DNA of 64,000 nucleotides from NCBI RefSeq assembly GCF_028368935.1, contig NZ_JAQNDK010000003.1:1178001-1242000 (forward strand), in the 5' to 3' direction. The notes under the pieces were generated by a model. That model was given only the letters and a program-made list of their open reading frames with translations. It had not been told where the DNA came from and did not search any database. The position numbers and the translations under genes were made by a program. The first letter of the stretch is position 1, and each line of letters opens with the position of its first letter. This document shows positions 1 to 64,000 of the stretch, piece after piece. This DNA comes from Sorangium aterium. GTDB lineage: Bacteria; Myxococcota_A; Polyangia; Polyangiales; Polyangiaceae.

Positions 1-736
1 GGGCGTGCTGGTTGGGGCGCCCGGGCGCCGCCGCCGGCTTCTTCGCGGCGCGCTCACCCGGTTTCGCGGCTTTGCCGGCGCCGTGCGGGATCTTCTTGCC
101 TGCCGGCGGCTTCGCGGGCGCCTTCGTCGGCGCCACAGCGCCGGCGGGACCGGGCCGGTGCATGCTGAAGTGCACCACCTCGACGATCCCGCGCGTCGCC
201 AGGAAGGCGGCGAGATCGTCGAGCGCGAGGACCAGCCGGCAATCGGCGATGTCGAACGGGGAGGCCGACCTGGGCTTCGCCACGCCGTCGCCGCGGAACG
301 TGACCCCGCGCAGCGGGCCGGTGATCCTGATCGGCCGGTCGACCAGCGGGGCGCCGCGCGCCGGGGCGTGCGGGATCCCCCGGCGCTTCATCTCCCTGTC
401 GCAAGCGTCGGCCGAGAGCGCCCCGTAGGTGGCCGCGCGCGATGAGGCGGACCACGCGGGCAGCTCGAACCGCGCGCCGCCCGCGTCCCAGCCGCCGTCC
501 AGGAGGCCGGCGCCGCCGGCTGCAGGCGCGCCGGCGTCGTCGTCCAGAGGGCCGTCTCCGCCATCCACGAGCGCCGTCGCTGCACCGGGCGGCGCGGGCG
601 CCGTTGCTGTGGGGGCATCGACCCGCTCCTCCGAAGCGTGGCGTAGCGAGGCGATGCCGAGCGGCGTGAGGAGCGCCGCGGCGCCGATCAGGGCCGCGCC
701 CAGGGACAGCGCACGGCGGGAAGGAAGCACGCTCAT
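1..736 (-). CDS. Extensin-like family protein, 3' end outside the window (partial)
   Basis: The reading frame starts at ATG 736 and runs off the left edge without a stop, giving 245 visible codons. Residues 1-28 form a basic, hydrophobic N-terminus (MSVLPSRRALSLGAALIG) compatible with a signal peptide or single anchor. An Ala/Gly/Asp-rich spacer follows. A region from about residue 100 then carries the hallmarks of bacterial extensin-like C-terminal domains: one Cys in ADACDREMKRRG, then ITGPLRGVTF, then DCRLVLALDDLAAFL and VEVVHFSMHRP. After that the protein becomes a Lys/Ala/Pro-rich tail that continues out of the window. Bacterial members are exported and thought to act at the envelope; the precise role is unknown. 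The family call rests on motif resemblance. Confidence 0.6.
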   Translation of the reverse strand, partial: MSVLPSRRALSLGAALIGAAALLTPLGIASLRHASEERVDAPTATAPAPPGAATALVDGGDGPLDDDAGAPAAGGAGLLDGGWDAGGARFELPAWSASSRAATYGALSADACDREMKRRGIPHAPARGAPLVDRPIRITGPLRGVTFRGDGVAKPRSASPFDIADCRLVLALDDLAAFLATRGIVEVVHFSMHRPGPAGAVAPTKAPAKPPAGKKIPHGAGKAAKPGERAAKKPAAAPGRPNQHA

Positions 737-778
737 CTCTGGCGGAGCTTAGGAGAAACCGGGCGGCCTGGCAGCCTT

Positions 779-1075
779 CGTGGCACCGGACACGGTCCGG
801 GGGAGGCTCCCCGCAGCTTTCGTGGCACCGGACACGGTCCGGGAGAGGCTGCCGGCAGCGTTCATCGCACCGGACACGGTCCGGGGGGAGGCTCCCCGCA
901 GCCTTCGTGGCACCGGACACGGTCCGGGAGAGGCTGCCGGCAGCGTTCATCGCACCGGACACGGTCCGGGAGGAGGCTCCCGGCAGCCTTCATGGCACCG
1001 GACACGGTCCGGGGGGAGGCTCCCCGCAGCCTTCGTGGCACCGGACACGGTCCGGGGGAGGCTCCCCGCAGCTTT
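779..1075. repeat. Seven tandem 42-43 bp units with nested palindromes
   Basis: Units begin at 779, 821, 863, 906, 948, 991 and 1034, and a decayed eighth begins at 1076. Every unit carries the perfect inverted repeat CCGGACACGGTCCGG (6-bp arms, 3-nt loop). Each then has a second dyad of one of two kinds: GGGGAGGCTCCCC-like or GCTGCCGGCAGC. The two unit types alternate for part of the array. The array lies between the divergent starts of the extensin-like gene (736) and the hypothetical gene at 1477, so it could form cruciforms or hairpins or hold binding sites. Frames through it are open only because of the periodicity. Confidence 0.9.
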
Positions 1076-1476
1076 CGTGGCACGGGAGACGATGGCCCGA
1101 AACGGTGCTCGCCGGTTCATGGCACAGCACGTGCTGTCCAACCATCGCCACATTCAGCGCGCCTGTCACGGAGCGAGCAGCACCGGAGCCATTGGCTCGC
1201 GCTCCGCAAGGGCCGGGCTCCCTTCTGGCAGGGCGACGTCGCTATCCAGCCCCGCGCGGGCCCGAGCGCCATGGCGCAAGATTACGACGTTCGGCAGCAC
1301 GCCGTCAGAAAATCAGCCGGGAGGTCGATTGACGGCTTGGTGAGGGTGATTATCCCTGCCCGGAACGTCCGGTGTGCGCCTGACGTTCTCAACACGTCCA
1401 GCGCGCGGGGGTGAGGAGCACACCGTACCTGTTCTCCGCCGCTCCGCGACGACGAACAACGAGAGGTCATTCCCTC

Positions 1477-2430
1477 ATGACGAAGCCTTCTCCGCTCAAG
1501 AAGAAGCCCGCTCCCAAGAAGCCCGCGGCCCCGCCCCAGGCGGCGGCGGCGTTCGACGAGACCCTGCCCGAGATCGAGGCGCTCAGCCCCGATCGGCTCA
1601 TCGCCATCAACCTCGATATTCCCCGTGTGGTCTCCCAGGTGCTGGGCGTATTGCCCGGTCTCCTCGCGCTGCGCTCCGCCATCGCGGAGCGCCTGCCGAC
1701 GCACGAGCTCGCGTCGCTCGACCGGCTCGAGACCTACGCGCTCGCGGCCTGGTACGCGCACCTCGCGTGGCTGTCGAGCGGAGGCGCCGAGAACGCGCTG
1801 AAGCCGCTGCTCGCGGAGGCGGCCCCGCTGCGCGAGAACCTGCTGAGCGACGCCGAGGCGCTGGCCCGCCGCGGCCTGCTCGACGCGGAGACGGTCGCGG
1901 AGATCCGCGCCGGACAAGGGTACATCGACACGGCCAATGACCTCGTCGCCCTCTCGGCGCTCTTCACCGCGAGCTGGTCGGAGGTCACCGGCAAGACGGC
2001 GGCGACCGAGGAAGAAGTGAGGCGCGCCGGGGAGATCGGGCCGCAGATCCTCGCGGCCCTCGGCGTGAGGGAGCACGGCAAAGGACCCGGGCCGACCGAG
2101 GCCGCGGACAGGAGGGCGCGGGCGTTCTCGCTGCTCGTCCACGCCTACGACCAGACCCGCCGCGCCGTCACGTACCTGCGCTGGGATGAAGGGGACGCCG
2201 ATTCGATCGCGCCGTCCCTCTACAAGGGCCGCACTGGCCGGGCGGCGTCGTCCAGCGACACCGCCGCCGCACCGGCGGACGGGGCCCAGGCTGAGCCGAC
2301 GGCGCCGGCGTCGCCCGGAGCTGCAATTCCCGCTGCGCCGAATGGCGCGGCGGCCCCCATTGTGCTGAACGGCACGACGGCACACGCGGCGCCCGGCCCT
2401 GCGCCGAGCGGCACGGCGCCCACCGGCTAG
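1477..2430 (+). CDS. Conserved hypothetical protein with Lys/Pro-rich N-terminus and Ala-rich tail
   Basis: This is a 317-aa protein. ATG 1477 is chosen over an upstream ATG at 1411 because GAGAGG sits about 10 nt before it and the upstream residues are basic and composition-biased. Residues 3-25 are Lys/Pro/Ala-rich (KPSPLKKKPAPKKP). Residues 30-255 are helical with no transmembrane segment. The last 60 residues are low-complexity Ala/Pro/Gly. I do not recognise the family; it resembles the lineage-specific soluble helical proteins common in Sorangium. It is followed by 213 bp without a gene before the carboxypeptidase and shows no operon partner. Confidence 0.65.
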   Translation: MTKPSPLKKKPAPKKPAAPPQAAAAFDETLPEIEALSPDRLIAINLDIPRVVSQVLGVLPGLLALRSAIAERLPTHELASLDRLETYALAAWYAHLAWLSSGGAENALKPLLAEAAPLRENLLSDAEALARRGLLDAETVAEIRAGQGYIDTANDLVALSALFTASWSEVTGKTAATEEEVRRAGEIGPQILAALGVREHGKGPGPTEAADRRARAFSLLVHAYDQTRRAVTYLRWDEGDADSIAPSLYKGRTGRAASSSDTAAAPADGAQAEPTAPASPGAAIPAAPNGAAAPIVLNGTTAHAAPGPAPSGTAPTG

Positions 2431-2643
2431 AGCTCGCCGCTCGCCTCCGCGGCGAGCGCCCTCCCAAGCACAAGAGCTGCCTGTCCAAACCACCGGCGCC
2501 GACATCGCGCGCCCGCTGCAACACGGCCCATTCGCGTCCCGCTGAGAGAGCACTCCTGAGCTCGGCCGGCATCGCGCTTTGCCCGGTGCCGGCCGGAACG
2601 ATCGTGCCTTGCCGCTCTCCACGGAATTTGCTCGACTCCCGCG

Positions 2644-4479
2644 ATGTTTCACCCCCGCGCCGCGCTCCTTCATCACACCGCCGCCCTCGGGATCGCGCTG
2701 GCCGCGCTGCTCGCGCCCCGCCAGGCCACGGCGCGCGGCGCGTCGGCCGGCGGCGGGCCAGCGCCTTCTGCGCGCCCCGCGCCGCCCTCGCTCGTCACCG
2801 AGGCCGAGCGGACCGGCTTCCGGCGCACGGGTCGTTATGCCGAGGTCGAGCGGCTATGCCGCGCCTTCGAGGAGGCCTATCCGGGCCGCGCCCGCTGCGT
2901 CCGTTTCGGTACGACGCCCGAGGGCAGGCCCATGCTCGCCATCGCCGCCTCCGACGACGGCACGCTCGACCCCGCGGCGGCGCGGGCGAAGCGGCGCCCG
3001 GTGATCCTGTTCCAGGGCGGCATCCACGCCGGCGAGATCGACGGCAAGGACGGCGGCTTCTGGGCGCTCCGCGAGCTGCTCGACGGCGCGATGGCGCCCG
3101 GCGCCCTCGCGGCGGCCACGGCGGTGTTCGTGCCGGTGTTCAACGTCGACGGCCACGAGCGGTTCCGTCGAAACCAGCGGCCCAACCAGCGCGGCCCCGA
3201 GGAGATGGGCTTCCGTGCCACCGCGCAGAACCTCAACCTGAACCGCGATACCATGAAGGCCGAGGCGCCCGAGATGCGGGCGATGCTGGCGCTCCTCGAC
3301 GCCTGGGATCCGGTGGTCCAGGTCGACCTGCACACGACCGACGGCGCGAAGTTCCAGCACGACATCGCGGTGGTCGTGGAGCCCTCGGTGCCTCACCCCG
3401 GCGGGCTCGACGCCGTGGCGCGCGCCCTCTCGGGGGAGCTCCAGGCGCGCCTCTCGGCGCTCGGCCACCTGCCGCTCCCGTTCTACCCGGCCTTCCGCGA
3501 GGACGACGATCCCTCGTCGGGGATCTCCACCGAGCCGGGGCCGCCGCGCTTCTCGCAGTCCTACAGCGCTGCCCGCAACCGCATCGGCGTGCTCGTCGAG
3601 ACGCACAGCTGGGCCACCCACGCCGAGCGCGTGCGCGCGGTCCACGACGTCCTCGCGGCGCTCTTCGAGCGCGTCTCCTCCGGCGCGGGCGCGCTGAAGG
3701 CCGCGGCCGAGCGCGCCGACGCCGCGAGCGCGCGCCTCGCCGGCGTCCCGTTCGCCCTCACGTACCGCGCGGGGCCGGTCTCGCGCATCTTCCCGTTCCG
3801 CGGCTTCGCTTACGAGAAGCGAGTCTCGGAGATCTCGGGCGGCACGTGGACCCGTTACGACGAGTCTCGCCCGGAGATCTGGCGCGTGCCGCTGTTCGAC
3901 CGCATCCAGCCGGACCTGACGGTCACCGCGCCCGAAGCCGGCTACGTCATCCCGGCGGCGTACGCGGCCTGGGTGGCCGACAAGCTGCGCCTGCACGGCG
4001 TGCGTTACCAGATCCTCCCCGAGGCTCGCCCCGGCTTCGCCGTCGAGGCGTTCCGGGCCGACGCGGTGACGTTCGAGCAGCCCTTCGAGGGTCGGACGCG
4101 CGTGAAGCTCCAGGGCGCCTTCCGGCCGGAGCGGCAGGATCTTCCGGCCGGCTCGCTGTTCGTTCCCATCGCGCAGCCGCGGGCGCCCCTCGTCCTGCAC
4201 CTCCTCGAGCCGCTCGCGCCCGACTCCCTCGTCGCCTGGGGCTTCTTCAACGCCTCCTTCGAGCGCAAGGAGTACATGGAAGCCTACGTCGCCGAGGAGG
4301 AGGCCCGCCGCATGCTCGCCGCGGATCCGGCGCTGCGCGTCGAGTTCAATGCGCGCCTGCGCGATCCTGCGTTTGCGAAGGACGCGAAGGCTCGTCTCGA
4401 TTTCTTCTACAAGCGCCATCCGTCCTGGGATGAGCGCGTGAATCTCGTCCCGGTGTTCCGCGTCGCCGCGCCGCCGTGA
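2644..4479 (+). CDS. Secreted M14-family zinc carboxypeptidase
   Basis: The 611-aa protein starts with a signal peptide (hydrophobic stretch about residues 8-24). The peptidase M14 fold follows: HAGE (His128, Glu131) gives the first two zinc ligands, LNLNRD (about 197-202) lies in the substrate region, and VDLHTTDG (His230) gives the third zinc ligand. IGVLVETHSW (Glu319) is the likely catalytic glutamate segment. These match the M14 proteins that hydrolyse C-terminal residues or peptide-like bonds outside the cytoplasm. Residues 340-611 form an extra region that the classical enzyme lacks, probably beta-rich. The nearest plus-strand genes are 213 bp upstream and 266 bp downstream, so it is probably monocistronic. 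Substrate unknown. Confidence 0.85.
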   Translation: MFHPRAALLHHTAALGIALAALLAPRQATARGASAGGGPAPSARPAPPSLVTEAERTGFRRTGRYAEVERLCRAFEEAYPGRARCVRFGTTPEGRPMLAIAASDDGTLDPAAARAKRRPVILFQGGIHAGEIDGKDGGFWALRELLDGAMAPGALAAATAVFVPVFNVDGHERFRRNQRPNQRGPEEMGFRATAQNLNLNRDTMKAEAPEMRAMLALLDAWDPVVQVDLHTTDGAKFQHDIAVVVEPSVPHPGGLDAVARALSGELQARLSALGHLPLPFYPAFREDDDPSSGISTEPGPPRFSQSYSAARNRIGVLVETHSWATHAERVRAVHDVLAALFERVSSGAGALKAAAERADAASARLAGVPFALTYRAGPVSRIFPFRGFAYEKRVSEISGGTWTRYDESRPEIWRVPLFDRIQPDLTVTAPEAGYVIPAAYAAWVADKLRLHGVRYQILPEARPGFAVEAFRADAVTFEQPFEGRTRVKLQGAFRPERQDLPAGSLFVPIAQPRAPLVLHLLEPLAPDSLVAWGFFNASFERKEYMEAYVAEEEARRMLAADPALRVEFNARLRDPAFAKDAKARLDFFYKRHPSWDERVNLVPVFRVAAPP

Positions 4480-4745
4480 CAGGCCTCTCCTTCGTTTCGT
4501 CTGCTTCGCCTGCACTCCGGCTCTGGTCGAATGTCCGTGAGACCGACAGGCCTCACATCATTCGATGGATTCCGGCCATTCTGCGGCGCCGCGCCGGGCG
4601 AGAGTGCCCCGCTCGGGTTGCGCGGAGCGCGCCGCGATCGCATGCTCGTCACGACATGTCGGCCGGCGTGCGACAGCGGTGACGCGCGCGCGCCGGCGAC
4701 GACGCACGGCGATGTGATGTCGCCTGACGGCGAAAGGGGGGGACG

Positions 4746-5354
4746 ATGTTCCTGCGATGGGCGTTCGGCTTTTGTTCGGCGTTTTTCTTCGCTTTTCCTG
4801 CGCTGGCGCAGAATACGCGGATCGCGAACTTCACCTATGCTGGCAGCGGCTGCCCTGTCGGCTCCGCTGCGGGGGTGATCTCGCCTGATCAGAAGGCGTT
4901 GACGGTCATCTTCGACCAGTTCGAGGCGCACACAGGCCCGGGCATCGGCCGCGCCGCGAACCGCGCGTTCTGCCAGCTGGCCGTGGATCTGCGGTTCGAT
5001 CCGGGGTGGCAAGTCGCGGTCTTCGACGCCACGTACCGGGGGTTCGCCGACCTGGAGGCAGGCGTCCAGGGGCTCCACGAGACATCGTATTACTTCTCGG
5101 GGTCGCCGCTCACCTCGGGGCCGCTCACGTGGAGCATGATCGGGCCGTTCACGAACAACTTCTCGCGCACGGACACCTTCACGACCTCGGTCTGGTCCGA
5201 GTGCGGCACCGTGCGGCCGCTCAACATCAAGACGAGCCTCTATGTCACGAACCGGCTTGCGCCGGCGAGCTCCGGGGTGTTGACCAACGACACGACCGAC
5301 GTCCAGGTCCGCATCGAGTACGGCCTCATGTTCCGGCCCTGTCCCGGCCCCTGA
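4746..5354 (+). CDS. Secreted DUF4360 domain protein
   Basis: The 202-aa protein has a clear signal peptide (MFLRWAFGFCSAFFFAFPALAQ, cut after ALA). The mature part reads like DUF4360: GSGCPVGSA near its start, SPDQKALTVIFDQF, a paired Cys in RAFCQLAVDL, GWQVAVFDATYRGFADLEAGV, TSYYFSG, VWSECG, and a C-terminal IEYGLMFRPC. Four conserved cysteines suggest two disulfides. A purine-rich stretch (GAAAGGGGGGGACG) lies just before the ATG. The family is secreted and of unknown function, found in fungi, actinobacteria and myxobacteria. It is convergent with the next gene, and a strong hairpin sits between them. Confidence 0.8.
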   Translation: MFLRWAFGFCSAFFFAFPALAQNTRIANFTYAGSGCPVGSAAGVISPDQKALTVIFDQFEAHTGPGIGRAANRAFCQLAVDLRFDPGWQVAVFDATYRGFADLEAGVQGLHETSYYFSGSPLTSGPLTWSMIGPFTNNFSRTDTFTTSVWSECGTVRPLNIKTSLYVTNRLAPASSGVLTNDTTDVQVRIEYGLMFRPCPGP

Positions 5355-5372
5355 GGTCGGCAGGGCGCCCGG

Positions 5373-5405
5373 CGAGCCTGGCGCGGCGGTGCCGCGCCGG
5401 GCTCG
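5373..5405. terminator. Bidirectional hairpin between convergent genes
   Basis: A 15-bp stem with a GGT loop: left arm CGAGCCTGGCGCGGC pairs with 5391-5405, with one T-G wobble. It begins 19 bp after the DUF4360 stop and ends just before the stop of the minus-strand gene at 5407. There is no T-tract, as is usual in very GC-rich genomes. Confidence 0.6.
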
Positions 5406-5406
5406 C

Positions 5407-5832
5407 TCACGCCGTCAGGCAGCCGGCCGACGACCCTTGCATCGGCACGATGGCCATGATCTCCCCGGTGTCCCCGAAGATCAGGAGCCGCGCGACGATG
5501 GCCTCCTTGCCTGTGCCGCACAGGGGCAGGAGCGCGAGCCGGACCGCTGGCCCGTTGCCCCCCTCGAACTTGAGGGCGAGCAGCTGTTTGCCGTCGCACT
5601 CCTCGAGGAGCTCCACGTCCGCCTCGATCTGGACCGGCGCCACCCGCGTGCACGCCTTGGCCTCGCCGAAGCTGTCCACCGTGCAGCGGTTGGGATCGAG
5701 CGAGATACAGACCCGAGGCGAGCCCTGTCCGCCCACCGTGGTGATCTGGATCTGATGAACCGCAATCCCCTTCTGGAGCGGGATGGGCTCCACGAGATAG
5801 CCTGTTTCCAGCCGCAGATTCTTGATTTTCAT
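5407..5832 (-). CDS. Small cysteine-containing protein of unknown function
   Basis: The 141-aa protein starts at ATG 5832 (MKIKNLRLETGYLVEP); an in-frame ATG 84 nt upstream would add only Arg-rich, unlikely sequence. It has no signal peptide or membrane segment. Six cysteines are spread through the second half (VCISL, NRCTV, ACTR, EECDG, LCGTG, GCLT). Short beta-type segments alternate with loops (VELLEECDGKQLLALKFEGG), suggesting a small beta-sandwich or barrel. I cannot assign a family. It is convergent with the DUF4360 gene and lies 195 bp downstream of the RES toxin on the same strand. Confidence 0.6.
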   Translation of the reverse strand: MKIKNLRLETGYLVEPIPLQKGIAVHQIQITTVGGQGSPRVCISLDPNRCTVDSFGEAKACTRVAPVQIEADVELLEECDGKQLLALKFEGGNGPAVRLALLPLCGTGKEAIVARLLIFGDTGEIMAIVPMQGSSAGCLTA

Positions 5833-6026
5833 CGGACCCCCGCCTCTCGTCCGTGCGTCCCGCGATCTCCGCCCATCGCGGCGCCGCGGCGGCGCGCCTG
5901 CTTCCAGGAGAAGCACCGGTTGTGCCGGCGCGCGCGCGCGGAGCCCGCACGCGCGCCCTGCTCCACCATCGCGCTCGGCGGAGCGTCGTAAGCCGCCGCG
6001 CCGCCGCGCCGTCCGCTCGTCGAGGC

Positions 6027-6626
6027 TCAGACGAGCCCGAACTTGTAGGTATCAAGGAGCCTGGCGAGGAGCGCGGCGTTCGCCGGATCCACGAGGGAGC
6101 CGAGCTGGGTCACCTCGAGCTCCGCGCTGACGCGCTCGAAGAGGGCGGCGCAGATGCGGGTCGGATCGTGGCGCGCGGCGTACGCGATGCCGTCGGGTCG
6201 CCTCGGGTGGTCATGGATGGCGCGCGCCCAGCGGTTGGCGGCCCGATAGGACTCCCCCGACGTGAGGCGGGCGTCGGCCCCGAGGCGCGCGAGCCCCGCT
6301 CCCGTGAGGTTCACGAGCCGCAGCGGCCGCCGCGGCGCGATGCGCGCGAGCCCCCGCGCGGCGAGCTCGCTCTGCTCCACGAAGCGCACGCCGGTCGCGT
6401 GGCCGAACACCTCGATGAAGGCGCAGCGCGCGTCCTTGCCGGCGTACAGCACGCCGAACTCGCCTTCCGGCGCGTCGAAGCGGTTGTCACCCGAGCGACC
6501 GAAGTGCATCGGATCACGCGTGAGCCAGTGGATCCGGAACCAGCTCCTCCGGAAGATCGCGATGGGGAGCGGCGACGCCGCGAGGTCGAGGGGCGGGTCC
6601 GGATGGGCCTCGAGCGTTGTCTTCAT
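6027..6626 (-). CDS. RES-domain toxin of a type II toxin-antitoxin pair
   Basis: The 199-aa protein starts at ATG 6626; a GTG 18 nt upstream is possible. The RES fold is visible: FRIHWLTRDPMHFG, then DNRFDAPEGEFGVLYAG, then CAFIEVFGH with the conserved Glu, and HDHPRRPDGIAYAARHD near residues 140-155. Characterised RES toxins deplete NAD+ by phosphorolysis or glycohydrolysis and structurally resemble ADP-ribosyltransferases. In typical members the last motif reads Y-x-S-R-H-D; here the position of the conserved serine holds alanine. That may weaken catalysis or reflect a diverged subfamily. The antitoxin gene lies immediately upstream on the same strand, the usual antitoxin-first order. Confidence 0.8.
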   Translation of the reverse strand: MKTTLEAHPDPPLDLAASPLPIAIFRRSWFRIHWLTRDPMHFGRSGDNRFDAPEGEFGVLYAGKDARCAFIEVFGHATGVRFVEQSELAARGLARIAPRRPLRLVNLTGAGLARLGADARLTSGESYRAANRWARAIHDHPRRPDGIAYAARHDPTRICAALFERVSAELEVTQLGSLVDPANAALLARLLDTYKFGLV

Positions 6627-6778
6627 GGCGACTCTGTTCCGCACGGACGAGCGACAGGGCGGTCGACGCGCGCGACGTCCCGCACGTGCTCCGGGCCCGC
6701 GTGTCCGGCGTTCTTTGCGCGGAGGGCATTCGCCCGGATCCCTGGCGAGCGCGACGCCCTCGTCATCGCGGCGCGTTC

Positions 6779-7411
6779 TCAGGCCGCGCCTTGCTCACCG
6801 AAGGTGCGCGCGGCGAGCCGCACGGGGTCCAGCTCGCCGCGGCGGAGCCAGTCGAGCGGCCGCTCGCCGTCGAGGCGGAGGTTGCCGGAGAGGAAGAAAC
6901 GGATCTTCGCCAGCGGGGGGTGCTCTTCGAGGAGGGCCAGGATCTCCTCCATTCCCGGCAGCAGGCCCTCGTCCGCGAACTGCCATGCGGGGTAGAGGTG
7001 CCCGCGACCGCCGATGCTGACGGCCAGCAGCCTTCCGGCGGTGCGCTGCGCTTCGATCGCCTGCGGCGAGAGGTGCAGCCCTTCGCCGACCTCCTCGGCG
7101 GTGAGCGTGCCCCCTTCGGCCGCGAGGAGCGTGTCCCTCGCCTGCAGGCCGCGGAGGCGGGCCGGCATGAGCGGATCCGCAGCGGAAAAGAGGCCGACGG
7201 CGCTGGGCTGCCTGAGCGCCGTCACCAGGGCATCCGCGTTGCTGGGCGACGCGACCACCTCGCCAAGCTCGCTCTGATCGAGCCGCTCCGCGACCTGGGT
7301 GAGCGCGTCGATGCCGCGCGCCAGGAACGCGACCCGCAGCGGTTCACCGTCGTACTGGTGGAGTCGCTCTGCAATTTCCGCCAGCGCGCTGGAGTCCCGA
7401 TCCTTAGCCAT
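6779..7411 (-). CDS. ParS/MbcA (DUF2384)-type antitoxin partner of the RES toxin
   Basis: The 210-aa protein starts at ATG 7411. Residues 1-100 are a helical N-terminal segment. Residues about 105-150 look like a helix-turn-helix of the kind found in these antitoxins (LTAEEVGEGLHLSPQAIEAQRTAG, then HLYPAWQF). The C-terminal 60 residues match the toxin-binding ParS/MbcA domain: LLPGMEEILALLEEHPPLAKIRFFL, then LDGERPLDWLRRGELDPV. Known homologues repress their own promoter and inhibit RES toxins by blocking the active-site cleft. It precedes the RES gene by a 152-bp gap, longer than the usual few bases, so the toxin may also be separately transcribed. Confidence 0.78.
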   Translation of the reverse strand: MAKDRDSSALAEIAERLHQYDGEPLRVAFLARGIDALTQVAERLDQSELGEVVASPSNADALVTALRQPSAVGLFSAADPLMPARLRGLQARDTLLAAEGGTLTAEEVGEGLHLSPQAIEAQRTAGRLLAVSIGGRGHLYPAWQFADEGLLPGMEEILALLEEHPPLAKIRFFLSGNLRLDGERPLDWLRRGELDPVRLAARTFGEQGAA

Positions 7412-7594
7412 GGTCGACCCAGGGGACGATGCAGCGCGCGCGCAACGCCGTCAACCAAGCGCACGCCGCCTTTCTGCGTGATTACGACCATGCTGAACGG
7501 AACGTCAGTGAAAACCATTCCCGGTATCGCTGGTGTCGTTCTTCTTCGGTGAGCTCACCGGCTCCTGAGTTTGTCGGGGGCGTCGGGAAGAGGG

Positions 7595-9793
7595 TCAGAG
7601 CCCGATCTGTTTCAGCATCGCGCTGGTGATCGACTGGCGCACGCTCGTGAGCTCCGCCCATGGGTCGCGGATCGTGGCGAGGCGCTGCGGCACGGTCTCG
7701 ATGGTGAACGAGGCGGGATCGAGCGGCGCGTCGAGCTCGTCCCACGCGAGCGGGGTCGCGACGGCCGCGCCGGGGCGCGCCCGCGTCGAATAGGGCGCCA
7801 CCGCGGTGGCGCCGCGCCCGTTCCGCAGGTAGTCGACGAAGACCTTGCCGGTGCGCTTCGCCTTCGACATCGTCGCGGTGTACCGCGCCGGATCGAGGCG
7901 CACGAGCGCGTCGGCCACGGCCTTCGTGAACGCCTTCACCTCGTCCCAGCCCCTGCGTGGCGCTATCGGGACCACGACGTGGAGGCCTTTGCCGCCGGTC
8001 GTCTTGACGAAGCTCTGCAGGTCCAGCGACTCGAGGAGGCGCCGCGCCGTCCTCGCGGCGTCCGCCACGCGCTCCCACGGGAGATCCGGCGCTGGATCGA
8101 GGTCGAACACCATCCTGTCGGGCTGCTCGATCCGCTCCACGCGGCTCCCCCAGAGGTGCACCTCGAGCGCCCCCATCTGGACCAGCGACACGAGCCCTTC
8201 GGTGGTCTCGATATAGAGATAGGTGCGCTCGCCGTCGTCCTCCTCGACCGCCATCCGCTGGATCGCCTCGGACAGCCCCTCGGCCTCGTGCCTTTGAAAG
8301 AAGCATGGCTTGCCCTGGCCCGCGGGGCAGCGGACCAGCGTGAGCAGGCGCTTCTCGGCGTGGGGCAGCATGTGCTCGGCGATCTGTTCGTAATACCGGG
8401 CCAGAGCGAGCTTCGTGATCCCCTGCGCGGGATAGAGCACCTTGTCGGGGTTCGTCAGCGGCACCCCGGCGACATCGACCCGCTCTGCGCCGCTGCTCCG
8501 GCCCCCGCGCGCGGCCTTGCCCCCCGTCGTGCTCGCGGTCCTCCTCGGCGCCGCGCCGGCCGCTCTGGTTGGCGCCGCGTCCGCGGCTCGGTTGGGCGTC
8601 GCGCCCGCCGCCTCGCCGGGCGGTGATCGCGGCGGCGGCTGTTCGCGCTCGACGGTGACCGACTCCGGGGTGCGGTCCTCGCGGAGCCCTTCGAAGGAGG
8701 GGTGTCGCAGCCGTCCGTCGCGCGTCCACGCGGAAAAGCGGACCTCCGCGACGAGCCTGGGCTCGACCCAGCGCGCGCCCCGCATGCGCGGCGCCCCTGA
8801 ACACGCCGGCGTGGAGCGTACGATCGACTCGAGGCGGCTGCGCAGGGTCGTCAGGGTCTTGCTCGTGAAGCCCGTACCGACCTTGCCGGCGTAGGAGAGC
8901 TTGCCTGATCTGTTCACGCCGACGAGGATCGCCCCCAGCCCTTTCCGGGCGCCGGACGGCTCGGTGAAGCCGACGATCACGAACTCCTGGCGCCGGCCGC
9001 ACTTCACCTTGAGCCAGCTGTCGCCGCGCCCGCTCCGGTAGGGAGCCTCCGGGCGCTTCGCGATGACGCCCTCGATCCCGAGCTCGCACGCGTGCCGGAC
9101 GACGGCCGAGCCGTCCTCCGCGACGTGCTCTGTGTAGCGGAGCGTCCCTTCCTCGGGCGCTTCTGCGAGCAGCGCCTTGAGCGCCCGCTTGCGGGTGAGC
9201 TGTGTACACCCGCGGAGATCGCGGCCGTCGAGGTAGAGCAGGTCGAAGGCGAAGTACATCAGGCGCCCTTCGCGGCTGCCATTCCCGTCGCTGAGCGCGT
9301 TCTGGAGGGCCTGGAAGTCGGTCACGCCGTCCGGCCTCACAACGACCATCTCGCCGTCCAGCACGGCCTCCCGCGCAGGCAGCTGGGCGACGTCGTCGCG
9401 CACGCCCGCGAACCGCTCGGTCCAGTCCTGGCCGCGGCGGGTCAGGAGCGTCACGCGACCCACGCTGAGCTTCGCGAGCATGCGATAGCCATCGAGCTTG
9501 ACCTCGTAGAGCCACCCCTCGCCGGGGGGTGGCTCGGTGACGAGCGTCGCGAGCTGCGGCTCGATCTCTCCCGGGAACGGCCCTTTCCGGGCGCCCTCGA
9601 GCGCATCCGCGTAGGTCAGCGCCGGGCGCGGGATCGCCGCGGTCGTGTCCGCCTCTCCCGTCGCCGCGGACGTGCGCCGGCTGTCCACGTCGGCCGCCGC
9701 TCCGCCGCGTTTGCGGCGGGCGGTGAGGGTTGCTGTTCGCACCGCTTGAGTCCGCCGCGCGGTGCCCTGCGCTTTCCTTTGTCCGGCTATCAT
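7595..9793 (-). CDS. ligD: ATP-dependent DNA ligase LigD, ligase-polymerase architecture
   Basis: The 732-aa protein starts at ATG 9793. Residues 1-60 are basic. The ligase domain spans about 75-385: the adenylation lysine is Lys99 in YEVKLDGYR, with LDGEMVV near 145, EGVIAKR near 241 and SWLKVKC near 259. Residues 385-437 are an Ala/Arg/Pro linker of near-repeats. Residues 438-732 form the polymerase/primase domain: PDKVLYP near 449, then FDLDPAP (catalytic acidic pair), TGGKGLHVVVP and DYLRNGRGAT. The N-terminal 3'-phosphoesterase domain of many LigD proteins is absent. LigD works with Ku in bacterial non-homologous end joining, adding nucleotides and sealing breaks. No Ku gene is in the window. 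Confidence 0.93.
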   Translation of the reverse strand: MIAGQRKAQGTARRTQAVRTATLTARRKRGGAAADVDSRRTSAATGEADTTAAIPRPALTYADALEGARKGPFPGEIEPQLATLVTEPPPGEGWLYEVKLDGYRMLAKLSVGRVTLLTRRGQDWTERFAGVRDDVAQLPAREAVLDGEMVVVRPDGVTDFQALQNALSDGNGSREGRLMYFAFDLLYLDGRDLRGCTQLTRKRALKALLAEAPEEGTLRYTEHVAEDGSAVVRHACELGIEGVIAKRPEAPYRSGRGDSWLKVKCGRRQEFVIVGFTEPSGARKGLGAILVGVNRSGKLSYAGKVGTGFTSKTLTTLRSRLESIVRSTPACSGAPRMRGARWVEPRLVAEVRFSAWTRDGRLRHPSFEGLREDRTPESVTVEREQPPPRSPPGEAAGATPNRAADAAPTRAAGAAPRRTASTTGGKAARGGRSSGAERVDVAGVPLTNPDKVLYPAQGITKLALARYYEQIAEHMLPHAEKRLLTLVRCPAGQGKPCFFQRHEAEGLSEAIQRMAVEEDDGERTYLYIETTEGLVSLVQMGALEVHLWGSRVERIEQPDRMVFDLDPAPDLPWERVADAARTARRLLESLDLQSFVKTTGGKGLHVVVPIAPRRGWDEVKAFTKAVADALVRLDPARYTATMSKAKRTGKVFVDYLRNGRGATAVAPYSTRARPGAAVATPLAWDELDAPLDPASFTIETVPQRLATIRDPWAELTSVRQSITSAMLKQIGL

Positions 9794-10256
9794 GATGCCA
9801 CCGTCTCTTTTGATGGAAAAAGCAATTCCGATACCGCAATGGCATCTTCGTCTGCCGGTGATTTCCCGCTCCCAGGCCGTGGCGCAGCCGGCTGAGCTCG
9901 GCACGCGCGCCCCAGCCTGCGGCGATCTGCCACGCACGCATCCTCACCCCTGGCGCGCCAACCGCAGCTCTGCGCAGCGGAAGCTCCTCGGATCCCGGGT
10001 GCACAGGCTCCCGCGCAACATCCGAGTTTCCACGCCTGCCACGGCGTCTGAAATGAACAGGTGCGCAGGACCGCAGCAGTGGCTTTAGATCAAGGAAGGA
10101 CGGACTCGAGGAAATCGGCGATAGAACGCGCGCGGCGACGATGGTGCTACGCGTTATCGCCGCTGTGATCGTTGGATGGTCGTTCCGGACAGCGTGGACG
10201 GGTCAAGCGCTGCCGTAAGGGGCGAGCGACAGGGGTACGCCCGGTGCCTGACCGAG
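9794..10256. other. 463-bp intergenic stretch, no gene seen
   Basis: This lies between the ligD start and the 3' end of the PD-(D/E)XK gene. I see no credible reading frame, repeat or strong dyad. It must hold the ligD promoter on the minus strand; a short A/T-rich run at 9805-9845 just upstream of ligD is the most likely place. Confidence 0.5.
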
Positions 10257-11180
10257 CTACTGCAGTGCCTCGGAGAGGCTCGTCGCGGTGATGGCCTGGT
10301 CATGCCACCGCTCCAGGGTCGCCAGCTCGACGCACGCCTCGATGCGAGCGTCGTCCAACGGGCTCAGCGCGAGCTGCCGGCGAGCGAGCACACGTCGCAG
10401 GGCGGCCCGGGCCTCGGCCAGACGTCCCTTGCCGACGCCCCTCTCGATGCCCTTCTCGATGAGCCGCTCCTGGACCTGCGGGCTCGCTTCGAGAAGCACC
10501 TCGAGGATGCGCTGCCGCCGGGCCTCCACCTCCGGGTCCTCGGCCTTGCCGAACCTCCACAGGAGCTCCTCTCGGGTCGTCGCTGACATCGCCAGGTACT
10601 CTAGCATGGCCAGCACCCACTCGATGGGCCGACGTCCGGCTACCCACCGGCCGAACTCGTCGAGGGCTCGCCCGGAACGGGCGACCAGGAAAGCTATCAG
10701 CTCGTCACGGAGGGGGAGTTCGTTCGCTGCGACCCACAGCACCCAGTGCCCGAGCGGCTCCACGCGGTAGCAGCCGGGCGCGAACCGCGTGGGCGCGTAC
10801 ACCCGTTGCAGCCACTCCGGCACGTGCGGAGCGACCAGCCAGAGCGGCTCGTGGCCCACCCAGGGCGGCGCCTCCTCCTCCTGCTCGACCCGCTGCAACT
10901 GCCTCGCCTGCCGCCGCAAGAGGGCCCGCTCTATCGCCTTCCGGTCCACGTGATCCCCGGCGAGCTTCAGCTCGACCATCACCTCCTCGTGGCCACGCGC
11001 CTCCGGCCAAGGCGCTGTCAGCTCCACCAGCAGAGCCGGGCGGTGGATCAGGAGCAGGCCATCGCACTGCACCTTCTCGAGCCGGATCTCCGGAGGGTCC
11101 TGCCAGGTGATGGCGCCTCCAGTGAGGCGCTCCGTCTCTTCGGCGAACGTTCGTTTGGCGAACAGGTCCGGTTGACCCAT
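10257..11180 (-). CDS. Rpn/transposase-like PD-(D/E)XK nuclease family protein
   Basis: The 307-aa protein has a restriction-endonuclease-like core in its first third: an acidic residue in VQCDGLLLIHRPALLVEL and an E-x-K in EVMVELKLAGDH. Basic helices follow (RKAIERALLRRQARQL). The C-terminal half is helical and charged, ending in the DUF4351-like pattern KGRLAEARAALRRVLARRQLALSPLDDARIEACVELATLERW. Proteins of this build are abundant in Sorangium and cyanobacteria. They are related to Rpn recombination-promoting nucleases or act as accessory nucleases of unclear role. There is no inverted repeat or direct repeat at the ends, so it is not part of an obvious transposon. Confidence 0.6.
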   Translation of the reverse strand: MGQPDLFAKRTFAEETERLTGGAITWQDPPEIRLEKVQCDGLLLIHRPALLVELTAPWPEARGHEEVMVELKLAGDHVDRKAIERALLRRQARQLQRVEQEEEAPPWVGHEPLWLVAPHVPEWLQRVYAPTRFAPGCYRVEPLGHWVLWVAANELPLRDELIAFLVARSGRALDEFGRWVAGRRPIEWVLAMLEYLAMSATTREELLWRFGKAEDPEVEARRQRILEVLLEASPQVQERLIEKGIERGVGKGRLAEARAALRRVLARRQLALSPLDDARIEACVELATLERWHDQAITATSLSEALQ

Positions 11181-11381
11181 CGCGCAGCGCGGTAGCAGAG
11201 GACGATCGCTGGAGCCAGGGCCAATCGCAGATCAAACAGATCCGGTCGCCGCCTTTCTCACCAGCACTCGTAATCTATATGCCCATGGCCGCCCCGTGAC
11301 GAATTCTCAAATGAAGACGCCCCGGTCTCCGTAATATGCGTCTCCGTACCGACAGCTCGCGCGCCCCCGATACGCCACTCC

Positions 11382-12620
11382 TCACTGCGCGGGCGGCTCG
11401 CTCCAGTAACGCACCAGATCAGGCAGGGCGGTCTCCGCCATGCGGGTGAGGTGCCTCACGTGATCTGGCTTCTGGGTGCCCGGATAGCCGCGGACGTGGA
11501 GCGCGCCCCTGTGCGCCTCGGACAGGGGGGCGAACCGGAGCTTCGCCTCGCTCGCCTCCCCGGTCAGGTCGTAGATCGCCTGCTCGTCCGCGCCCGGGCC
11601 CGGGGTGCGCTGCGCGCCCGTGAGCTTGAGGAGAGCGTCCGTGCTCTCGTGGGTGCCGGCGTAATCGCCGTTCGGGGTGATCTCCGAATGGGTGATCGAC
11701 ATCAGCTTCTTGCCCTCGGCCGCCAGCTCGGCGAAGCGGCTGAACGGCTTGAGGCGCTCCATGTCCAGGCTGTGGTCGAGCGGCATGTAGCCGGTGTGAA
11801 TGCCATCCAGGAGAAGCACGGCGTCCACCTTGTCGATGAACCCCGGCTGGTTCAGGAGCCCGCGAACCGCGGCGTACCCGGCGCTGAACGCCGAGAGCGC
11901 GACGCGCCGGAGCCGGGCGCCGCGCAGCCCGCGCGCCTCGAGCGCCACCTGCGCCTTCGCCATCAACGCCGGCAGATAGGAGCGGATCGAGAACTGGGTC
12001 TCGTACGCCCCGGAGCTGATACCCAGATTGATGATCATCACAACCGCGTTGACCCGGGCGCGATCGAACCCCGCCTGCACAACGTCGTTGACCCCGTGGA
12101 AGTGGATCACCAGATCGTACGCCCCATCCGCCGAGGCGAAAGACGCGGGGATGGTGATGATCCCGTCGGGGATGGGGATCACCGCCGTTCGATCGAGCGT
12201 CGCGTCGGCGCGATCGGCGGCAGCGAGGGCCGGCGCCGCCGTCGCTGGCGTCGCCTGGACCGGCGCGGCCGCTTCGGCTTTCGCCTCGACCCGCGCCGCC
12301 ACCCCCGTCGATCGCAGGACGGCCGCGGCGGCCGCTGCAGGCTGGAGCGCCGAGCCCGCGCGGAGATCGAAGCCCGCCGCGCCGAGCTGCATCGAGACGA
12401 GCGCGCCCACCACCGCCGCGAAGCCCAGACCGGCACCCGCGCTCAAGGCGATCAGGCGCGACGTGGAACGCCGCGTCGGAGATGCCATGACCGGAGCCGG
12501 CGATTCGAACGGCATCGCCATGCCCCCAATCGACGCCGGCGGACGACGGAAAATTAAAGTAGGCTCGTCATCGTCATGCGGCAGTTGGACCTCCGCGCAA
12601 GGGGGCTCAGCGGGGAACAT
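11382..12620 (-). CDS. Membrane-anchored alpha/beta-hydrolase-like protein
   Basis: The 412-aa protein has a 53-residue cytoplasmic leader, one transmembrane helix (about 55-80, LIALSAGAGLGFAAVVGALVS) and an Ala-rich linker. From about 140 it has an alpha/beta-hydrolase-like region: YDLVIHFHGVNDV resembles the oxyanion-hole segment, RVALSAFSAGYAAVR resembles a nucleophile elbow (Ser-Ala-Gly instead of Gly-x-Ser-x-Gly), and DAVLLLDGIHTGY carries a likely acid. The histidine in PDHVRHLTRM near the C-terminus could complete a triad. Topology puts the domain outside the inner membrane. Substrate unknown. A well-formed promoter lies 53-80 bp upstream. Confidence 0.6.
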   Translation of the reverse strand: MFPAEPPCAEVQLPHDDDEPTLIFRRPPASIGGMAMPFESPAPVMASPTRRSTSRLIALSAGAGLGFAAVVGALVSMQLGAAGFDLRAGSALQPAAAAAAVLRSTGVAARVEAKAEAAAPVQATPATAAPALAAADRADATLDRTAVIPIPDGIITIPASFASADGAYDLVIHFHGVNDVVQAGFDRARVNAVVMIINLGISSGAYETQFSIRSYLPALMAKAQVALEARGLRGARLRRVALSAFSAGYAAVRGLLNQPGFIDKVDAVLLLDGIHTGYMPLDHSLDMERLKPFSRFAELAAEGKKLMSITHSEITPNGDYAGTHESTDALLKLTGAQRTPGPGADEQAIYDLTGEASEAKLRFAPLSEAHRGALHVRGYPGTQKPDHVRHLTRMAETALPDLVRYWSEPPAQ

Positions 12621-12672
12621 GTCAGCGATGATGCGAGGCCTATGCCACTCATGGCAAGAGCTAAAATTCTAC

Positions 12673-12700
12673 ATAATAGGTTCGCATGCGCATGCGTCAA
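12673..12700 (-). promoter_or_regulatory. Sigma-70-like promoter with palindrome in the spacer
   Basis: Read on the minus strand, TTGACG (12695-12700) is separated by 16 bp from TATTAT (12673-12678), and the gene start follows 53 bp later at 12620. The spacer is almost entirely the perfect 14-bp palindrome CGCATGCGCATGCG (12683-12696), a natural operator-like position. The segment is locally A/T-rich in an otherwise GC-saturated region, which supports it being a real promoter. Confidence 0.55.
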
Positions 12701-13403
12701 GGAAGTGGACCTGGTCCGACGTAGTCCCACGGTGGTGGTTCATCGGTTATCCAGGGGTTACCCAGGGAAGCACCTTGCTCACGCACGCAGCCCCATCGTT
12801 CGGCGATTCTTGAACGCTCGTGAGCACCTGTGAGCCGTCCGTGCTCCAACGTGGCACGGCGTGGTACGACGTGAATTATCAAGCGCCAGCAGATCAAGAA
12901 TGACGCACTCCGGCAAAATCTCTCATGAATTGGCCGCCATCACCGCCACCTTGGTCGCGCTGCGTCATCGCCTGTGCCTCATGGGAACTCGGGACACCCG
13001 AGCGCCGGCGCGGTGGGGTCGAGGCCGTGCCGAAGCAGGCCAGTCCGCCCTCCGAGGATGATCTGGATGGCTCCCGCGCTTCGCGCGGAGCGCGTAATCG
13101 ACTTCGCGCCATCCACCGCACGATCGCTCATGGCCGGACTGACCTCCATGCGCCGGGGTGTCTCGCCGGTCCCTGCACGTCGACCGTTGCACGTCCAACG
13201 GTTCAACGAGAGCGCGCGCTGAGCGTGGCGCGCGCCCGCCGGGCGAGCTGGCGCGACAGGTGCCGCCCGACGTCAGCGACGGACGGACGCTGCGCTGCGC
13301 TCTGGAAATACGGCGCGACCGAGGCGCGGCGCACGTGGTCCTTGACAACACGGGGCGCCTCTGGATCTCCTCTTTCCCTCCCCACTCACCCGCACGGGCC
13401 CCC
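12701..13403. other. 703-bp intergenic region, no supportable gene
   Basis: Several overlapping short frames exist on both strands here, but none has codon bias, a ribosome-binding site or a recognisable motif. A TTGACA hexamer at 13341-13346 lies 58 bp upstream of cysK without a convincing -10 element. The stretch therefore probably contains the cysK promoter and leader plus decayed sequence. Confidence 0.45.
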
Positions 13404-14396
<993 letters not shown>

Positions 14397-14403
14397 GGTC
14401 GAC

Positions 14404-15396
14404 GTGAGCAAGAAATGTGATGCTGCCCCCTCCGAGGCGCCGGCCGACCTGCACGGCATCGTCGACGCGCTGATCGCGAGCTACCGGGAGGATGCGCGCG
14501 GGCATCACATCAACAAGCGCTTCACCCCGTCCCGCCAGGAGATCACCGAGATCATCGATCTCCTGCTCCAGATCTTCTACCCGGGCTATCACGGGCGGCA
14601 GGACCTGTCGGACGAGGACCTGCTCTACCACGTGGGCACCCTGGTCTCGACGGTGCGGGACAAGCTGGAGCGGCAGATCGAGCGCTGTCTGTGCTTTCAG
14701 GACGAGACCGTCGACGCGGGCCGCCTCGACGTCCCGAGGTGCCGGCAGCGGGGGCGCGACGTGGCGCGGATGTTCATCGCCCGGCTGCCGGAGGTCCGGC
14801 GGCGCCTCCTGGTCGACGTGCAGGCGGCCTACGACGGCGATCCGGCGGCGGCCTCGATGGACGAGATCATCCTGGCCTATCCAGGCCTCCTCGCCGTGAC
14901 GGTGCACCGGGTCGCGCACGAGCTGTACCTGCTCGGCGTGCCGCTCATGCCCCGGATCATGAGCGAGTGGGCGCACACGAGGACGGGCGCCGACATCCAT
15001 CCAGGCGCCAACATCGGTGACAGCTTCTTCATCGATCATGCCACCGGCGTCGTGATCGGCGAGACGACCGACATCGGTGAGCACGTCAAGCTCTACCAGG
15101 GCGTGACGCTCGGCGCCCTCTCCTTGCCCCAGCACTCGCGGGGCGCGCGCGGCCTGAAGCGCCACCCCACGGTCGAGGACAACGTCACCATCTACGCGAA
15201 CGCCACGGTCCTCGGCGGCAAGACGGTGCTGGGGCAGGGGAGCGTGGTCGGCGGCTCGGTGTTCCTCACGAAGAGCGTCGCCGGCGGCCAGCGCGTCGCG
15301 ATCGAGGCCCCGAGGCTGCGCGTCGCGTCGCCGCCCCATGGCACGCCCGCCGTCGGCGGCTCCGAGCTCGACAGCATCCTCGACTTCGACATCTAG
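14404..15396 (+). CDS. cysE: Serine O-acetyltransferase (EpsC-type)
   Basis: The 330-aa protein starts at GTG 14404. GAGG overlapping the cysK stop codon supplies the Shine-Dalgarno, indicating translational coupling. The N-terminal 170 residues are the helical SAT domain. The left-handed beta-helix acetyltransferase region follows with HTRTGADIHPGANIG, FFIDHATGVVIGETTDIG, KLYQGVTLGALS and TIYANATVLGGKTVLG, including the catalytic His of DHATG. It transfers acetyl from acetyl-CoA to serine, the first committed step of cysteine synthesis, and normally docks with CysK. The larger N-terminal domain resembles the EpsC/SAT form of deltaproteobacteria rather than E. coli CysE. Confidence 0.94.
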   Translation: MSKKCDAAPSEAPADLHGIVDALIASYREDARGHHINKRFTPSRQEITEIIDLLLQIFYPGYHGRQDLSDEDLLYHVGTLVSTVRDKLERQIERCLCFQDETVDAGRLDVPRCRQRGRDVARMFIARLPEVRRRLLVDVQAAYDGDPAAASMDEIILAYPGLLAVTVHRVAHELYLLGVPLMPRIMSEWAHTRTGADIHPGANIGDSFFIDHATGVVIGETTDIGEHVKLYQGVTLGALSLPQHSRGARGLKRHPTVEDNVTIYANATVLGGKTVLGQGSVVGGSVFLTKSVAGGQRVAIEAPRLRVASPPHGTPAVGGSELDSILDFDI

Positions 15397-15419
15397 AGCG
15401 ACGGTCACCCGCTTCGGAT

Positions 15420-15496
15420 ACGGGCCCACCTCGACGTTTTCGGTGCTCAGCGCACTGGAGTGCGCTTGCGCGCCGAAAACGCCGATCTGGGCCCGT
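15420..15496. terminator. 77-nt composite palindrome after cysK-cysE
   Basis: Three nested inverted-repeat blocks share one axis: ACGGGCCCA (15420-15428) with TGGGCCCGT (15488-15496); CGTTTTCGG with CCGAAAACG; and at the tip GCGCAC-TGGA-GTGCGC. The intervening bases are only partly paired. It starts 24 bp after the cysE stop and lies before the convergent SelT-like gene, so it can serve as a terminator for both. It is far longer than a plain terminator, and its shape also fits a REP-like repetitive element. Confidence 0.7.
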
Positions 15497-15573
15497 CTCC
15501 TGTGCGGGAGACCGCCGCTCTGCTCTGCATGGTGCAGTGGTGGACGGAAACCGCTGTAGAGGCCGGGCGCCTC

Positions 15574-15864
15574 TCATCGATCGGAGTGGCCGAGAGGGCG
15601 CTCGGGGGCGACGCGGTCGCGGATCGCCTGCTTGAGCTCCTTGGGCTCGGGGAAGCGCCCTTCGACGGCGCGCGAGAAGAGCGGCGCGCCGTCGAGCGTG
15701 ACATCGAAGGTGCCGCTCGCGCCCGGCGACAGGAGCACGTCGATCTCGTCAGGGAAGGTGATCAGCAGCTCCTGAGCGAGCCAGGCCGCGCGCGTGAGCC
15801 AGCGGCACTTGGGGCAATACCGGATCGCGACGAGCGGCCGTTGCGGGGCGGGGGCGGTGTCCAT
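15574..15864 (-). CDS. SelT/SelW/SelH-family thioredoxin-like protein (Cys homologue)
   Basis: This 96-aa protein has the Rdx fold pattern: a CxxC redox motif at the end of the first strand (YCPKC, Cys17 and Cys20), RAAWLAQELLITFPDEIDVLL, then GTFDVTLDG and LFSRAVEGRFPEPKELKQAIRD. In selenoprotein members the second residue is selenocysteine; here both are ordinary cysteines encoded normally. Bacterial homologues are presumed small redox proteins with no fixed partner. It lies 39 bp upstream of the 3' end of mgtE on the same strand, but no common regulation is visible. Confidence 0.88.
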   Translation of the reverse strand: MDTAPAPQRPLVAIRYCPKCRWLTRAAWLAQELLITFPDEIDVLLSPGASGTFDVTLDGAPLFSRAVEGRFPEPKELKQAIRDRVAPERPLGHSDR

Positions 15865-15903
15865 CGCAGGATCGTAGCGCGAGCGCGCGGCGCGCGGGCA
15901 GGC

Positions 15904-17337
15904 TCAGACGAGGAACGCCCTGGCGAGCCCAAGGAAGATGAAGAAGCCCATGCAGTCCGTGGTGAACGTGAGCAGGACGCTCGACCCCTGCGCCGGATCG
16001 CGGCCCAGGCGCTGGAGCACGAGCGGCACCGCGCACCCGACCATCGCCGCCACCACGAGGTTCAGCAGGATGGCCGCCGCCATCACCAGGCCGAGCGGGA
16101 CGCTTCCGTAGAGGGCGGCGGCGGCGAGCCCCACGACCGTGCCCCAGACCGCGCCGTTCATCAGGCCGACGAAGAGCTCTTTCTTCAGGAGGTGCCCCGT
16201 GTTCGCCCGCGTGAGCCGGTCGAGCGCGAGGCCGCGGATCACGAGCGCCACCGTCTGATTGCCCGTGTTGCCGCCGACGCTCGCCACGATGGGCATCAGC
16301 GCCGCCAGCGCCACGAGATCCTGAATGGTGCTCTCGAAGAGGCCGATGACCCGCGAGGCCAGGAATGCCGTGAGCAGGTTGACGAAGAGCCAGAGCCAGC
16401 GGTTCTTCGCGCTCGTCCACGCGGGCGCGAAATAGTCCTCCTCTCCCGCGAGGCCCGCGCGCAAGAGCGCCTCGCTCTGGGCTTGCCGCCGCAGGAAGTC
16501 CATCACCACATCCACCGTCAGCCGGCCGACGAGCTTGCCGCGCTCGTCCACCACTGGCGCGGCGATGAGGTCGTAACGCTCGAACGCCCTGGCCGCGTCG
16601 CTCGCGCGCTCCTGGGGCGTGAAGCTCACCACGTCCGTGGACATGACCGCGCTCACCTGCGCGCTCGGCTCGCGGAGCAGCAGGTCCTTGAGCGAGAGCG
16701 CGCCGCGGAGCACGTTGCGCGCGTCGACGACGAACAGCGCCTCGGTGTGCGGCGGCAGCTCGCCCCGCCGGCGCACGTCCTCCAGCGCGCCGCCGAGGTC
16801 GCGGCCGTCGCGCACCGAGACGAACTCCGGGCTCATCAGGTGGCCCACCGAGCCGTCCGGGTACGCGATCGTCGACTGGAAGAGCGACTGCTCGCGCGCG
16901 TCGAGCGACTGGTACACCTCCGCCACGATCTCCGGATCGACCGAGTCGCTGATGTACGCGAGATCGTCCGGATCGAGCTGGCCGAGCAGCGCGACGAGGC
17001 GAGGGCGCTCCGTCTCCGCGACGAGCCAGTCGCGGACCGACCGCGAGGACTCGAGCAGGACCTGTGCGGCGTGGTAGGGCTCGAGCTCAGCCCACACCAC
17101 AAGGCGGTCCGCCTGCGGGAGCACCTCGATGATGTGGGCGAGGTCTGCCGGGTGCAGATCCCTGAGCTTCCTCTGCAGCAGGGCGAGATTTTGCCGATGG
17201 ACCAGCGCCTCGACGAGCTCTTTGTTCTTGCTCTCCTGCTTGTGCGTCAGCGCCTCGATGACGCGTTGCTTTTCGAGCAGGGTAGTCAGCAGGTTCAGGC
17301 TCTCTTGCAGTCTCTCCTGGGACCTGAACGTGCTCAT
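15904..17337 (-). CDS. mgtE: Magnesium transporter MgtE
   Basis: The 477-aa protein starts at ATG 17337. Residues about 30-140 are the superhelical MgtE N domain (LRDLHPADLAHIIEVLPQ, LVALLGQLDPDDLAYISDS). A CBS pair spans about 140-270 (YPDGSVGHLMSPEFVSVRDG, then TDVVSFTPQERASDAARAFERYDLIAAPVVDE). Five transmembrane helices fill residues 310-477 with the pore signature ALMPIVASVGGNTGNQT near 370. The CBS and N domains sense cytoplasmic Mg2+ and close the channel in known structures. The gene is divergent from the Sel1-repeat lipoprotein, with about 120 bp between starts for both promoters. Confidence 0.95.
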   Translation of the reverse strand: MSTFRSQERLQESLNLLTTLLEKQRVIEALTHKQESKNKELVEALVHRQNLALLQRKLRDLHPADLAHIIEVLPQADRLVVWAELEPYHAAQVLLESSRSVRDWLVAETERPRLVALLGQLDPDDLAYISDSVDPEIVAEVYQSLDAREQSLFQSTIAYPDGSVGHLMSPEFVSVRDGRDLGGALEDVRRRGELPPHTEALFVVDARNVLRGALSLKDLLLREPSAQVSAVMSTDVVSFTPQERASDAARAFERYDLIAAPVVDERGKLVGRLTVDVVMDFLRRQAQSEALLRAGLAGEEDYFAPAWTSAKNRWLWLFVNLLTAFLASRVIGLFESTIQDLVALAALMPIVASVGGNTGNQTVALVIRGLALDRLTRANTGHLLKKELFVGLMNGAVWGTVVGLAAAALYGSVPLGLVMAAAILLNLVVAAMVGCAVPLVLQRLGRDPAQGSSVLLTFTTDCMGFFIFLGLARAFLV

Positions 17338-17458
17338 GGAGGCTCCGGGCGCGGGGGCGCGCCGAGCATAGCCCGGGTCCGCGCGGCCGGGCGTATGCCG
17401 CGTGCGGTCGCGCTCGCCGTATTGACCAGACCCCATGGCTCATGGTTCTGTCGGCCCG

Positions 17459-19431
17459 ATGAAGCGCGCGTTCGATTTGTGCGTGGTTGGGCTCTCGCTC
17501 GGAGCGATGGCCTGTGGACCGGGCCTGGAACCCGAGGTGGTCGTGCATCCTCCCCGGCCCACTGTCTCGCCGGAGAGCACCGCCAGCACGACCAGCGGCG
17601 GGTGTCCAGCCATCGGCCACGCCGAGCCGCTCATCGTCGACTGGCTCACGACACGCCGCTCCGATCTCGGGCTCGCGATGAAAGACGGCATCGCCGTCGT
17701 CTCCTACGACTGCACGACGCTGAAGCTGCTCGCGCAGTGCAAGCTCCCAGGGAGCTACTCCTTCGCTGGCGTGACCCGGGCAGAAAAAGTAATACAATTA
17801 ACAAACCCTGCGGAGATGCAGGCGAACGTGCCCTTCGGGGCCCCGGCGCTGAGCACCGCGATCGAGGGCGGCGGCTCGGCCGCGATCGACGTGGCGCTCG
17901 TGCCGACGGGGAAGATGGCGACCACGGTGGCCTCCTCCTCTGCGCAGGATCTCTCGGGCAGCTGCGAGGGCGCCACGCACTTCGTGCGCGCCGCGCTCCT
18001 CGGGGCCTTCGCGATGGCGCAAGGCAGCCGGGGCGCGGCGCGGACGGTGGATCAGGTCTTCACGGCGGTCGGGGCGGCCGCGGCGGCGAGCCAGGGCGGC
18101 ACCACGAGCAAGGAAGGGGAGCTCGACGCCTGCCGGGCCGCGAGGCCCGACGCGCAGGCGCCGACGGAGCGCTGCCATGCGCCGCTGCGCCTGGAGCTCG
18201 TCCCGCTGCTCACGAAGAAGGCGGCGGCGGCCGAGGCTCCAGTGAAGCAGGCAGAAGACGAGTTCCCGAAGCTGCCGAGCCCGTGCCCGCTCGGGACGGT
18301 GCTGAGCGGGGCGAAGTGCTCCCCGCCTGCGCTCACGCCCGCGCACCTGTGCGAGCCCACCGACGCGAGAGCCTGCGCGGCGGAGTGCGGGAAGGGCGAT
18401 GTCGGCAGCTGCTATCACCTCGGGATTCAGCACCTGGGCGGCAAGGATTTTCCGCGCGATGACGCGAGGGCGGCGGAGCTGTTCGAGAAGGCGTGCGGCG
18501 CCGGCGTCACGCAGGCCTGCTACGCGAGGGCGAAGCAGCTCCTGCGGGACATGAAGAGCGCCAAGGTCCCCCCGGACGCCGCGGGGCGGGCCAAGGTGCG
18601 AGAGTTCGCCGACAAGGCGTGCGAGATGGGCGACGGCTGGGCGTGCTTCAGCGTGGCCGAGTGGTACCTCAGCGAAGGCCCGCAGGCGGTCCTCCCGAAG
18701 GACCCGACGCGCGCCGTCGCGTTCCTCCGGCGCGGCTGCGATCTCGGGCACGGGCCGAGCTGCAGCGCGCTGGGCAAGATGCTGGTCGAGGGGAAGCTCG
18801 CGGCGAAGGACGTCGGGGTCGCCGTGGGCGTGCTCCAGCGCGCGTGCGAGGGCGGCCAGTCCGAGGACTGCGTCGATCTCGGGGACATCCTGCGCAAGGG
18901 GCAAGGCGCGCCGAAGGACGGGGTGAAGGCGATCGCGGCATACAGCAGAGGTTGCAGCCTGGGGGACATGCGCTCTTGCAACGCCGCCGGCGCGGTCTAC
19001 GCGCAGGGCGACGGCGTTCCGAAGGACGTCGCGAAGGCGTATGCGTTCTTCGAGAAGGGCTGTCCGGAGAAGGGGTTCGGGGCCGAGGCGTGCTTGAGCC
19101 TCGCCGGGATGTACGAGAAGGGGAACGGCATTCCGAAGGACATGGCGCGCGCGGCGGCGCTCTACGAGAAGGTGTGTGGCACGGGCGGCTGCCTGCGGGC
19201 CGCGGAGATCTGGCAGCGCGGCGACGGCGTGACCGCCGATCCGGAGCGGGCCTACGCGCTCTACGAGAAGGCCTGTACGCAGTGGGGCGAGAAGAGGGCG
19301 TGTGAAGCGTTCGGCCCGCTCCTGGAGCTCAAGGACAAGGCGCGGGCTCGGACCTTCTATGCAGACCAGTGCGCGCGGACGCAGGACAAGGCGGCATGCG
19401 CGGCCCAGAAGCGGCTCGGCGGCACATCACG

Positions 19432-19435
<4 letters not shown>
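17459..19435 (+). CDS. Lipoprotein with Sel1-like repeats
   Basis: The 658-aa protein starts at ATG 17459 (a further ATG at 17435 is possible). The N-terminus MKRAFDLCVVGLSLGAMAC fits a signal sequence ending at Cys19, though the residues before the Cys are not a textbook lipobox. Residues 20-290 are a non-repetitive domain. Residues 300-640 contain at least eight Sel1-like repeats of about 36-40 residues, each with paired Cys and the pattern G-x-x-x-ACxxLG...G..VPKD..KA. Such arrays are alpha-solenoids for protein binding; the cysteines suggest disulfide pinning outside the cytoplasm. Codons 108-117 are a striking A/T-rich island including TTA. Its TAA overlaps the stop of the convergent helicase gene. 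Confidence 0.82.
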
Positions 19436-22707
<3,272 letters not shown>

Positions 22708-22731
22708 GGTGTTCCGCCGTGAGGTGTCGTT

Positions 22732-22759
22732 TACCTATCGAGCTCCCTCGCGCTGTCAA
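22732..22759 (-). promoter_or_regulatory. Candidate promoter of the EndoQ-UvrD gene
   Basis: On the minus strand TTGACA (22754-22759) is followed after 16 bp by TAGGTA (22732-22737). The start codon at 22707 follows after 24 bp. The -35 is perfect; the -10 is weak. The three 50-bp repeats lie about 90 bp further upstream. Confidence 0.45.
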
Positions 22760-22848
22760 TCGCGGATAACGGCAGACTCGATGAAATCGGGTTGGAAATT
22801 GAGGTGAGCTGACTGCAATGCGCTGCGATGCGTGAGAGTCGCAGTCCT

Positions 22849-22998
22849 GTGACAAAATGTGCTCGTTCGATGCAATGCGGTTCAACGGGCGCGCTCGTGT
22901 GGCAAAACGCGTCCGCTCGATGCAATGCGGCTCAACGGGCGCGCTCGTGTGGCAAAACGCGTCCGCTCGGTGCAATGCGATTCAACGGGCTCGCCTGG
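22849..22998. repeat. Three tandem 50-bp repeats upstream of EndoQ-UvrD
   Basis: Copies at 22849-22898, 22899-22948 and 22949-22998 differ by a handful of substitutions. Each contains GTGGCAAAACGCGTCCGCTC followed by TGCAATGCG and TCAACGGG. The nonamer TGCAATGCG also appears once more at 22814, outside the array, near an inverted GACTGC/GCAGTC pair (22811-22846). Position upstream of a repair gene makes a regulatory role possible; nothing coding is evident. Confidence 0.85.
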
Positions 22999-23205
22999 AC
23001 GACACGTTCACGCCGTGAGGGCCGACCGCGCCGCAGGCGCCGCACGAGGCCGCACGGCGAGGACCGACCGGCGCCGGCAGCCGCCGCGCCGCTCGCAGCG
23101 GTCGGGCTGGCAGGCGTCCGCAAGCCTTCGACGGCGGCTCGATCCGAGCCTACACGCGTGGGCGCGCGACCCGGTCCGGAGGGGACCGCCGGCCGCAGCG
23201 AGGCG

Positions 23206-24495
23206 TCACGGGGTGGCGGTCGAGGGCGCCGGGGTCTTGCGGGTCAGGTAGAAGAAATCGCGCAGGGAGCGCTTGCGGATGTACTCGTCTTCCGAGAACT
23301 CGAAGCCGCTCGCCAGCGCGACCGGCGCGAGGGCGCCGCCCTCACCGGGCTCGTAGAGAAGGAACTTCGGGTACGACCAGTTCACGTCGAGCTGCGCCAC
23401 CGTCGAGGCGCCGGCGTGCTGCATCCCGAGCGCGATGGCGGGCGCCGTCGTGTGATTGCTGATCCCGACGTAGAGGACCTTGCCGTCGCGGTCGAGCCCC
23501 ACCGCGGAGCGGCGGATCACCGTGTTGCCGTCCAGCGTGGCGCCCCAGTTGCGGACCTGCGGCGCGCGGAGCAGCGGGTGCAACTCGCCCTCGTCGACCA
23601 TGCAGCTCGGCGTCTGCCGCCACCACTGCATGTCGCTCTCCTCCGTCGAAAGCCTTGTCCACGGCGCGATCTGCATCCGCCCGTCGCGGCGCCGCGCGAG
23701 CGTGCAGCCCTGGTCCCGGGGGCGCACAAGCGTCACGCCGTCGACCCGCATCCCCCACTGGCCGTGCTCGGTCATGAAGCCGCCGTTGAACGCCGCGAGC
23801 AGCCGCTCGTGGTCCGCCTCCGGGATCTTCGCGGGCCGCTCGTAGGGCTTGCCCTCCTCGGTCGTCGCCGCCGGCTCGCGGGAGCCGGCCATGAGGTGCA
23901 CATCGACCCTCGCGAGATCCACCGCCACGATGAACAGCTCCGCCCAGGAGCGGTTCGGATCCGGGTGGAGCAGCGTCTTGTAGAGGCGCGGCGCGTCGCC
24001 CGGATGGACGCGATCCGCGATGGGCACCCACCGCCCGTCGCCGGGGGCCGACCAGGCCGCGTGCGCGGGGCCGACGTCCGTCGGCCGGAACGCCGCCGCG
24101 CCGGCGCCCCCCGCCGCCGAGCCCGGCGTCGCCGCCGGAGGCGGTGACGCCGTCGTGGCAGGAACCGGTTGCTCGGGCACCTCCCAGTACGTCTTCGGCG
24201 GCTCGTCCTTGCGCCAGAACCGCTGGACGCGATCCTCCAGCGCGTACGCCGTCTCCTCGAGCGCTGTCACGTTCTCGGCCCCGATCACCGAGCGCAGCCC
24301 GTTCGCGACGAGCGGGCCCATCCATGGAATGCGGTGCACCGCGATCCACAAGCCGGCGCCGGAGAGCACCGGGACGGCGACGGCACCGAGAGCCCAGCGC
24401 CGCAGCCGGGATCGGGGCAACCGAAGGCCGGGGCGCTCCGGAGCGGAGTGCCCGACCCGAGCCGGCGTTTTCGAGGCTTCGGCGGTTTCGGCCAT
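23206..24495 (-). CDS. Phosphodiester glycosidase (NAGPA-domain) family protein, membrane-anchored
   Basis: The 429-aa protein starts at ATG 24495. Residues 30-60 hold a transmembrane anchor (LRRWALGAVAVPVLSGAGLWIAV). A Pro/Ala/Thr spacer (about 105-140) precedes the NAGPA-type domain: LLAAFNGGFMTEHGQWGMRVDG near 240, GCTLARRRDGRMQIAPW, VRNWGATLDGNTVIRRSAVGLDRDGKVLYVG and TVAQLDVNWSYPKFLLYEPG. The family includes the human uncovering enzyme that removes GlcNAc from phosphodiesters and bacterial exopolysaccharide-modifying enzymes. Here an envelope glycan role is likely but the substrate is unknown. Upstream sequence to 24819 is open but Arg-rich and not credible. Confidence 0.8.
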   Translation of the reverse strand: MAETAEASKTPARVGHSAPERPGLRLPRSRLRRWALGAVAVPVLSGAGLWIAVHRIPWMGPLVANGLRSVIGAENVTALEETAYALEDRVQRFWRKDEPPKTYWEVPEQPVPATTASPPPAATPGSAAGGAGAAAFRPTDVGPAHAAWSAPGDGRWVPIADRVHPGDAPRLYKTLLHPDPNRSWAELFIVAVDLARVDVHLMAGSREPAATTEEGKPYERPAKIPEADHERLLAAFNGGFMTEHGQWGMRVDGVTLVRPRDQGCTLARRRDGRMQIAPWTRLSTEESDMQWWRQTPSCMVDEGELHPLLRAPQVRNWGATLDGNTVIRRSAVGLDRDGKVLYVGISNHTTAPAIALGMQHAGASTVAQLDVNWSYPKFLLYEPGEGGALAPVALASGFEFSEDEYIRKRSLRDFFYLTRKTPAPSTATP

Positions 24496-25011
24496 GGCGT
24501 GCTGCACTGCTTCGAAGGAGCGGGAAGACGCTGGAAGTCGCGGGCGGATGCGGCGCGAGCCACGAGCGCGAGCGCGCGAGAAGCAGGCCCTCCGCTCGGG
24601 CGACGGTCTAGCACGGTGCGCCGCGCGCGCGGACCCCGCTCCGCGCACCGCGAGCGGAGCGATGGGATCGCGGCTCGGGCGGCGTCGTAGCGGGTAACCG
24701 CAGCGGGAAGCGCGAAGCGGCCAAGGCAAAGCCGAAACCCGAAGCCGAACGACGAGCGACGTGAGCAACGCGTGACGGCTCGCTGTTGGCTCGCGGTCGC
24801 TGCTCGACTTCCTCACCACGCCGTACTAGAGTCGCGGCCTCGGACTGACCTGGCACGGGTCGCGGTGCTCGGTCGCTGTCATTGGTCCTCGCAGCCTCCG
24901 TTCAAGGGGCGCGAGGCGGCAGCTCTCCGTGATCGAACCCTCTCCACAAGGAGGGCGCGGTGCCGCGGCGTACCTTCCGCCCTTGCTCAGGAGGGGCTGT
25001 CCTCCAGCCCG
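24496..25011. other. 516-bp divergent intergenic region
   Basis: This separates the glycosidase (minus) and the DEAD-box gene (plus). I see no gene. A run of short A-rich motifs (GAAGCGCGAAGCGG, AAAGCCGAAACCCGAAGCCGAA) lies at 24709-24750. The helicase leader contains GAGGGCGCGG and GGAGGGGCTGTCC segments near the start. Long 5' leaders are common for cold-inducible DEAD-box genes, but no specific element can be named. Confidence 0.4.
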
Positions 25012-26472
25012 ATGTCCATGCAATTTGCCGATCTCAAGCTCATCGAACCGCTGCTCCGCGCCATCGAGGCCGAGGGGTACAGCGCCCCGACGCCCATCCA
25101 GCAGCAGGCCATCCCGCCCATTCTCGAGGGCAACGACCTCCTCGGCTGCGCGCAGACCGGCACGGGCAAGACCGCCGCGTTCGCGCTGCCGATCCTGCAG
25201 CGCCTCGCGCAGAGCGGCGGGTCGAAGCAGGGCGGGCTCCGCGTGCTCGTGCTCACCCCGACGCGCGAGCTCGCGGCGCAGGTCGCCGAGAGCTTCACCA
25301 CGTACGGCAAGAACCTCGGCCTGCGGACCGCGGTCGTCTTCGGCGGGGTGGGGCAGCGCCCCCAGATGGAGGCGCTGCGCCGCGGCGTCGACGTGCTCGT
25401 CGCGACGCCGGGCCGGCTGCTCGATCTCTGCTCGCAGGGCATCGCCCCGTTCGGTCGGCTCGATACGCTCGTCCTCGACGAGGCCGATCGGATGCTGGAC
25501 ATGGGGTTCATCCACGACATCCGGCGCGTGCTCGCGATGCTGCCCGAGCGCCGGCAGACGCTCCTGTTCTCGGCCACGATGCCGCCGGACATCCTGAAGC
25601 TCGCGAACAGCATCCTGCGCAGCCCGGTGCGCGTCGAGGTCGCGCGGATCGCCACGACGGCCGAGAACATCGACCAGCGGGTGGTCTTCGTCGAGCGCGG
25701 CGACAAGCGCGCGATGCTGGAGCACGTGCTCAAGGATCCCGCGCTCCGCCGGGCCATCGTGTTCACCCGCACCAAGCACGGCGCCAACCGCGTGGTCCAG
25801 CAGCTCAGCCGTGCGCGCATCGAGGCGGTCGCCATCCACGGGAACAAGTCCCAGGGCGCGCGCGAGCGGGCGCTCGCGAGCTTCAAGCAGGGGACGACGA
25901 GCGTGCTCGTCGCGACCGACATCGCGGCGCGCGGCATCGACATCGACGACATCTCGCACGTGATCAACTACGACCTCCCGAACATCCCGGAGAGCTACGT
26001 GCACCGCATCGGCCGCACGGCGCGCGCCGGGGCGTCCGGGGTGGCGCTCTCCTTCTGCGACAGCGAGGAGCGCGCCTATCTCGCCGACATCGAGCGCCTC
26101 ATCCAGAAGCGCCTCCCGCTCCTCGCGGACCCCGGGGTTCCGGTCTTCCAGATCGATCCCAGGCCCGCATCGCAATCGCACGGGCAAGCTCGGCCGCAGG
26201 CGCAGGGCCGGCCGCAGGGACAGGGCCGTCCCCACCCGCAGGGGCAAGCTCGGCCCCAGGGACAGGGTCGCCCCCAGGGGCAAGCTCGGCCGCAGGGACA
26301 GGGCCGCCCGCACCCGCAGGGGCAAGCTCGGCCCCAGGGGCAAGCTCGGCCGCAGGGACAGGGCCGCCCGCACCCGCAGGGGCAAGCTCGGCCGCAGGCG
26401 CAGCCTTCCGCGCAGGCGCAGCCCCCGGTGCGGCCGCAGCCGCGGCACGACACCCCTCGCTTCGAGAACTGA
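25012..26472 (+). CDS. DEAD-box ATP-dependent RNA helicase with Gln/Pro/Arg repeat tail
   Basis: The 486-aa protein starts at ATG 25012 (a second ATG at 25018). All SF2 motifs are present: Q motif [11 protein letters not shown] (25-35), AQTGTGKT (47-54), PTRELA (83-88), TPGR (132-135), DEAD (156-159), SAT (187-189), then [18 protein letters not shown] and [10 protein letters not shown]. This is the RhlE-like core of about 380 residues. The last 95 residues are a repetitive basic tail built from RPQGQ and RPHPQGQA units, a likely RNA-binding or condensate-forming extension. It probably remodels RNA or ribosome precursors. Downstream is a strong hairpin, so it is likely transcribed alone. Confidence 0.93.
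26185..26400 (+). repeat. Tandem repeats encoding the helicase tail
   Basis: The DNA repeats blocks built from GGGCAAGCTCGGCC, CAGGGACAGGG and CCGCACCCGCAGG in varied order. This gives a mixture of short and long periods. The near identity between copies points to recent slippage or unequal exchange. Confidence 0.8.
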
Positions 26473-26506
26473 TCCTCACCGCGCTGCCCGCCGCGCTCGA
26501 TCCATC

Positions 26507-26536
26507 ACGCCGCGCATCGTCTGATGCGCGCGGCGT
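26507..26536. terminator. Hairpin after the DEAD-box gene
   Basis: ACGCCGCGCATC pairs with GATGCGCGCGGCGT across a GTCT loop, with a 2-nt bulge in the right arm. It begins 34 bp after the helicase stop. There is no T-tract. Confidence 0.55.
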
Positions 26537-26707
26537 CGCGGCCCGGTGCTCGTGGCGCTCGTCACGCGCCAACGAGGGTGAGGGTGCCGCGCCGAGGCGC
26601 GCACGTCGTCTGCAAGGCGCACGGGTCGTTTGCGACCGGTACATGCCTGCATGACGCGCTTCGACATTATCTCGTCGATGCGCGGAAACTCTGGCACGAT
26701 CGCCGTC

Positions 26708-27742
26708 ATGCGCGTCCCCGTCATCGTTGTAAGCCTGCTCACGATCGCTGCCTGCGATCGCGGTGCTCCTTCTTCGAGCTCGTCCACCACGGGCGCCCAA
26801 GCCTCCGCCGATCCGGCGCCCGTTGCCTCCGCCGCCCCGCCTGCTTCCGCGAGCAGCGCGCCGGCCGAGGCGCCCGACGCCAGCGCCGCCCCCGCGGCGG
26901 CCGACACCGCCGACGCCGCGGCGAGCGCGGCGGCGGCCGACGCCGGGCCCCCCGCGGCCGACGCCGGGCCGCCCGCGGCCGACGACAGCCGCCTTTCGGT
27001 GGAAGGGCGTGCCGTCCAGGGAGGGCTCCTGCGCGCCAAGCTGAACGGCAAGCTGCGCCGCATGGCGTTCCCCGGCCACCGCGTGACCGTCAGCGACGAG
27101 GGGGAGTTCCTGATCGCCTTCTCGCGCAACGCGCCAGCGCAGGAGAAGCTGACCATCACGTTCGACGACGGGCAGGTGCTGGAGAAGCTCTTCGACGTGG
27201 AGCCTCGCAAGTTCGAGGTCGACAAGGTCGACCACCTGCCGGAGAACATGGTCAAGCTCGACATGGCGACACGCGTGAAGCTCACGCAGGCCGAGAAGAA
27301 GCTCGACGCGGTCCGGAACAAGTACACGAAGAGGAACTGCTACAAGAACGGCTTCATCTGGCCGTCGAAGGGCCCCATCACCTCGCGGTACGGCCAGCCG
27401 CGCCTGCTCAACGGCACGGACGGAGGTATCCACTGGGGCGTGGACATCGCGGTGCCCGTCGGGACCCCGGTGCGCGCGCCTGCCTGTGGCAAGGTCGTGC
27501 TCGTCGAGAAGGACCTCCCGCTGAGCGGTCACACCATGATCATCGATCACGGGCAGGGACTGACCTCCACGTTCATCCATCTGCACGGCTTCGCGGCGAA
27601 GGTGAACGACGAGGTCAAGCAGGGTCAGGTCATCGGGACCGTCGGGATGACCGGCCGCACGAACGGGCCTCACCTCGACTGGCGCATGAATCTCTTCGAG
27701 ACACGCGTCGATCCCGAGCTCCTGATCTCCGCCGCGAAGTGA
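26708..27742 (+). CDS. M23-family metallopeptidase lipoprotein
   Basis: The 344-aa protein starts at ATG 26708, which gives a good lipoprotein signal (VSLLTIAAC, Cys16). Residues 17-95 are a Ser/Ala/Pro/Asp-rich spacer of repeated AADAGPP. The central region holds a beta domain (120-170). The C-terminal peptidase M23 (lysostaphin-type) domain has zinc ligands His242 and Asp246 in GGIHWGVDIAVP and His291/His293 in FIHLHGF, then GQVIGTVGMTGRTNGPHLDW. Active members cut peptidoglycan cross-bridges. Because all ligands are present this copy should be catalytic. It is anchored to a membrane facing the murein. Confidence 0.88.
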   Translation: MRVPVIVVSLLTIAACDRGAPSSSSSTTGAQASADPAPVASAAPPASASSAPAEAPDASAAPAAADTADAAASAAAADAGPPAADAGPPAADDSRLSVEGRAVQGGLLRAKLNGKLRRMAFPGHRVTVSDEGEFLIAFSRNAPAQEKLTITFDDGQVLEKLFDVEPRKFEVDKVDHLPENMVKLDMATRVKLTQAEKKLDAVRNKYTKRNCYKNGFIWPSKGPITSRYGQPRLLNGTDGGIHWGVDIAVPVGTPVRAPACGKVVLVEKDLPLSGHTMIIDHGQGLTSTFIHLHGFAAKVNDEVKQGQVIGTVGMTGRTNGPHLDWRMNLFETRVDPELLISAAK

Positions 27743-28012
27743 CGCATGGCGGGGCAATCTGCCACACGAACAGCGAGCATGGCTGAGGCCCTCCGGGCGG
27801 AAACGTGGCTCGGGTCGGGCTGTCGAAGCGGCCTGCGCCTCCAGGCGCACGCCCGCTGATCGTTCTTTCCTGGCCGATGGATGATCGAATGGCCGCCGTG
27901 GTCGCTGGGGAGGATAACCTCTCTCCGCGAGCCTCTCGACGGCATACCCCTTGCAAATTTCCGGGCCGACAAAGGCACTCAATCCGGACATCGATTTTGC
28001 AAGGAGTCGGTC

Positions 28013-28414
28013 ATGAAGATGCTGTCGCCTCGAGCTCATGGGTTTGTAGACTATGCCGTTGCGGCCCTGTTCCTGCTGGCCCCTTCGCTGTTCGGCTTCG
28101 GCGGGCTCCCCGAGACGCTCTGCTACGTCCTCGGCGCCGCGCATCTCGCGATGACGCTGCTCACCGCGTTCCCGCTGGGCGCCGCGAAGATCATCCCGTT
28201 CCCTGTCCACGGAGCGATCGAGGCCACGGTCGCCGTGCTCCTCGTCGCGGCGCCGTGGCTGTTCGGCTTCGACGAGGAGCCCGCGGCGAGGAGCTTCTAT
28301 CTCGTGTCGGGCGTGGCCGTCGGCCTGGTGTGGCTCGCGACGGACTACCGTTCTTCCTACGCCACGACGACGGCGAGCGCTCGTTACCGGCCGGAGCACC
28401 GGTCATTCTCCTGA
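28013..28414 (+). CDS. Small integral membrane protein, SPW-repeat-like
   Basis: The 133-aa protein starts at ATG 28013, with AAGGAG 8 nt upstream. Four hydrophobic helices are visible: DYAVAALFLLAPSLFGFGG, LCYVLGAAHLAMTLLTAFPL, IEATVAVLLVAAPWLFGF and FYLVSGVAVGLVWLATDY. Helices 1 and 3 repeat the pattern LLAP-LFGF, suggesting an internal duplication as in SPW-type proteins. No polar catalytic residues are conserved between the copies, so a structural or stress-related membrane role is more likely than transport. Function unknown. Confidence 0.65.
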   Translation: MKMLSPRAHGFVDYAVAALFLLAPSLFGFGGLPETLCYVLGAAHLAMTLLTAFPLGAAKIIPFPVHGAIEATVAVLLVAAPWLFGFDEEPAARSFYLVSGVAVGLVWLATDYRSSYATTTASARYRPEHRSFS

Positions 28415-28510
28415 AGGTCGCGCGCGCGTGCCTCGCGATCGGCGCGGCGGCCGGGGTGGTGGATCGGCCGGATTTACGGCAAGCTCATGCGTGGCGGGAG
28501 GACAGACGCC

Positions 28511-28828
28511 GTGAGCGACCTGAAGAATCCGGATCCGATGAGCCTGCGGGTGGGTGACTTCCTCGTGAAGGTGGTGCCCGTCGGCGAGACGACCGACGCC
28601 CTCGATACCGAGGCGAACCGCGAGCGGGCGCAGCGGGCCGAGGAGGACCAGCGGGCGGCCCAGTTCGGCGCGGGCGGCGAGGGGGCAGGGGAGGCCGCAC
28701 AGGAGGCAGCGGAGGCAGCCGTGGACGAGGCGATCGAGGAGGCGCGAGCGCGCTTGACGGGCGCCGGCGAGGACGTGCCGATCTTGCTGCGCGATCCCGT
28801 GACAGGAGCGGCGTTCACGATCGAGTGA
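28511..28828 (+). CDS. Small acidic Ala/Glu-rich hypothetical protein
   Basis: GTG 28511 is preferred because GGGAGGA lies 9 nt before it; an in-frame ATG at 28487 would add 8 residues. The 105-aa product has a short ordered start (MSLRVGDFLVKVVPVGETTDALD), then a charged Ala/Glu/Gln-rich helix likely to be a coiled coil, and ends in VPILLRDPVTGAAFTIE. Unrecognised. It lies 96 bp after the membrane protein, on the same strand. Confidence 0.5.
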   Translation: MSDLKNPDPMSLRVGDFLVKVVPVGETTDALDTEANRERAQRAEEDQRAAQFGAGGEGAGEAAQEAAEAAVDEAIEEARARLTGAGEDVPILLRDPVTGAAFTIE

Positions 28829-29170
28829 CGGAGGGAGGCACCGTCCATCGGGCGTCCCTGCGCGCCACGGCTGCGCGTGGCGCCTCGTTCCCACACGCAC
28901 CTCGACCGCGATGGAACGGCCTTCTGGCGCCTGCTCTCCGTGACTCCCCTCCTGAGCACGCCCGCTTCACGGGGCCCTGTTCGGCCAGGGCGGCAGCGAT
29001 GGCTGCCGTTATCGTGGATGTTCCTCTGTTCGGTTCGGCCGTCCATCCGCTCCGTCCGGAGCCCTGTCCGCTCCCGTGGAGGAAAGCACGGCGCTCCAAG
29101 TCTTCAATATTGCTCCGATCCGCTCAGGGAGTTACTCCACTTCCCGCAACGACTGACCGAGGGGAGAGCC
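28829..29170. other. 342-bp stretch without a supportable gene
   Basis: Frames on both strands are open, but none has a start with a ribosome-binding site or a protein-like composition. It must hold the promoter and leader of the Met-rich gene; an A/T-richer patch around 29100-29116 is the only candidate. Confidence 0.4.
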
Positions 29171-29485
29171 ATGATGAACATGCCGATGAGCGCGATGCCG
29201 ATGATGCCGATGATGGGCATGATGCCGAACATGATGGGCGGCATGATGCCGCATATGATGGGCATGATGCCCAACATGATGGGCGGCATGATGCCGCATA
29301 TGATGGGCATGATGCCGAACATGATGGGCATGATGCCGATGATGGGCATGATGCCGAACATGATGGGCGGCATGATGCCGAACATGATGGGCATGATGCC
29401 GAACATGATGGGCGGCATCATGCCCGCGATGATGATGCCGAACATGATGGGCATGATGATGCCCGGCATGAGGATGGCGGCCTGA
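29171..29485 (+). CDS. Methionine-rich repeat protein (54% Met)
   Basis: The 104-aa product starts at ATG 29171 behind GAGGGGAGAGCC. By my count 56 of 104 residues are methionine. The body is an imperfect repeat of about 14-16 residues: GMMPNMMGGMMPHM. Only Gly, Pro, Asn, His, Ile and Ala interrupt it, and the end is PGMRMAA. There is no signal peptide, Cys or acidic residue. Met-rich segments bind Cu(I) in copper-handling proteins, and the two His would fit that; the absence of export signals is a problem for the idea. Because the DNA repeats, other frames are also open (a His/Asp-rich frame and hydrophobic antisense frames). This frame is chosen for its start, ribosome site and stop. Confidence 0.55.
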   Translation: MMNMPMSAMPMMPMMGMMPNMMGGMMPHMMGMMPNMMGGMMPHMMGMMPNMMGMMPMMGMMPNMMGGMMPNMMGMMPNMMGGIMPAMMMPNMMGMMMPGMRMAA

Positions 29486-29544
29486 ACCAAGGAACGTTGG
29501 CGAGCGGCTCAACCCCGATGGTCGGGAGCGGGCGCTCCTGATCT

Positions 29545-29576
29545 GCGGGGCGCCAGCCTCCGCTGCGAGGCCCCGC
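29545..29576. terminator. Hairpin between the Met-rich gene and the symporter
   Basis: GCGGGGC (29545-29551) pairs with GCCCCGC (29570-29576) across 18 nt. It lies between two convergent genes and could end both transcripts. Confidence 0.4.
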
Positions 29577-29599
29577 GTGTGGGGGCTCGCCCCGTCCGG

Positions 29600-30856
29600 T
29601 CACGCGCCGGCTGCTTGCTGCGGCTTCGGGTGCTGATCCCGCGACACGAACACCGCTGCTGCCAGGTCCCCCACCACGTTGATCACGGTCCGGCACATGT
29701 CGAGGAACCGATCCACCCCGAGGACCAGGCCGAGCCCCTCGGGCGGGATGCCGAGCATCCCCAGGATCATCGCGATGACGGGCAGCGAGCCGGCAGGGAT
29801 GCCCGCCGTGCCGATCCCACCGAGCACCGAGATGAGCATCACGGTCGCCTGCTGCCCGAAGGTCAGCGAGACGCCGTAGACCTGCGCCAGGAAGAGCACC
29901 GTCACCCCCTCGAACAGCGCCGTCCCGTTCTGGTTCATCGCGGCGCCGGCGGTCAGCACGAAGCGCGCGATGGACGGCGGCAGCTTCAGCTCCTCCTCGG
30001 CCACCTTCAGCGCGGTAGGCAGCGTAGCGTTCGACGAGGCGGTCGAGAACGCCGTCACGATCGCCGTCCGGCTCCCACGAAAGAACGCGACCGGCGACAT
30101 CCCGCCAAGGAATCGGACCGAGAGCGAGTAGACCACGAACATGTGCAGGCCGAGGCCGAGCAGCACGGTGAGCACGTACGCCGCCAGCTGCTGCATGATG
30201 CCGATGCCCATGCGGGACGTGATCGTGAAGAGCAGCGCTCCCACGCCGATCGCCGCGAACCGGAGCACCCCCTCGATGAGCCGCATCGAGACGTCGAGCA
30301 GCCCCTGGATGCACTCGCGGAGCCGCGTCGCCGCGTCGGTCTGGGCGAGCGACAGGCCGATGCCGAAGAGCAGCGAGAACGTGATCACCGCGAGCACGTC
30401 GCCCCCTGCCGCCGCCTTGAAGATGTTGTCCGGCACCATCGCGATGATCATCCCCACCGGCGAGGTGTCGACCGGCGCGGTTGCCGCCTTGATCCCCCCG
30501 CCGTGCGCGAGGCTCCGGACCGCCTCGGGCAGGCCGTCACCCGGGCGGATCAGGTTCACCAGGACGAGGCCGATCAGCACCGCGATGCTCGAGACGACGG
30601 CCGTGTAGCCCAGCGTCCGCAGGCCGAGCCGGCCGACGTGCTTCAGATCGAGCTCGCAGACGCCCATGACGAGCGCCGAGAACAAGATCGGGAGCACGAG
30701 CATGAACAGCAGGCGCAGGAAGATCTGGCCCACCGGGTAGGTGATGTGATCGACGATCCAGGTGAGCGTCGGGTGCCCTGCCGCGACGGCGTTCGCCGTG
30801 AGACCGCCCGCTGCCCCGACCGCGACGCCGAGCAGCATCGTTCGATGCGATGACAT
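29600..30856 (-). CDS. Dicarboxylate/amino acid:cation symporter (DAACS family)
   Basis: The 418-aa membrane protein has eight transmembrane helices and the two re-entrant loops of the GltPh fold. Family signatures are present: a serine-rich hairpin AIVTAFSTASSNATLPTAL near 265, the NQNGTALFEG helix near 315 (the NMDGT position), and the final substrate-binding helix GVDRFLDMCRTVINVVGD near 385, with the Asp and Arg that select acidic amino acids or C4-dicarboxylates. It imports glutamate/aspartate or succinate-type substrates with Na+ or H+. It cannot be split between GltP/GltT and DctA by eye. The start is divergent from the kinase gene, with 174 bp between. Confidence 0.93.
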   Translation of the reverse strand: MSSHRTMLLGVAVGAAGGLTANAVAAGHPTLTWIVDHITYPVGQIFLRLLFMLVLPILFSALVMGVCELDLKHVGRLGLRTLGYTAVVSSIAVLIGLVLVNLIRPGDGLPEAVRSLAHGGGIKAATAPVDTSPVGMIIAMVPDNIFKAAAGGDVLAVITFSLLFGIGLSLAQTDAATRLRECIQGLLDVSMRLIEGVLRFAAIGVGALLFTITSRMGIGIMQQLAAYVLTVLLGLGLHMFVVYSLSVRFLGGMSPVAFFRGSRTAIVTAFSTASSNATLPTALKVAEEELKLPPSIARFVLTAGAAMNQNGTALFEGVTVLFLAQVYGVSLTFGQQATVMLISVLGGIGTAGIPAGSLPVIAMILGMLGIPPEGLGLVLGVDRFLDMCRTVINVVGDLAAAVFVSRDQHPKPQQAAGA

Positions 30857-31030
30857 GGCGCCACCTTACACAAGCCGCGGCGCCGCGGTCCGTGGAGTTG
30901 ACGCCACGCCGCCGGGCCCTCCGCGGCCAACGGGGCGTCATGCGGCCGCGGATCGACCTCCACACGCGCCGCTCCCGGCCAAGGGCTGCCTGTCCAAGCC
31001 CGCGCGGATCCATTAGGCTCCCCGCCGGCA

Positions 31031-32671
31031 ATGCTGAAGCCGGGCGATTCGTTCGAGCGGTACACGATCGAGGCCGCCATCGGGCAGGGGGGGATGGGCT
31101 GCGTCTACCGGGCGCACGACGCGCGGCTCGGGCGGCGCGTCGCGGTCAAGGTGATCGCGGGCGGCGCCGTGGACGAGGACGCAGGCGCGCGCCTGCTCCG
31201 CGAGGCGCGCGCCGCCGCAGCGCTCGACCACCCGAACGCCGTCTCGATCTTCGACGTGGGTGAGCTCGATGGGACGCCGTTCATCGTGATGGAGCTCGTC
31301 CCGGGCCGCACCCTGCGCAGCGCCATCGACGACGCCGGCGCGCCGGCCTCGACGCGGGTCGCCTGGCTCGCCGACGTCGCCCGCGCGCTCGCGGCGGCGC
31401 ACCGGCGGGGGCTCGTCCACCGGGACATCAAGCCAGAGAACGTGATGGTCCGGGACGACGGGGTGATCAAGGTGCTCGACTTCGGCATCGCGCGCCGCGC
31501 CGCCGGAAACGCCGATCCGAGCGCGTCCACCGAGGCCCCCGCGCTACCGACGCTGACCGCGCTCGGCGTCAAGCTCGGGACGCCGGTCTACATGGCCCCG
31601 GAGCAAATCCGCGGCGCCGAGCTCGACGGGCGCGCGGACCAGTTCGCGTGGGGCGTGCTCGCCTTCGAGCTCCTCACCGGCAGGCTGCCCTGGCGCGGCG
31701 CCGGCGACGTGCTCGCCGTCGTCGCGTCGATCCTTACCGACGAGGCCGACCGCGCCCTGCTCGACGCCGCCGCCGTCCCGCCCGCGGTGAGCGCGGTCGT
31801 GCTGCGCGCGCTGTCGAAGCGCCCCGACGATCGGTTCGCGTCGATGGACGAGCTCCTGCGCGCCCTCGAGGCGGCCGGCAGGGGTGAGGCGCCCGCCGCG
31901 GCCGCGGCCGCGACGTCGGCGACGTCCGCGCAGGCGCCCGGCGCGAAGGGGAGCGAGGCGCCTCGCGGCGGCGAGACCGCGGCGCAGCGGTTCTCGACCG
32001 AGGAGGTCCGCGACGTGCTCGCGCAGGCGATCGAGCGCCAGGCCGCCGCCGACGGAGGCGATGCGCGCGCCCCGCGGGGCGACGCGCGCCTCGGCTTCGA
32101 CGACCTGCTCGCCGCGGCCGAGGAGGTGGGCGTGGCCCCCGAGGCGCTGCGCGAGGCGAGCCGCGCGCTCCGCGCGCGCGAGCGCGACGACGTGGAGCGG
32201 AGGTCGAGCGCGGCGACCGCCGCCGAGCGCGCGACGTGGCTCCGGCGCAAGCGCCGCGATTTCTACCGGCACCTCGGCGTTTACCTCATTGTCAACGCGG
32301 TGCTCCTCACGCTCGGCTTCCTGCTCGGCGTCGCGTTCTGGGTGTCGATCGTCCCGCTGCTCTGGGCCATCGGCCTCGGCATTCACGCGCTCGTCGCGTT
32401 CACCGCGCACGAGGACGACTGGGCGGAGGAGGCCGAGCAGATGCGGTGGTGGCACGAGCAGCATCGCCGCAGGCACGAGGTGGCCATGGCGAGGGCGATC
32501 GGGAAGGACTGGCGCCCTGGTGCGGTCCCACGCCAGCGCATCGGCGCGGCGGAGGAGGGGGACCGCCGGGGCAAGCTGCGCGTCGAGACGGACACCGCGC
32601 GCTCCGCGGCGGAGCAGGCCGAGGAAGAGGCCGCGGTCGCGGTGAACAAGCCACAGCGGCGGCGGCGCTGA
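31031..32671 (+). CDS. Ser/Thr protein kinase with C-terminal 2TM domain
   Basis: The 546-aa protein has an intact Hanks kinase: GQGGMGCVY glycine loop (18-26), VAVK Lys40, HRDIKPEN (130-137), DFG (150-152) and VYMAPEQIRG. Residues about 290-400 are an Ala/Glu-rich linker that includes a segment like the DUF1707/SHOCT stalk (STEEVRDVLAQAIERQ). Residues about 405-485 form the 2TM domain: RRDFYRHLGVYLIVNAVLL, then VSIVPLLWAIGLGIHALVAF, ending in EEAEQMRWWHEQHRR. The kinase therefore sits at the inner membrane. It is followed by 73 bp and a thioesterase, possibly co-transcribed. Substrates unknown. Confidence 0.9.
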   Translation: MLKPGDSFERYTIEAAIGQGGMGCVYRAHDARLGRRVAVKVIAGGAVDEDAGARLLREARAAAALDHPNAVSIFDVGELDGTPFIVMELVPGRTLRSAIDDAGAPASTRVAWLADVARALAAAHRRGLVHRDIKPENVMVRDDGVIKVLDFGIARRAAGNADPSASTEAPALPTLTALGVKLGTPVYMAPEQIRGAELDGRADQFAWGVLAFELLTGRLPWRGAGDVLAVVASILTDEADRALLDAAAVPPAVSAVVLRALSKRPDDRFASMDELLRALEAAGRGEAPAAAAAATSATSAQAPGAKGSEAPRGGETAAQRFSTEEVRDVLAQAIERQAAADGGDARAPRGDARLGFDDLLAAAEEVGVAPEALREASRALRARERDDVERRSSAATAAERATWLRRKRRDFYRHLGVYLIVNAVLLTLGFLLGVAFWVSIVPLLWAIGLGIHALVAFTAHEDDWAEEAEQMRWWHEQHRRRHEVAMARAIGKDWRPGAVPRQRIGAAEEGDRRGKLRVETDTARSAAEQAEEEAAVAVNKPQRRRR

Positions 32672-32744
32672 CGTGGGGGCCGCGCCGCCCACAGCCTGAT
32701 GAGGCGCCGGGCCGGCATGCGCTAAGCTCGCCTCCGGAGGGTCT

Positions 32745-33236
32745 ATGTCCCAGCTGAACTTCATCGCCCGCTCGCTCGCGCCGCTCCAGGCGCTTCCGTC
32801 CTTCCTTCGCACGCGCGCGCAAAGCGTGCTGTTCCAGCGCATGGTGCCGTTCACCGGGACCGCCGGGGTCCAGTTCGACGAGGTAAGCTCGGATCGGGTG
32901 GCGCTGCGGCTCGCCAACGGGGGAAGGGTGCGGAACCACATCGGCGGGGTGCACGCCGCCGCGGCGGGGCTCCTGGCCGAGACGGCGACCGGCTTCGTCG
33001 TCGCCGTCAACCTGCCCGAAGACAAGCTGCCGCTCCTGCGCAGCATGAAGATCGACTACACGCGCCGCGCCCGAGGCGGCCTTCGCGCGGTCGCGACCCT
33101 CACGCCAGAGCAACGCCAGTCCTTTCTGGACCAGCCGAAGGGGGACGTGACAGTCGCCGTCACGGTGACGGACGAGAGCGGCGCGTCGCCGATGGAGTGC
33201 GAGTTCGTCTGGGCCTGGGTGACCAAGGGGGTGTGA
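32745..33236 (+). CDS. DUF4442 hotdog-fold thioesterase-like protein
   Basis: The 163-aa protein starts at ATG 32745 with GGAGGG close upstream. The sequence follows the single-hotdog DUF4442 pattern: a helical N-terminus (LAPLQALPSFLRTRAQSVLF), a strand, then RVRNHIGGVHAAAAGLLAETATGF (the hot-dog helix with the catalytic-type Asn-His-x-x-x-x-His region), KIDYTRRARGGLRAVATL and VTVTDESGASPMECEFVWAWV. Related proteins hydrolyse acyl-CoA thioesters. The true substrate is unknown. Confidence 0.8.
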   Translation: MSQLNFIARSLAPLQALPSFLRTRAQSVLFQRMVPFTGTAGVQFDEVSSDRVALRLANGGRVRNHIGGVHAAAAGLLAETATGFVVAVNLPEDKLPLLRSMKIDYTRRARGGLRAVATLTPEQRQSFLDQPKGDVTVAVTVTDESGASPMECEFVWAWVTKGV

Positions 33237-33253
33237 CGCCGCGGCGCGAGTGG

Positions 33254-34159
33254 TCAGTTGCGGCGGAGGCGCTCGATCTCGGCCAGCGCCTCGGCGAGCT
33301 GGCGCTCCAGGTCCGACGCGCGCTTGGCCTCGTCCGCAGCGCGCTTGGCCTCGTCCGCAGCGCGCCTGGCCTCCGCCTCGGCGCGCCTGGCCTCCGCCTC
33401 GGCGCGAAGCTCGGCCTCCTCGGCGCGGCTAGCCTCGTCCGCGGCGCGCAGCTCCGCCTCGTCCTTGCGCGCGAGCACGTCGTCGAGCATCACGCCGAGC
33501 CGCGCGATCAGCTCATCCGCCTCTTCCAGCTTCGCCGTCCCGCTGAAGAAGCGCAGCTTCGAGCCCTCCACCGCGAGCTCCAGCCCGAGCACCTGCGACG
33601 CGAACCGTCCTGCCTGGGGCAGGACGGGCTGGTAGCTCCGCGCCCTGCGCGCCGTGTCGGCCGGCGGGAGCCTGTACCCGCGGAGGCTCAGCCGGCGCCG
33701 GTCGAAGATGAAGTACTCGGAGATGCCGAGCCGGGCGTAACGCTCGACGTTGGTCTCGAAATCCTTCGTCAGGTTGCCCGCGTAGGCCACCTCCAGGACC
33801 AGATCGAGCCCCTTGCGCTCCGCGCCGACGACCCATTTCATCCTCTCGCCAGGCTCCACGTCGAGGACGGCGAGCAGATCCGGCGCGAAGGCAGGCTCGT
33901 CCGGGTAGAACACCGCGAGGTTCGAGGACAGGTAGACCCTCCGCCCGCTCCGGCGGAAATACGCGTCGAGCGTCGCGATCACCTGCGCCGCAGCCACACG
34001 GTGCGGATCGCCCTCGGGCGGTTCGAGCTCGAACTCGGACGGAAGCATGTCCACGACCCGCGCGCGCTCCTCGTCGGTCATGCGCTCCCACGTCGCCTCG
34101 GAAGGGGCGCGCGGGTCGTCGGGATCGAACGCGTAGCCGTGCTCGAGCGCCTGCCGCAT
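33254..34159 (-). CDS. Uma2-family endonuclease-like protein with C-terminal coiled coil
   Basis: The 301-aa protein has a PD-(D/E)XK core of the Uma2/DUF820 family: PDLLAVLDVEPG (Asp94), LDLVLEVAYAGNL (Glu123), TKDFETNVERYARLGISEYFIFD. Residues 220-300 form a long charged helix of repeated RAEAEARRA and RAADEAKRA, a coiled coil. Uma2 genes are very numerous in Polyangiales and cyanobacteria; their role is not settled. The gene lies between the thioesterase (convergent, 18 bp apart) and methionine aminopeptidase. Confidence 0.8.
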   Translation of the reverse strand: MRQALEHGYAFDPDDPRAPSEATWERMTDEERARVVDMLPSEFELEPPEGDPHRVAAAQVIATLDAYFRRSGRRVYLSSNLAVFYPDEPAFAPDLLAVLDVEPGERMKWVVGAERKGLDLVLEVAYAGNLTKDFETNVERYARLGISEYFIFDRRRLSLRGYRLPPADTARRARSYQPVLPQAGRFASQVLGLELAVEGSKLRFFSGTAKLEEADELIARLGVMLDDVLARKDEAELRAADEASRAEEAELRAEAEARRAEAEARRAADEAKRAADEAKRASDLERQLAEALAEIERLRRN

Positions 34160-34237
34160 AGGCCCTCATCCTAGCATTTCCCAGGATCCTCGGCCTGCGA
34201 GCGCGCAGGCGCAGGCCTCAGCGCGGCGCTCGGAGCG

Positions 34238-34990
34238 TCAGGAGAGCGTCAGGATCTCGCAGCCGTCCCGCGTGACGAGCACGGTGTGCTCGAACTGCGC
34301 CGAGAGGCTGCCGTCCTCCGTGACCATGGTCCACCCGTCGTCGAGCGTGCGGATGCGGTGCGAGCCCAGGTTGACCATCGGCTCGATCGTGATGGCCATC
34401 CCGGCGCGGAGCCGCATGCCCGCCCCGCGCACCCCGGTGTGCGCGACGTGCGGCGGCAGGTGCATCCTCCGCCCGATGCCGTGCCCGCCGACCTCGCGGA
34501 CCACGCCGCACCCCTCCGCCCGCGCGATCTCCTCGATGGCCGCGCCGATGTCGCCGAGCCGCGCCCCGTCGCGCACGACGGCGATGCCCGCGTCCCGGCA
34601 GCGCCTGGCGACGTCCACCACGTGCAGCGCCTCGGGGCTCGGGTCCCCGATGAAGAACGTCGCGGAGGTGTCGCCGTGGTAGCCGCCGAGCTCCGTGGTC
34701 ACGTCGACGTTGACGATGTCGCCCGGCAGGAGCACCTCGTCGCGCCGCGGGATCCCGTGGCATACGACGTGGTTCCGGCTTGTGCACACGGCCGCAGGGA
34801 AGCCCTTGTAGCCGAGCTGACTGGGGCGGCCGCCGCGCCGCGCTGTGTCCTCGCGCACCCACTGATCGATGTCCGCCGTCGTCACGAAGGGCTGGAGCCG
34901 CGCCCCGACGGCCGAGAGCGTCGCCGCCGCCGCGCGCCCTGCGCGCCGCATCGCCTCGCACGCGTGAGGCCTGAGGAGTTCCACGTTCAT
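34238..34990 (-). CDS. map: Methionine aminopeptidase, type I
   Basis: The 250-aa enzyme starts at ATG 34990. The upstream open frame to 35386 is non-homologous, so it is excluded. Type I signatures: SRNHVVCHGIPRRD, GDIVNVDVTTELGGYHGDTSATFFIG (two metal-binding Asp), GHGIGRRMHLPPHVAHTG (metal His), TIEPMVNLG (Glu) and a final EHTVLVT (Glu). It removes the initiator Met from nascent proteins. Many myxobacterial genomes carry several paralogues, and this copy is not in the usual ribosomal operon, so it may be an accessory form. The start is divergent from a truncated LysR gene. Confidence 0.93.
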   Translation of the reverse strand: MNVELLRPHACEAMRRAGRAAAATLSAVGARLQPFVTTADIDQWVREDTARRGGRPSQLGYKGFPAAVCTSRNHVVCHGIPRRDEVLLPGDIVNVDVTTELGGYHGDTSATFFIGDPSPEALHVVDVARRCRDAGIAVVRDGARLGDIGAAIEEIARAEGCGVVREVGGHGIGRRMHLPPHVAHTGVRGAGMRLRAGMAITIEPMVNLGSHRIRTLDDGWTMVTEDGSLSAQFEHTVLVTRDGCEILTLS

Positions 34991-35092
34991 GCCAGGCGTA
35001 TGCGCGCGCAGCGAGCGGCCATCCAATACCGTTTTGATCTCGGGTCCTCGCGCGCGGCTCCCCGCGCGCGGGGTTCGGGCTAGAATCGGCGC

Positions 35093-35410
35093 GTGAGCCT
35101 CTCGCAGATCCGTTACTTCATCGCCGTCGCCGAGGAGGGCCACGTCGGCCGCGCCGCTCGCCGCCTCCACATCGCGCAGCCGCCCCTCAGCCGGCAGATC
35201 CGCGGCCTGGAGGACGAGCTCGGCGCGCAGCTGTTCGAGCGCACCGCGCGCGGCATGCGGCTCCTGCCGGCCGGCGCGGCGTTCCTCGATCACGCCCGCA
35301 CCATCGTCGCGCAGGTCGACGCGGCCGTCGCCGATGTGCGCGGCTACGGCGCCGCGCCTCCCCCGGGCGATCTCGACGCCGGCCACCGCCAGCGCGCCGA
35401 CCTGGGGTAG
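35093..35410 (+). pseudogene. LysR-type regulator, truncated after the HTH
   Basis: GTG 35093 begins a perfect LysR N-terminus: MSLSQIRYFIAVAEEGHVGRAARRL, HIAQPPLSRQIRGLEDELG, LFERTARGMRLLPAG and the linker helix. At residue 90, where the effector-binding domain should start, the sequence becomes GAAPPPGDLDAGHRQRADLG and stops. The 105-aa product therefore has the DNA-binding and dimerisation part only. Either a deletion left a remnant, or a HTH-only regulator survives. The next gene begins 29 bp on, so the missing 200 residues have been removed, not frameshifted. It is divergent from map. Confidence 0.7.
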
Positions 35411-35439
35411 GGTGCCTCGCGTGGAACCAGGGGAGCGGC

Positions 35440-37320
35440 ATGGGCTACGACGCTGAGCTCACGCTGGCCGTCGATGCGGCGCGCCGCGCTGGCGCGCTCC
35501 TCCGCGCGGAGTTCCACCGCCCGGGCGGCCCACGCGGCGCCGGGACGAGCGCCGACGTCGACGTGGAGGTCGAGCTCCTGCTGCGCGACGCGCTCACCGG
35601 GGCCACCCCCTACGCGTTCCTCGGCGAGGAGACCGGCGCCCTGGACGGCGTGGACCCGTCGCACCGCTGGGTCGTCGATCCGCACGACGGCACCGCGTCC
35701 TTCCTGCACGGCTACCGTGGCGCCTCGGTCTCCATCGGCCTCCTCCGCGAGGGCACCCCGGTGCTCGGCGTCGTCTTCGCGTACGCCTATCCCGACGACG
35801 ACGGCGATCTCATCGCCTGGGCCGAGGGCGCCGGGCCGATCCGGCGCAACGGCGCCGCCGTCTCGTCGTCGCTCGCCGGCGGCGCGCTCGATCGCTACGC
35901 CGTCGTGCTGCTCTCGCAGTCGGCGGATTACCTCCCCGCCCGCAACGCCCGCTGCGTCGCCCCCGCGCGGTTCCTCGCCCTCCCGAGCCTCGCCTACCGG
36001 CTCGCCCTGGCCGCGGCCGGCGAGGGCGTCGCCGCGGTCTCGCTCAGCCGGCCCCGCAGCTGGGACTACGCCGCCGGGCACGCGCTCGTGCGCGCCGCGG
36101 GCGGCGAGCTCGTCGACGACGACGGCGCGCCCATCACCTACACCGCGCAGGGTGACGGCGAGGTCTGCCGCCTGTTCGGCGGCGCCCCCGCGGTCGTGCG
36201 CGAGCTCGCGCGCCGCCCGTGGAACGCCGTCATCCACGGCCGCATCCCGCCGCCGCAGGGCACGTACGGGCTGCTGCGCCCCTCGCACAGCCTGCTCGTC
36301 GAGGGCGCTGGCACGCTCTCACGCGCCCAGGGCTGCCTGCTCGGCCAGCTCGCGGGGGACGCGCTCGGCGCGCTCGTCGAGTTCCGCACGGCGGAGGCGA
36401 TCGCGCCGCTCTACCCGGACGGCGTCCGCGACCTCGCCGACGGCGGCACGTGGGGCACGCTGGCCGGGCAGCCGACCGACGACTCCGAGATGGCGCTCAT
36501 GCTCGCGCGCTCGATCGTCCGCAAGCGCGGCTTCGTCGCGGAGGCCGCGCTCGACGCCTACGTGCACTGGTACGGCTCAAGCCCGTTCGACATCGGCAAC
36601 ACCACGGCGGCCGCGCTCAGGGCCGCCGCGGGCGCGCCGCTGCCCGGCGCGCGGCGCGAGCGCGCCCGCGCCGCCGCGAGCCTGACCAGCGAGGCGAACG
36701 GCTCGGTGATGCGCGCGGCGCCCCTCGGCGTCCTCGGCGCGGGCCGCCCGCGGGAGGCCGCGGCCTGGGCGCGCGACGACAGCGCGCTCACGCACCCCCA
36801 CCCGGTCTGCTGCGCCGCCTCCGCCGCGTTCGTCGCGGCCATCGCGGCGGCGGTGGGCGGCGCAGGCGTCGAGGGTGCCTTCGCGGCCGCCCTCGACGAG
36901 GCGGAGGGGAGCGGCGAGCGCGCGGTCGTCGCCGCGCTCACGGCCGCGCGCAGCGCCCCGCCCCGGAGCTTCTCGCACCAGGCCGGCTGGGTCCTCATCG
37001 CCCTGCAGAACGCCTTCCACCAGCTCCTCCACGCGCCCTCGCTCGAGCGGGGCCTCATCGACACGGTGATGGCCGGCGGCGACACCGACACGAACGCCGC
37101 GATCGCCGGCGCGCTGCTCGGCGCGGCGCACGGCCGGGACGCCGTCCCTGACCGCTTCCGCCGCCTCGTGCTCAGCTGTCGCCCGCTCCCCGAGGCAGGG
37201 GCGAAGCACCGGCGTCCGCCCGAGCTCTGGCCGGTCGACGCGATGCTCCTCGCCGAGGCGCTCCTCGCCGCCGGCCAGCGCGCGCAGCCCGACGAGCGCG
37301 ACTCGTCGGAGTTCTTTTGA
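35440..37320 (+). CDS. Inositol monophosphatase-ADP-ribosylglycohydrolase fusion
   Basis: The 626-aa cytoplasmic protein joins two Mg2+ enzymes. Residues 1-255 are an IMPase/FBPase-superfamily domain: GEETG (62-66), DPHDGTASF (80-88, the DPxDGT metal motif) and WDYAAGHALVRAAGGELVDDDG (208-229). Residues 290-600 are a DraG/ARH-type ADP-ribosylglycohydrolase: AQGCLLGQLAGDALGALVEF, QPTDDSEMALMLA (346-350 metal site), IGNTTAAAL, SLTSEANGSVMRAAPLG and the second site GGDTDTNAAIAGALLG (546-561). Both halves keep their metal ligands, so both should be active. A combined role in cleaving an ADP-ribose or phosphoryl-ADP-ribose metabolite is inference. Confidence 0.9.
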   Translation: MGYDAELTLAVDAARRAGALLRAEFHRPGGPRGAGTSADVDVEVELLLRDALTGATPYAFLGEETGALDGVDPSHRWVVDPHDGTASFLHGYRGASVSIGLLREGTPVLGVVFAYAYPDDDGDLIAWAEGAGPIRRNGAAVSSSLAGGALDRYAVVLLSQSADYLPARNARCVAPARFLALPSLAYRLALAAAGEGVAAVSLSRPRSWDYAAGHALVRAAGGELVDDDGAPITYTAQGDGEVCRLFGGAPAVVRELARRPWNAVIHGRIPPPQGTYGLLRPSHSLLVEGAGTLSRAQGCLLGQLAGDALGALVEFRTAEAIAPLYPDGVRDLADGGTWGTLAGQPTDDSEMALMLARSIVRKRGFVAEAALDAYVHWYGSSPFDIGNTTAAALRAAAGAPLPGARRERARAAASLTSEANGSVMRAAPLGVLGAGRPREAAAWARDDSALTHPHPVCCAASAAFVAAIAAAVGGAGVEGAFAAALDEAEGSGERAVVAALTAARSAPPRSFSHQAGWVLIALQNAFHQLLHAPSLERGLIDTVMAGGDTDTNAAIAGALLGAAHGRDAVPDRFRRLVLSCRPLPEAGAKHRRPPELWPVDAMLLAEALLAAGQRAQPDERDSSEFF

Positions 37321-37466
37321 TGAGCTAAAAGCACAACAAATTCATTAACTTATCACCCATCCATGAGCCTCTTCAGGAGGATGAGGTTCTCCCCCGCGGC
37401 GCCGCGCGCAAGGGCGTGCAGGGAGCGCTCCCGGAGCCTCGCTCGATCGGCAGGCCGAGACGCCGC

Positions 37467-38462
37467 TCACCCCCCCGTGGGGCGCTCCAGGTGCCCGCCG
37501 AACTTGTGCCGCATCGCGGAGAGGACCTTCTCGGCGAAGGTGTGATCGTGGCGTGAGCGGAAGCGCGCGTAGAGCGCCGAGGACAGCACCTCGGCGGGGA
37601 CGGCCTCCTCGATCGCCGCCATCACGGTCCAGCGGCCCTCGCCGGAGTCCTGCACGAACCCGCTGTACCCGGCGAGCTCCGGGCTCTCGGCGAGGGCGAT
37701 CGCGGTGAGGTCGAGCAGCCACGAACCCACCACGCTGCCCCGCCGCCAGACCTCGGCGATCTCGCCGAGGTCGAACGCGTACCGGTGCTCCTCGGGCAGG
37801 CGCTCCGTGGCGGCGTTCTTGAGGATGTCGAACCCCTCCGCGTAGGCCTGCATGAGGCCGTACTCGATGCCGTTGTGGACCATCTTCACGAAGTGCCCGG
37901 CGCCGACCGGGCCGCAGTGCAGGTAGCCCTCCTCCGACGTGCTCTGCGCGCCGCCCTGGGCCTCCTGCCTGCCCGGCGTGCGCGGGATGTCCCCCGGCCC
38001 CGGCGCGAGCGTCCGCAGGATCGGCTGCACCAGGGCGAACGCCTCGGGGGCGCCGCCCACCATGAGGCAGTAGCCGCGGTCGATCCCCCACACGCCGCCG
38101 CTCGTCCCCACGTCGACGTAACGGATGCCCTTCGGGGCGAGCGCCCTGGCGCGGCGGACGTCGTCCTTGAAGTAGGTGTTGCCCCCGTCGATGATCACGT
38201 CGCCCTCGCCGAGCTGCTCGCCGAGCTCTCCGACGACGCGCTCGGTGGGCGCGCCCGCGGGCAGCATGACCCAGACCACGCGCGGCGACTCGAGCTGCGC
38301 CACCGCGTCGCCCAGGGAAGAGGCCGTCGCCGCGCCCTCCTCGCCGAGCCGCTTCACGCTGTCCTGGTTCAGATCGAACGCGACGACCTCGTGGCCGCCG
38401 CGCATGAGCCGGCGCGCCATGTTGGCGCCCATCCTGCCGAGTCCGATCATCGCGAGCTTCAT
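37467..38462 (-). CDS. gnd: 6-phosphogluconate dehydrogenase, decarboxylating (short form)
   Basis: The 331-aa protein has the NAD(P)-binding start [15 protein letters not shown] (residues 5-19), [21 protein letters not shown] and the catalytic Lys-His/Asn region [25 protein letters not shown] (about 193-217). It converts 6-phosphogluconate to ribulose-5-phosphate. The length matches the roughly 300-330-residue bacterial form (YqeC/GndA-like, often NAD-preferring), not the 470-residue E. coli enzyme. It lies between the fusion gene (convergent) and the GAF-STAS regulator, without close coupling. Confidence 0.93.
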
Positions 38463-38567
38463 CCGTCACGCTCCTGTGTGGGACCGCGGGCGTATCACAG
38501 CGGGCGGCGCGCGGCGCGCGGCGCGGTCGACACCGCTCCGGTCCGGGCGCTCCTCCGGCTGCGGCGG

Positions 38568-39611
38568 CTACCGGCGCGCCGGCTGCGCCTGCTGCCGCAG
38601 CGCGCCCACCGCGTGCTCGAGCGCGCTCTTCAGCGTGCTGAACACCGGGATCCCGTCGAGGCTGCCGCCGGACTCCAGGATGCGCCCGACCATCGCCGTC
38701 GGGACGCCGGAGACGATGCACTGGCTGCCGAGCAGCCTCGTCGCCGCGAAGATCCGCAGCAGGTGATCGATGGTCGAGGTGTCCGCCGCCTGCGCGCCGG
38801 TGAGGTCCACGATCATGAAGCGGGCGCCGTGCCGGACCACCGCGTCGAGCACCTCTTCCATCATGCGGGCCGCCCTCGCGCTGTCGATCGTGCCGATCAC
38901 CGGCAGCGTGAGCACGCCGTCCCACACCTGGATGATCGGCGTCGACATCTCGAGCATCGCCTCGTGCGCCGCGCGGACCCGATCGAGCTGCAGGCGCAGC
39001 TCGATCTGGACCCGCTCGAGCTCGTCGTTCTGCTCGCGCAGCTGCGCGCTCGCGGCGGCGAGGTCGAGCGAGTTCTTGAGCGTCGTGTACGTGGCCCCGA
39101 CGTACAGCGCGTACGTGGTCGCGCTCGCCAGCGCCTTCCGGTCGATCTGGCGCTGGTCTTCCAGGGCGAAGAGCATCGTGCCGATGGTCTTCTTGTAGAC
39201 CTGGATCGGCACGTGGAAAACGACGTCGGGGTCGTCCGCGAGGAGCCACGCGCGCGCGCGATCCGCCTCGCGCGCCTCGTCCCACGGCCCCCTGAACCAC
39301 GCGGGGCGCTGCGCCTCCAGCGCCGCGACCATCCAGGCGTCCACGACGACGCCGCCGCCCTCGGGCGCCCCGTACTCGAAGGTGCCGCGCTGGTACCTCG
39401 CCGCGATCCTGGCGCCGCCGCCGTCGTTGGCGAGCACGACGCAGAGCCGCTGGGACGGGACGATCCAGCGCGCGCTCGCGCAGACCTCTTCCCACAGCGA
39501 CCGCAGGTCCGGCTGGTTGGCGAGCTTGAGGAGGATCTCGTTGAGGACGCCGAGGACGATCCATCCGCCGCCGCCGGCTTCGGGGGGCTGGCCAGGCTCT
39601 GGCGTCAGCAT
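38568..39611 (-). CDS. GAF-STAS regulator (RsbR-like)
   Basis: The 347-aa soluble protein has an N-terminal GAF-like domain (about 25-190: WIVLGVLNEILLKLANQPDL, VVFHVPIQVYKKTIGTMLFALED). A coiled linker follows (205-245, LREQNDELERVQIELRLQLDRVRAAHEAMLEMS). The C-terminal STAS domain spans about 245-335 (TPIIQVWDGVLTLPVIGTIDSARAARMMEEVLD, then FMIVDLTGAQAADTSTIDHLLRI). The Asp-Thr-Ser-Thr in the last piece is the usual phosphorylation position of RsbR/RsbS-type anti-anti-sigma or stressosome proteins. Likely a signal-responsive scaffold in a stressosome-like or phosphorelay switch; partner unknown. Confidence 0.82.
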   Translation of the reverse strand: MLTPEPGQPPEAGGGGWIVLGVLNEILLKLANQPDLRSLWEEVCASARWIVPSQRLCVVLANDGGGARIAARYQRGTFEYGAPEGGGVVVDAWMVAALEAQRPAWFRGPWDEAREADRARAWLLADDPDVVFHVPIQVYKKTIGTMLFALEDQRQIDRKALASATTYALYVGATYTTLKNSLDLAAASAQLREQNDELERVQIELRLQLDRVRAAHEAMLEMSTPIIQVWDGVLTLPVIGTIDSARAARMMEEVLDAVVRHGARFMIVDLTGAQAADTSTIDHLLRIFAATRLLGSQCIVSGVPTAMVGRILESGGSLDGIPVFSTLKSALEHAVGALRQQAQPARR

Positions 39612-39778
39612 CAGCGATCGTCGGATCTCGGCACGGTGAACACTCCTCGCGCTCAGCGCGCAGCCGCATCCTACCGCGCAATCCGCCCGCGGTGGAGGGG
39701 CTCTTGCCCGCGGCGGCGGGCTGGGCTCGCGCGGCGCGGTGCACCCCGCGCGCGGCCGCTGCGTGCTACCGCTAGGGC

Positions 39779-40000
39779 ATGAAGATCAAGGCACGTGACG
39801 GCAAGGTCTACGAGGTCGCGCCCGCTCCGCCCGGCGGCAGCCACGAGGTGCGGCTCGACGGCAAGGTGGTCGGCTCGTTCGTGCTCCTCCCCGACGAGAC
39901 GCAGGTCACCGTGAAGAGCAAGCCCGCCACGGACGCGCTCCTCGTGGACATCGCCGATCGGTTCGTCGCCGAAGGCGGCGCCCCCATGGGGATCAGCTGA
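39779..40000 (+). CDS. Small hypothetical protein
   Basis: The 73-aa protein starts at ATG 39779, with a predicted beta-rich layout: KIKARDGKVYEVAPAPP, HEVRLDGKVVGSFVLLPDETQVTVKSKP, then a helix ATDALLVDIADRFVAEG. It lies 180 bp upstream of the YcaO-TfuA operon on the same strand. It has no Cys and no obvious leader peptide, so it is not a convincing RiPP precursor. Function unknown. Confidence 0.55.
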   Translation: MKIKARDGKVYEVAPAPPGGSHEVRLDGKVVGSFVLLPDETQVTVKSKPATDALLVDIADRFVAEGGAPMGIS

Positions 40001-40103
40001 TCCTGCGCCCGCCGGGCTCCCCGGCTGCATCCGCGCCGCCGAGCCTGCCCGCCTCGCCGCGGCCTCGCGCGAGCGCGCAGACCCGCCGCAGGGCTCCCGG
40101 ACG

Positions 40104-40131
40104 TTGAAAGCCGTCGCGACAGCGTGATATG
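40104..40131 (+). promoter_or_regulatory. Weak candidate promoter of the YcaO-TfuA operon
   Basis: TTGAAA (40104-40109) and GATATG (40126-40131) are separated by 16 bp and lie 49 bp before the first ORF of the operon at 40180. The -10 match is poor; this is only a placement hypothesis. Confidence 0.25.
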
Positions 40132-40179
40132 CACGGGCCGGTTTCTCGGGTCCAGACGCGCTGTCGAACAGGAGTCCAG

Positions 40180-40694
40180 ATGGCCGACCAACAGCATGGC
40201 GAGCGCTGTCCCAAGGCGCCGCGAGGCGATCACAAGTACGAGGACGTCATCCTCGCGGCGGACAACGGCAAGCTCTACTACCTGCGCCGGGAGGACTACA
40301 TCCGGCCCGAGAACGAGCTGACCGCGGAGAACTGCGGGCACTGTTACGACCGGGCGATGGAGCTCCTCAAGCAGGGCGTCGCGCTGGGCTGGATCCGGCC
40401 CCGACCGGGCAACCAGGCCTGCTACCTGGTCAACCTGGCGAGCCTGCGCCGGGTGACGCCGTTCGAGCCCGCGACGTGGAGACAGGAGGGGCCGGATCCC
40501 ATGCAGGACCTCCTCGCGGCCTCCGAGTGGGCCGACCAGGCAGCCACCCACGCCACGGCGGCCGCGCTGGCGCGCGAGCTCGGCGAACCGGGCGAGGCGA
40601 TGATCGCGGCCAAGCAGACGCTCCATGCCGCGGAGCAGAGCGTCAAGGACGCGCAGGCGGCCATCGAGCACCTCGTCGCGGGCGACAAGGACCA

Positions 40695-40698
<4 letters not shown>
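40180..40698 (+). CDS. Unknown 172-aa protein, first gene of the YcaO-TfuA operon
   Basis: ATG 40180 has AGGAG 6 nt upstream. The protein has a polar N-terminus, three segments with Cys (ERCPKAP, NCGHCYDRA, NQACYLV), a tyrosine-rich strand (NGKLYYLRREDYI), and a C-terminal helical region (about 105-172) rich in Ala, with coiled-coil-like periodicity. No leader/core split, signal peptide or known fold is visible. The stop codon overlaps the GTG of ycaO (GTGA), so it is translationally coupled. In such operons the unknown member may be the substrate, a partner that presents it, or a receiving enzyme; the sequence does not decide. Confidence 0.75.
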
Positions 40699-41983
<1,285 letters not shown>

Positions 41984-41987
<4 letters not shown>

Positions 41988-43426
41988 GCGTCATCGTCTT
42001 CACGGGCCCCACGCTCCCGGCCGCGGACGGCGCCGCGCTGCTCGACGGCGCCGTGTTCCTGCCGCCGGTCGCGCAGGGCGACGTGTACCGGGCCACGCTC
42101 GAGAAGCCGTGGGCCATCGGGATCGTCGACGGCTACTTCGAGCGCCTGCCCTCGGTCTGGCACAAGGAGATCCTCTGGGCCATGGCGCACGGCGTCCACG
42201 TCTTCGGCAGCGCCAGCATGGGCGCGCTGCGGGCCGCCGAGCTCCACCCGTTCGGCATGACCGGCGTCGGCGCCGTGTTCGAGGCGTTCCAGAGCGGCGC
42301 GCTGACCGACGACGACGAGGTCGCGATCGCCCACGCCGCCGCCGAGGACGGCTACCGGCCGCTCTCCGACGCGATGGTGAACATCCGCGCCACGCTCGCC
42401 GCCGCGGTCGCGGCGTCGATCCTCCGGGAGGAGACCGCCGCGGGGCTCGTCTCGCTGGCCAAGCGCACGTTCTACGCGCAGCGCAGCTTCGCGCGGCTGC
42501 TCGCGGAGGGCGCCGCGGCCGGCGCGAGCCCCGAGGAGCTCGACGCCCTCCGGCGCTTCTTGCCGGACGGGCGCGTGGATCAGAAGCGGCGCGACGCCGT
42601 CGCGATGCTGGAGGCGATCGCGGCGCTGCGCGCGCGCGACCCCGGCCCGCTCAGGGTGACGTACCACTTCGCCTATACCGACGTCTGGGACCAGGCGTGC
42701 CGGCGCGCCGGCCGCGGCAGCGTGGCCGCCACGCAGGGCGCCCGCGCCGGGGCCGCGCCGGCCCAGCGTCCGGGCGCCGAGCCGGCCGGCGCGCGATCAC
42801 GGCGCGCGCAGGGCGGGCTGCAGCCGGAGCTGCTCCTCGACGAGCTCCGGCTGGAAGGGCCGCTCTCCTATACGAACGCCGTCCAGGGGGCCCTCGCGCG
42901 GGCGCTCGCCCTGAGCGAGGCGCGGCGCCACGGGGTCGAGGTCCCCGTCGAGCTCTTCGAGGAGATCCTCGCGCAGGTCCGGCGGGAGCGGGGGCTGCTC
43001 ACGCCCGAGAGCACGCTCGCCTGGCTCACGGAGCAGGCGCTCGACGTCGAGGGCCTCACGCTGCTCGTCCAGCGGGAGGCGCGGCTGCGGTGGGCGCAGG
43101 CCGTCTTCGGGATCGAGGTGGAGCGGCTCCTGGTCGACCACCTGCGCATGACGGGCCGCTACGGCGAGCTCGCCGCGCGGGCCCTTCGCAAGCAGGAGGT
43201 CCTCTCCGCGGCAGGCGTCGAGGCGCCCGCGCTCGAGGACCTCGGCCTGACGCGGCAAGCGCTGCTGGCGTGGTATTTCACGGAGATCGCCGGCCGCCCG
43301 CTCCCGGCCTACCTCGACGGTTACGCGGCCGCGCTGGGGCTCGACGATCAGGACGAGCTGCTCCTCGTCATCGCCCGCGAGTACGAGCACAGGCGGCGCG
43401 GCGAGAGGCCGCCGGCCGACGGCTGA
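41984..43426 (+). CDS. TfuA-like protein with extended C-terminus
   Basis: The 480-aa protein starts at GTG 41984, overlapping the ycaO stop by GTGA. Residues 1-210 are the TfuA core: VIVFTGPTLPAADGAALLDG, VFLPPVAQGDVYRATLE, IGIVDGYFERLPSVWHKEILWAMAHGVHVFGSASMGALRAAEL, GVGAVFEAFQSGALTDDDEVAIAH. This core partners YcaO in thioamidation. After about residue 240 comes an Ala/Arg-rich linker, then a 200-residue helical domain (LSYTNAVQGALARALALSEARRHG, EIEVERLLVDHL-like) that simple TfuA proteins lack. The gene ends four bases before a convergent reductase gene. Confidence 0.9.
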
Positions 43427-43430
43427 CCGC

Positions 43431-44336
43431 TCACGCGCCGGGGCGCCCGAGCGATCGCGCGGCGTAGGCGCGGAGCGGCGTGAGCGCGATGGGCAGCGCC
43501 GACAGGACCGGGCGCATGTCGATGACCTTGCCCTCCACGCAGTGGAGCATCAGCGCGTCGAACGACTGCGCCAGCGAGTCGACGCCGCGCTTCGGGTCCC
43601 GCGCCGCGGCGCGGCGCTCCCGCAGATCGGCCTCGCCGACGCGCTCGACGGAGAAGGCGCGGCCGGTCAGCTCCTCGAACACCGCGATCACCTGGTTGTG
43701 GCTGAGCGCCTCCGGGCCACCCAGCTCGAAGGAGCGCCCCAGCGCCCGCGGGTTGTCGATGCAGGCGATCGCCGCGTCGGCCACGTCGCCGAGCGCGATC
43801 CAGCTGATCGGGCCGTCTCCGGCGCCATAGACGCGCGCCTTGGCCGCCTCCACGTCGAACCCGAGCGCCGGGCTCAGCCAGATCTCCATGAAGTAGGTGG
43901 GCTGCAGGATCGTGAAGGGCAGGCCGCTCGCCCGGAGCTCCCGCTCCACCGCGCGCTTCGCGTCCTGCAAGGGGAACTCGTCGGCGATCTCCGGGAAAGA
44001 GATGTAGATGAAGTGCCCGACCGACGCCGCCTTCGCCGCGGCGACCAGCGCGAGCGAGCCGTCCCGGTCCACGCTCTCGATCGAGTCGCCGTCTTGCCGC
44101 GACAGCGTCGAGCTGGCCGTCTCGATCACGACGCTGACCCCCTGGCACGCCCGATCGAGCGACGCGCGGTCCTTCAGATCGCCGCGCACGAGCTCGACCC
44201 CCATCTCCCGGAGCCGGGCCACCTTCGCCGGGTCCGATCCCTCCCGGTAGAGACCTCGCACCGCGCGCCCGGCCTCGCGGAGACGCCGGCAGATCTCTGC
44301 ACCCAGAACCCCTGTTGCTCCGACGATCAGGATCAT
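43431..44336 (-). CDS. NmrA-like NAD(P)-binding reductase/epimerase family protein
   Basis: The 301-aa atypical SDR has the Rossmann start ILIVGATGVLGAEICRRL, VRGLYREG, ELVRGDLKDRASLDRACQG, GHFIYISFPEIAD, then LPFTILQPTYFMEIWL and a C-terminal region with GGPEALSHNQVIAVFEELTG. The Tyr-x-x-x-Lys catalytic pair of classical SDRs is absent, typical of NmrA/HSCARG or ycf39-type proteins, which sense nucleotide redox state or act on small molecules. It is convergent with tfuA, and 68 bp upstream its strand continues with the giant kinase gene, whose stop is at 44405. Confidence 0.82.
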   Translation of the reverse strand: MILIVGATGVLGAEICRRLREAGRAVRGLYREGSDPAKVARLREMGVELVRGDLKDRASLDRACQGVSVVIETASSTLSRQDGDSIESVDRDGSLALVAAAKAASVGHFIYISFPEIADEFPLQDAKRAVERELRASGLPFTILQPTYFMEIWLSPALGFDVEAAKARVYGAGDGPISWIALGDVADAAIACIDNPRALGRSFELGGPEALSHNQVIAVFEELTGRAFSVERVGEADLRERRAAARDPKRGVDSLAQSFDALMLHCVEGKVIDMRPVLSALPIALTPLRAYAARSLGRPGA

Positions 44337-44404
44337 CGCTCCTCCTCTCGCTCGCAGGCCCGCAGCATAGGCCGAACGGAGGGGCAGCGGGCGCGCTCGC
44401 TGGG

Positions 44405-47400
44405 TCAGAGGTAGCCGTGCTCCCGGGCGGAGGCGACGAGCGCCTCGAGGGCAGCCCGGCTCAGCTCGGGCGGCCCGCCGCCGCGGGCCACGGCGACGAC
44501 CCGATCGAGCCGCTCATCGAGCGCGCCCGTGAAGCGGTGCTGCTTCACGTCGTGGAGCGCCTCGGCCTGCTCCACGGCCGCGGCGAGGCGATCGCGCTCG
44601 AGGTGCACCGCGAGGAGCACGAGGCGCGCTGTCCACTCGAACGGGAACGGCGTCGCCAGCTCCGTCCAGGAGTGGAGGGCCGCCCCGGCGCGGCGCACGA
44701 TCTCCTCCTCCGGCGCCCCCTCGGACCACGCGCACCAGGCCAGGTGGGCCTCGGCGGCCCCCATGTAGTCGCGCATGTGCCCCAGCGCGGCGACCTCCAG
44801 GCTCCGCAGCGCCATGGACCGCACCTCCGCGCGCTGGCGGCGCAGCCGGTGGATCATCGTCCTGTAGGTGAGCGCGCGCGACTGCACGATCACGTTGCCC
44901 ATCCGCTCTGCGGCGCTCAGCGAGCTCACGAGGTACGCTTCGGAGGTGTCGAGCGCGCCGTGCCAGAGATTGACGAAGCCGCCCGAGAAGTGCGCGGACG
45001 CGATGAGCTGCGGATCGCCCGTGGCCTCGCTGGCCGCGATGTACGAGCGGACGTGCCGCACGGCGAGCTCCGAGGCCTGGTACCGCTCGCTGCGGATCTG
45101 CATCAGCATGAGGCCGTAGAAGAACTGCGCCTGCCGGACGGGCCCCGCGTACCGCTCGACCATCGGCTGGATCGCCTCGACCTGCGCCCTCAGCGCGTCG
45201 AGCTGACCCATGAAGTAGTAGACCTCGAGCCGGTCGATCTTCGCCTGCATCCACTCGTGCCACCACGCCTCGGAGCGGCTCGCGGTGGGCTCGTCGGGGC
45301 CGAGGCTCGCGTCGGCCTCGGCGTAGGCGGCGAGCGCCTGCCCGTGCTGGAGGTGCGTCGCCCAGGTCTTGCCGCGCTTGCGGTGCAGCCGGGCTCGGTC
45401 CACCCGCGCCGCCCGGTCGAGCCGCGAGAGCGCCTCGACGTAGGCCCGCCGCGCGTCGTCCTGCTTGCCCGTGATGGCGAGCACGTCGCCGATCCGCTCC
45501 TCGAGGGCCGCGCGCCGCGCGTCGTCGTCCACGCCGGGCGCTCCCGGCGCCTCCGCGCGCCGGCTCACCTCGGCGATCGCCGCGCGGTAGAGCGCGATCG
45601 CGTCGCTGTTCGCGTAGACGGAGCGCGCGCGATCGCCGGCCTCCGTCAGGTGCGCGATCGCCTTGTCGTGCACCCCGGCCCTCGAGAAGTGGTGCGCGAG
45701 CACCGGGGCGCGATCGGCGGCGCCCTCGGACAGGGTCGCCTCGATCCGCTCGGCGGCGCGCCGGTGCAGCTCGCGCAGGCGCCCGTCCGGGATCTGCTTG
45801 TAGGCGATCTCCCGGATCTTGTCGTGGACGAAGCGGAGCCGCCCCTCGCCGGCCTCCTCGAAGATCTGGCGCACGCGGAGCTCCCGGAGCGCCTCCATCC
45901 ACGCCTCCTCGCCGATGCCGGACGTGCCGAGGAGCAGCGCGCCGTCGAGCTCGCGGCCGAGCACCGCGGCGATCTGCACGAGCTCCGCGCTGGCCGGCTG
46001 CAAGGCGCGCAGGCGCCGCTGGATCAGGCTCTCCAGCGAGCGCGGCATGGGCATCGCCATCGCCTGCTCGAGCGCCTCCGTCTGCCACGCGCCCGTCGCG
46101 TCGCGGGCGAGGAGCCCCGCGTCGATCGCCATGTGCAGGTACTCGGCGATGAAGAACGGATTGCCGGCCGAGTGCCGGAACAGCAGCTCGTCGAAGTGCC
46201 TCGGCGACTCGGGCAGCGCGAGCATCTCGCGGGCCATGGCGCCGGCGCTCGCCTGAGAGAGCCGGCCGAGCTCCACGCTGACGACCTCCGGGGCGCGCGC
46301 GATTGCGTCGAGCTCGGGGCGCAGCTCGTCCATCCTGTAGGCGCCGAGGACGAGCACGCCCGCGGCCTTCAGGGAGCCGGGGGACAGCTCGTCCAGGAGG
46401 CCGAGCGACAGCTCGTCGGCCCACTGCAGATCGTCGAGCAGGAGGAGGAGCGGCGCGGCCTCGGCCATGGCGAACAGGACCTCCCGCATGCACCGGAAGA
46501 GCCGCGCGCGCGCAGCCTGCGCGGGCAGCGGCGGCAGCGGCGGGCGCTGCACGGCGTAGGGGAGGTCGGCGAGGGACGCCTCGTAGGGCTCGAGCGCCCT
46601 GCCGCGCTCGCCGAAGATGCGCTCGGTCTCCGCGGTCCCGAGGGCGCGGCAGCGATCGGCGGCCTCGGTCAGGCACGACCGGAACAGGTGCAGCGGCGCG
46701 GCCTTGACGGCGCCGTCATCGGCGCCGATCGCCACGCAGCGCCCGGTCATCACGGCGGCGCCGCGCGCCTTTGCGTCGCGCGCGACCTCCATGATGAGGC
46801 GCGTCTTGCCGGCGCCGCTCTCGCCGCCCACGAGCACCTTGCCTCCGCGCCGCCGGTCGACGAGCGCGTCCACCTCCCGCCCCAGGCGGCGCAGCGTCGC
46901 GTCACGCCCGGTCAGCTGGGGCCGGTACAGGTACGGCGATGGCCGGGGCAGGGGAACCGGGTCGTGCCGGTCGGCGCCGAGCGCCTCGAGCGCGCGCGCC
47001 ACGTCTTCCGCGTAGCCCAGCCGGTCGCGTGGCTCCTTCGCGAGCAGCCGCAGGACGAGCGCGTCGAGCTCCGGCGGGACATGGGGCGCGAGGCTGGAGG
47101 GCGGCTGCGGCGCGGCCTTGAGGTGGTACCGGCCGAGCTCCGAGTCGGGGATCCCAGGGAACGGCGTGCTGCCGGTGAGGCACTGGTAGAGGATGCAGCC
47201 GAGCGCGTAGAGATCGGAGCGCGCGTCGGTCAGCTTGCCCAGGATCTGCTCGGGCGCCATGTACGCGAGCGTCCCCATGACCTCCCGGTCGACCGCGAGC
47301 TCCTCGCGGCCCTCTGCGCCGCCGAAGCTCCCGGCGATGCCGAGATCCACGAGCACGGGCAGGTCGCCGTCGCGCAGGAAGACGTTGGCCGGCTTGAGAT

Positions 47401-48142
47401 CGCGGTGCACGAGCCCCTGGCCGTGGAGGTACGCGAGGGGCGCGCAGAGCCGGCGGACCAGCGTGAGCATGGGGCGGATCGCGTCGCGCGGCGCAAGCGA
47501 GCGCGGGCCGGCGCTCGCGGGCTGCGAAGCGGGCGCGCTCACCGGCGCCGTCTCGGCGGATCGCACCTCGTGCCAGATCTCCTGGATGCAGGTCTGGAGG
47601 GTGCGGCCTTCGAGGAGCTCCATCGCGTACCAGGGCAGTCCATCCGAGACGCCCTGGTCCACGATCCGCACGATGCCGGGGTGGCTGAGGCGGCCCAGCG
47701 CGTAGATCTCGCGCCGGATGCTCGCGATGGTGAGCTCGCTCGCGCTGAAGATGGTCTTGATCGCCGCCGTCTGGCCGGTCTCTGCGTGCTTGCCGCGGTA
47801 GACGACGCCCATCCCTCCTTGCCCGAGCTTCCCGAGCAGCCGGTAAGGGCCGAACTGCGTGCTCGGCGCGGCCCTTGAGCTCGGCGGGGCGTGGCCTGCG
47901 AAGCGGGTCGCGTCGTCCGCCGAGGCGGGCGAGCGCGTCTCTGCGGCGACCGCGATGCGCACGCGGCGGACGGTGCTCTGATCGCTCGCGACGCCGGTGG
48001 CGTCCTGACGGCGCTCCTCCCCGGGCGCACCGGCGTGGCCCGTCGCAGGCGCGGTGTCCGGCAGCCTGGGCGGCGGCGGCGTAGGGGTCACCCTCTCCTC
48101 GTCCCCGCCGGGCGACGGTGGCTGCTGCTTTGGGTCGACCAT
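44405..48142 (-). CDS. Multidomain Ser/Thr kinase-AAA ATPase-TPR regulator (PknK-like)
   Basis: The 1245-aa protein starts at ATG 48142; the open frame further up to 48523 is Arg-rich and not counted. Residues 1-95 are a disordered Pro-rich region. The kinase spans about 98-400: KLGQGGMGVVY, AIK Lys129, HRDLKPAN (247-254), DLG instead of DFG (266-268) and MAPEQILGK. An AAA/STAND-type NTPase begins near 408: GGESGAGKT (439-447), LLLLLDDLQWADELSLGLLDEL and VLVLGAYRMDEL. The last 600 residues are TPR-like helical repeats. The arrangement is that of PknK/LuxR-like signal integrators that sense partners and phosphorylate targets. The DLG variant is common in active bacterial kinases. Confidence 0.9.
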   Translation of the reverse strand: MVDPKQQPPSPGGDEERVTPTPPPPRLPDTAPATGHAGAPGEERRQDATGVASDQSTVRRVRIAVAAETRSPASADDATRFAGHAPPSSRAAPSTQFGPYRLLGKLGQGGMGVVYRGKHAETGQTAAIKTIFSASELTIASIRREIYALGRLSHPGIVRIVDQGVSDGLPWYAMELLEGRTLQTCIQEIWHEVRSAETAPVSAPASQPASAGPRSLAPRDAIRPMLTLVRRLCAPLAYLHGQGLVHRDLKPANVFLRDGDLPVLVDLGIAGSFGGAEGREELAVDREVMGTLAYMAPEQILGKLTDARSDLYALGCILYQCLTGSTPFPGIPDSELGRYHLKAAPQPPSSLAPHVPPELDALVLRLLAKEPRDRLGYAEDVARALEALGADRHDPVPLPRPSPYLYRPQLTGRDATLRRLGREVDALVDRRRGGKVLVGGESGAGKTRLIMEVARDAKARGAAVMTGRCVAIGADDGAVKAAPLHLFRSCLTEAADRCRALGTAETERIFGERGRALEPYEASLADLPYAVQRPPLPPLPAQAARARLFRCMREVLFAMAEAAPLLLLLDDLQWADELSLGLLDELSPGSLKAAGVLVLGAYRMDELRPELDAIARAPEVVSVELGRLSQASAGAMAREMLALPESPRHFDELLFRHSAGNPFFIAEYLHMAIDAGLLARDATGAWQTEALEQAMAMPMPRSLESLIQRRLRALQPASAELVQIAAVLGRELDGALLLGTSGIGEEAWMEALRELRVRQIFEEAGEGRLRFVHDKIREIAYKQIPDGRLRELHRRAAERIEATLSEGAADRAPVLAHHFSRAGVHDKAIAHLTEAGDRARSVYANSDAIALYRAAIAEVSRRAEAPGAPGVDDDARRAALEERIGDVLAITGKQDDARRAYVEALSRLDRAARVDRARLHRKRGKTWATHLQHGQALAAYAEADASLGPDEPTASRSEAWWHEWMQAKIDRLEVYYFMGQLDALRAQVEAIQPMVERYAGPVRQAQFFYGLMLMQIRSERYQASELAVRHVRSYIAASEATGDPQLIASAHFSGGFVNLWHGALDTSEAYLVSSLSAAERMGNVIVQSRALTYRTMIHRLRRQRAEVRSMALRSLEVAALGHMRDYMGAAEAHLAWCAWSEGAPEEEIVRRAGAALHSWTELATPFPFEWTARLVLLAVHLERDRLAAAVEQAEALHDVKQHRFTGALDERLDRVVAVARGGGPPELSRAALEALVASAREHGYL

Positions 48143-48321
48143 GGGATCAGGTCCGATGAGACACGTCGGACATGTCGTGGATCCGCCTCGGGTGCCGTCC
48201 GGGGCGATGGTACACGAGGGCCGTCCGGTGTCGCTAGGCGTGAGCGCGCGGTGGGGGAGGCCGGAGGAGGCTGCGATGCGGAGCGTGAAGGAGCGCTGCT
48301 CGAGCGGCGTTTGCCGCCCGT

Positions 48322-48597
48322 TCACGGCGCGCTCGCCAGCCTCACCTCGCGGAGGACCTCTGCAGGGCTGAAGCAGGCGACGGCGGGCGACGCCCCCTTG
48401 ACGCGCTCCCGCAGGCGCGCCGCGAGCGCCTCGGCGCGGGCCGCGTCCGGCGCGCTCGCGCCCAGCATGCGCTGGCCGCGATGGCTGTACTCGATGAAGC
48501 GGTATTTCGAGCCGTCGGCCCACCCCGAGAGCGCGTCACGGGTCGCGGGATAGTCGTAGTCCGCGGGCGCTGACTTGCTGACGGCGAAGAGGATCAC
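48322..48597 (-). CDS. Unknown 91-aa protein coupled to the multihaem cytochrome
   Basis: The start is GTG 48597, whose TG overlaps the cytochrome stop TGA in the sequence GTGA, a hallmark of translational coupling. The product begins ILFAVSKSAPADYDYPATRDAL and has the pattern YRFIEYSHRGQRMLGASAPDAARAEALAARLRER, then CFSPAEVLREVRLASAP. It has no CxxCH motif and no signal peptide. It may be an assembly or partner protein for the cytochrome. Reading the region without the overlap would look like a frameshift; the overlap removes that need. Confidence 0.6.
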   Translation of the reverse strand: MILFAVSKSAPADYDYPATRDALSGWADGSKYRFIEYSHRGQRMLGASAPDAARAEALAARLRERVKGASPAVACFSPAEVLREVRLASAP

Positions 48598-49376
48598 GAA
48601 CGGCGACGCGCAGCTCGAGGAGAGCGCGGCCGGCGCTGCGCTCGCGGCCCCGGCGTCCTGCGCTCTGGCGTCCGGCGCGACGACGCGAACGCGTGAGAGC
48701 GGTGGGCCGAGGGCCCGTGTCCGGCGAGCGGCATATGGCAGCGCGCGCAGGGCACGTCGGCGTAGGCCGACGCGGCGTGCTCGGTCAGCGTGAGCTGCAT
48801 CGGCTCTGGCGCGCGGCGGGCTGCGTGGTCTGGAAAGGCGAACTCGTGGCACCCTCCGCACGCCGCGGCCGACGCGAAGCGCGGATCGCGCAGCACGGGG
48901 TGGGGAACAGACGGAGAAGCCGGGGAAGACGGGGAAGACGAGGAAGCCGGGGAGGGGGAGCCCTGGTCCTCGCCGCCCGGCGCGGGAGCGGCCAGCGGAG
49001 CGCCGTCCACCACGTGGCAGGTGACGCACGCGACGCCGAGCTCGGCACGCTCCGGCGGAGGAGGCCGTGAAGAGCGGGCCTCGGGCGCGTGGCAGCCGCG
49101 GCAGAACGGCAGCGGCTCCTTTGCGAGCGCCGCCTGGAAGGGCGCGTCGACGTAGGCGCGCTGGTGCTTCGACCCGCGCCACTCGCGCGCGATCTCCGCG
49201 TGGCACCGCTCGCAATCGCGGTTCACGGCCACGGGATCGAGGCTCCGGGGCGGCTCGGGGACGGGCATGCGCGGCGCGGCCCTGCGGCTGCTCGTCGTGC
49301 TCGGCGCGAGCGTCAGGGCGATGGCGAGGAGCAGCGCGGCGGGGAGCTTGGCCGGCAGGCGTCCCTCGTGGTCCAT
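48594..49376 (-). CDS. Exported five-haem c-type cytochrome (cytochrome c554-like)
   Basis: The 260-aa protein starts at ATG 49376, giving MDHEGRLPAKLPAALLLAIAL as an export signal. Five CxxCH haem sites are visible: CERCH, CRGCH, CVTCH, CGGCH and CARCH. The first lies in the NRDCERCHAEIAREWRGSKHQRAYVD pattern seen in cytochrome c554-type and respiratory multihaem proteins. A Ser/Pro-rich linker separates haems 3 and 4. The C-terminal 35 residues are basic. Likely a periplasmic electron carrier. It is divergent from the TIR-STAND gene and is followed by the overlapping 91-aa gene. Confidence 0.85.
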   Translation of the reverse strand: MDHEGRLPAKLPAALLLAIALTLAPSTTSSRRAAPRMPVPEPPRSLDPVAVNRDCERCHAEIAREWRGSKHQRAYVDAPFQAALAKEPLPFCRGCHAPEARSSRPPPPERAELGVACVTCHVVDGAPLAAPAPGGEDQGSPSPASSSSPSSPASPSVPHPVLRDPRFASAAACGGCHEFAFPDHAARRAPEPMQLTLTEHAASAYADVPCARCHMPLAGHGPSAHRSHAFASSRRTPERRTPGPRAQRRPRSPRAARRRS

Positions 49377-49542
49377 CGACCACAACGATTGCTTCAGCCG
49401 CTTCCGCGCGGCGAGCGGAGCCGCTGCCCTGCGTCTGCACGCTGGCATCCGGCCGTCCGTGCAATCGGGCGGGCGTCCTGGGCTATCCAGCCCAGGGAGA
49501 GGTCTGTAAACTCACCGGAGCAGACTGCAGCTCTGTGCGCGC

Positions 49543-52500
49543 ATGCCGAAGCCGGTTCGTCTCTTCATCTCGTCTGCCCCGGAGGACGCCGCGTTGCGTG
49601 CCGAGGTCGAGGTCCACCTGAGGCCCATCGAGCGCATCGGGTTGATCGAGGTCTGGCACGACGACCGGATCGCCGCAGGGGGAGAACCGGCGGCGGAAGC
49701 GCGCGCGCAGATCGAGGCGGCTGAGGTGGTGGTGCTGCTGGTGAGTCCCGCTTTCCTCGCCTCCGATCGTCACTTCGATGAGGAGGCAGCGCGCGCTCTC
49801 GCCCGGCGCGCCGCAGGCGAGGTGGTGGTCGTGCCCGTGCCTGTCCGACCTTGCGACTGGGGTTGGACCGAGTTCGGCAAGCTTGCTCCGCTCCCCGAGG
49901 GCGGGCGGCCTGTCGAGGGCTGGACGGTTCGGGACGAGGCCTGGACCGAGGTGGTGCGCGGCTTGCGCGCCGTGGTCGAAGGCGTGATGAGCCGGCGGGC
50001 GGCTCCGGGAGGACGGAGCGCCCTGGCCGCAGGGTTGCCACCGGCGGAGCTGTGCATCGGCCGGGGCTTGGAGGTGGAGGCCACCGTCGCGGCGCTGGTG
50101 CGCGAACCGCCGGGACGCGTGCTGCTCCTCGGCGCTGCGGGCGTCGGCAAGAGCACGGTCAGCCTGGCGGTCCTGCACCGCCCGGAGGTGGTGGCTCGCT
50201 TCGGGGAGCGGCGCTTCTTCGTACGGCTCGATGCTGCGCCAGATGCCGAGTCTGCAGCCGTCGCGCTGGCTGGCGCGCTGCGCGTCCCCTCCGGGCCGGA
50301 TCTGTGGCAGCGGGCGATGTCGTTCCTCGCAGCAGGCCCGGCCGTGCTCGTGCTGGACAATCTGGAGACGCCCTGGGATGGCGACGATCAGCCTGGGACC
50401 GAAGCGTTGCTCGCGGAGCTCGCGGCCGTGCCGCACCTGTCTCTCATGGCGTCGGTGCGCGGCGCGGGCCGGCCGGGGAGGGTGACCTGGAATTCGCCGA
50501 TTGAGCTCCGACCGCTGCGACGTGCCGAGGCGGAGGCAGTGTTCTGCGCCATCGCGGGCGAGGAGCACCGGAGCAAGCCGGCGCTCTCGGCGCTGCTTTC
50601 CCTGATGGAGGGTATTCCGCTGGCGATCGCGCTGCTCGCACACGCGACCCACGGAAACGACCTCATCAACCTGAAGGACGAGTGGGAGGCGCGCCGCACG
50701 GCGGTGCTGGAGCGCGACGGCGGAGCGCACGATCGGCTCCGGAGCTGGAAGGCGTCGCTGGAGCTTTCGATCGGCTCGCCGCGGATGACAGCCGGCGCGC
50801 GTCGGCTGCTCTCGGTGCTGGCGGTGCTGCCGGACGGAATCGCGCAGCGGGATCTCGCGGTGCTCCTGCCGGGAATGGGACCGGCGGCGGCGCGCGCGCT
50901 GGCGCAGGTGGGGCTGGCCTACTTCGAGGGCGGCCGGCTCAAGATGCTCTCGCCGGTGCGCGAGTACGTGGCAGCGGAGTACCCGCCGATCGTGGAGGAC
51001 CTAGGGCGGGCGATGGAGCACTATGAGGACCTCACGTGCACGCTCGGGCCAGTGCCGGGGAGCCGCGGCGGCACAGAGGCGGCGGCGCGGCTCGCGCCGG
51101 AGACAGCGAACCTGGATTCGGTGATCCGACGCGGGCTCACGGAGGTCGAAGCGGGGCGATGGATCGACGCGGCGGCGGCGCTGACCAACTTCGCGCGTTT
51201 TTCCGGGCATGCGGCTTCATTGCCCCTTGGCCGGGCGCTGGAGGTGGCGCAGCGCACCGGGGACGGACGGCGAGAGGCGCTGTGCGCCCAGAGCCTTGGA
51301 GACGTCGCGCTCTCACGCTCTCAGCACGACGAGGCGAGAGCGCGCTACCAGCAAGCCCTGCCGCTCTATCGGCAGGTGGGGGATGTGTTCGGTGAGGCCG
51401 ACTGCATCAAGAGCCTCGGAGACATCGCGCTGAGACGTTCGCAGCACGACGAGGCGAGGACGCGCTACCAGCAAGCCCTGCCGCTCTACCGGCAGGTGGG
51501 GGATGTGCTCGGTGAGGCCGATTGCATCAAGAGCCTCGGAGACATCGCAGTGAGACGTTCGCAGCACGACGAGGCGAGAGCGCGCTACCAGCAAGCCCTG
51601 CCGCTCTACCGGCAGGTGGGGGATGTGCTCGGTGAGGCCGACTGCATCAAGCGCCTTGGAAACCTCGCGCTCTTGCGTGCGCAGCACGACGAGGCGAGGA
51701 CGCGCTACCAAGAAGTGCTGCCGCTCTACCGGCAGGTGGGGGATGTGCGCGGTGAGGCCAACTGCATCAAGAGCCTCGGAGACATCGCATTGAAACGTTC
51801 GCAGCACGACGAGGCGAGAGCGCGCTACCAGGAAGCGCTATGGCTCTACCGGCAGGTGGGGGCCGTGCTCGGTGAGGCCAACTGCATCCAGAGCCTTGGG
51901 CACGTCGCGCGGGAGCGTTCGATGCACGATGAGGCGAAGGCGCGGTACCAGGAGGCACTGCCTCTCTATCGGCAGGTGGGGTCTGTGCTCGGTGAGGCCG
52001 ACTGTATCAAGAGCGTTGGAGACATCGCGCTGGAGCGTTCACAGCACGACGAGGCGAGGGCGCGCTACCAGGAAGTGCTGCCTCTCTATCGGCAGGTGGG
52101 GTCTGTGCGCGGTGAGGCCAACTGTATCAAGAGCGTTGGAGACATCGCGCTGGAACGTTCGCAGCACGACGAGGCGAGGGCGCGATACCAGGAGGCCCTG
52201 CCGCTCTACCGGCAGCTGGGGTCTGTGCACGGCGAGGCCAATTGCATCAAGAGCCTTGGAGACATCGCGCTGGAGCGCTCGCAGTACGACGAGGCGAGGG
52301 CGCGCTACCAGGAAGCGCTGCCGCTCCACCGGCAGGTGGGGTCTGTGCGCGGCGAAGCCGACTGTATCAGGCGCCTTGGAGAGATCGCGCAAGCCCACCG
52401 CGATGCCAGCGCAGCCCGTGCTCGCTACGAAGAAGCCCTCGCGCTGTACCAGCGCATCCCGGAGCCCTGCTCGATCGGCCGGACCCATCACCGTCTTGCC

Positions 52501-52617
52501 ACCATCGCGCCCGACGCTGCCACCCAGCGCCAGCATGTCGAGGCTGCGCGCAGCGCATGGCAAAGGATCGATCGGACAGACCTGATCGCTCGTTTGGACC
52601 AAGACTTCCCCTCCTGA
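49543..52617 (+). CDS. TIR-STAND NTPase-TPR protein (NLR-like)
   Basis: The 1024-aa protein starts at ATG 49543. Residues 1-150 are a TIR domain: [76 protein letters not shown]. Residues 165-440 are an NB-ARC/STAND NTPase: GAAGVGKST Walker A (197-205), LVLDNLETP Walker B (Asp272), [12 protein letters not shown]. A winged-helix-like region follows, then about 590-960 is an array of 40-residue TPRs of the pattern [32 protein letters not shown]. In known systems of this architecture TPRs sense a trigger, the NTPase oligomerises, and TIR degrades NAD+. An antiphage or signalling role is inference; no defence genes neighbour it. Confidence 0.92.
   Translation: [1024 protein letters not shown]
51301..52380 (+). 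repeat. Nine 120-bp tandem repeats encoding 40-aa TPR units
   Basis: Units start at 51301, 51421, 51541, 51661, 51781, 51901, 52021, 52141 and 52261 with exact 120-bp spacing. A decayed tenth starts at 52381. Neighbouring copies differ at only a few positions, mostly at the same variable codons within each unit. Confidence 0.93.
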
Positions 52618-53118
52618 GCTCTGGCGACGCCGCACGGTCGTCCGGGAGCGAGCGTACCAGCGGTAACTCCTCGCTCGCGTGGCCAACCTCGGCCTTTCGT
52701 GGATCGACCTGAGCTACGGCTGCTGGCGTCTCGAGGGCGGAGCCTTCCCCGGCCGACCCGGACGTCGCCCGTCCTCTTGGGCCTGGGCGTACGGCGTCGG
52801 GCTCCGCGTCGGCACCCACCGGGCTCGGCTCTGCCGCAGCCGGCGCCTCCGCCGCCTGGCCCCGCGCCGCCGCCGGCCGCCAAGCCTCGATGGGCGCGAG
52901 CAGCTGCTGCGCGATCTCCGGCGTCCCGGGGCGCCCGCCGCTCGCGACCGAGCGCCGAGAGAAATCGTTAATGCCGCCATCTGCCTGAAAGCCCGCAGCG
53001 TCCCCTTGAAACCGGCTCCACCACGCGCGGCGTCACCACGAATGCGGACGGTGACGGCGCGAAGGCGCTGCTCGAGCCCGCCCCAGACGATATGACCGCC
53101 GGACCCGTAGCCCGCGTC
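52618..53118. other. 501-bp stretch without a supportable gene
   Basis: Several partial reading frames look protein-like for short spans. A minus-strand piece (about 52690-52960) contains INDFSRRSVASGG and EIAQQLLAPIEAW. A plus-strand piece near 53010-53118 contains TRGVTTNADGDGAKALL. None has a start, ribosome site and full length. They are best read as fragments of decayed genes. Confidence 0.4.
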
Positions 53119-53325
53119 ACGTACCCGGCCGTTCACCCCACGGCGCGTGCCCTACCGTTCACTGTGCGCCGTGTACCCCGCTGTTCACTGCCCATCGCGT
53201 ATCCCGTTGTTCACTACGCGTTGTGTACCCCGCTGTTCACTGCCCATCGCGTATCCCGCTGTTCACTGCGCGCCGTGTACCCGCTGTTCACTGCGTGTCA
53301 CGTATCCCGTTGTTCACTGCGCATC
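53119..53325. repeat. Eight tandem 26-bp units, alternating types
   Basis: Units at 53119, 53145, 53171, 53197, 53223, 53249, 53275 and 53300 share the core GTGTACCCCGCTGTTCACTG or GCGTATCCCGTTGTTCACTG. The two versions alternate through most of the array, so the higher-order unit is 52 bp. The first two copies are diverged and the last is followed by repeats of GGCGTCAC. The array lies 120 bp upstream of the TSP3 protein gene. Confidence 0.88.
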
Positions 53326-53445
53326 ACGGCGTCACGGCGTCACGGCGCCGTGCAACAGAAACAGCTGCACGCGAGCGCACACCAGCGAACCAAAAACCTC
53401 TCACGGTTGTTGTATGTTGTCTAAACTAAGAATATAAGAAGAATC

Positions 53446-54714
53446 ATGCGATACTTCCATACGAGCGCTGCTGGCGCTTGCCTCTCTCTCCTCGTGCTCG
53501 CAGGGATCCCCGGAACGGCGTTCGGGGCACCGACCGCGATCACGTTCACCATCAACCACGCCGATTGCGGCGCCGGCGCGTTCTCGCTGTACCTGAATGG
53601 GGTCCACCTCGACACGGTCGCGAGCACCAACGGCTGCGATTGCAATACGGCGACGCTCCAGAGGACGTTCACCGAGCCCGACGTCCTCGCCCTCTACAAT
53701 CCCGCGGCATGCAATGATCTCCAGGTCGATGTCGTCGATGGCGGGTCGACGGCCGTCGGCTTCGCCCGTGTGTACGTCGAGGCGACCGAAGGAGCGTCGC
53801 TCCTCTGCCTGTACGATGCGGTCTCCGGCCCGATCCCCTGCGCGGATCGCGACGTCTGCGACGGCTACGAGATCGGGCTGTCGTCGCTCTCGAGCGACGA
53901 CGGCGACGATATCGCCCCGGGCCTGGGCGCGGGCTGCGACAACTGCGCCAACCGCGACAACCCGGACCAGGCCGACGCGGACGGAGACGGGATCGGCGAC
54001 GCCTGCGATCCTTGTCCGCTCGGCGATAGCGACGGCGATTCGTTCTGCGATGCGATCGACAACTGCGCCAGCGTCGCCAACTGGGACCAGACCGACAGCG
54101 ACCTCGACGGGATCGGCGACGCCTGCGACAACTGCCCCGCTGCCGCGAATCCAGACCAGCTCGACAGCGATGCTGACGGCCTCGGGGACGCGTGCAAAGA
54201 CGTGTGCGTCACCCTGCAGCGGGGCGTCTTCGGCGCGGTCGAGGACGCCGATATCTGGGAAGCCTTCCCTCGCTACAGCGACGGCCACATCCCGTACAAC
54301 TACTCTGGCGACACCCGCGGCGCGCGCAAGCAGGCGCTCTATCGGTTCGGGCTCGACGGCATCCCCGCCGGGGCCACCGTCACGTCGGCAGAGTTCGGCG
54401 TCGTCGCCTTCGGATCGAGCGACCAGACCGTCCGCGCTCACCGGATCACCGCGCCGTGGCGCGAAGACACCGTGACCTGGCAGGACTTCGCCGCGAGCTA
54501 CGACAAGGCCGCCGCGGCGGAGCTCACCTATGTCGGCCCCTATGCCATGAGCGCCGATCTGACCGGGCTCGTCCAGGCGTGGGTCGACGGCACGACCCCG
54601 AACTACGGCTTCCTCGTCGAGGAAGGTCCGGACGGGCGCACGTCGTACCGCTCGAGCGATCACCCGCTCCAGAGCGACCGCCCCTGGCTCGAGGTCTGTT
54701 ATCTCGCCCGCTGA
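53446..54714 (+). CDS. Secreted protein with thrombospondin type-3 repeats and DNRLRE-type domain
   Basis: The 422-aa protein starts at ATG 53446 with a signal peptide (hydrophobic stretch ending AFGA). Residues 30-150 are a beta-rich domain with several Cys. Residues about 160-245 hold Ca2+-binding thrombospondin-3 repeats: [44 protein letters not shown] and so on. Residues about 250-420 match the DNRLRE/CBM96-like domain: [55 protein letters not shown], and the end LEVCYLAR. Such exported proteins are common on myxobacterial surfaces. The final 16 bp overlap the convergent ABC permease gene. An unusual A/T-rich leader precedes the ATG. Confidence 0.85.
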
Positions 54715-55790
54715 TCCATTCCGCGCGGGGGCTCCTCCGCCCCATGACCCACGCCACGCAGCCGCTCCTCGGCGCTCCGATCCACGCCGCGCGGCCGCTC
54801 CTCCGCCCCGTCGTCCGCCGGGTAGGGCTTCCCGAGCGCCGCGGGAGGCGTCGCGTCGAACGCGCGCAGGAGCGGGCGGCGCGCGGCGCTGGGCAGCAGC
54901 GCGGAGGCGCGCTCCAGGAGCCCGCTCGAGGTGAGCCCGAGGACCGCGATCATCAGCGCGAACGGCGCCACGCTGAAGACCTGCGTCGGCACCGAGGGGA
55001 GCGCGCTCTGGCCGAGGCTCGCCGCCGACGAGAGCACCCCGAAGAGGTACGCGCCGAGCGCCGCCCGCACCGGATGGAAGCCGCCGAAGATCACGATCGC
55101 CAGCGCGATCCAGCCGTAGCCCGCCGTGTGGCGGTGGCTCCAGCCCGCCTTGAAATCGAGCGAGTACGCCGCGCCGGCGATGCCCACGAGCGCCCCGCCC
55201 ACGAGCGTCGCCGCCGTGCGCACCCGCGTCACATGCGCCCCGCGCGCGTGCGCCGCCGCCGGCTGCTCGCCCACCGCGCGGAGGAGGAGCCCCGCGCGCG
55301 TGCGATAAAGGAAGAGCCACGCGCCGGCGACGAGGACGTAGCTGCCGTACACCACGGGATCGCTCTGGAACAGCAGCGGCCCCACGAGCGGCACGTCCCG
55401 CAGCACCGGGATCGACGCCGCCGACACCGTCGGGCCAGGGACGCGCACGTACGGGCCGCCGAGCACCGACGAGAGATCCGCGCAGAGCATCGCCAGGACG
55501 AAGCCGACCGCGATCTGGGAGCGGCCAAGGTAGATCCCGCCGATCGCCACGACGAGCGCGACGAGCGCCCCGGTCGCGGCCGCGGCGGCGAAGCCGGCGA
55601 GGACGCTCCCGGTCGACAGGGCGGCCGCGAAGCCGACCATCGCCGAGAGCATCATCGCGCCCTCGGCCGAGAGGTTGATGACCCCGGCCCGCTCGGTCAG
55701 CGTCTCGCCGACCGCCGCATAGACGAGCGGCGTCGACGCCGCGAGCGCGGTCGCGAGCAGCGAGAGGAGCTCGGCGCCGCCGTCGCTCAT
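54699..55790 (-). CDS. BMP-type nucleoside ABC importer, permease 2
   Basis: The 363-aa permease starts at ATG 55790. It follows the pattern of the BmpG/YufQ family: [28 protein letters not shown] near the start, [32 protein letters not shown] (coupling-helix region) and [25 protein letters not shown]. The C-terminus has a non-membrane tail of about 45 residues made of [18 protein letters not shown]-type repeats, which overlaps the convergent TSP3 gene. It completes the heterodimeric channel with the permease encoded just upstream. Confidence 0.9.
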
Positions 55791-55868
55791 GAGGGCTGCT
55801 CCTCCCATCCGAGGCGTCGTTCCATCACGCCTGCCCCCATCGGCCTCGTCCCTTCGGGCCTCGTCCCA
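55791..55868. repeat. Short direct repeats between the two permease genes
   Basis: The 78-bp spacer contains about five imperfect copies of a 15-bp unit, on the minus strand typified by GATGGGACGAGGCC, at roughly 15-bp steps. Adjacent genes of this operon otherwise overlap or sit within 20 bp. Confidence 0.55.
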
Positions 55869-56945
55869 TCAGGCCACCTCCGACCGGCCGCCGCCGCGCG
55901 CCGCCCTGGGAGACAGGAGCGCGAACAGGACGAGCGCGCCCTGGAGCACGCCCGCCAGCGAGGACTCCATCCCGAGGGTCATCGGGAGCTCCAGGCTGCC
56001 GACGTTGAGCGCGCTGAAGAACAGGGCGATCGGCGCGACGAGCGCGGCGCGCCGGCCGGCGAGCATCACAACGAGCAGCGAGAGGAAGCCGAGGCTGCTC
56101 GAGACGCTCGGGATGAGCCGGTGGAACGTGCCGAGCACCTGCAGCGCGCCGGCGACGCCGGCGAGCGCGCCGGAGACCGCGAACGCGAGCAGCACCTGCC
56201 GCGCCGCGAGCACGCCGAGCACCTCCGCGGCCGGCGGGCTCAGCCCCACCGCCCGCAGCCGGAGCCCGAGGTGGGTCCGCCCGAGCACGACGGCGGTCCC
56301 GAGGAGCGAGAGGACCCCGAGCAGGAGCGCGACGGGGCTCAGATCGGTGCCGCCCAGCGTGGAGAGCCAGAGCGCGCCGTCGAGCGGCTCGGTGCCGGCC
56401 ATGGAGGCGACGCCGGGGCGCTTCCACGGGCCGAAGACGAGGTACAGGACCAGACCCTGGGCGACGAAGTTCATGCCGAGGCCCGCGAAGATCTCGCTCA
56501 CCCGGACGCGCGTGTGCAGCGCGCCCGTGAGGGCGCCCCAGAGCACCCCGCCGAGCGCGCCCGCGCCGACGCAGAGCGCGACGACGGCCCCCGCCGGGAG
56601 GTGCGGCCACAGGGCGCGCGCCGCGCCCGTGGCGCAGACGGCGCCGAGGACGAACTGCCCCTCGACGCCGAGGTGGTACAGGCCGGCGCGGAACGTGAAG
56701 AGCAGGCCGCTCCCGCAGAGGAGCAGCGGCGCCAGCGTGGCGAGCACCCGCGCGGCGCGGTCCGTGGAGCCGAACGCGCCCTGCCACAGGCCCGCGGCCA
56801 CCGCCGCCGGCGAGGCGCCGAGGAGCGCGCAGAGGCCCGCCACGAGCGCGAACGCCAGGGCGAGCGGCGCGAGGCGGAGGAGGAGGGAGACGGCCCCGCG
56901 GCGCGCGGCGGTCGCCGATCGTCGAGCGGCCGGATCGGAGCTCAT
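55869..56945 (-). CDS. BMP-type nucleoside ABC importer, permease 1
   Basis: The 358-aa permease starts at ATG 56945; ATG overlaps the ATPase stop (ATGA). Landmarks: LFTFRAGLYHLGVEGQFVLGAVCATG, ALHTRVRVSEIFAGLGMNFVAQGLVLYLVFGPWKRPG, GRTHLGLRLRAVGLSPPAAEVLG and TLGMESSLAGVLQGALVLF. This is the YufP/BmpF-like permease carrying the EAA-like loop for the ATPase. Position and overlap show that it pairs with the other permease and the double ATPase. Confidence 0.9.
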   Translation of the reverse strand: MSSDPAARRSATAARRGAVSLLLRLAPLALAFALVAGLCALLGASPAAVAAGLWQGAFGSTDRAARVLATLAPLLLCGSGLLFTFRAGLYHLGVEGQFVLGAVCATGAARALWPHLPAGAVVALCVGAGALGGVLWGALTGALHTRVRVSEIFAGLGMNFVAQGLVLYLVFGPWKRPGVASMAGTEPLDGALWLSTLGGTDLSPVALLLGVLSLLGTAVVLGRTHLGLRLRAVGLSPPAAEVLGVLAARQVLLAFAVSGALAGVAGALQVLGTFHRLIPSVSSSLGFLSLLVVMLAGRRAALVAPIALFFSALNVGSLELPMTLGMESSLAGVLQGALVLFALLSPRAARGGGRSEVA

Positions 56946-58588
56946 CGGTCGGACCCCGCGGGCGCCGGGGGCGGCGCAGGTGCAGCGAGCGCCGAGGGCA
57001 GGGCGGCGTCGTCGAGCTCGCCGCCGATCATCCGCCCGAGCCGGTCCAGGGTGAGGTCGGCGGCGCCGACGGGCGGCGAGACGCGCCCGCCGCTGAACAC
57101 GAGCACACGGTCGCTGTAGCGCATCAGCTCGTCGAGATCGGACGACGCGAACAGGAGCGCCGCGCCGGCACGGCACCGCGCGAGGAGCTGCTCCCAGACC
57201 CAGCGCGCCGACGCGATGTCGAGCCCCCGGGTCGGCTGCTCCAGGAGGAGCAGCGCGAGATCCGCGGGGAGGAGCGCGAGCTGGGTGCGCTGCTGATTGC
57301 CGCCGGAGAGCCGCTCGACGGGCGTGTCGGGCCGGCCCCGGATCCGGAGCGCCTCGATCGCCCGCTCGGCGGCGCGCCGGATCTCCCGCGGGCGCAGGAA
57401 GAGCCCGCGCCGCGGTGCGCGCAGCGCGACGTGCTCCTCGATGGAGAGGCCCGCGATGAGGCCCTCGCGGCGGCGATCGGCGGGCAGGTAGCCCACGCCG
57501 GCGCGCAGGAAGGCCGGGTAGGGGCGGCCGGTCAGGTCGGCCCCGCCCACGACGACGCGCCCCCGCCGCGCCCGGAGCAGCCCCGCGCAGGCGCGCAGCA
57601 GGAGGCGCTGGCCGCTCCCCTCGAGGCCCGCGAGCCCGATCACCTCGCCGCGGCGGACGGCGAGGCGGGCGATGTGCACGTTGAGCCGGTGATCGCCGAA
57701 CGCCACGCCCTCGAGGGCGAGCGCGTCGCCCCCGCTCGGCTCGGGGCTCGGCTCGGGGAGGCGCTCCAGGGGCGCGAGCGCCGCGCCGCCGCTGCCCGCC
57801 TCGGGGGATCGCTCCTGAGACGCGAGCGCCTCGCCGAACATCAGCGCGACGAGGCGATCGGCCCCGGCCGGCATCTCCGCCTCTCCCGCCACCTTGCCGT
57901 GCCGCAGCACCGTCACGCGATCGCAGAGCGCCTCGACGTCCGAGAGCTTGTGCGACACGAGGACGATCGCCTTGCCGTCCGCCTTGAGCCGCCGCAGCGC
58001 GGAGAACAGGGCTTCCTGCTGCGCCCCGGAGATCCCCGTCGTGGGCTCGTCCAGGAGCAGCGCTCGGACGCCCAGCGAGAGGAGCCGCAAGAGCTCGATC
58101 TGCTGGCGCTCCCCGAGCGTGAGCCGGGCGACGTGCTCGTCCGGGTCGACGGAGAAGCCGAAGCGCGCCGCGAGCGCGAGCAGCTCCTCGCGCGCCGCGC
58201 GCCGGGGGAGGAAGACGCCCGCGGCCCGGCCGTGGCCCGAGAGCAGCGAACGCGCGCCGCCGCCCGCGCCGGCCGCGCGGGGCCGGGCGACGAGGTAGCT
58301 CTCCAGGACGGTGAGCGGCGGGAAATCGAGCGGCTCCTGGTGGAGCACGCCGACGCCGGCGGCGAGCGCGTCCGCCGGGCTCGCGAGCGCCACCGGGCGG
58401 CCATCGAAGAGCAATCGGCCCGCGTCCGGCCGGACGAGCCCGCCCAGGATCCGGAGGAGCGTGCTCTTGCCGGCGCCGTTCTCGCCGAGCAATCCGTGGA
58501 CGGCGCCAGCCTGGATCGTCAGCGACACGCCGTCGTTGGCCTTGACCGGGCCGAACCGCTTCGCGACGCGCTCGATCTCGATCCGCAT
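56942..58588 (-). CDS. BMP-type nucleoside ABC importer, fused double ATPase
   Basis: The 548-aa protein carries two ABC domains as in YufO/BmpE and ribose importers. Domain 1: GENGAGKSTLLRILGG Walker A (about 35-50), LTLGERQQIELLRLLSLGVRALLLDEPTTGIS (signature and Walker B) and SHKL. Domain 2: GLAGLEGSGQRLLLRACAG replaces the usual Walker A, as in the degenerate second site of this family, with LSGGNQQRTQLALLPADLALLLLEQPTRGLD (signature, Walker B) and ASSDLDEL. Domain 2 lacks a canonical GxxGxGKS. The gene starts 20 bp after the binding-protein stop. Confidence 0.92.
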   Translation of the reverse strand: MRIEIERVAKRFGPVKANDGVSLTIQAGAVHGLLGENGAGKSTLLRILGGLVRPDAGRLLFDGRPVALASPADALAAGVGVLHQEPLDFPPLTVLESYLVARPRAAGAGGGARSLLSGHGRAAGVFLPRRAAREELLALAARFGFSVDPDEHVARLTLGERQQIELLRLLSLGVRALLLDEPTTGISGAQQEALFSALRRLKADGKAIVLVSHKLSDVEALCDRVTVLRHGKVAGEAEMPAGADRLVALMFGEALASQERSPEAGSGGAALAPLERLPEPSPEPSGGDALALEGVAFGDHRLNVHIARLAVRRGEVIGLAGLEGSGQRLLLRACAGLLRARRGRVVVGGADLTGRPYPAFLRAGVGYLPADRRREGLIAGLSIEEHVALRAPRRGLFLRPREIRRAAERAIEALRIRGRPDTPVERLSGGNQQRTQLALLPADLALLLLEQPTRGLDIASARWVWEQLLARCRAGAALLFASSDLDELMRYSDRVLVFSGGRVSPPVGAADLTLDRLGRMIGGELDDAALPSALAAPAPPPAPAGSDR

Positions 58589-58608
58589 GGATCACCGCCC
58601 CGAGGCGG

Positions 58609-59901
58609 CTACTTGCTCGGCCCGGTGATCCCCCGGACCAGCTGCGGCAGATACCAGATCTGCTGGGGCGTCGCGGCCTCGCCGTCCTTCAGGAACTCGG
58701 TCCCGTCCTGGAACTTGAGCGGCCCCTTGAAGAGGTCGAGCCCGTTGGCGAGCTCGATGACGAACGCGCCGAGCGGCGCCTGCGCCTCTCCCAGCGCGGC
58801 GCCGGGCCCGAAGCCGACGACCGACGAATCGCCGTTCAGGTCGCGGAAGTCCGGCCCTTGCCAGACGAACTCGCTCGCGTACTTGCCCGCGCGCGCCTTC
58901 TCGATCGTGTCGCGGTAGAGCGGCGCCCAGTTGTAGTACGCGACGCCGAGGCAGATCTCCGGCGCCAGGTCGCAGCCGGCCTTGTGATCGTAATGGACGT
59001 ACTTGACCTTCTTGCCGGCGCCGCTCGCCTTCTTGGCCTGCAGCGCTGCCTCGGGCGTGTCGAGCCCGGTCATCAGCACGTCGAAGCCGCCGCCGATGAA
59101 GTCGTCAGCCACCTTGGTGGGGTCGAGGGTGACGCCCGGGATGTTGAACCAGAAGCCGATCCACGTGACCTTGAACGTGAGATCCTCCGGCTTCTTCTTC
59201 TGGTACTTCTCCCAGCAGTACCGCGCGCCGAGGTACGCCGCGGTGACCAGCCGGCGGGTCTCGTCGTTCACGAGCGGGCCGACAACCCCGATCTTGCCCG
59301 TCTCGGTGCCGAGCGCCGCGGCGCACCCGGCGATGTGCTGGGCCGCCTCGATACGCCCCATGAAGTTGCCCAGGTTGGGCTGGGGCTTGTGGTTCTTGCC
59401 CTCCTTCCAGGCGTAATCGCCGGAGACGTGGATGACCGTGACCTCCGGGTGCTTGCGCGCGGTCTCGAGGGCGTCGTCCTTGTAATCGTCGGAGTTGTAG
59501 ACGACGAACCGCGCGCCCCGGGAGATGAGATCGTCCGCGACCTGGGACCCCTTCACGTTCGGGCGGTCGGACGGGTTCACCTTGTCGACATACTCGAAGC
59601 CGACGTCCGGCATCTTGGCGAGGACCGACCGGATCCCGTCGTAATGCGCCTGGTTCCACCCTTTGTCGTTGTAAGGGCCGACCAGCACCATGCCGACCTT
59701 GTACGCGGCGGCCGGCGCAGCGCTCGCCGGCGCCGCGGCGCCGGGGCCGGCGGTCTTGTCCGAGGGCGGGCTCGCGCTCGTCGATGAGCCCTGGCACGCG
59801 CCGGCCAGCAGCGACAGCGCAACGGTGAGGACGGCGGGCAGGCGGGCAGCCGGGCGCGGGACAGCGAAGGCCTCAGGCGACTTCGGCGGGCGATGTGTCA
59901 C
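58609..59901 (-). CDS. BMP-family nucleoside/purine-binding lipoprotein
   Basis: The start is taken as GTG 59901 (VTHRPPKSPEAF), leading to a lipobox LLAGAC with Cys36; an ATG at 59988 would add basic, unlikely residues. The 430-aa product has the BMP fold: KVGMVLVGPYNDKGWNQAHYDGI, RGARFVVYNSDDYKDDALETARKHPEVTVIHVSGD, TGKIGVVGPLVNDETRRLVTAAYLGARYCW and GGFDVLMTGLDTPEAALQAKK. Family members bind nucleosides or related purines at the membrane surface and hand them to the permeases. It is the first gene of the four-gene importer. Confidence 0.9.
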   Translation of the reverse strand: MTHRPPKSPEAFAVPRPAARLPAVLTVALSLLAGACQGSSTSASPPSDKTAGPGAAAPASAAPAAAYKVGMVLVGPYNDKGWNQAHYDGIRSVLAKMPDVGFEYVDKVNPSDRPNVKGSQVADDLISRGARFVVYNSDDYKDDALETARKHPEVTVIHVSGDYAWKEGKNHKPQPNLGNFMGRIEAAQHIAGCAAALGTETGKIGVVGPLVNDETRRLVTAAYLGARYCWEKYQKKKPEDLTFKVTWIGFWFNIPGVTLDPTKVADDFIGGGFDVLMTGLDTPEAALQAKKASGAGKKVKYVHYDHKAGCDLAPEICLGVAYYNWAPLYRDTIEKARAGKYASEFVWQGPDFRDLNGDSSVVGFGPGAALGEAQAPLGAFVIELANGLDLFKGPLKFQDGTEFLKDGEAATPQQIWYLPQLVRGITGPSK

Positions 59902-59991
59902 CCAGGCATCGTGGGCGGGAATGTCGCAGGGTGTCAAGAACCACCGAGACGGACGACGCCGAGCGCAGGTGTGCTCGGCGTCATCCATGTT

Positions 59992-61215
59992 TCACTGCGG
60001 TATCTCGATCACGTCTTCGCAGGTGAAGTCGACCCCCAGGGCCGCTTCGGGGTCCGCCTGGATCGTGGCGCACGTGCTGTCGCAGAGCACGATCTGGCTC
60101 GGGTTCGCGGCGCTGTCGTAACGCCAGGCGTTCTCGCTGGCGCACTCCTGGTCGTAGGAGAGCGCCGTCGGGTTACCTCCGCCGCTCTGGTACGTCACGC
60201 GGACCCGCTGCGCGTCGAAGGTCCGCCCGTCGGGAGCGGGCGGGATCTCGACCGTGCAGGAGACGGACGCGCCGCGGATCGCGTCGATCGCGGCCTTGAA
60301 GGCGGCCGAGGTCGCCCCGGGATTGCCCGTGTCGATCAGGTAGGCTTGCCCCGTCCCGCCCGCGTCGGCGATGTCGTGCAGGTTGTCGAGGTCGTGGGGC
60401 GCGCCCTCGACTGGCGGGTTGTCGACCCCGATGACGTAGGTCGGGACGCCGTCCCCGAGCGCGCCGGCCGCCGCGTCCGCCACGGGCTGGATCCTGTTGG
60501 CCCGATCGCCGCAGCCCGCAGGATAGCCGTCCGTGACGAGGACGATGGCGTACCTGCCAGGCGTGGCCCGCCGCTGGGCCTCGACGAACGAGATCGTCCC
60601 CTGCATGACGAACAACGTGGGCGTGCCGCCGCGCCAGTCGGCGCCCGGCGCCGGCGTGACGGCGTCGATCGCGTCGGCGAAGCGCGCAGAGGGCAGCGCT
60701 GTCATCGGGACCTCCGGTGTCTCGTAGGTCTCGGCCGAGCACTTCTCGTCGCGGTCCTCGTCCTCGCTCGGAAAGAACCTGAGCGACGCGTTGATGCCCT
60801 CGGAGAGGGGATCATTGAAGAACTGCTTCGTCGCCGCGACGACGGGCTCCCACTTGAGGTCCCTGTCGTACCAGGGCTCGTCGCCCATGCCCATGCTGCC
60901 GGACACGTCGAACGCGAAGGCCAGGTACACGGGCTGGAGGTCGGCGCTGGCCGACTGGGTGGCGCACGCTCCACCTTGGCCCGAAGAGCTGCCGTTGCTC
61001 GAGGAGCCGCCTTGCCCCGAGGAGCCGTTTGCGCCCGGACCGCCCGATCCGAAATCGCCGGTGCTGGAGCTCGTGAAGCCTCCCTGGCCAGAGCTCCCGC
61101 TCCCCGGGCCGCCGCTCTGCGAGCTCCCGTCGCCGTCGCTGGCGCCATTGCCCCCACATCCAACGCCGATCGCACCCACTGTCAGCAACACAATGGCCAT
61201 CGTGGGCAATCTCAT
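59992..61215 (-). CDS. VWA-domain lipoprotein with Gly/Ser-rich spacer
   Basis: The 407-aa protein starts at ATG 61215 behind GGAGGA (9-nt spacing). MRLPTMAIVLLTVGAIGVGC gives a signal with Cys20, though the residue at -3 is glycine. Residues 21-85 are a Gly/Ser-rich spacer. From about 85 it has a von Willebrand A domain: AFAFDVSGSMGMGDE (MIDAS DxSxS), TKQFFNDP, GTPTLFVMQGTISFVEAQRRA, YAIVLVTDGYPAGCGD and TYVIGVDNPP. Cysteines in the second half suggest disulfides. It presumably binds ligand on the cell surface. Its stop lies 90 bp upstream of the binding-protein start, on the same strand; not clearly the same operon. Confidence 0.88.
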   Translation of the reverse strand: MRLPTMAIVLLTVGAIGVGCGGNGASDGDGSSQSGGPGSGSSGQGGFTSSSTGDFGSGGPGANGSSGQGGSSSNGSSSGQGGACATQSASADLQPVYLAFAFDVSGSMGMGDEPWYDRDLKWEPVVAATKQFFNDPLSEGINASLRFFPSEDEDRDEKCSAETYETPEVPMTALPSARFADAIDAVTPAPGADWRGGTPTLFVMQGTISFVEAQRRATPGRYAIVLVTDGYPAGCGDRANRIQPVADAAAGALGDGVPTYVIGVDNPPVEGAPHDLDNLHDIADAGGTGQAYLIDTGNPGATSAAFKAAIDAIRGASVSCTVEIPPAPDGRTFDAQRVRVTYQSGGGNPTALSYDQECASENAWRYDSAANPSQIVLCDSTCATIQADPEAALGVDFTCEDVIEIPQ

Positions 61216-61637
61216 AAGTCGAATCCTCCATGAAGCGCGGCCCGGCGCGCGTCGCCGGCACCAAAGCCGTCGATTCTGCGTAGGGCACCCGAAGCAGACA
61301 CGGCTGTGAAGCTCGCTCCCCGATGCCCTGGCATCCAGCAAGCATAGCTGACGGAGGTGGGGGCTGGACGACGCATAGCGCCGAAATGATGCGCCGCAGC
61401 CGGGCGGACGCTGCCATGCTGCATATGGTGCGATGTGGATTCCTGTCGCACCGCGGCCTCCGCTGTGGCCGGCGGCGCCGGCACGAGGGGGCCCAGAGCG
61501 CCGCGCGCCACGCATTCCGGCGTGCGGCCATGCCGGCTCAAATCACCCGGATGGCGAGCTTGCGGAGGTGGTGATGATCGAGGGCGAGGTGGGGCGTCGG
61601 CGGCCTGGGTCAGGGAAAAAGTCAGGGCGATCTCGGC
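61216..61637. other. 422-bp stretch without a supportable gene
   Basis: Short frames are open on both strands but none has a motif or codon bias. It should include the promoter of the VWA lipoprotein on the minus strand. Confidence 0.4.
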
Positions 61638-61841
61638 ATGGAAGCAGCCGGACCCGCTACCCCAACCTGGGTCGGGTCGCCGCGAGAGCGGACAGGACCT
61701 GCGCGGTACCTGCGCCGCGTCGTGGCGGCGGAGATCCTGGTCGTCATCGAGTCGAACCAGCCGGTGGCCGAGATCGGGCCGGTCACCGCCTCAGCTGGCG
61801 GAGCCGGCCCCTTTGGTCTCTGTACTGGCTGGCAGCGGTGA
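61638..61841 (+). pseudogene. Remnant of a Phd/YefM-type antitoxin
   Basis: The frame from ATG 61638 encodes RRVVAAEILVVIESNQPVAEIGPVTAS and then PFGLCTGW before its stop. That pattern resembles the middle and end of Phd-type antitoxins (E-x-x-x-I-x-x-x-x-x-P-V-A-x-I-x-P, then RPFGLxxG-E-F). The usual N-terminal MKxVxIxEAKTxLSxL and the C-terminal acidic tail are missing. The 24-bp sequence at 61654-61677 lies inside the 5' part, so the homologous segment begins just after it. No toxin gene is adjacent. Confidence 0.4.
61654..61677. repeat. 24-bp near-palindromic repeat, copy 1
   Basis: This begins CCGCTACCCCAACC and ends TGGGTCGGGT. With two flanking bases on each side it forms an imperfect dyad (GACCCG-ACCC type arms). 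A second identical 24-bp copy is at 62412-62435, in the same orientation, 758 bp downstream. Confidence 0.85.
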
Positions 61842-62289
61842 GCGAGAGCCTCCGAGGAGGCTCTCCGTATTGCTCCACTGCGGGAGCGGGGGCGTTCAGC
61901 GCGCAGCGATAAAGTGAATTTACCTTCGCCCATTACACTCCGACGCCCTCGCACGACGCCGGCCGCTTCCGCGCAGAGCCGACGGCTGCGGCGAGACGGG
62001 CGCGTTGGCGCGCGTTCAGCGCGCGGCGGATGCGCCGTTGCCAGCTGTCGCGACGCCCGACCACGTCATCCAGAGCACGGGCGGCCGCGTCGTTCGTGTC
62101 AGATGGGCTTCGACGAGGACGTGCTCCGCTCCGTGCTTCGCATCGTCGAGGAGGCCCGTGGATGCTCCCCGCCTGCATCGCCGTCTGTTCGCGAAGCGAT
62201 CGGTCGGGTCACCCGCCCGTGCAGAAAGGCGCACCTCAGGACACCGCCGACTCGGTGGCGGTCGGCTCCGCCTCGGCTTGCGGCCGGCG

Positions 62290-62411
62290 GCGTCGGCGCG
62301 GCGGAGCGCGCCGGGCGGAGCGGGTGCGTCTCGACGCGCCAGATGCCGTCGTCCGTCAGGCGGATCGCCGCGAACCTGGCGACGCCGTCGATGGGGCCGT
62401 CGGTCTCGTGG
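62290..62411 (-). pseudogene. Unidentified gene fragment after repeat copy 2
   Basis: Read on the minus strand just beyond repeat copy 2, the frame encodes GHETDGPIDGVARFAAIRL and TDDGIWRVETHPLRPAR before composition becomes Arg/Pro-rich. It reads like a real protein segment but has no start, and I cannot name the parent. Confidence 0.35.
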
Positions 62412-62435
62412 CCGCTACCCCAACCTGGGTCGGGT
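62412..62435. repeat. 24-bp near-palindromic repeat, copy 2
   Basis: Identical over 24 bp to 61654-61677. It lies exactly at the switch between two gene remnants read on the minus strand. Confidence 0.85.
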
Positions 62436-62655
62436 GGCGCAGCGCCGCTCGGCGAGAGCTTGACGAAGGAGATATCCTGTCCTCGCTTGGAGACGAAGAG
62501 CATCGCGTCATCGGTCTTGAAGACCTCGCCGACGCTACCGGCCGCGACGCACCGGCCATTCGAGATGTTCAGGTTGACCGACTGGTTCCAGAGGTACTTA
62601 CCGTCGCGAGCGAACTCCGCGAGGAACGCCGCGTAGGATGTCTGTGGCGGAGAGG
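62436..62655 (-). pseudogene. Fragment of a beta-propeller/SBBP-type repeat protein
   Basis: The minus-strand frame encodes TSYAAFLAEFARDGKYLWNQ, then GRCVAAGSVGEVFKTDDAM and FVSKRGQDISFVKLSPSG, the rhythm of repeats of about 45 residues in secreted myxobacterial proteins of the pattern DAFLAKF-x-x-x-G-x-x-L-W. It has no start and stops being similar at the 24-bp repeat. Only one and a half repeats remain. Confidence 0.45.
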
Positions 62656-62845
62656 CTGAGGGATCGGGAAGTCACGCGGCATCTCGCCCCACGCTGGGGT
62701 AGACGTAAGATCCCATCCACTATCCTGATCAAACCCTCAGATAGGCTTATCACTTCATCGAGATAGCGAAGCACTGGGGCATTGCGCTCCGACTGCTCGT
62801 TCCCACGCTCGCGAGGCGTTACCAGGGGCAGTCCGGCAGCGGCGC

Positions 62846-63140
62846 GTGGTATGTGCGCTCCGTGTGCTTCAGGACCGTGGCGAGGTGCTCGCGGACGATG
62901 CCGTGGAGCACGGTGTCGTGTGGGCGTCGGACGGCGACCTGGACGAGCGGGTCGAGGCCGTCCTGGCAAACCTCCTCGCCGGCGGGCCGGAGGCTGTTCG
63001 CGCTGCAAAGGAACTTATGCGCGAGCGTCCCTGGGGCCAAGAGGCCGCCCGCATCGCCGCCATCCGCGAGCAAGCGCCGCAGGCCAGGACGAACTACGCG
63101 CCTTCCTGGAAGAGCGGACAACAAGCTTCGTTGAGCGCTG
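62846..63140 (+). pseudogene. Enoyl-CoA hydratase C-terminal remnant, frameshifted
   Basis: The frame from 62846 encodes VEHGVVWASDGDLDERVEAVLANLLAGGPEAVRAAKELMRERPWG, matching the last third of crotonase-family enzymes (GLV-x-x-V...L...A-x-x-L-L-A-G-G-P-x-A-x-R-A-A-K). Around 63095 the similarity moves to another frame (GQDELRAFLEERTTSFVER), so a frameshift is present. The N-terminal two thirds, with the oxyanion-hole and catalytic residues, is missing. A decayed gene. Confidence 0.65.
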
Positions 63141-63451
63141 CCCGAGGCATAGCGCTCGCGTCCGACCACGCGTTGAACCTACGCTGAGGCGCAATAACGT
63201 CTCCCACAGTATGGCCAGAGAGTCGTCTTGACCGAACGAGGTTCCTAAATCCTACAAGTCGTCCCCTTGCGCGTTCTCCGCGGTGGTGTAGTCTGGCAGC
63301 GAATTGCCGAAGGGCGCTGAAGGGACGGGGTGGACTGCGGTATCACCGTCCGTGCCCTTACCGGCTGGGGTCCGCTTCGATCGATTCGGGGCAGCGTTGA
63401 AGCGGAGCGTTCGGGCTGCTTTCGCATGCCCCTGTACCGAAGGAGTCACCC

Positions 63452-63964
63452 ATGCGTAGTTCTTTACAGACCATCGTGGTGCGAACGGCAGCGGTTATGG
63501 CCTCGCTCGCGATGGCGACCACGGCGCTCGCCGCCAGCCCGCACTTCATCAACGCGTCAGCAGCCCTGATGGGCAGCAACCTGGTGGTTTCGTGGAAGGA
63601 GGCCGGCGTCGGCAACAATCAGCTCATCAGTTATCACGCGGACGCACTCGCAACGGCCACGTACGTGTGCGTCAACAGGGGCGGCGCTAATCCTTCGGCT
63701 TCGAACAAGACGACCTCCACAGGCCTGGTGAGCGCGACTGGCACGTTCAGCTCGGGCAAGAACGGCAATATCACCGCCTCGCTCACGATAATGCCGCCTC
63801 TTCCGCCGGCCACCTTCTCGTGCCCATCCGGGCAGTCGGAGGAGCTCGCGGAGGTAGTCTACACGAACGTGTCAATCACGGATCAGACGAACGGCGTCAT
63901 GGAGTCCATCCCGGGCACCTTCGACACTGGATGCCTCCTGCCGAACGTGCGTGGAGCCTGTTAG
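63452..63964 (+). CDS. Secreted protein of unknown function, mostly beta
   Basis: The 170-aa protein starts at ATG 63452 with GAAGGAG 8 nt upstream. The signal peptide is basic then hydrophobic and ends ATTALAASPHF (cut near residue 28). The mature region, ASAALMGSNLVVSWKEAGVGNNQLISYHADALATATYVCVNRGG, NPSASNKTTSTGLVSATGTFSSGKNGNITASLTIMPP, then FSCPSGQ and VVYTNVSITDQTNGVMESIPGTF, matches a widespread small secreted family of actinobacteria and myxobacteria. Two Cys pairs are possible. An extra CLLPNVRGAC ends the protein. Base composition is slightly less GC-biased than in the neighbours. Confidence 0.75.
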   Translation: MRSSLQTIVVRTAAVMASLAMATTALAASPHFINASAALMGSNLVVSWKEAGVGNNQLISYHADALATATYVCVNRGGANPSASNKTTSTGLVSATGTFSSGKNGNITASLTIMPPLPPATFSCPSGQSEELAEVVYTNVSITDQTNGVMESIPGTFDTGCLLPNVRGAC

Positions 63965-64000
63965 AACGCCAAATAGGTCGAACCCCGAGAAGATCAAACC

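Follow-up and report, generated by a model that had tools for sequence, protein, structure and literature searches.

The Met-rich reading frame of the window, i.e., of the whole 64,000-nucleotide stretch of DNA that was analyzed, is, judged by comparison with its orthologues, a real protein-coding gene and no DNA oddity. By the same kind of sequence comparison, its product is a short, domain-less member of a larger Met-rich family, most members of which carry a Cys domain, and the usual form of this family is a two-gene module in which the Met-rich gene lies tail-to-tail with the gene for an XRE-cupin factor. We propose that the Met-rich protein may be a cytoplasmic store or sink of sulfur, held as Met, under the control of the XRE-cupin regulator, and we give this reading a probability of roughly 40%. 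The features of the locus, which is part of a 13.47-Mb genome, are the following:

29010-29019, forward strand: TATCGTGGAT, second upstream element, conserved among the A-type genes by sequence comparison
29066-29085, forward strand: GTCCGCTCCCGTGGAGGAAA, upstream element common to the family members of this genus, a proposed regulator site
29110-29138, forward strand: candidate core promoter TTGCTC-N17-TACTCC, proposed by inspection
29161-29166, forward strand: GGGGAG, ribosome-binding site ahead of the ATG, assigned by inspection
29171-29485, forward strand: coding sequence of the type A member, 104 aa with 54% Met and the end MPGMRMAA, a Met-rich repeat without the Cys domain
29201-29463, forward strand: tandem repeat array, in frame within the coding sequence, with units such as MMGMMPN and MMGGMMPN

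The composition of the protein was determined by direct count, and this gave 56 Met, 16 Gly, 15 Pro, 8 Asn, 4 Ala, 2 His, 1 Ser, 1 Ile, and 1 Arg among the 104 residues, confirming the preliminary description of a protein with 56 Met and mainly Gly, Pro, and Asn besides. Cys was absent, and one Arg and two His were the only chargeable side chains. The start behind GGGGAG and the clean stop reported in the same description were likewise found, the stop codon being TGA, and the G+C content at third codon positions was 97%. By inspection, no export signal was evident in the protein, i.e., neither a charged n-region nor a cleavage motif, and this agrees with the earlier view of a whole Met-rich protein lacking such a signal. 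The claim that all six frames are open was wrong: across the ORF span, four of the six were open, with 29 stops in one forward frame and one stop in one reverse frame. The strand opposite to the Met-rich ORF contains a His-rich ORF of 126 aa (29132-29512), and this looks like a by-product of the ATG runs, since these read as CAT, for His, in a window with 72% GC. The non-random composition of the Met-rich ORF is obvious, and its frame is kept in the orthologues. The five neighbors scanned with Pfam were an SPW repeat, an unmatched ORF, an SDF symporter, a kinase, and an M23 peptidase, and neither Pfam nor NCBIfam gave a match for the window protein or four relatives. Just upstream of the Met-rich gene, at 28487-28828, lies a 113-aa ORF with no Pfam match and with a homologue (71% identity) in a single other genome among the six of the genus that were searched, and an ORF at 24772-26472, which by eye covers a DEAD-box-like helicase, has a long low-complexity repeat tail at its end.

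A protein search with the window protein missed the true orthologues in genomes G004 and G001 and returned other low-complexity repeats; most of its matches (G003, G004, G007, G014, G019, G055, and G056) were, on reading, unrelated repeats. Orthologues were therefore sought with DNA patterns, and the orthologous place was located through the neighboring SDF-symporter gene, which was matched in four of the genus's six genomes, counting that of the window. In G004, a Met-rich ORF of 147 aa with 81 Met lies beside the symporter gene in the same orientation, and the syntenic ORF of G001 has 124 aa and 70 Met, again in the same orientation and with one further gene in between. The contig of G005 ends at the syntenic place, and its homologue, at C1184, has a masked base and is cut by another contig end; G003 and G002 showed no SDF match at the threshold used and no Met pattern. 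For the three orthologue pairs, dN was 0.07, 0.12, and 0.15 vs. dS of 0.30, 0.34, and 0.32 (Nei-Gojobori, with repeats that align ambiguously), and dN/dS was well below 1 in all three, as far as these uncertain repeat alignments go. When the window was compared with G004, the upstream 180 bp were 86% identical, vs. 66% further upstream and 66% downstream; the values for G001 were 80% vs. 79%, the latter over 107 aligned bases only, and the upstream contrast fails for this genome. MMGMMPQ, the dominant unit of the family genes with a Cys domain (B type), was spelled with the codon sets GGC/CCG, GGG/CCC, and GGG/CCT in three orthologues, indicating that the protein was kept while the DNA changed. 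Orthologues with a kept frame and changed DNA, which had been proposed as a check on the gene, thus exist (G004, G001, and the recoded B genes). The suggestion of a low-complexity DNA element is not supported, because the repeat units of the syntenic orthologues are rearranged in number and order and the frame, the start, and the end MPGM[RK]MAA are nevertheless kept. Repeats of 3n length hold frames open by themselves and the His-rich reverse ORF is present, but a DNA repeat open by accident, or a gene on the other strand, is highly improbable in view of dN being below dS, the synonymous recoding of MMGMMPQ, the conservation of start, end, and upstream region in the orthologues, and paralogues that carry a Cys domain in the same frame as the Met repeat.

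Two further Met-rich genes, C1 (160 aa) and C5 (152 aa), were found in the window's genome, and a second A-type gene, of 119 aa, in G001. The C1 and C5 proteins have a conserved Cys-containing C-terminal domain and are hence of the B type. This domain reads roughly M[TS]CEM.K[DE]GM.CK......[MG]MDML..RCEAM.KMM..GMPMMMMCG.MPMMMC, and its conserved Cys columns were kept in 43, 43, 39, and 34 of 45 sequences, with Met as the commonest substitute in some of them. Such conservation suggests a specific fold or a ligand role for the B domain, beyond what a pure store would need. By inspection, the window protein and the B paralogues have in common a start like MMxMPMSxMPMM and the style of repeat, and the relation of A to B rests on these likenesses, since alignment statistics are weak and profile tools filter such sequence. 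The Met share across the family was about 40-57%.

Of 377 genomes sampled from the window's phylum, 9 gave a match to the Cys-domain profile; so did 63 of 298 from Pseudomonas, usually with two copies of the domain each, 4 of 297 from the Rhizobium family, and 2 of 385 from its class. A loose Met-pattern scan added, among the matches listed, Rhizobium rhizogenes, Ectorhizobium, a Microvirga plasmid, Pseudomonas inefficax, and Labilithrix. On genome contigs, the 118 loci among the matches listed included five family members (L105, L113, L148, L155, and L174), and the rest were, on reading, unrelated Met-rich or chance matches; the Met-rich ORFs at L119, L122, L152, L166, L171, and L199 seem to be unrelated to the family, and some of them begin, by eye, with what looks like a signal sequence. 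Forty-four plasmid records matched, and among the best 30 of these 44, 29 were annotated as 'hypothetical protein' and one had no annotation. The 32 pattern stretches in viral contigs included no family relative. A search of the open-access literature found no paper describing a Met-rich XRE-cupin-module family, and the family and its module appear to be new and uncatalogued.

Modeling of a B protein with AlphaFold2, from a five-row alignment, gave a mean pLDDT of 46.8 and a weak strand-strand-helix motif for the Cys domain. Folded as a single sequence, the window protein came out as one long helix with a mean pLDDT of 82.6, which we take to be an artefact of modeling without aligned homologues, because Gly and Pro are found in every repeat. 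Control by a riboswitch or another known RNA was rejected as well, with one tRNA-like Rfam match in ten family loci and all matches on or near the Met repeat below the gathering score. Length and gene context varied within the family. One orthologous B protein (L282, L281) ranges from 114 aa in G004 to 265 aa in G005, mostly through repeat number, and a Mesorhizobium plasmid (L213:7640-7798) encodes, beside the regulator, a 52-residue protein with the Cys domain and almost no Met repeat. In three genomes of one other genus (L060, L062, and L064; 939-1217), the B gene is convergent with a 91-aa gene with two CxxC pairs, and this partner is not the XRE-cupin regulator.

The partner regulators contain the Pfam domains HTH_3 and Cupin_2. 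Modules were counted by tblastn at E 1e-8 with two XRE-cupin queries, themselves taken from loci L174 and L031, and an XRE-cupin gene was detected in 21/21 Pseudomonas loci, 7/11 myxobacterial B loci, and 14/14 alphaproteobacterial loci. L213, L214, and L215 had been picked by the regulator and are hence outside the fair count, which is 11/11 for the alphaproteobacterial loci picked by the Met-rich gene. None was detected in 113 unrelated loci, which were shorter (at most 8 kb vs. about 14 kb for most family loci), or in 40 matched 14-kb windows chosen unseen at other places of the same Pseudomonas genomes. In every locus where both genes were found, they were convergent, with a gap of 25 to 1552 bp, measured to the match, and one myxobacterial exception of 5.7 kb. 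Across the six genomes of the window's genus, there are three XRE-cupin paralogues, the first two accompanied by a Met-rich gene in 7/7 loci and the third in 0/6. The third paralogue (L284, L285, L289-L292), present in all six genomes, adjoins a gene whose start resembles, by eye, a FAD-dependent NADH dehydrogenase. No Met-rich gene was found at L214, on an Azospirillum plasmid, where the XRE-cupin gene adjoins a 2-oxoglutarate/iron oxygenase gene and a gene for a transsulfuration-type PLP enzyme, with msrB about 5 kb off.

Next to A-type genes, an XRE-cupin gene was found at none of four loci, the window gene included, and this lack of an adjoining regulator stands against the store reading for the window gene itself; three XRE-cupin genes are located elsewhere in its genome. 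The upstream regions suggest a connection between the two. All nine regions first compared aligned over an element near GTCYGCTCCNNYGGAGGAAA, which upstream of the window gene has no mismatches, the pattern itself having been written from these genes. Five A genes and four first-type B genes had the element with 0 to 2 mismatches, three second-type B genes had a four-mismatch form, and the best site near the six third-type regulators had 5 to 7 mismatches. In the window's own genome, exact matches were confined to the window gene and C1, with none at one or two mismatches; at up to three mismatches, there were 31 sites in total vs. 32 in the control. The A genes and the first-type B genes co-occurred: of the six genomes of the genus, the same four have both. 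The second upstream element of the A-type genes, TATCGTGGAT in the window, reads TATTGTGGAT, TATCGTGGAG, and TATCATGGAC in other A-type genes. A scan for consensus promoters and terminators found no site. The shared element near GTCYGCTCCNNYGGAGGAAA and the co-occurrence of the A and first-type B genes suggest that the window gene and the regulator-linked paralogues may be under common control.

The sulfur reading draws on the neighborhood of the modules. In Shinella, msuE, a sulfonate ABC transporter, cysE, a sulfur transferase, and ssuD flank the pair; on Rhizobium plasmids, msuE, an LLM monooxygenase, and a gamma-glutamylcyclotransferase are near it, with tauA in part of them. Two SsuA-family proteins lie beside the pair in Pseudomonas inefficax, together with an SfnB-like protein below the cut-off, one alphaproteobacterial genome has SfnB next door above the NCBIfam cut-off (588 vs. 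430.9 bits), and another has an NtaA/DmoA-family monooxygenase near the pair. A match to a sulfonate-binding protein was found in 5/20 Pseudomonas loci vs. 0/40 matched windows (Fisher p 0.003), and a match to any of nine organosulfur references in 6/20 vs. 2/40 (p 0.013); these counts are not independent, because the references came from three of the family loci themselves and several of the Rhizobium and Pseudomonas loci are close relatives. The other Pseudomonas loci had no organosulfur match, and their neighbors, in those scanned, were mixed. Since no organosulfur match was found in 11 myxobacterial B loci or four A loci either, the sulfur link is carried by the proteobacteria.

SutR (YdcN) of E. 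coli is, like the partner regulators, a small HTH-cupin protein of the XRE-cupin kind, and it is not known to have a Met-rich partner. According to a reference title in PMC8464067, it is a regulator of sulfur utilization. Sulfur-starved bacteria avoid Met- and Cys-rich proteins, according to PMC8557817, and for this reason a Met store would be made in sulfur surplus, and the module would have to run opposite to the scavenging genes around it. In the mechanism that we propose, the XRE-cupin regulator would sense the sulfur state through cysteine, methionine, or a sulfonate-derived signal, and, with reduced sulfur in surplus, it would let the Met-rich protein be made. The protein would then take up sulfur amino acids in an osmotically silent, non-toxic form, and when sulfur is short, its proteolysis would set them free. 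The same regulator family would control the A-type gene of the window's genome in trans, via the shared upstream element. We infer four parts of this scheme: the binding of the regulator to the element, sulfur as the signal, the storage or sink function, and the cytoplasmic location. Still more tentatively, and with the odds somewhat against it, the family may represent a dedicated bacterial sulfur-reserve system in at least two phyla, built of a cytoplasmic protein with about 40-57% Met, often with cysteine, and a convergent XRE-cupin sulfur sensor; this would be a sulfur counterpart of the nitrogen-storing cyanophycin, which the window's genus would have expanded with domain-less, almost pure Met-repeat forms.

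A rather unlikely alternative is a cytoplasmic soft-metal buffer, in which clustered thioethers, and thiolates in the B proteins, would bind Cu(I) or a similar soft metal in the manner of a Met-based metallothionein. MxM and MM motifs have affinity for Cu(I) and are dense in the window protein, and the conserved Cys columns, with Met replacing some, fit this metal rival as well as the sulfur reading. However, Cys is absent from the window protein, thioethers by themselves bind metal weakly under the reducing conditions of the cytoplasm, and the conserved partner is an XRE-cupin factor and no known copper sensor. Among the five Pfam-scanned neighbors of the window gene there was no copper gene, and the annotation of eight family neighborhoods included no copper regulator, ATPase, or chaperone; the only copper links there were two loose ones, an SCO gene at the Microvirga locus and, in Mesorhizobium, a tyrosinase gene. 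SCO-like matches were found in 1/21 Pseudomonas loci vs. 3/113 unrelated loci. Nothing in this analysis points to copper specifically. The periplasmic copper and silver binders PcoE, SilE, and CopK have similar Met-dense motifs, but they have export signals, His content, and copper or silver operons, and none of these was seen here, the SCO and tyrosinase genes being the only exceptions in the gene context.

It is unlikely, too, that the protein is a sacrificial oxidant sink, whose Met would scavenge peroxide or hypochlorite and be recycled by Met sulfoxide reductases. Its Met density and the precedent of MrpX and BcrX (PMC8315932), Met-rich peptides of the MsrPQ hypochlorite defense that are proposed to be such sinks and have a dedicated regulator gene of their own, would fit this function, as would the msrB gene of the Azospirillum plasmid, though no Met-rich gene was found there. 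Yet MsrB matches were found in 0/21 Pseudomonas, 0/15 myxobacterial, and 1/113 unrelated loci, and in 1/14 alphaproteobacterial loci, that one being the source locus of the query. MrpX and BcrX are, moreover, periplasmic by a reference title in PMC8315932, encoded in an operon with msrPQ, and responsive to an ECF sigma factor, whereas here there was no evident export signal, no msrPQ among the five scanned neighbors, and an XRE-cupin partner.

Quite improbable is a low-complexity scaffold or condensate former with assembly switched by Met oxidation, as in the yeast protein Pbp1 (PMC8394241). The whole window protein is of low complexity and almost uncharged, and the Met-rich low-complexity sequence of the yeast ataxin-2, Pbp1, is comparable, but in Pbp1 it is one region of a large eukaryotic protein, with a lower Met share than the window protein. 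The gene neighborhood suggests no interaction partner or client, and the organosulfur context would be left unexplained. As for the sulfur store, the Met-rich seed storage proteins of plants (2S albumins, zeins) also keep sulfur amino acids in a dedicated protein, but they are unrelated, eukaryotic, and folded and have a much lower Met share.

The family presents a conserved two-gene module whose Met-rich protein is roughly one-half methionine; 63 of the 298 Pseudomonas genomes sampled have it, and it was also found in myxobacteria and rhizobia. The members scanned lack a Pfam or NCBIfam match, and the plasmid copies among the matches listed are mostly annotated as 'hypothetical protein'. Whether the protein is a sulfur store, a soft-metal buffer, or an oxidant sink, each function is testable in laboratory pseudomonads. 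If the sulfur store is true, bacteria would keep sulfur amino acids in reserve in a protein dedicated to this purpose, a kind of store of which the literature search found no bacterial example; if the metal or the oxidant rival is true, the family would join the known Met-rich metal or oxidant proteins as a variant.
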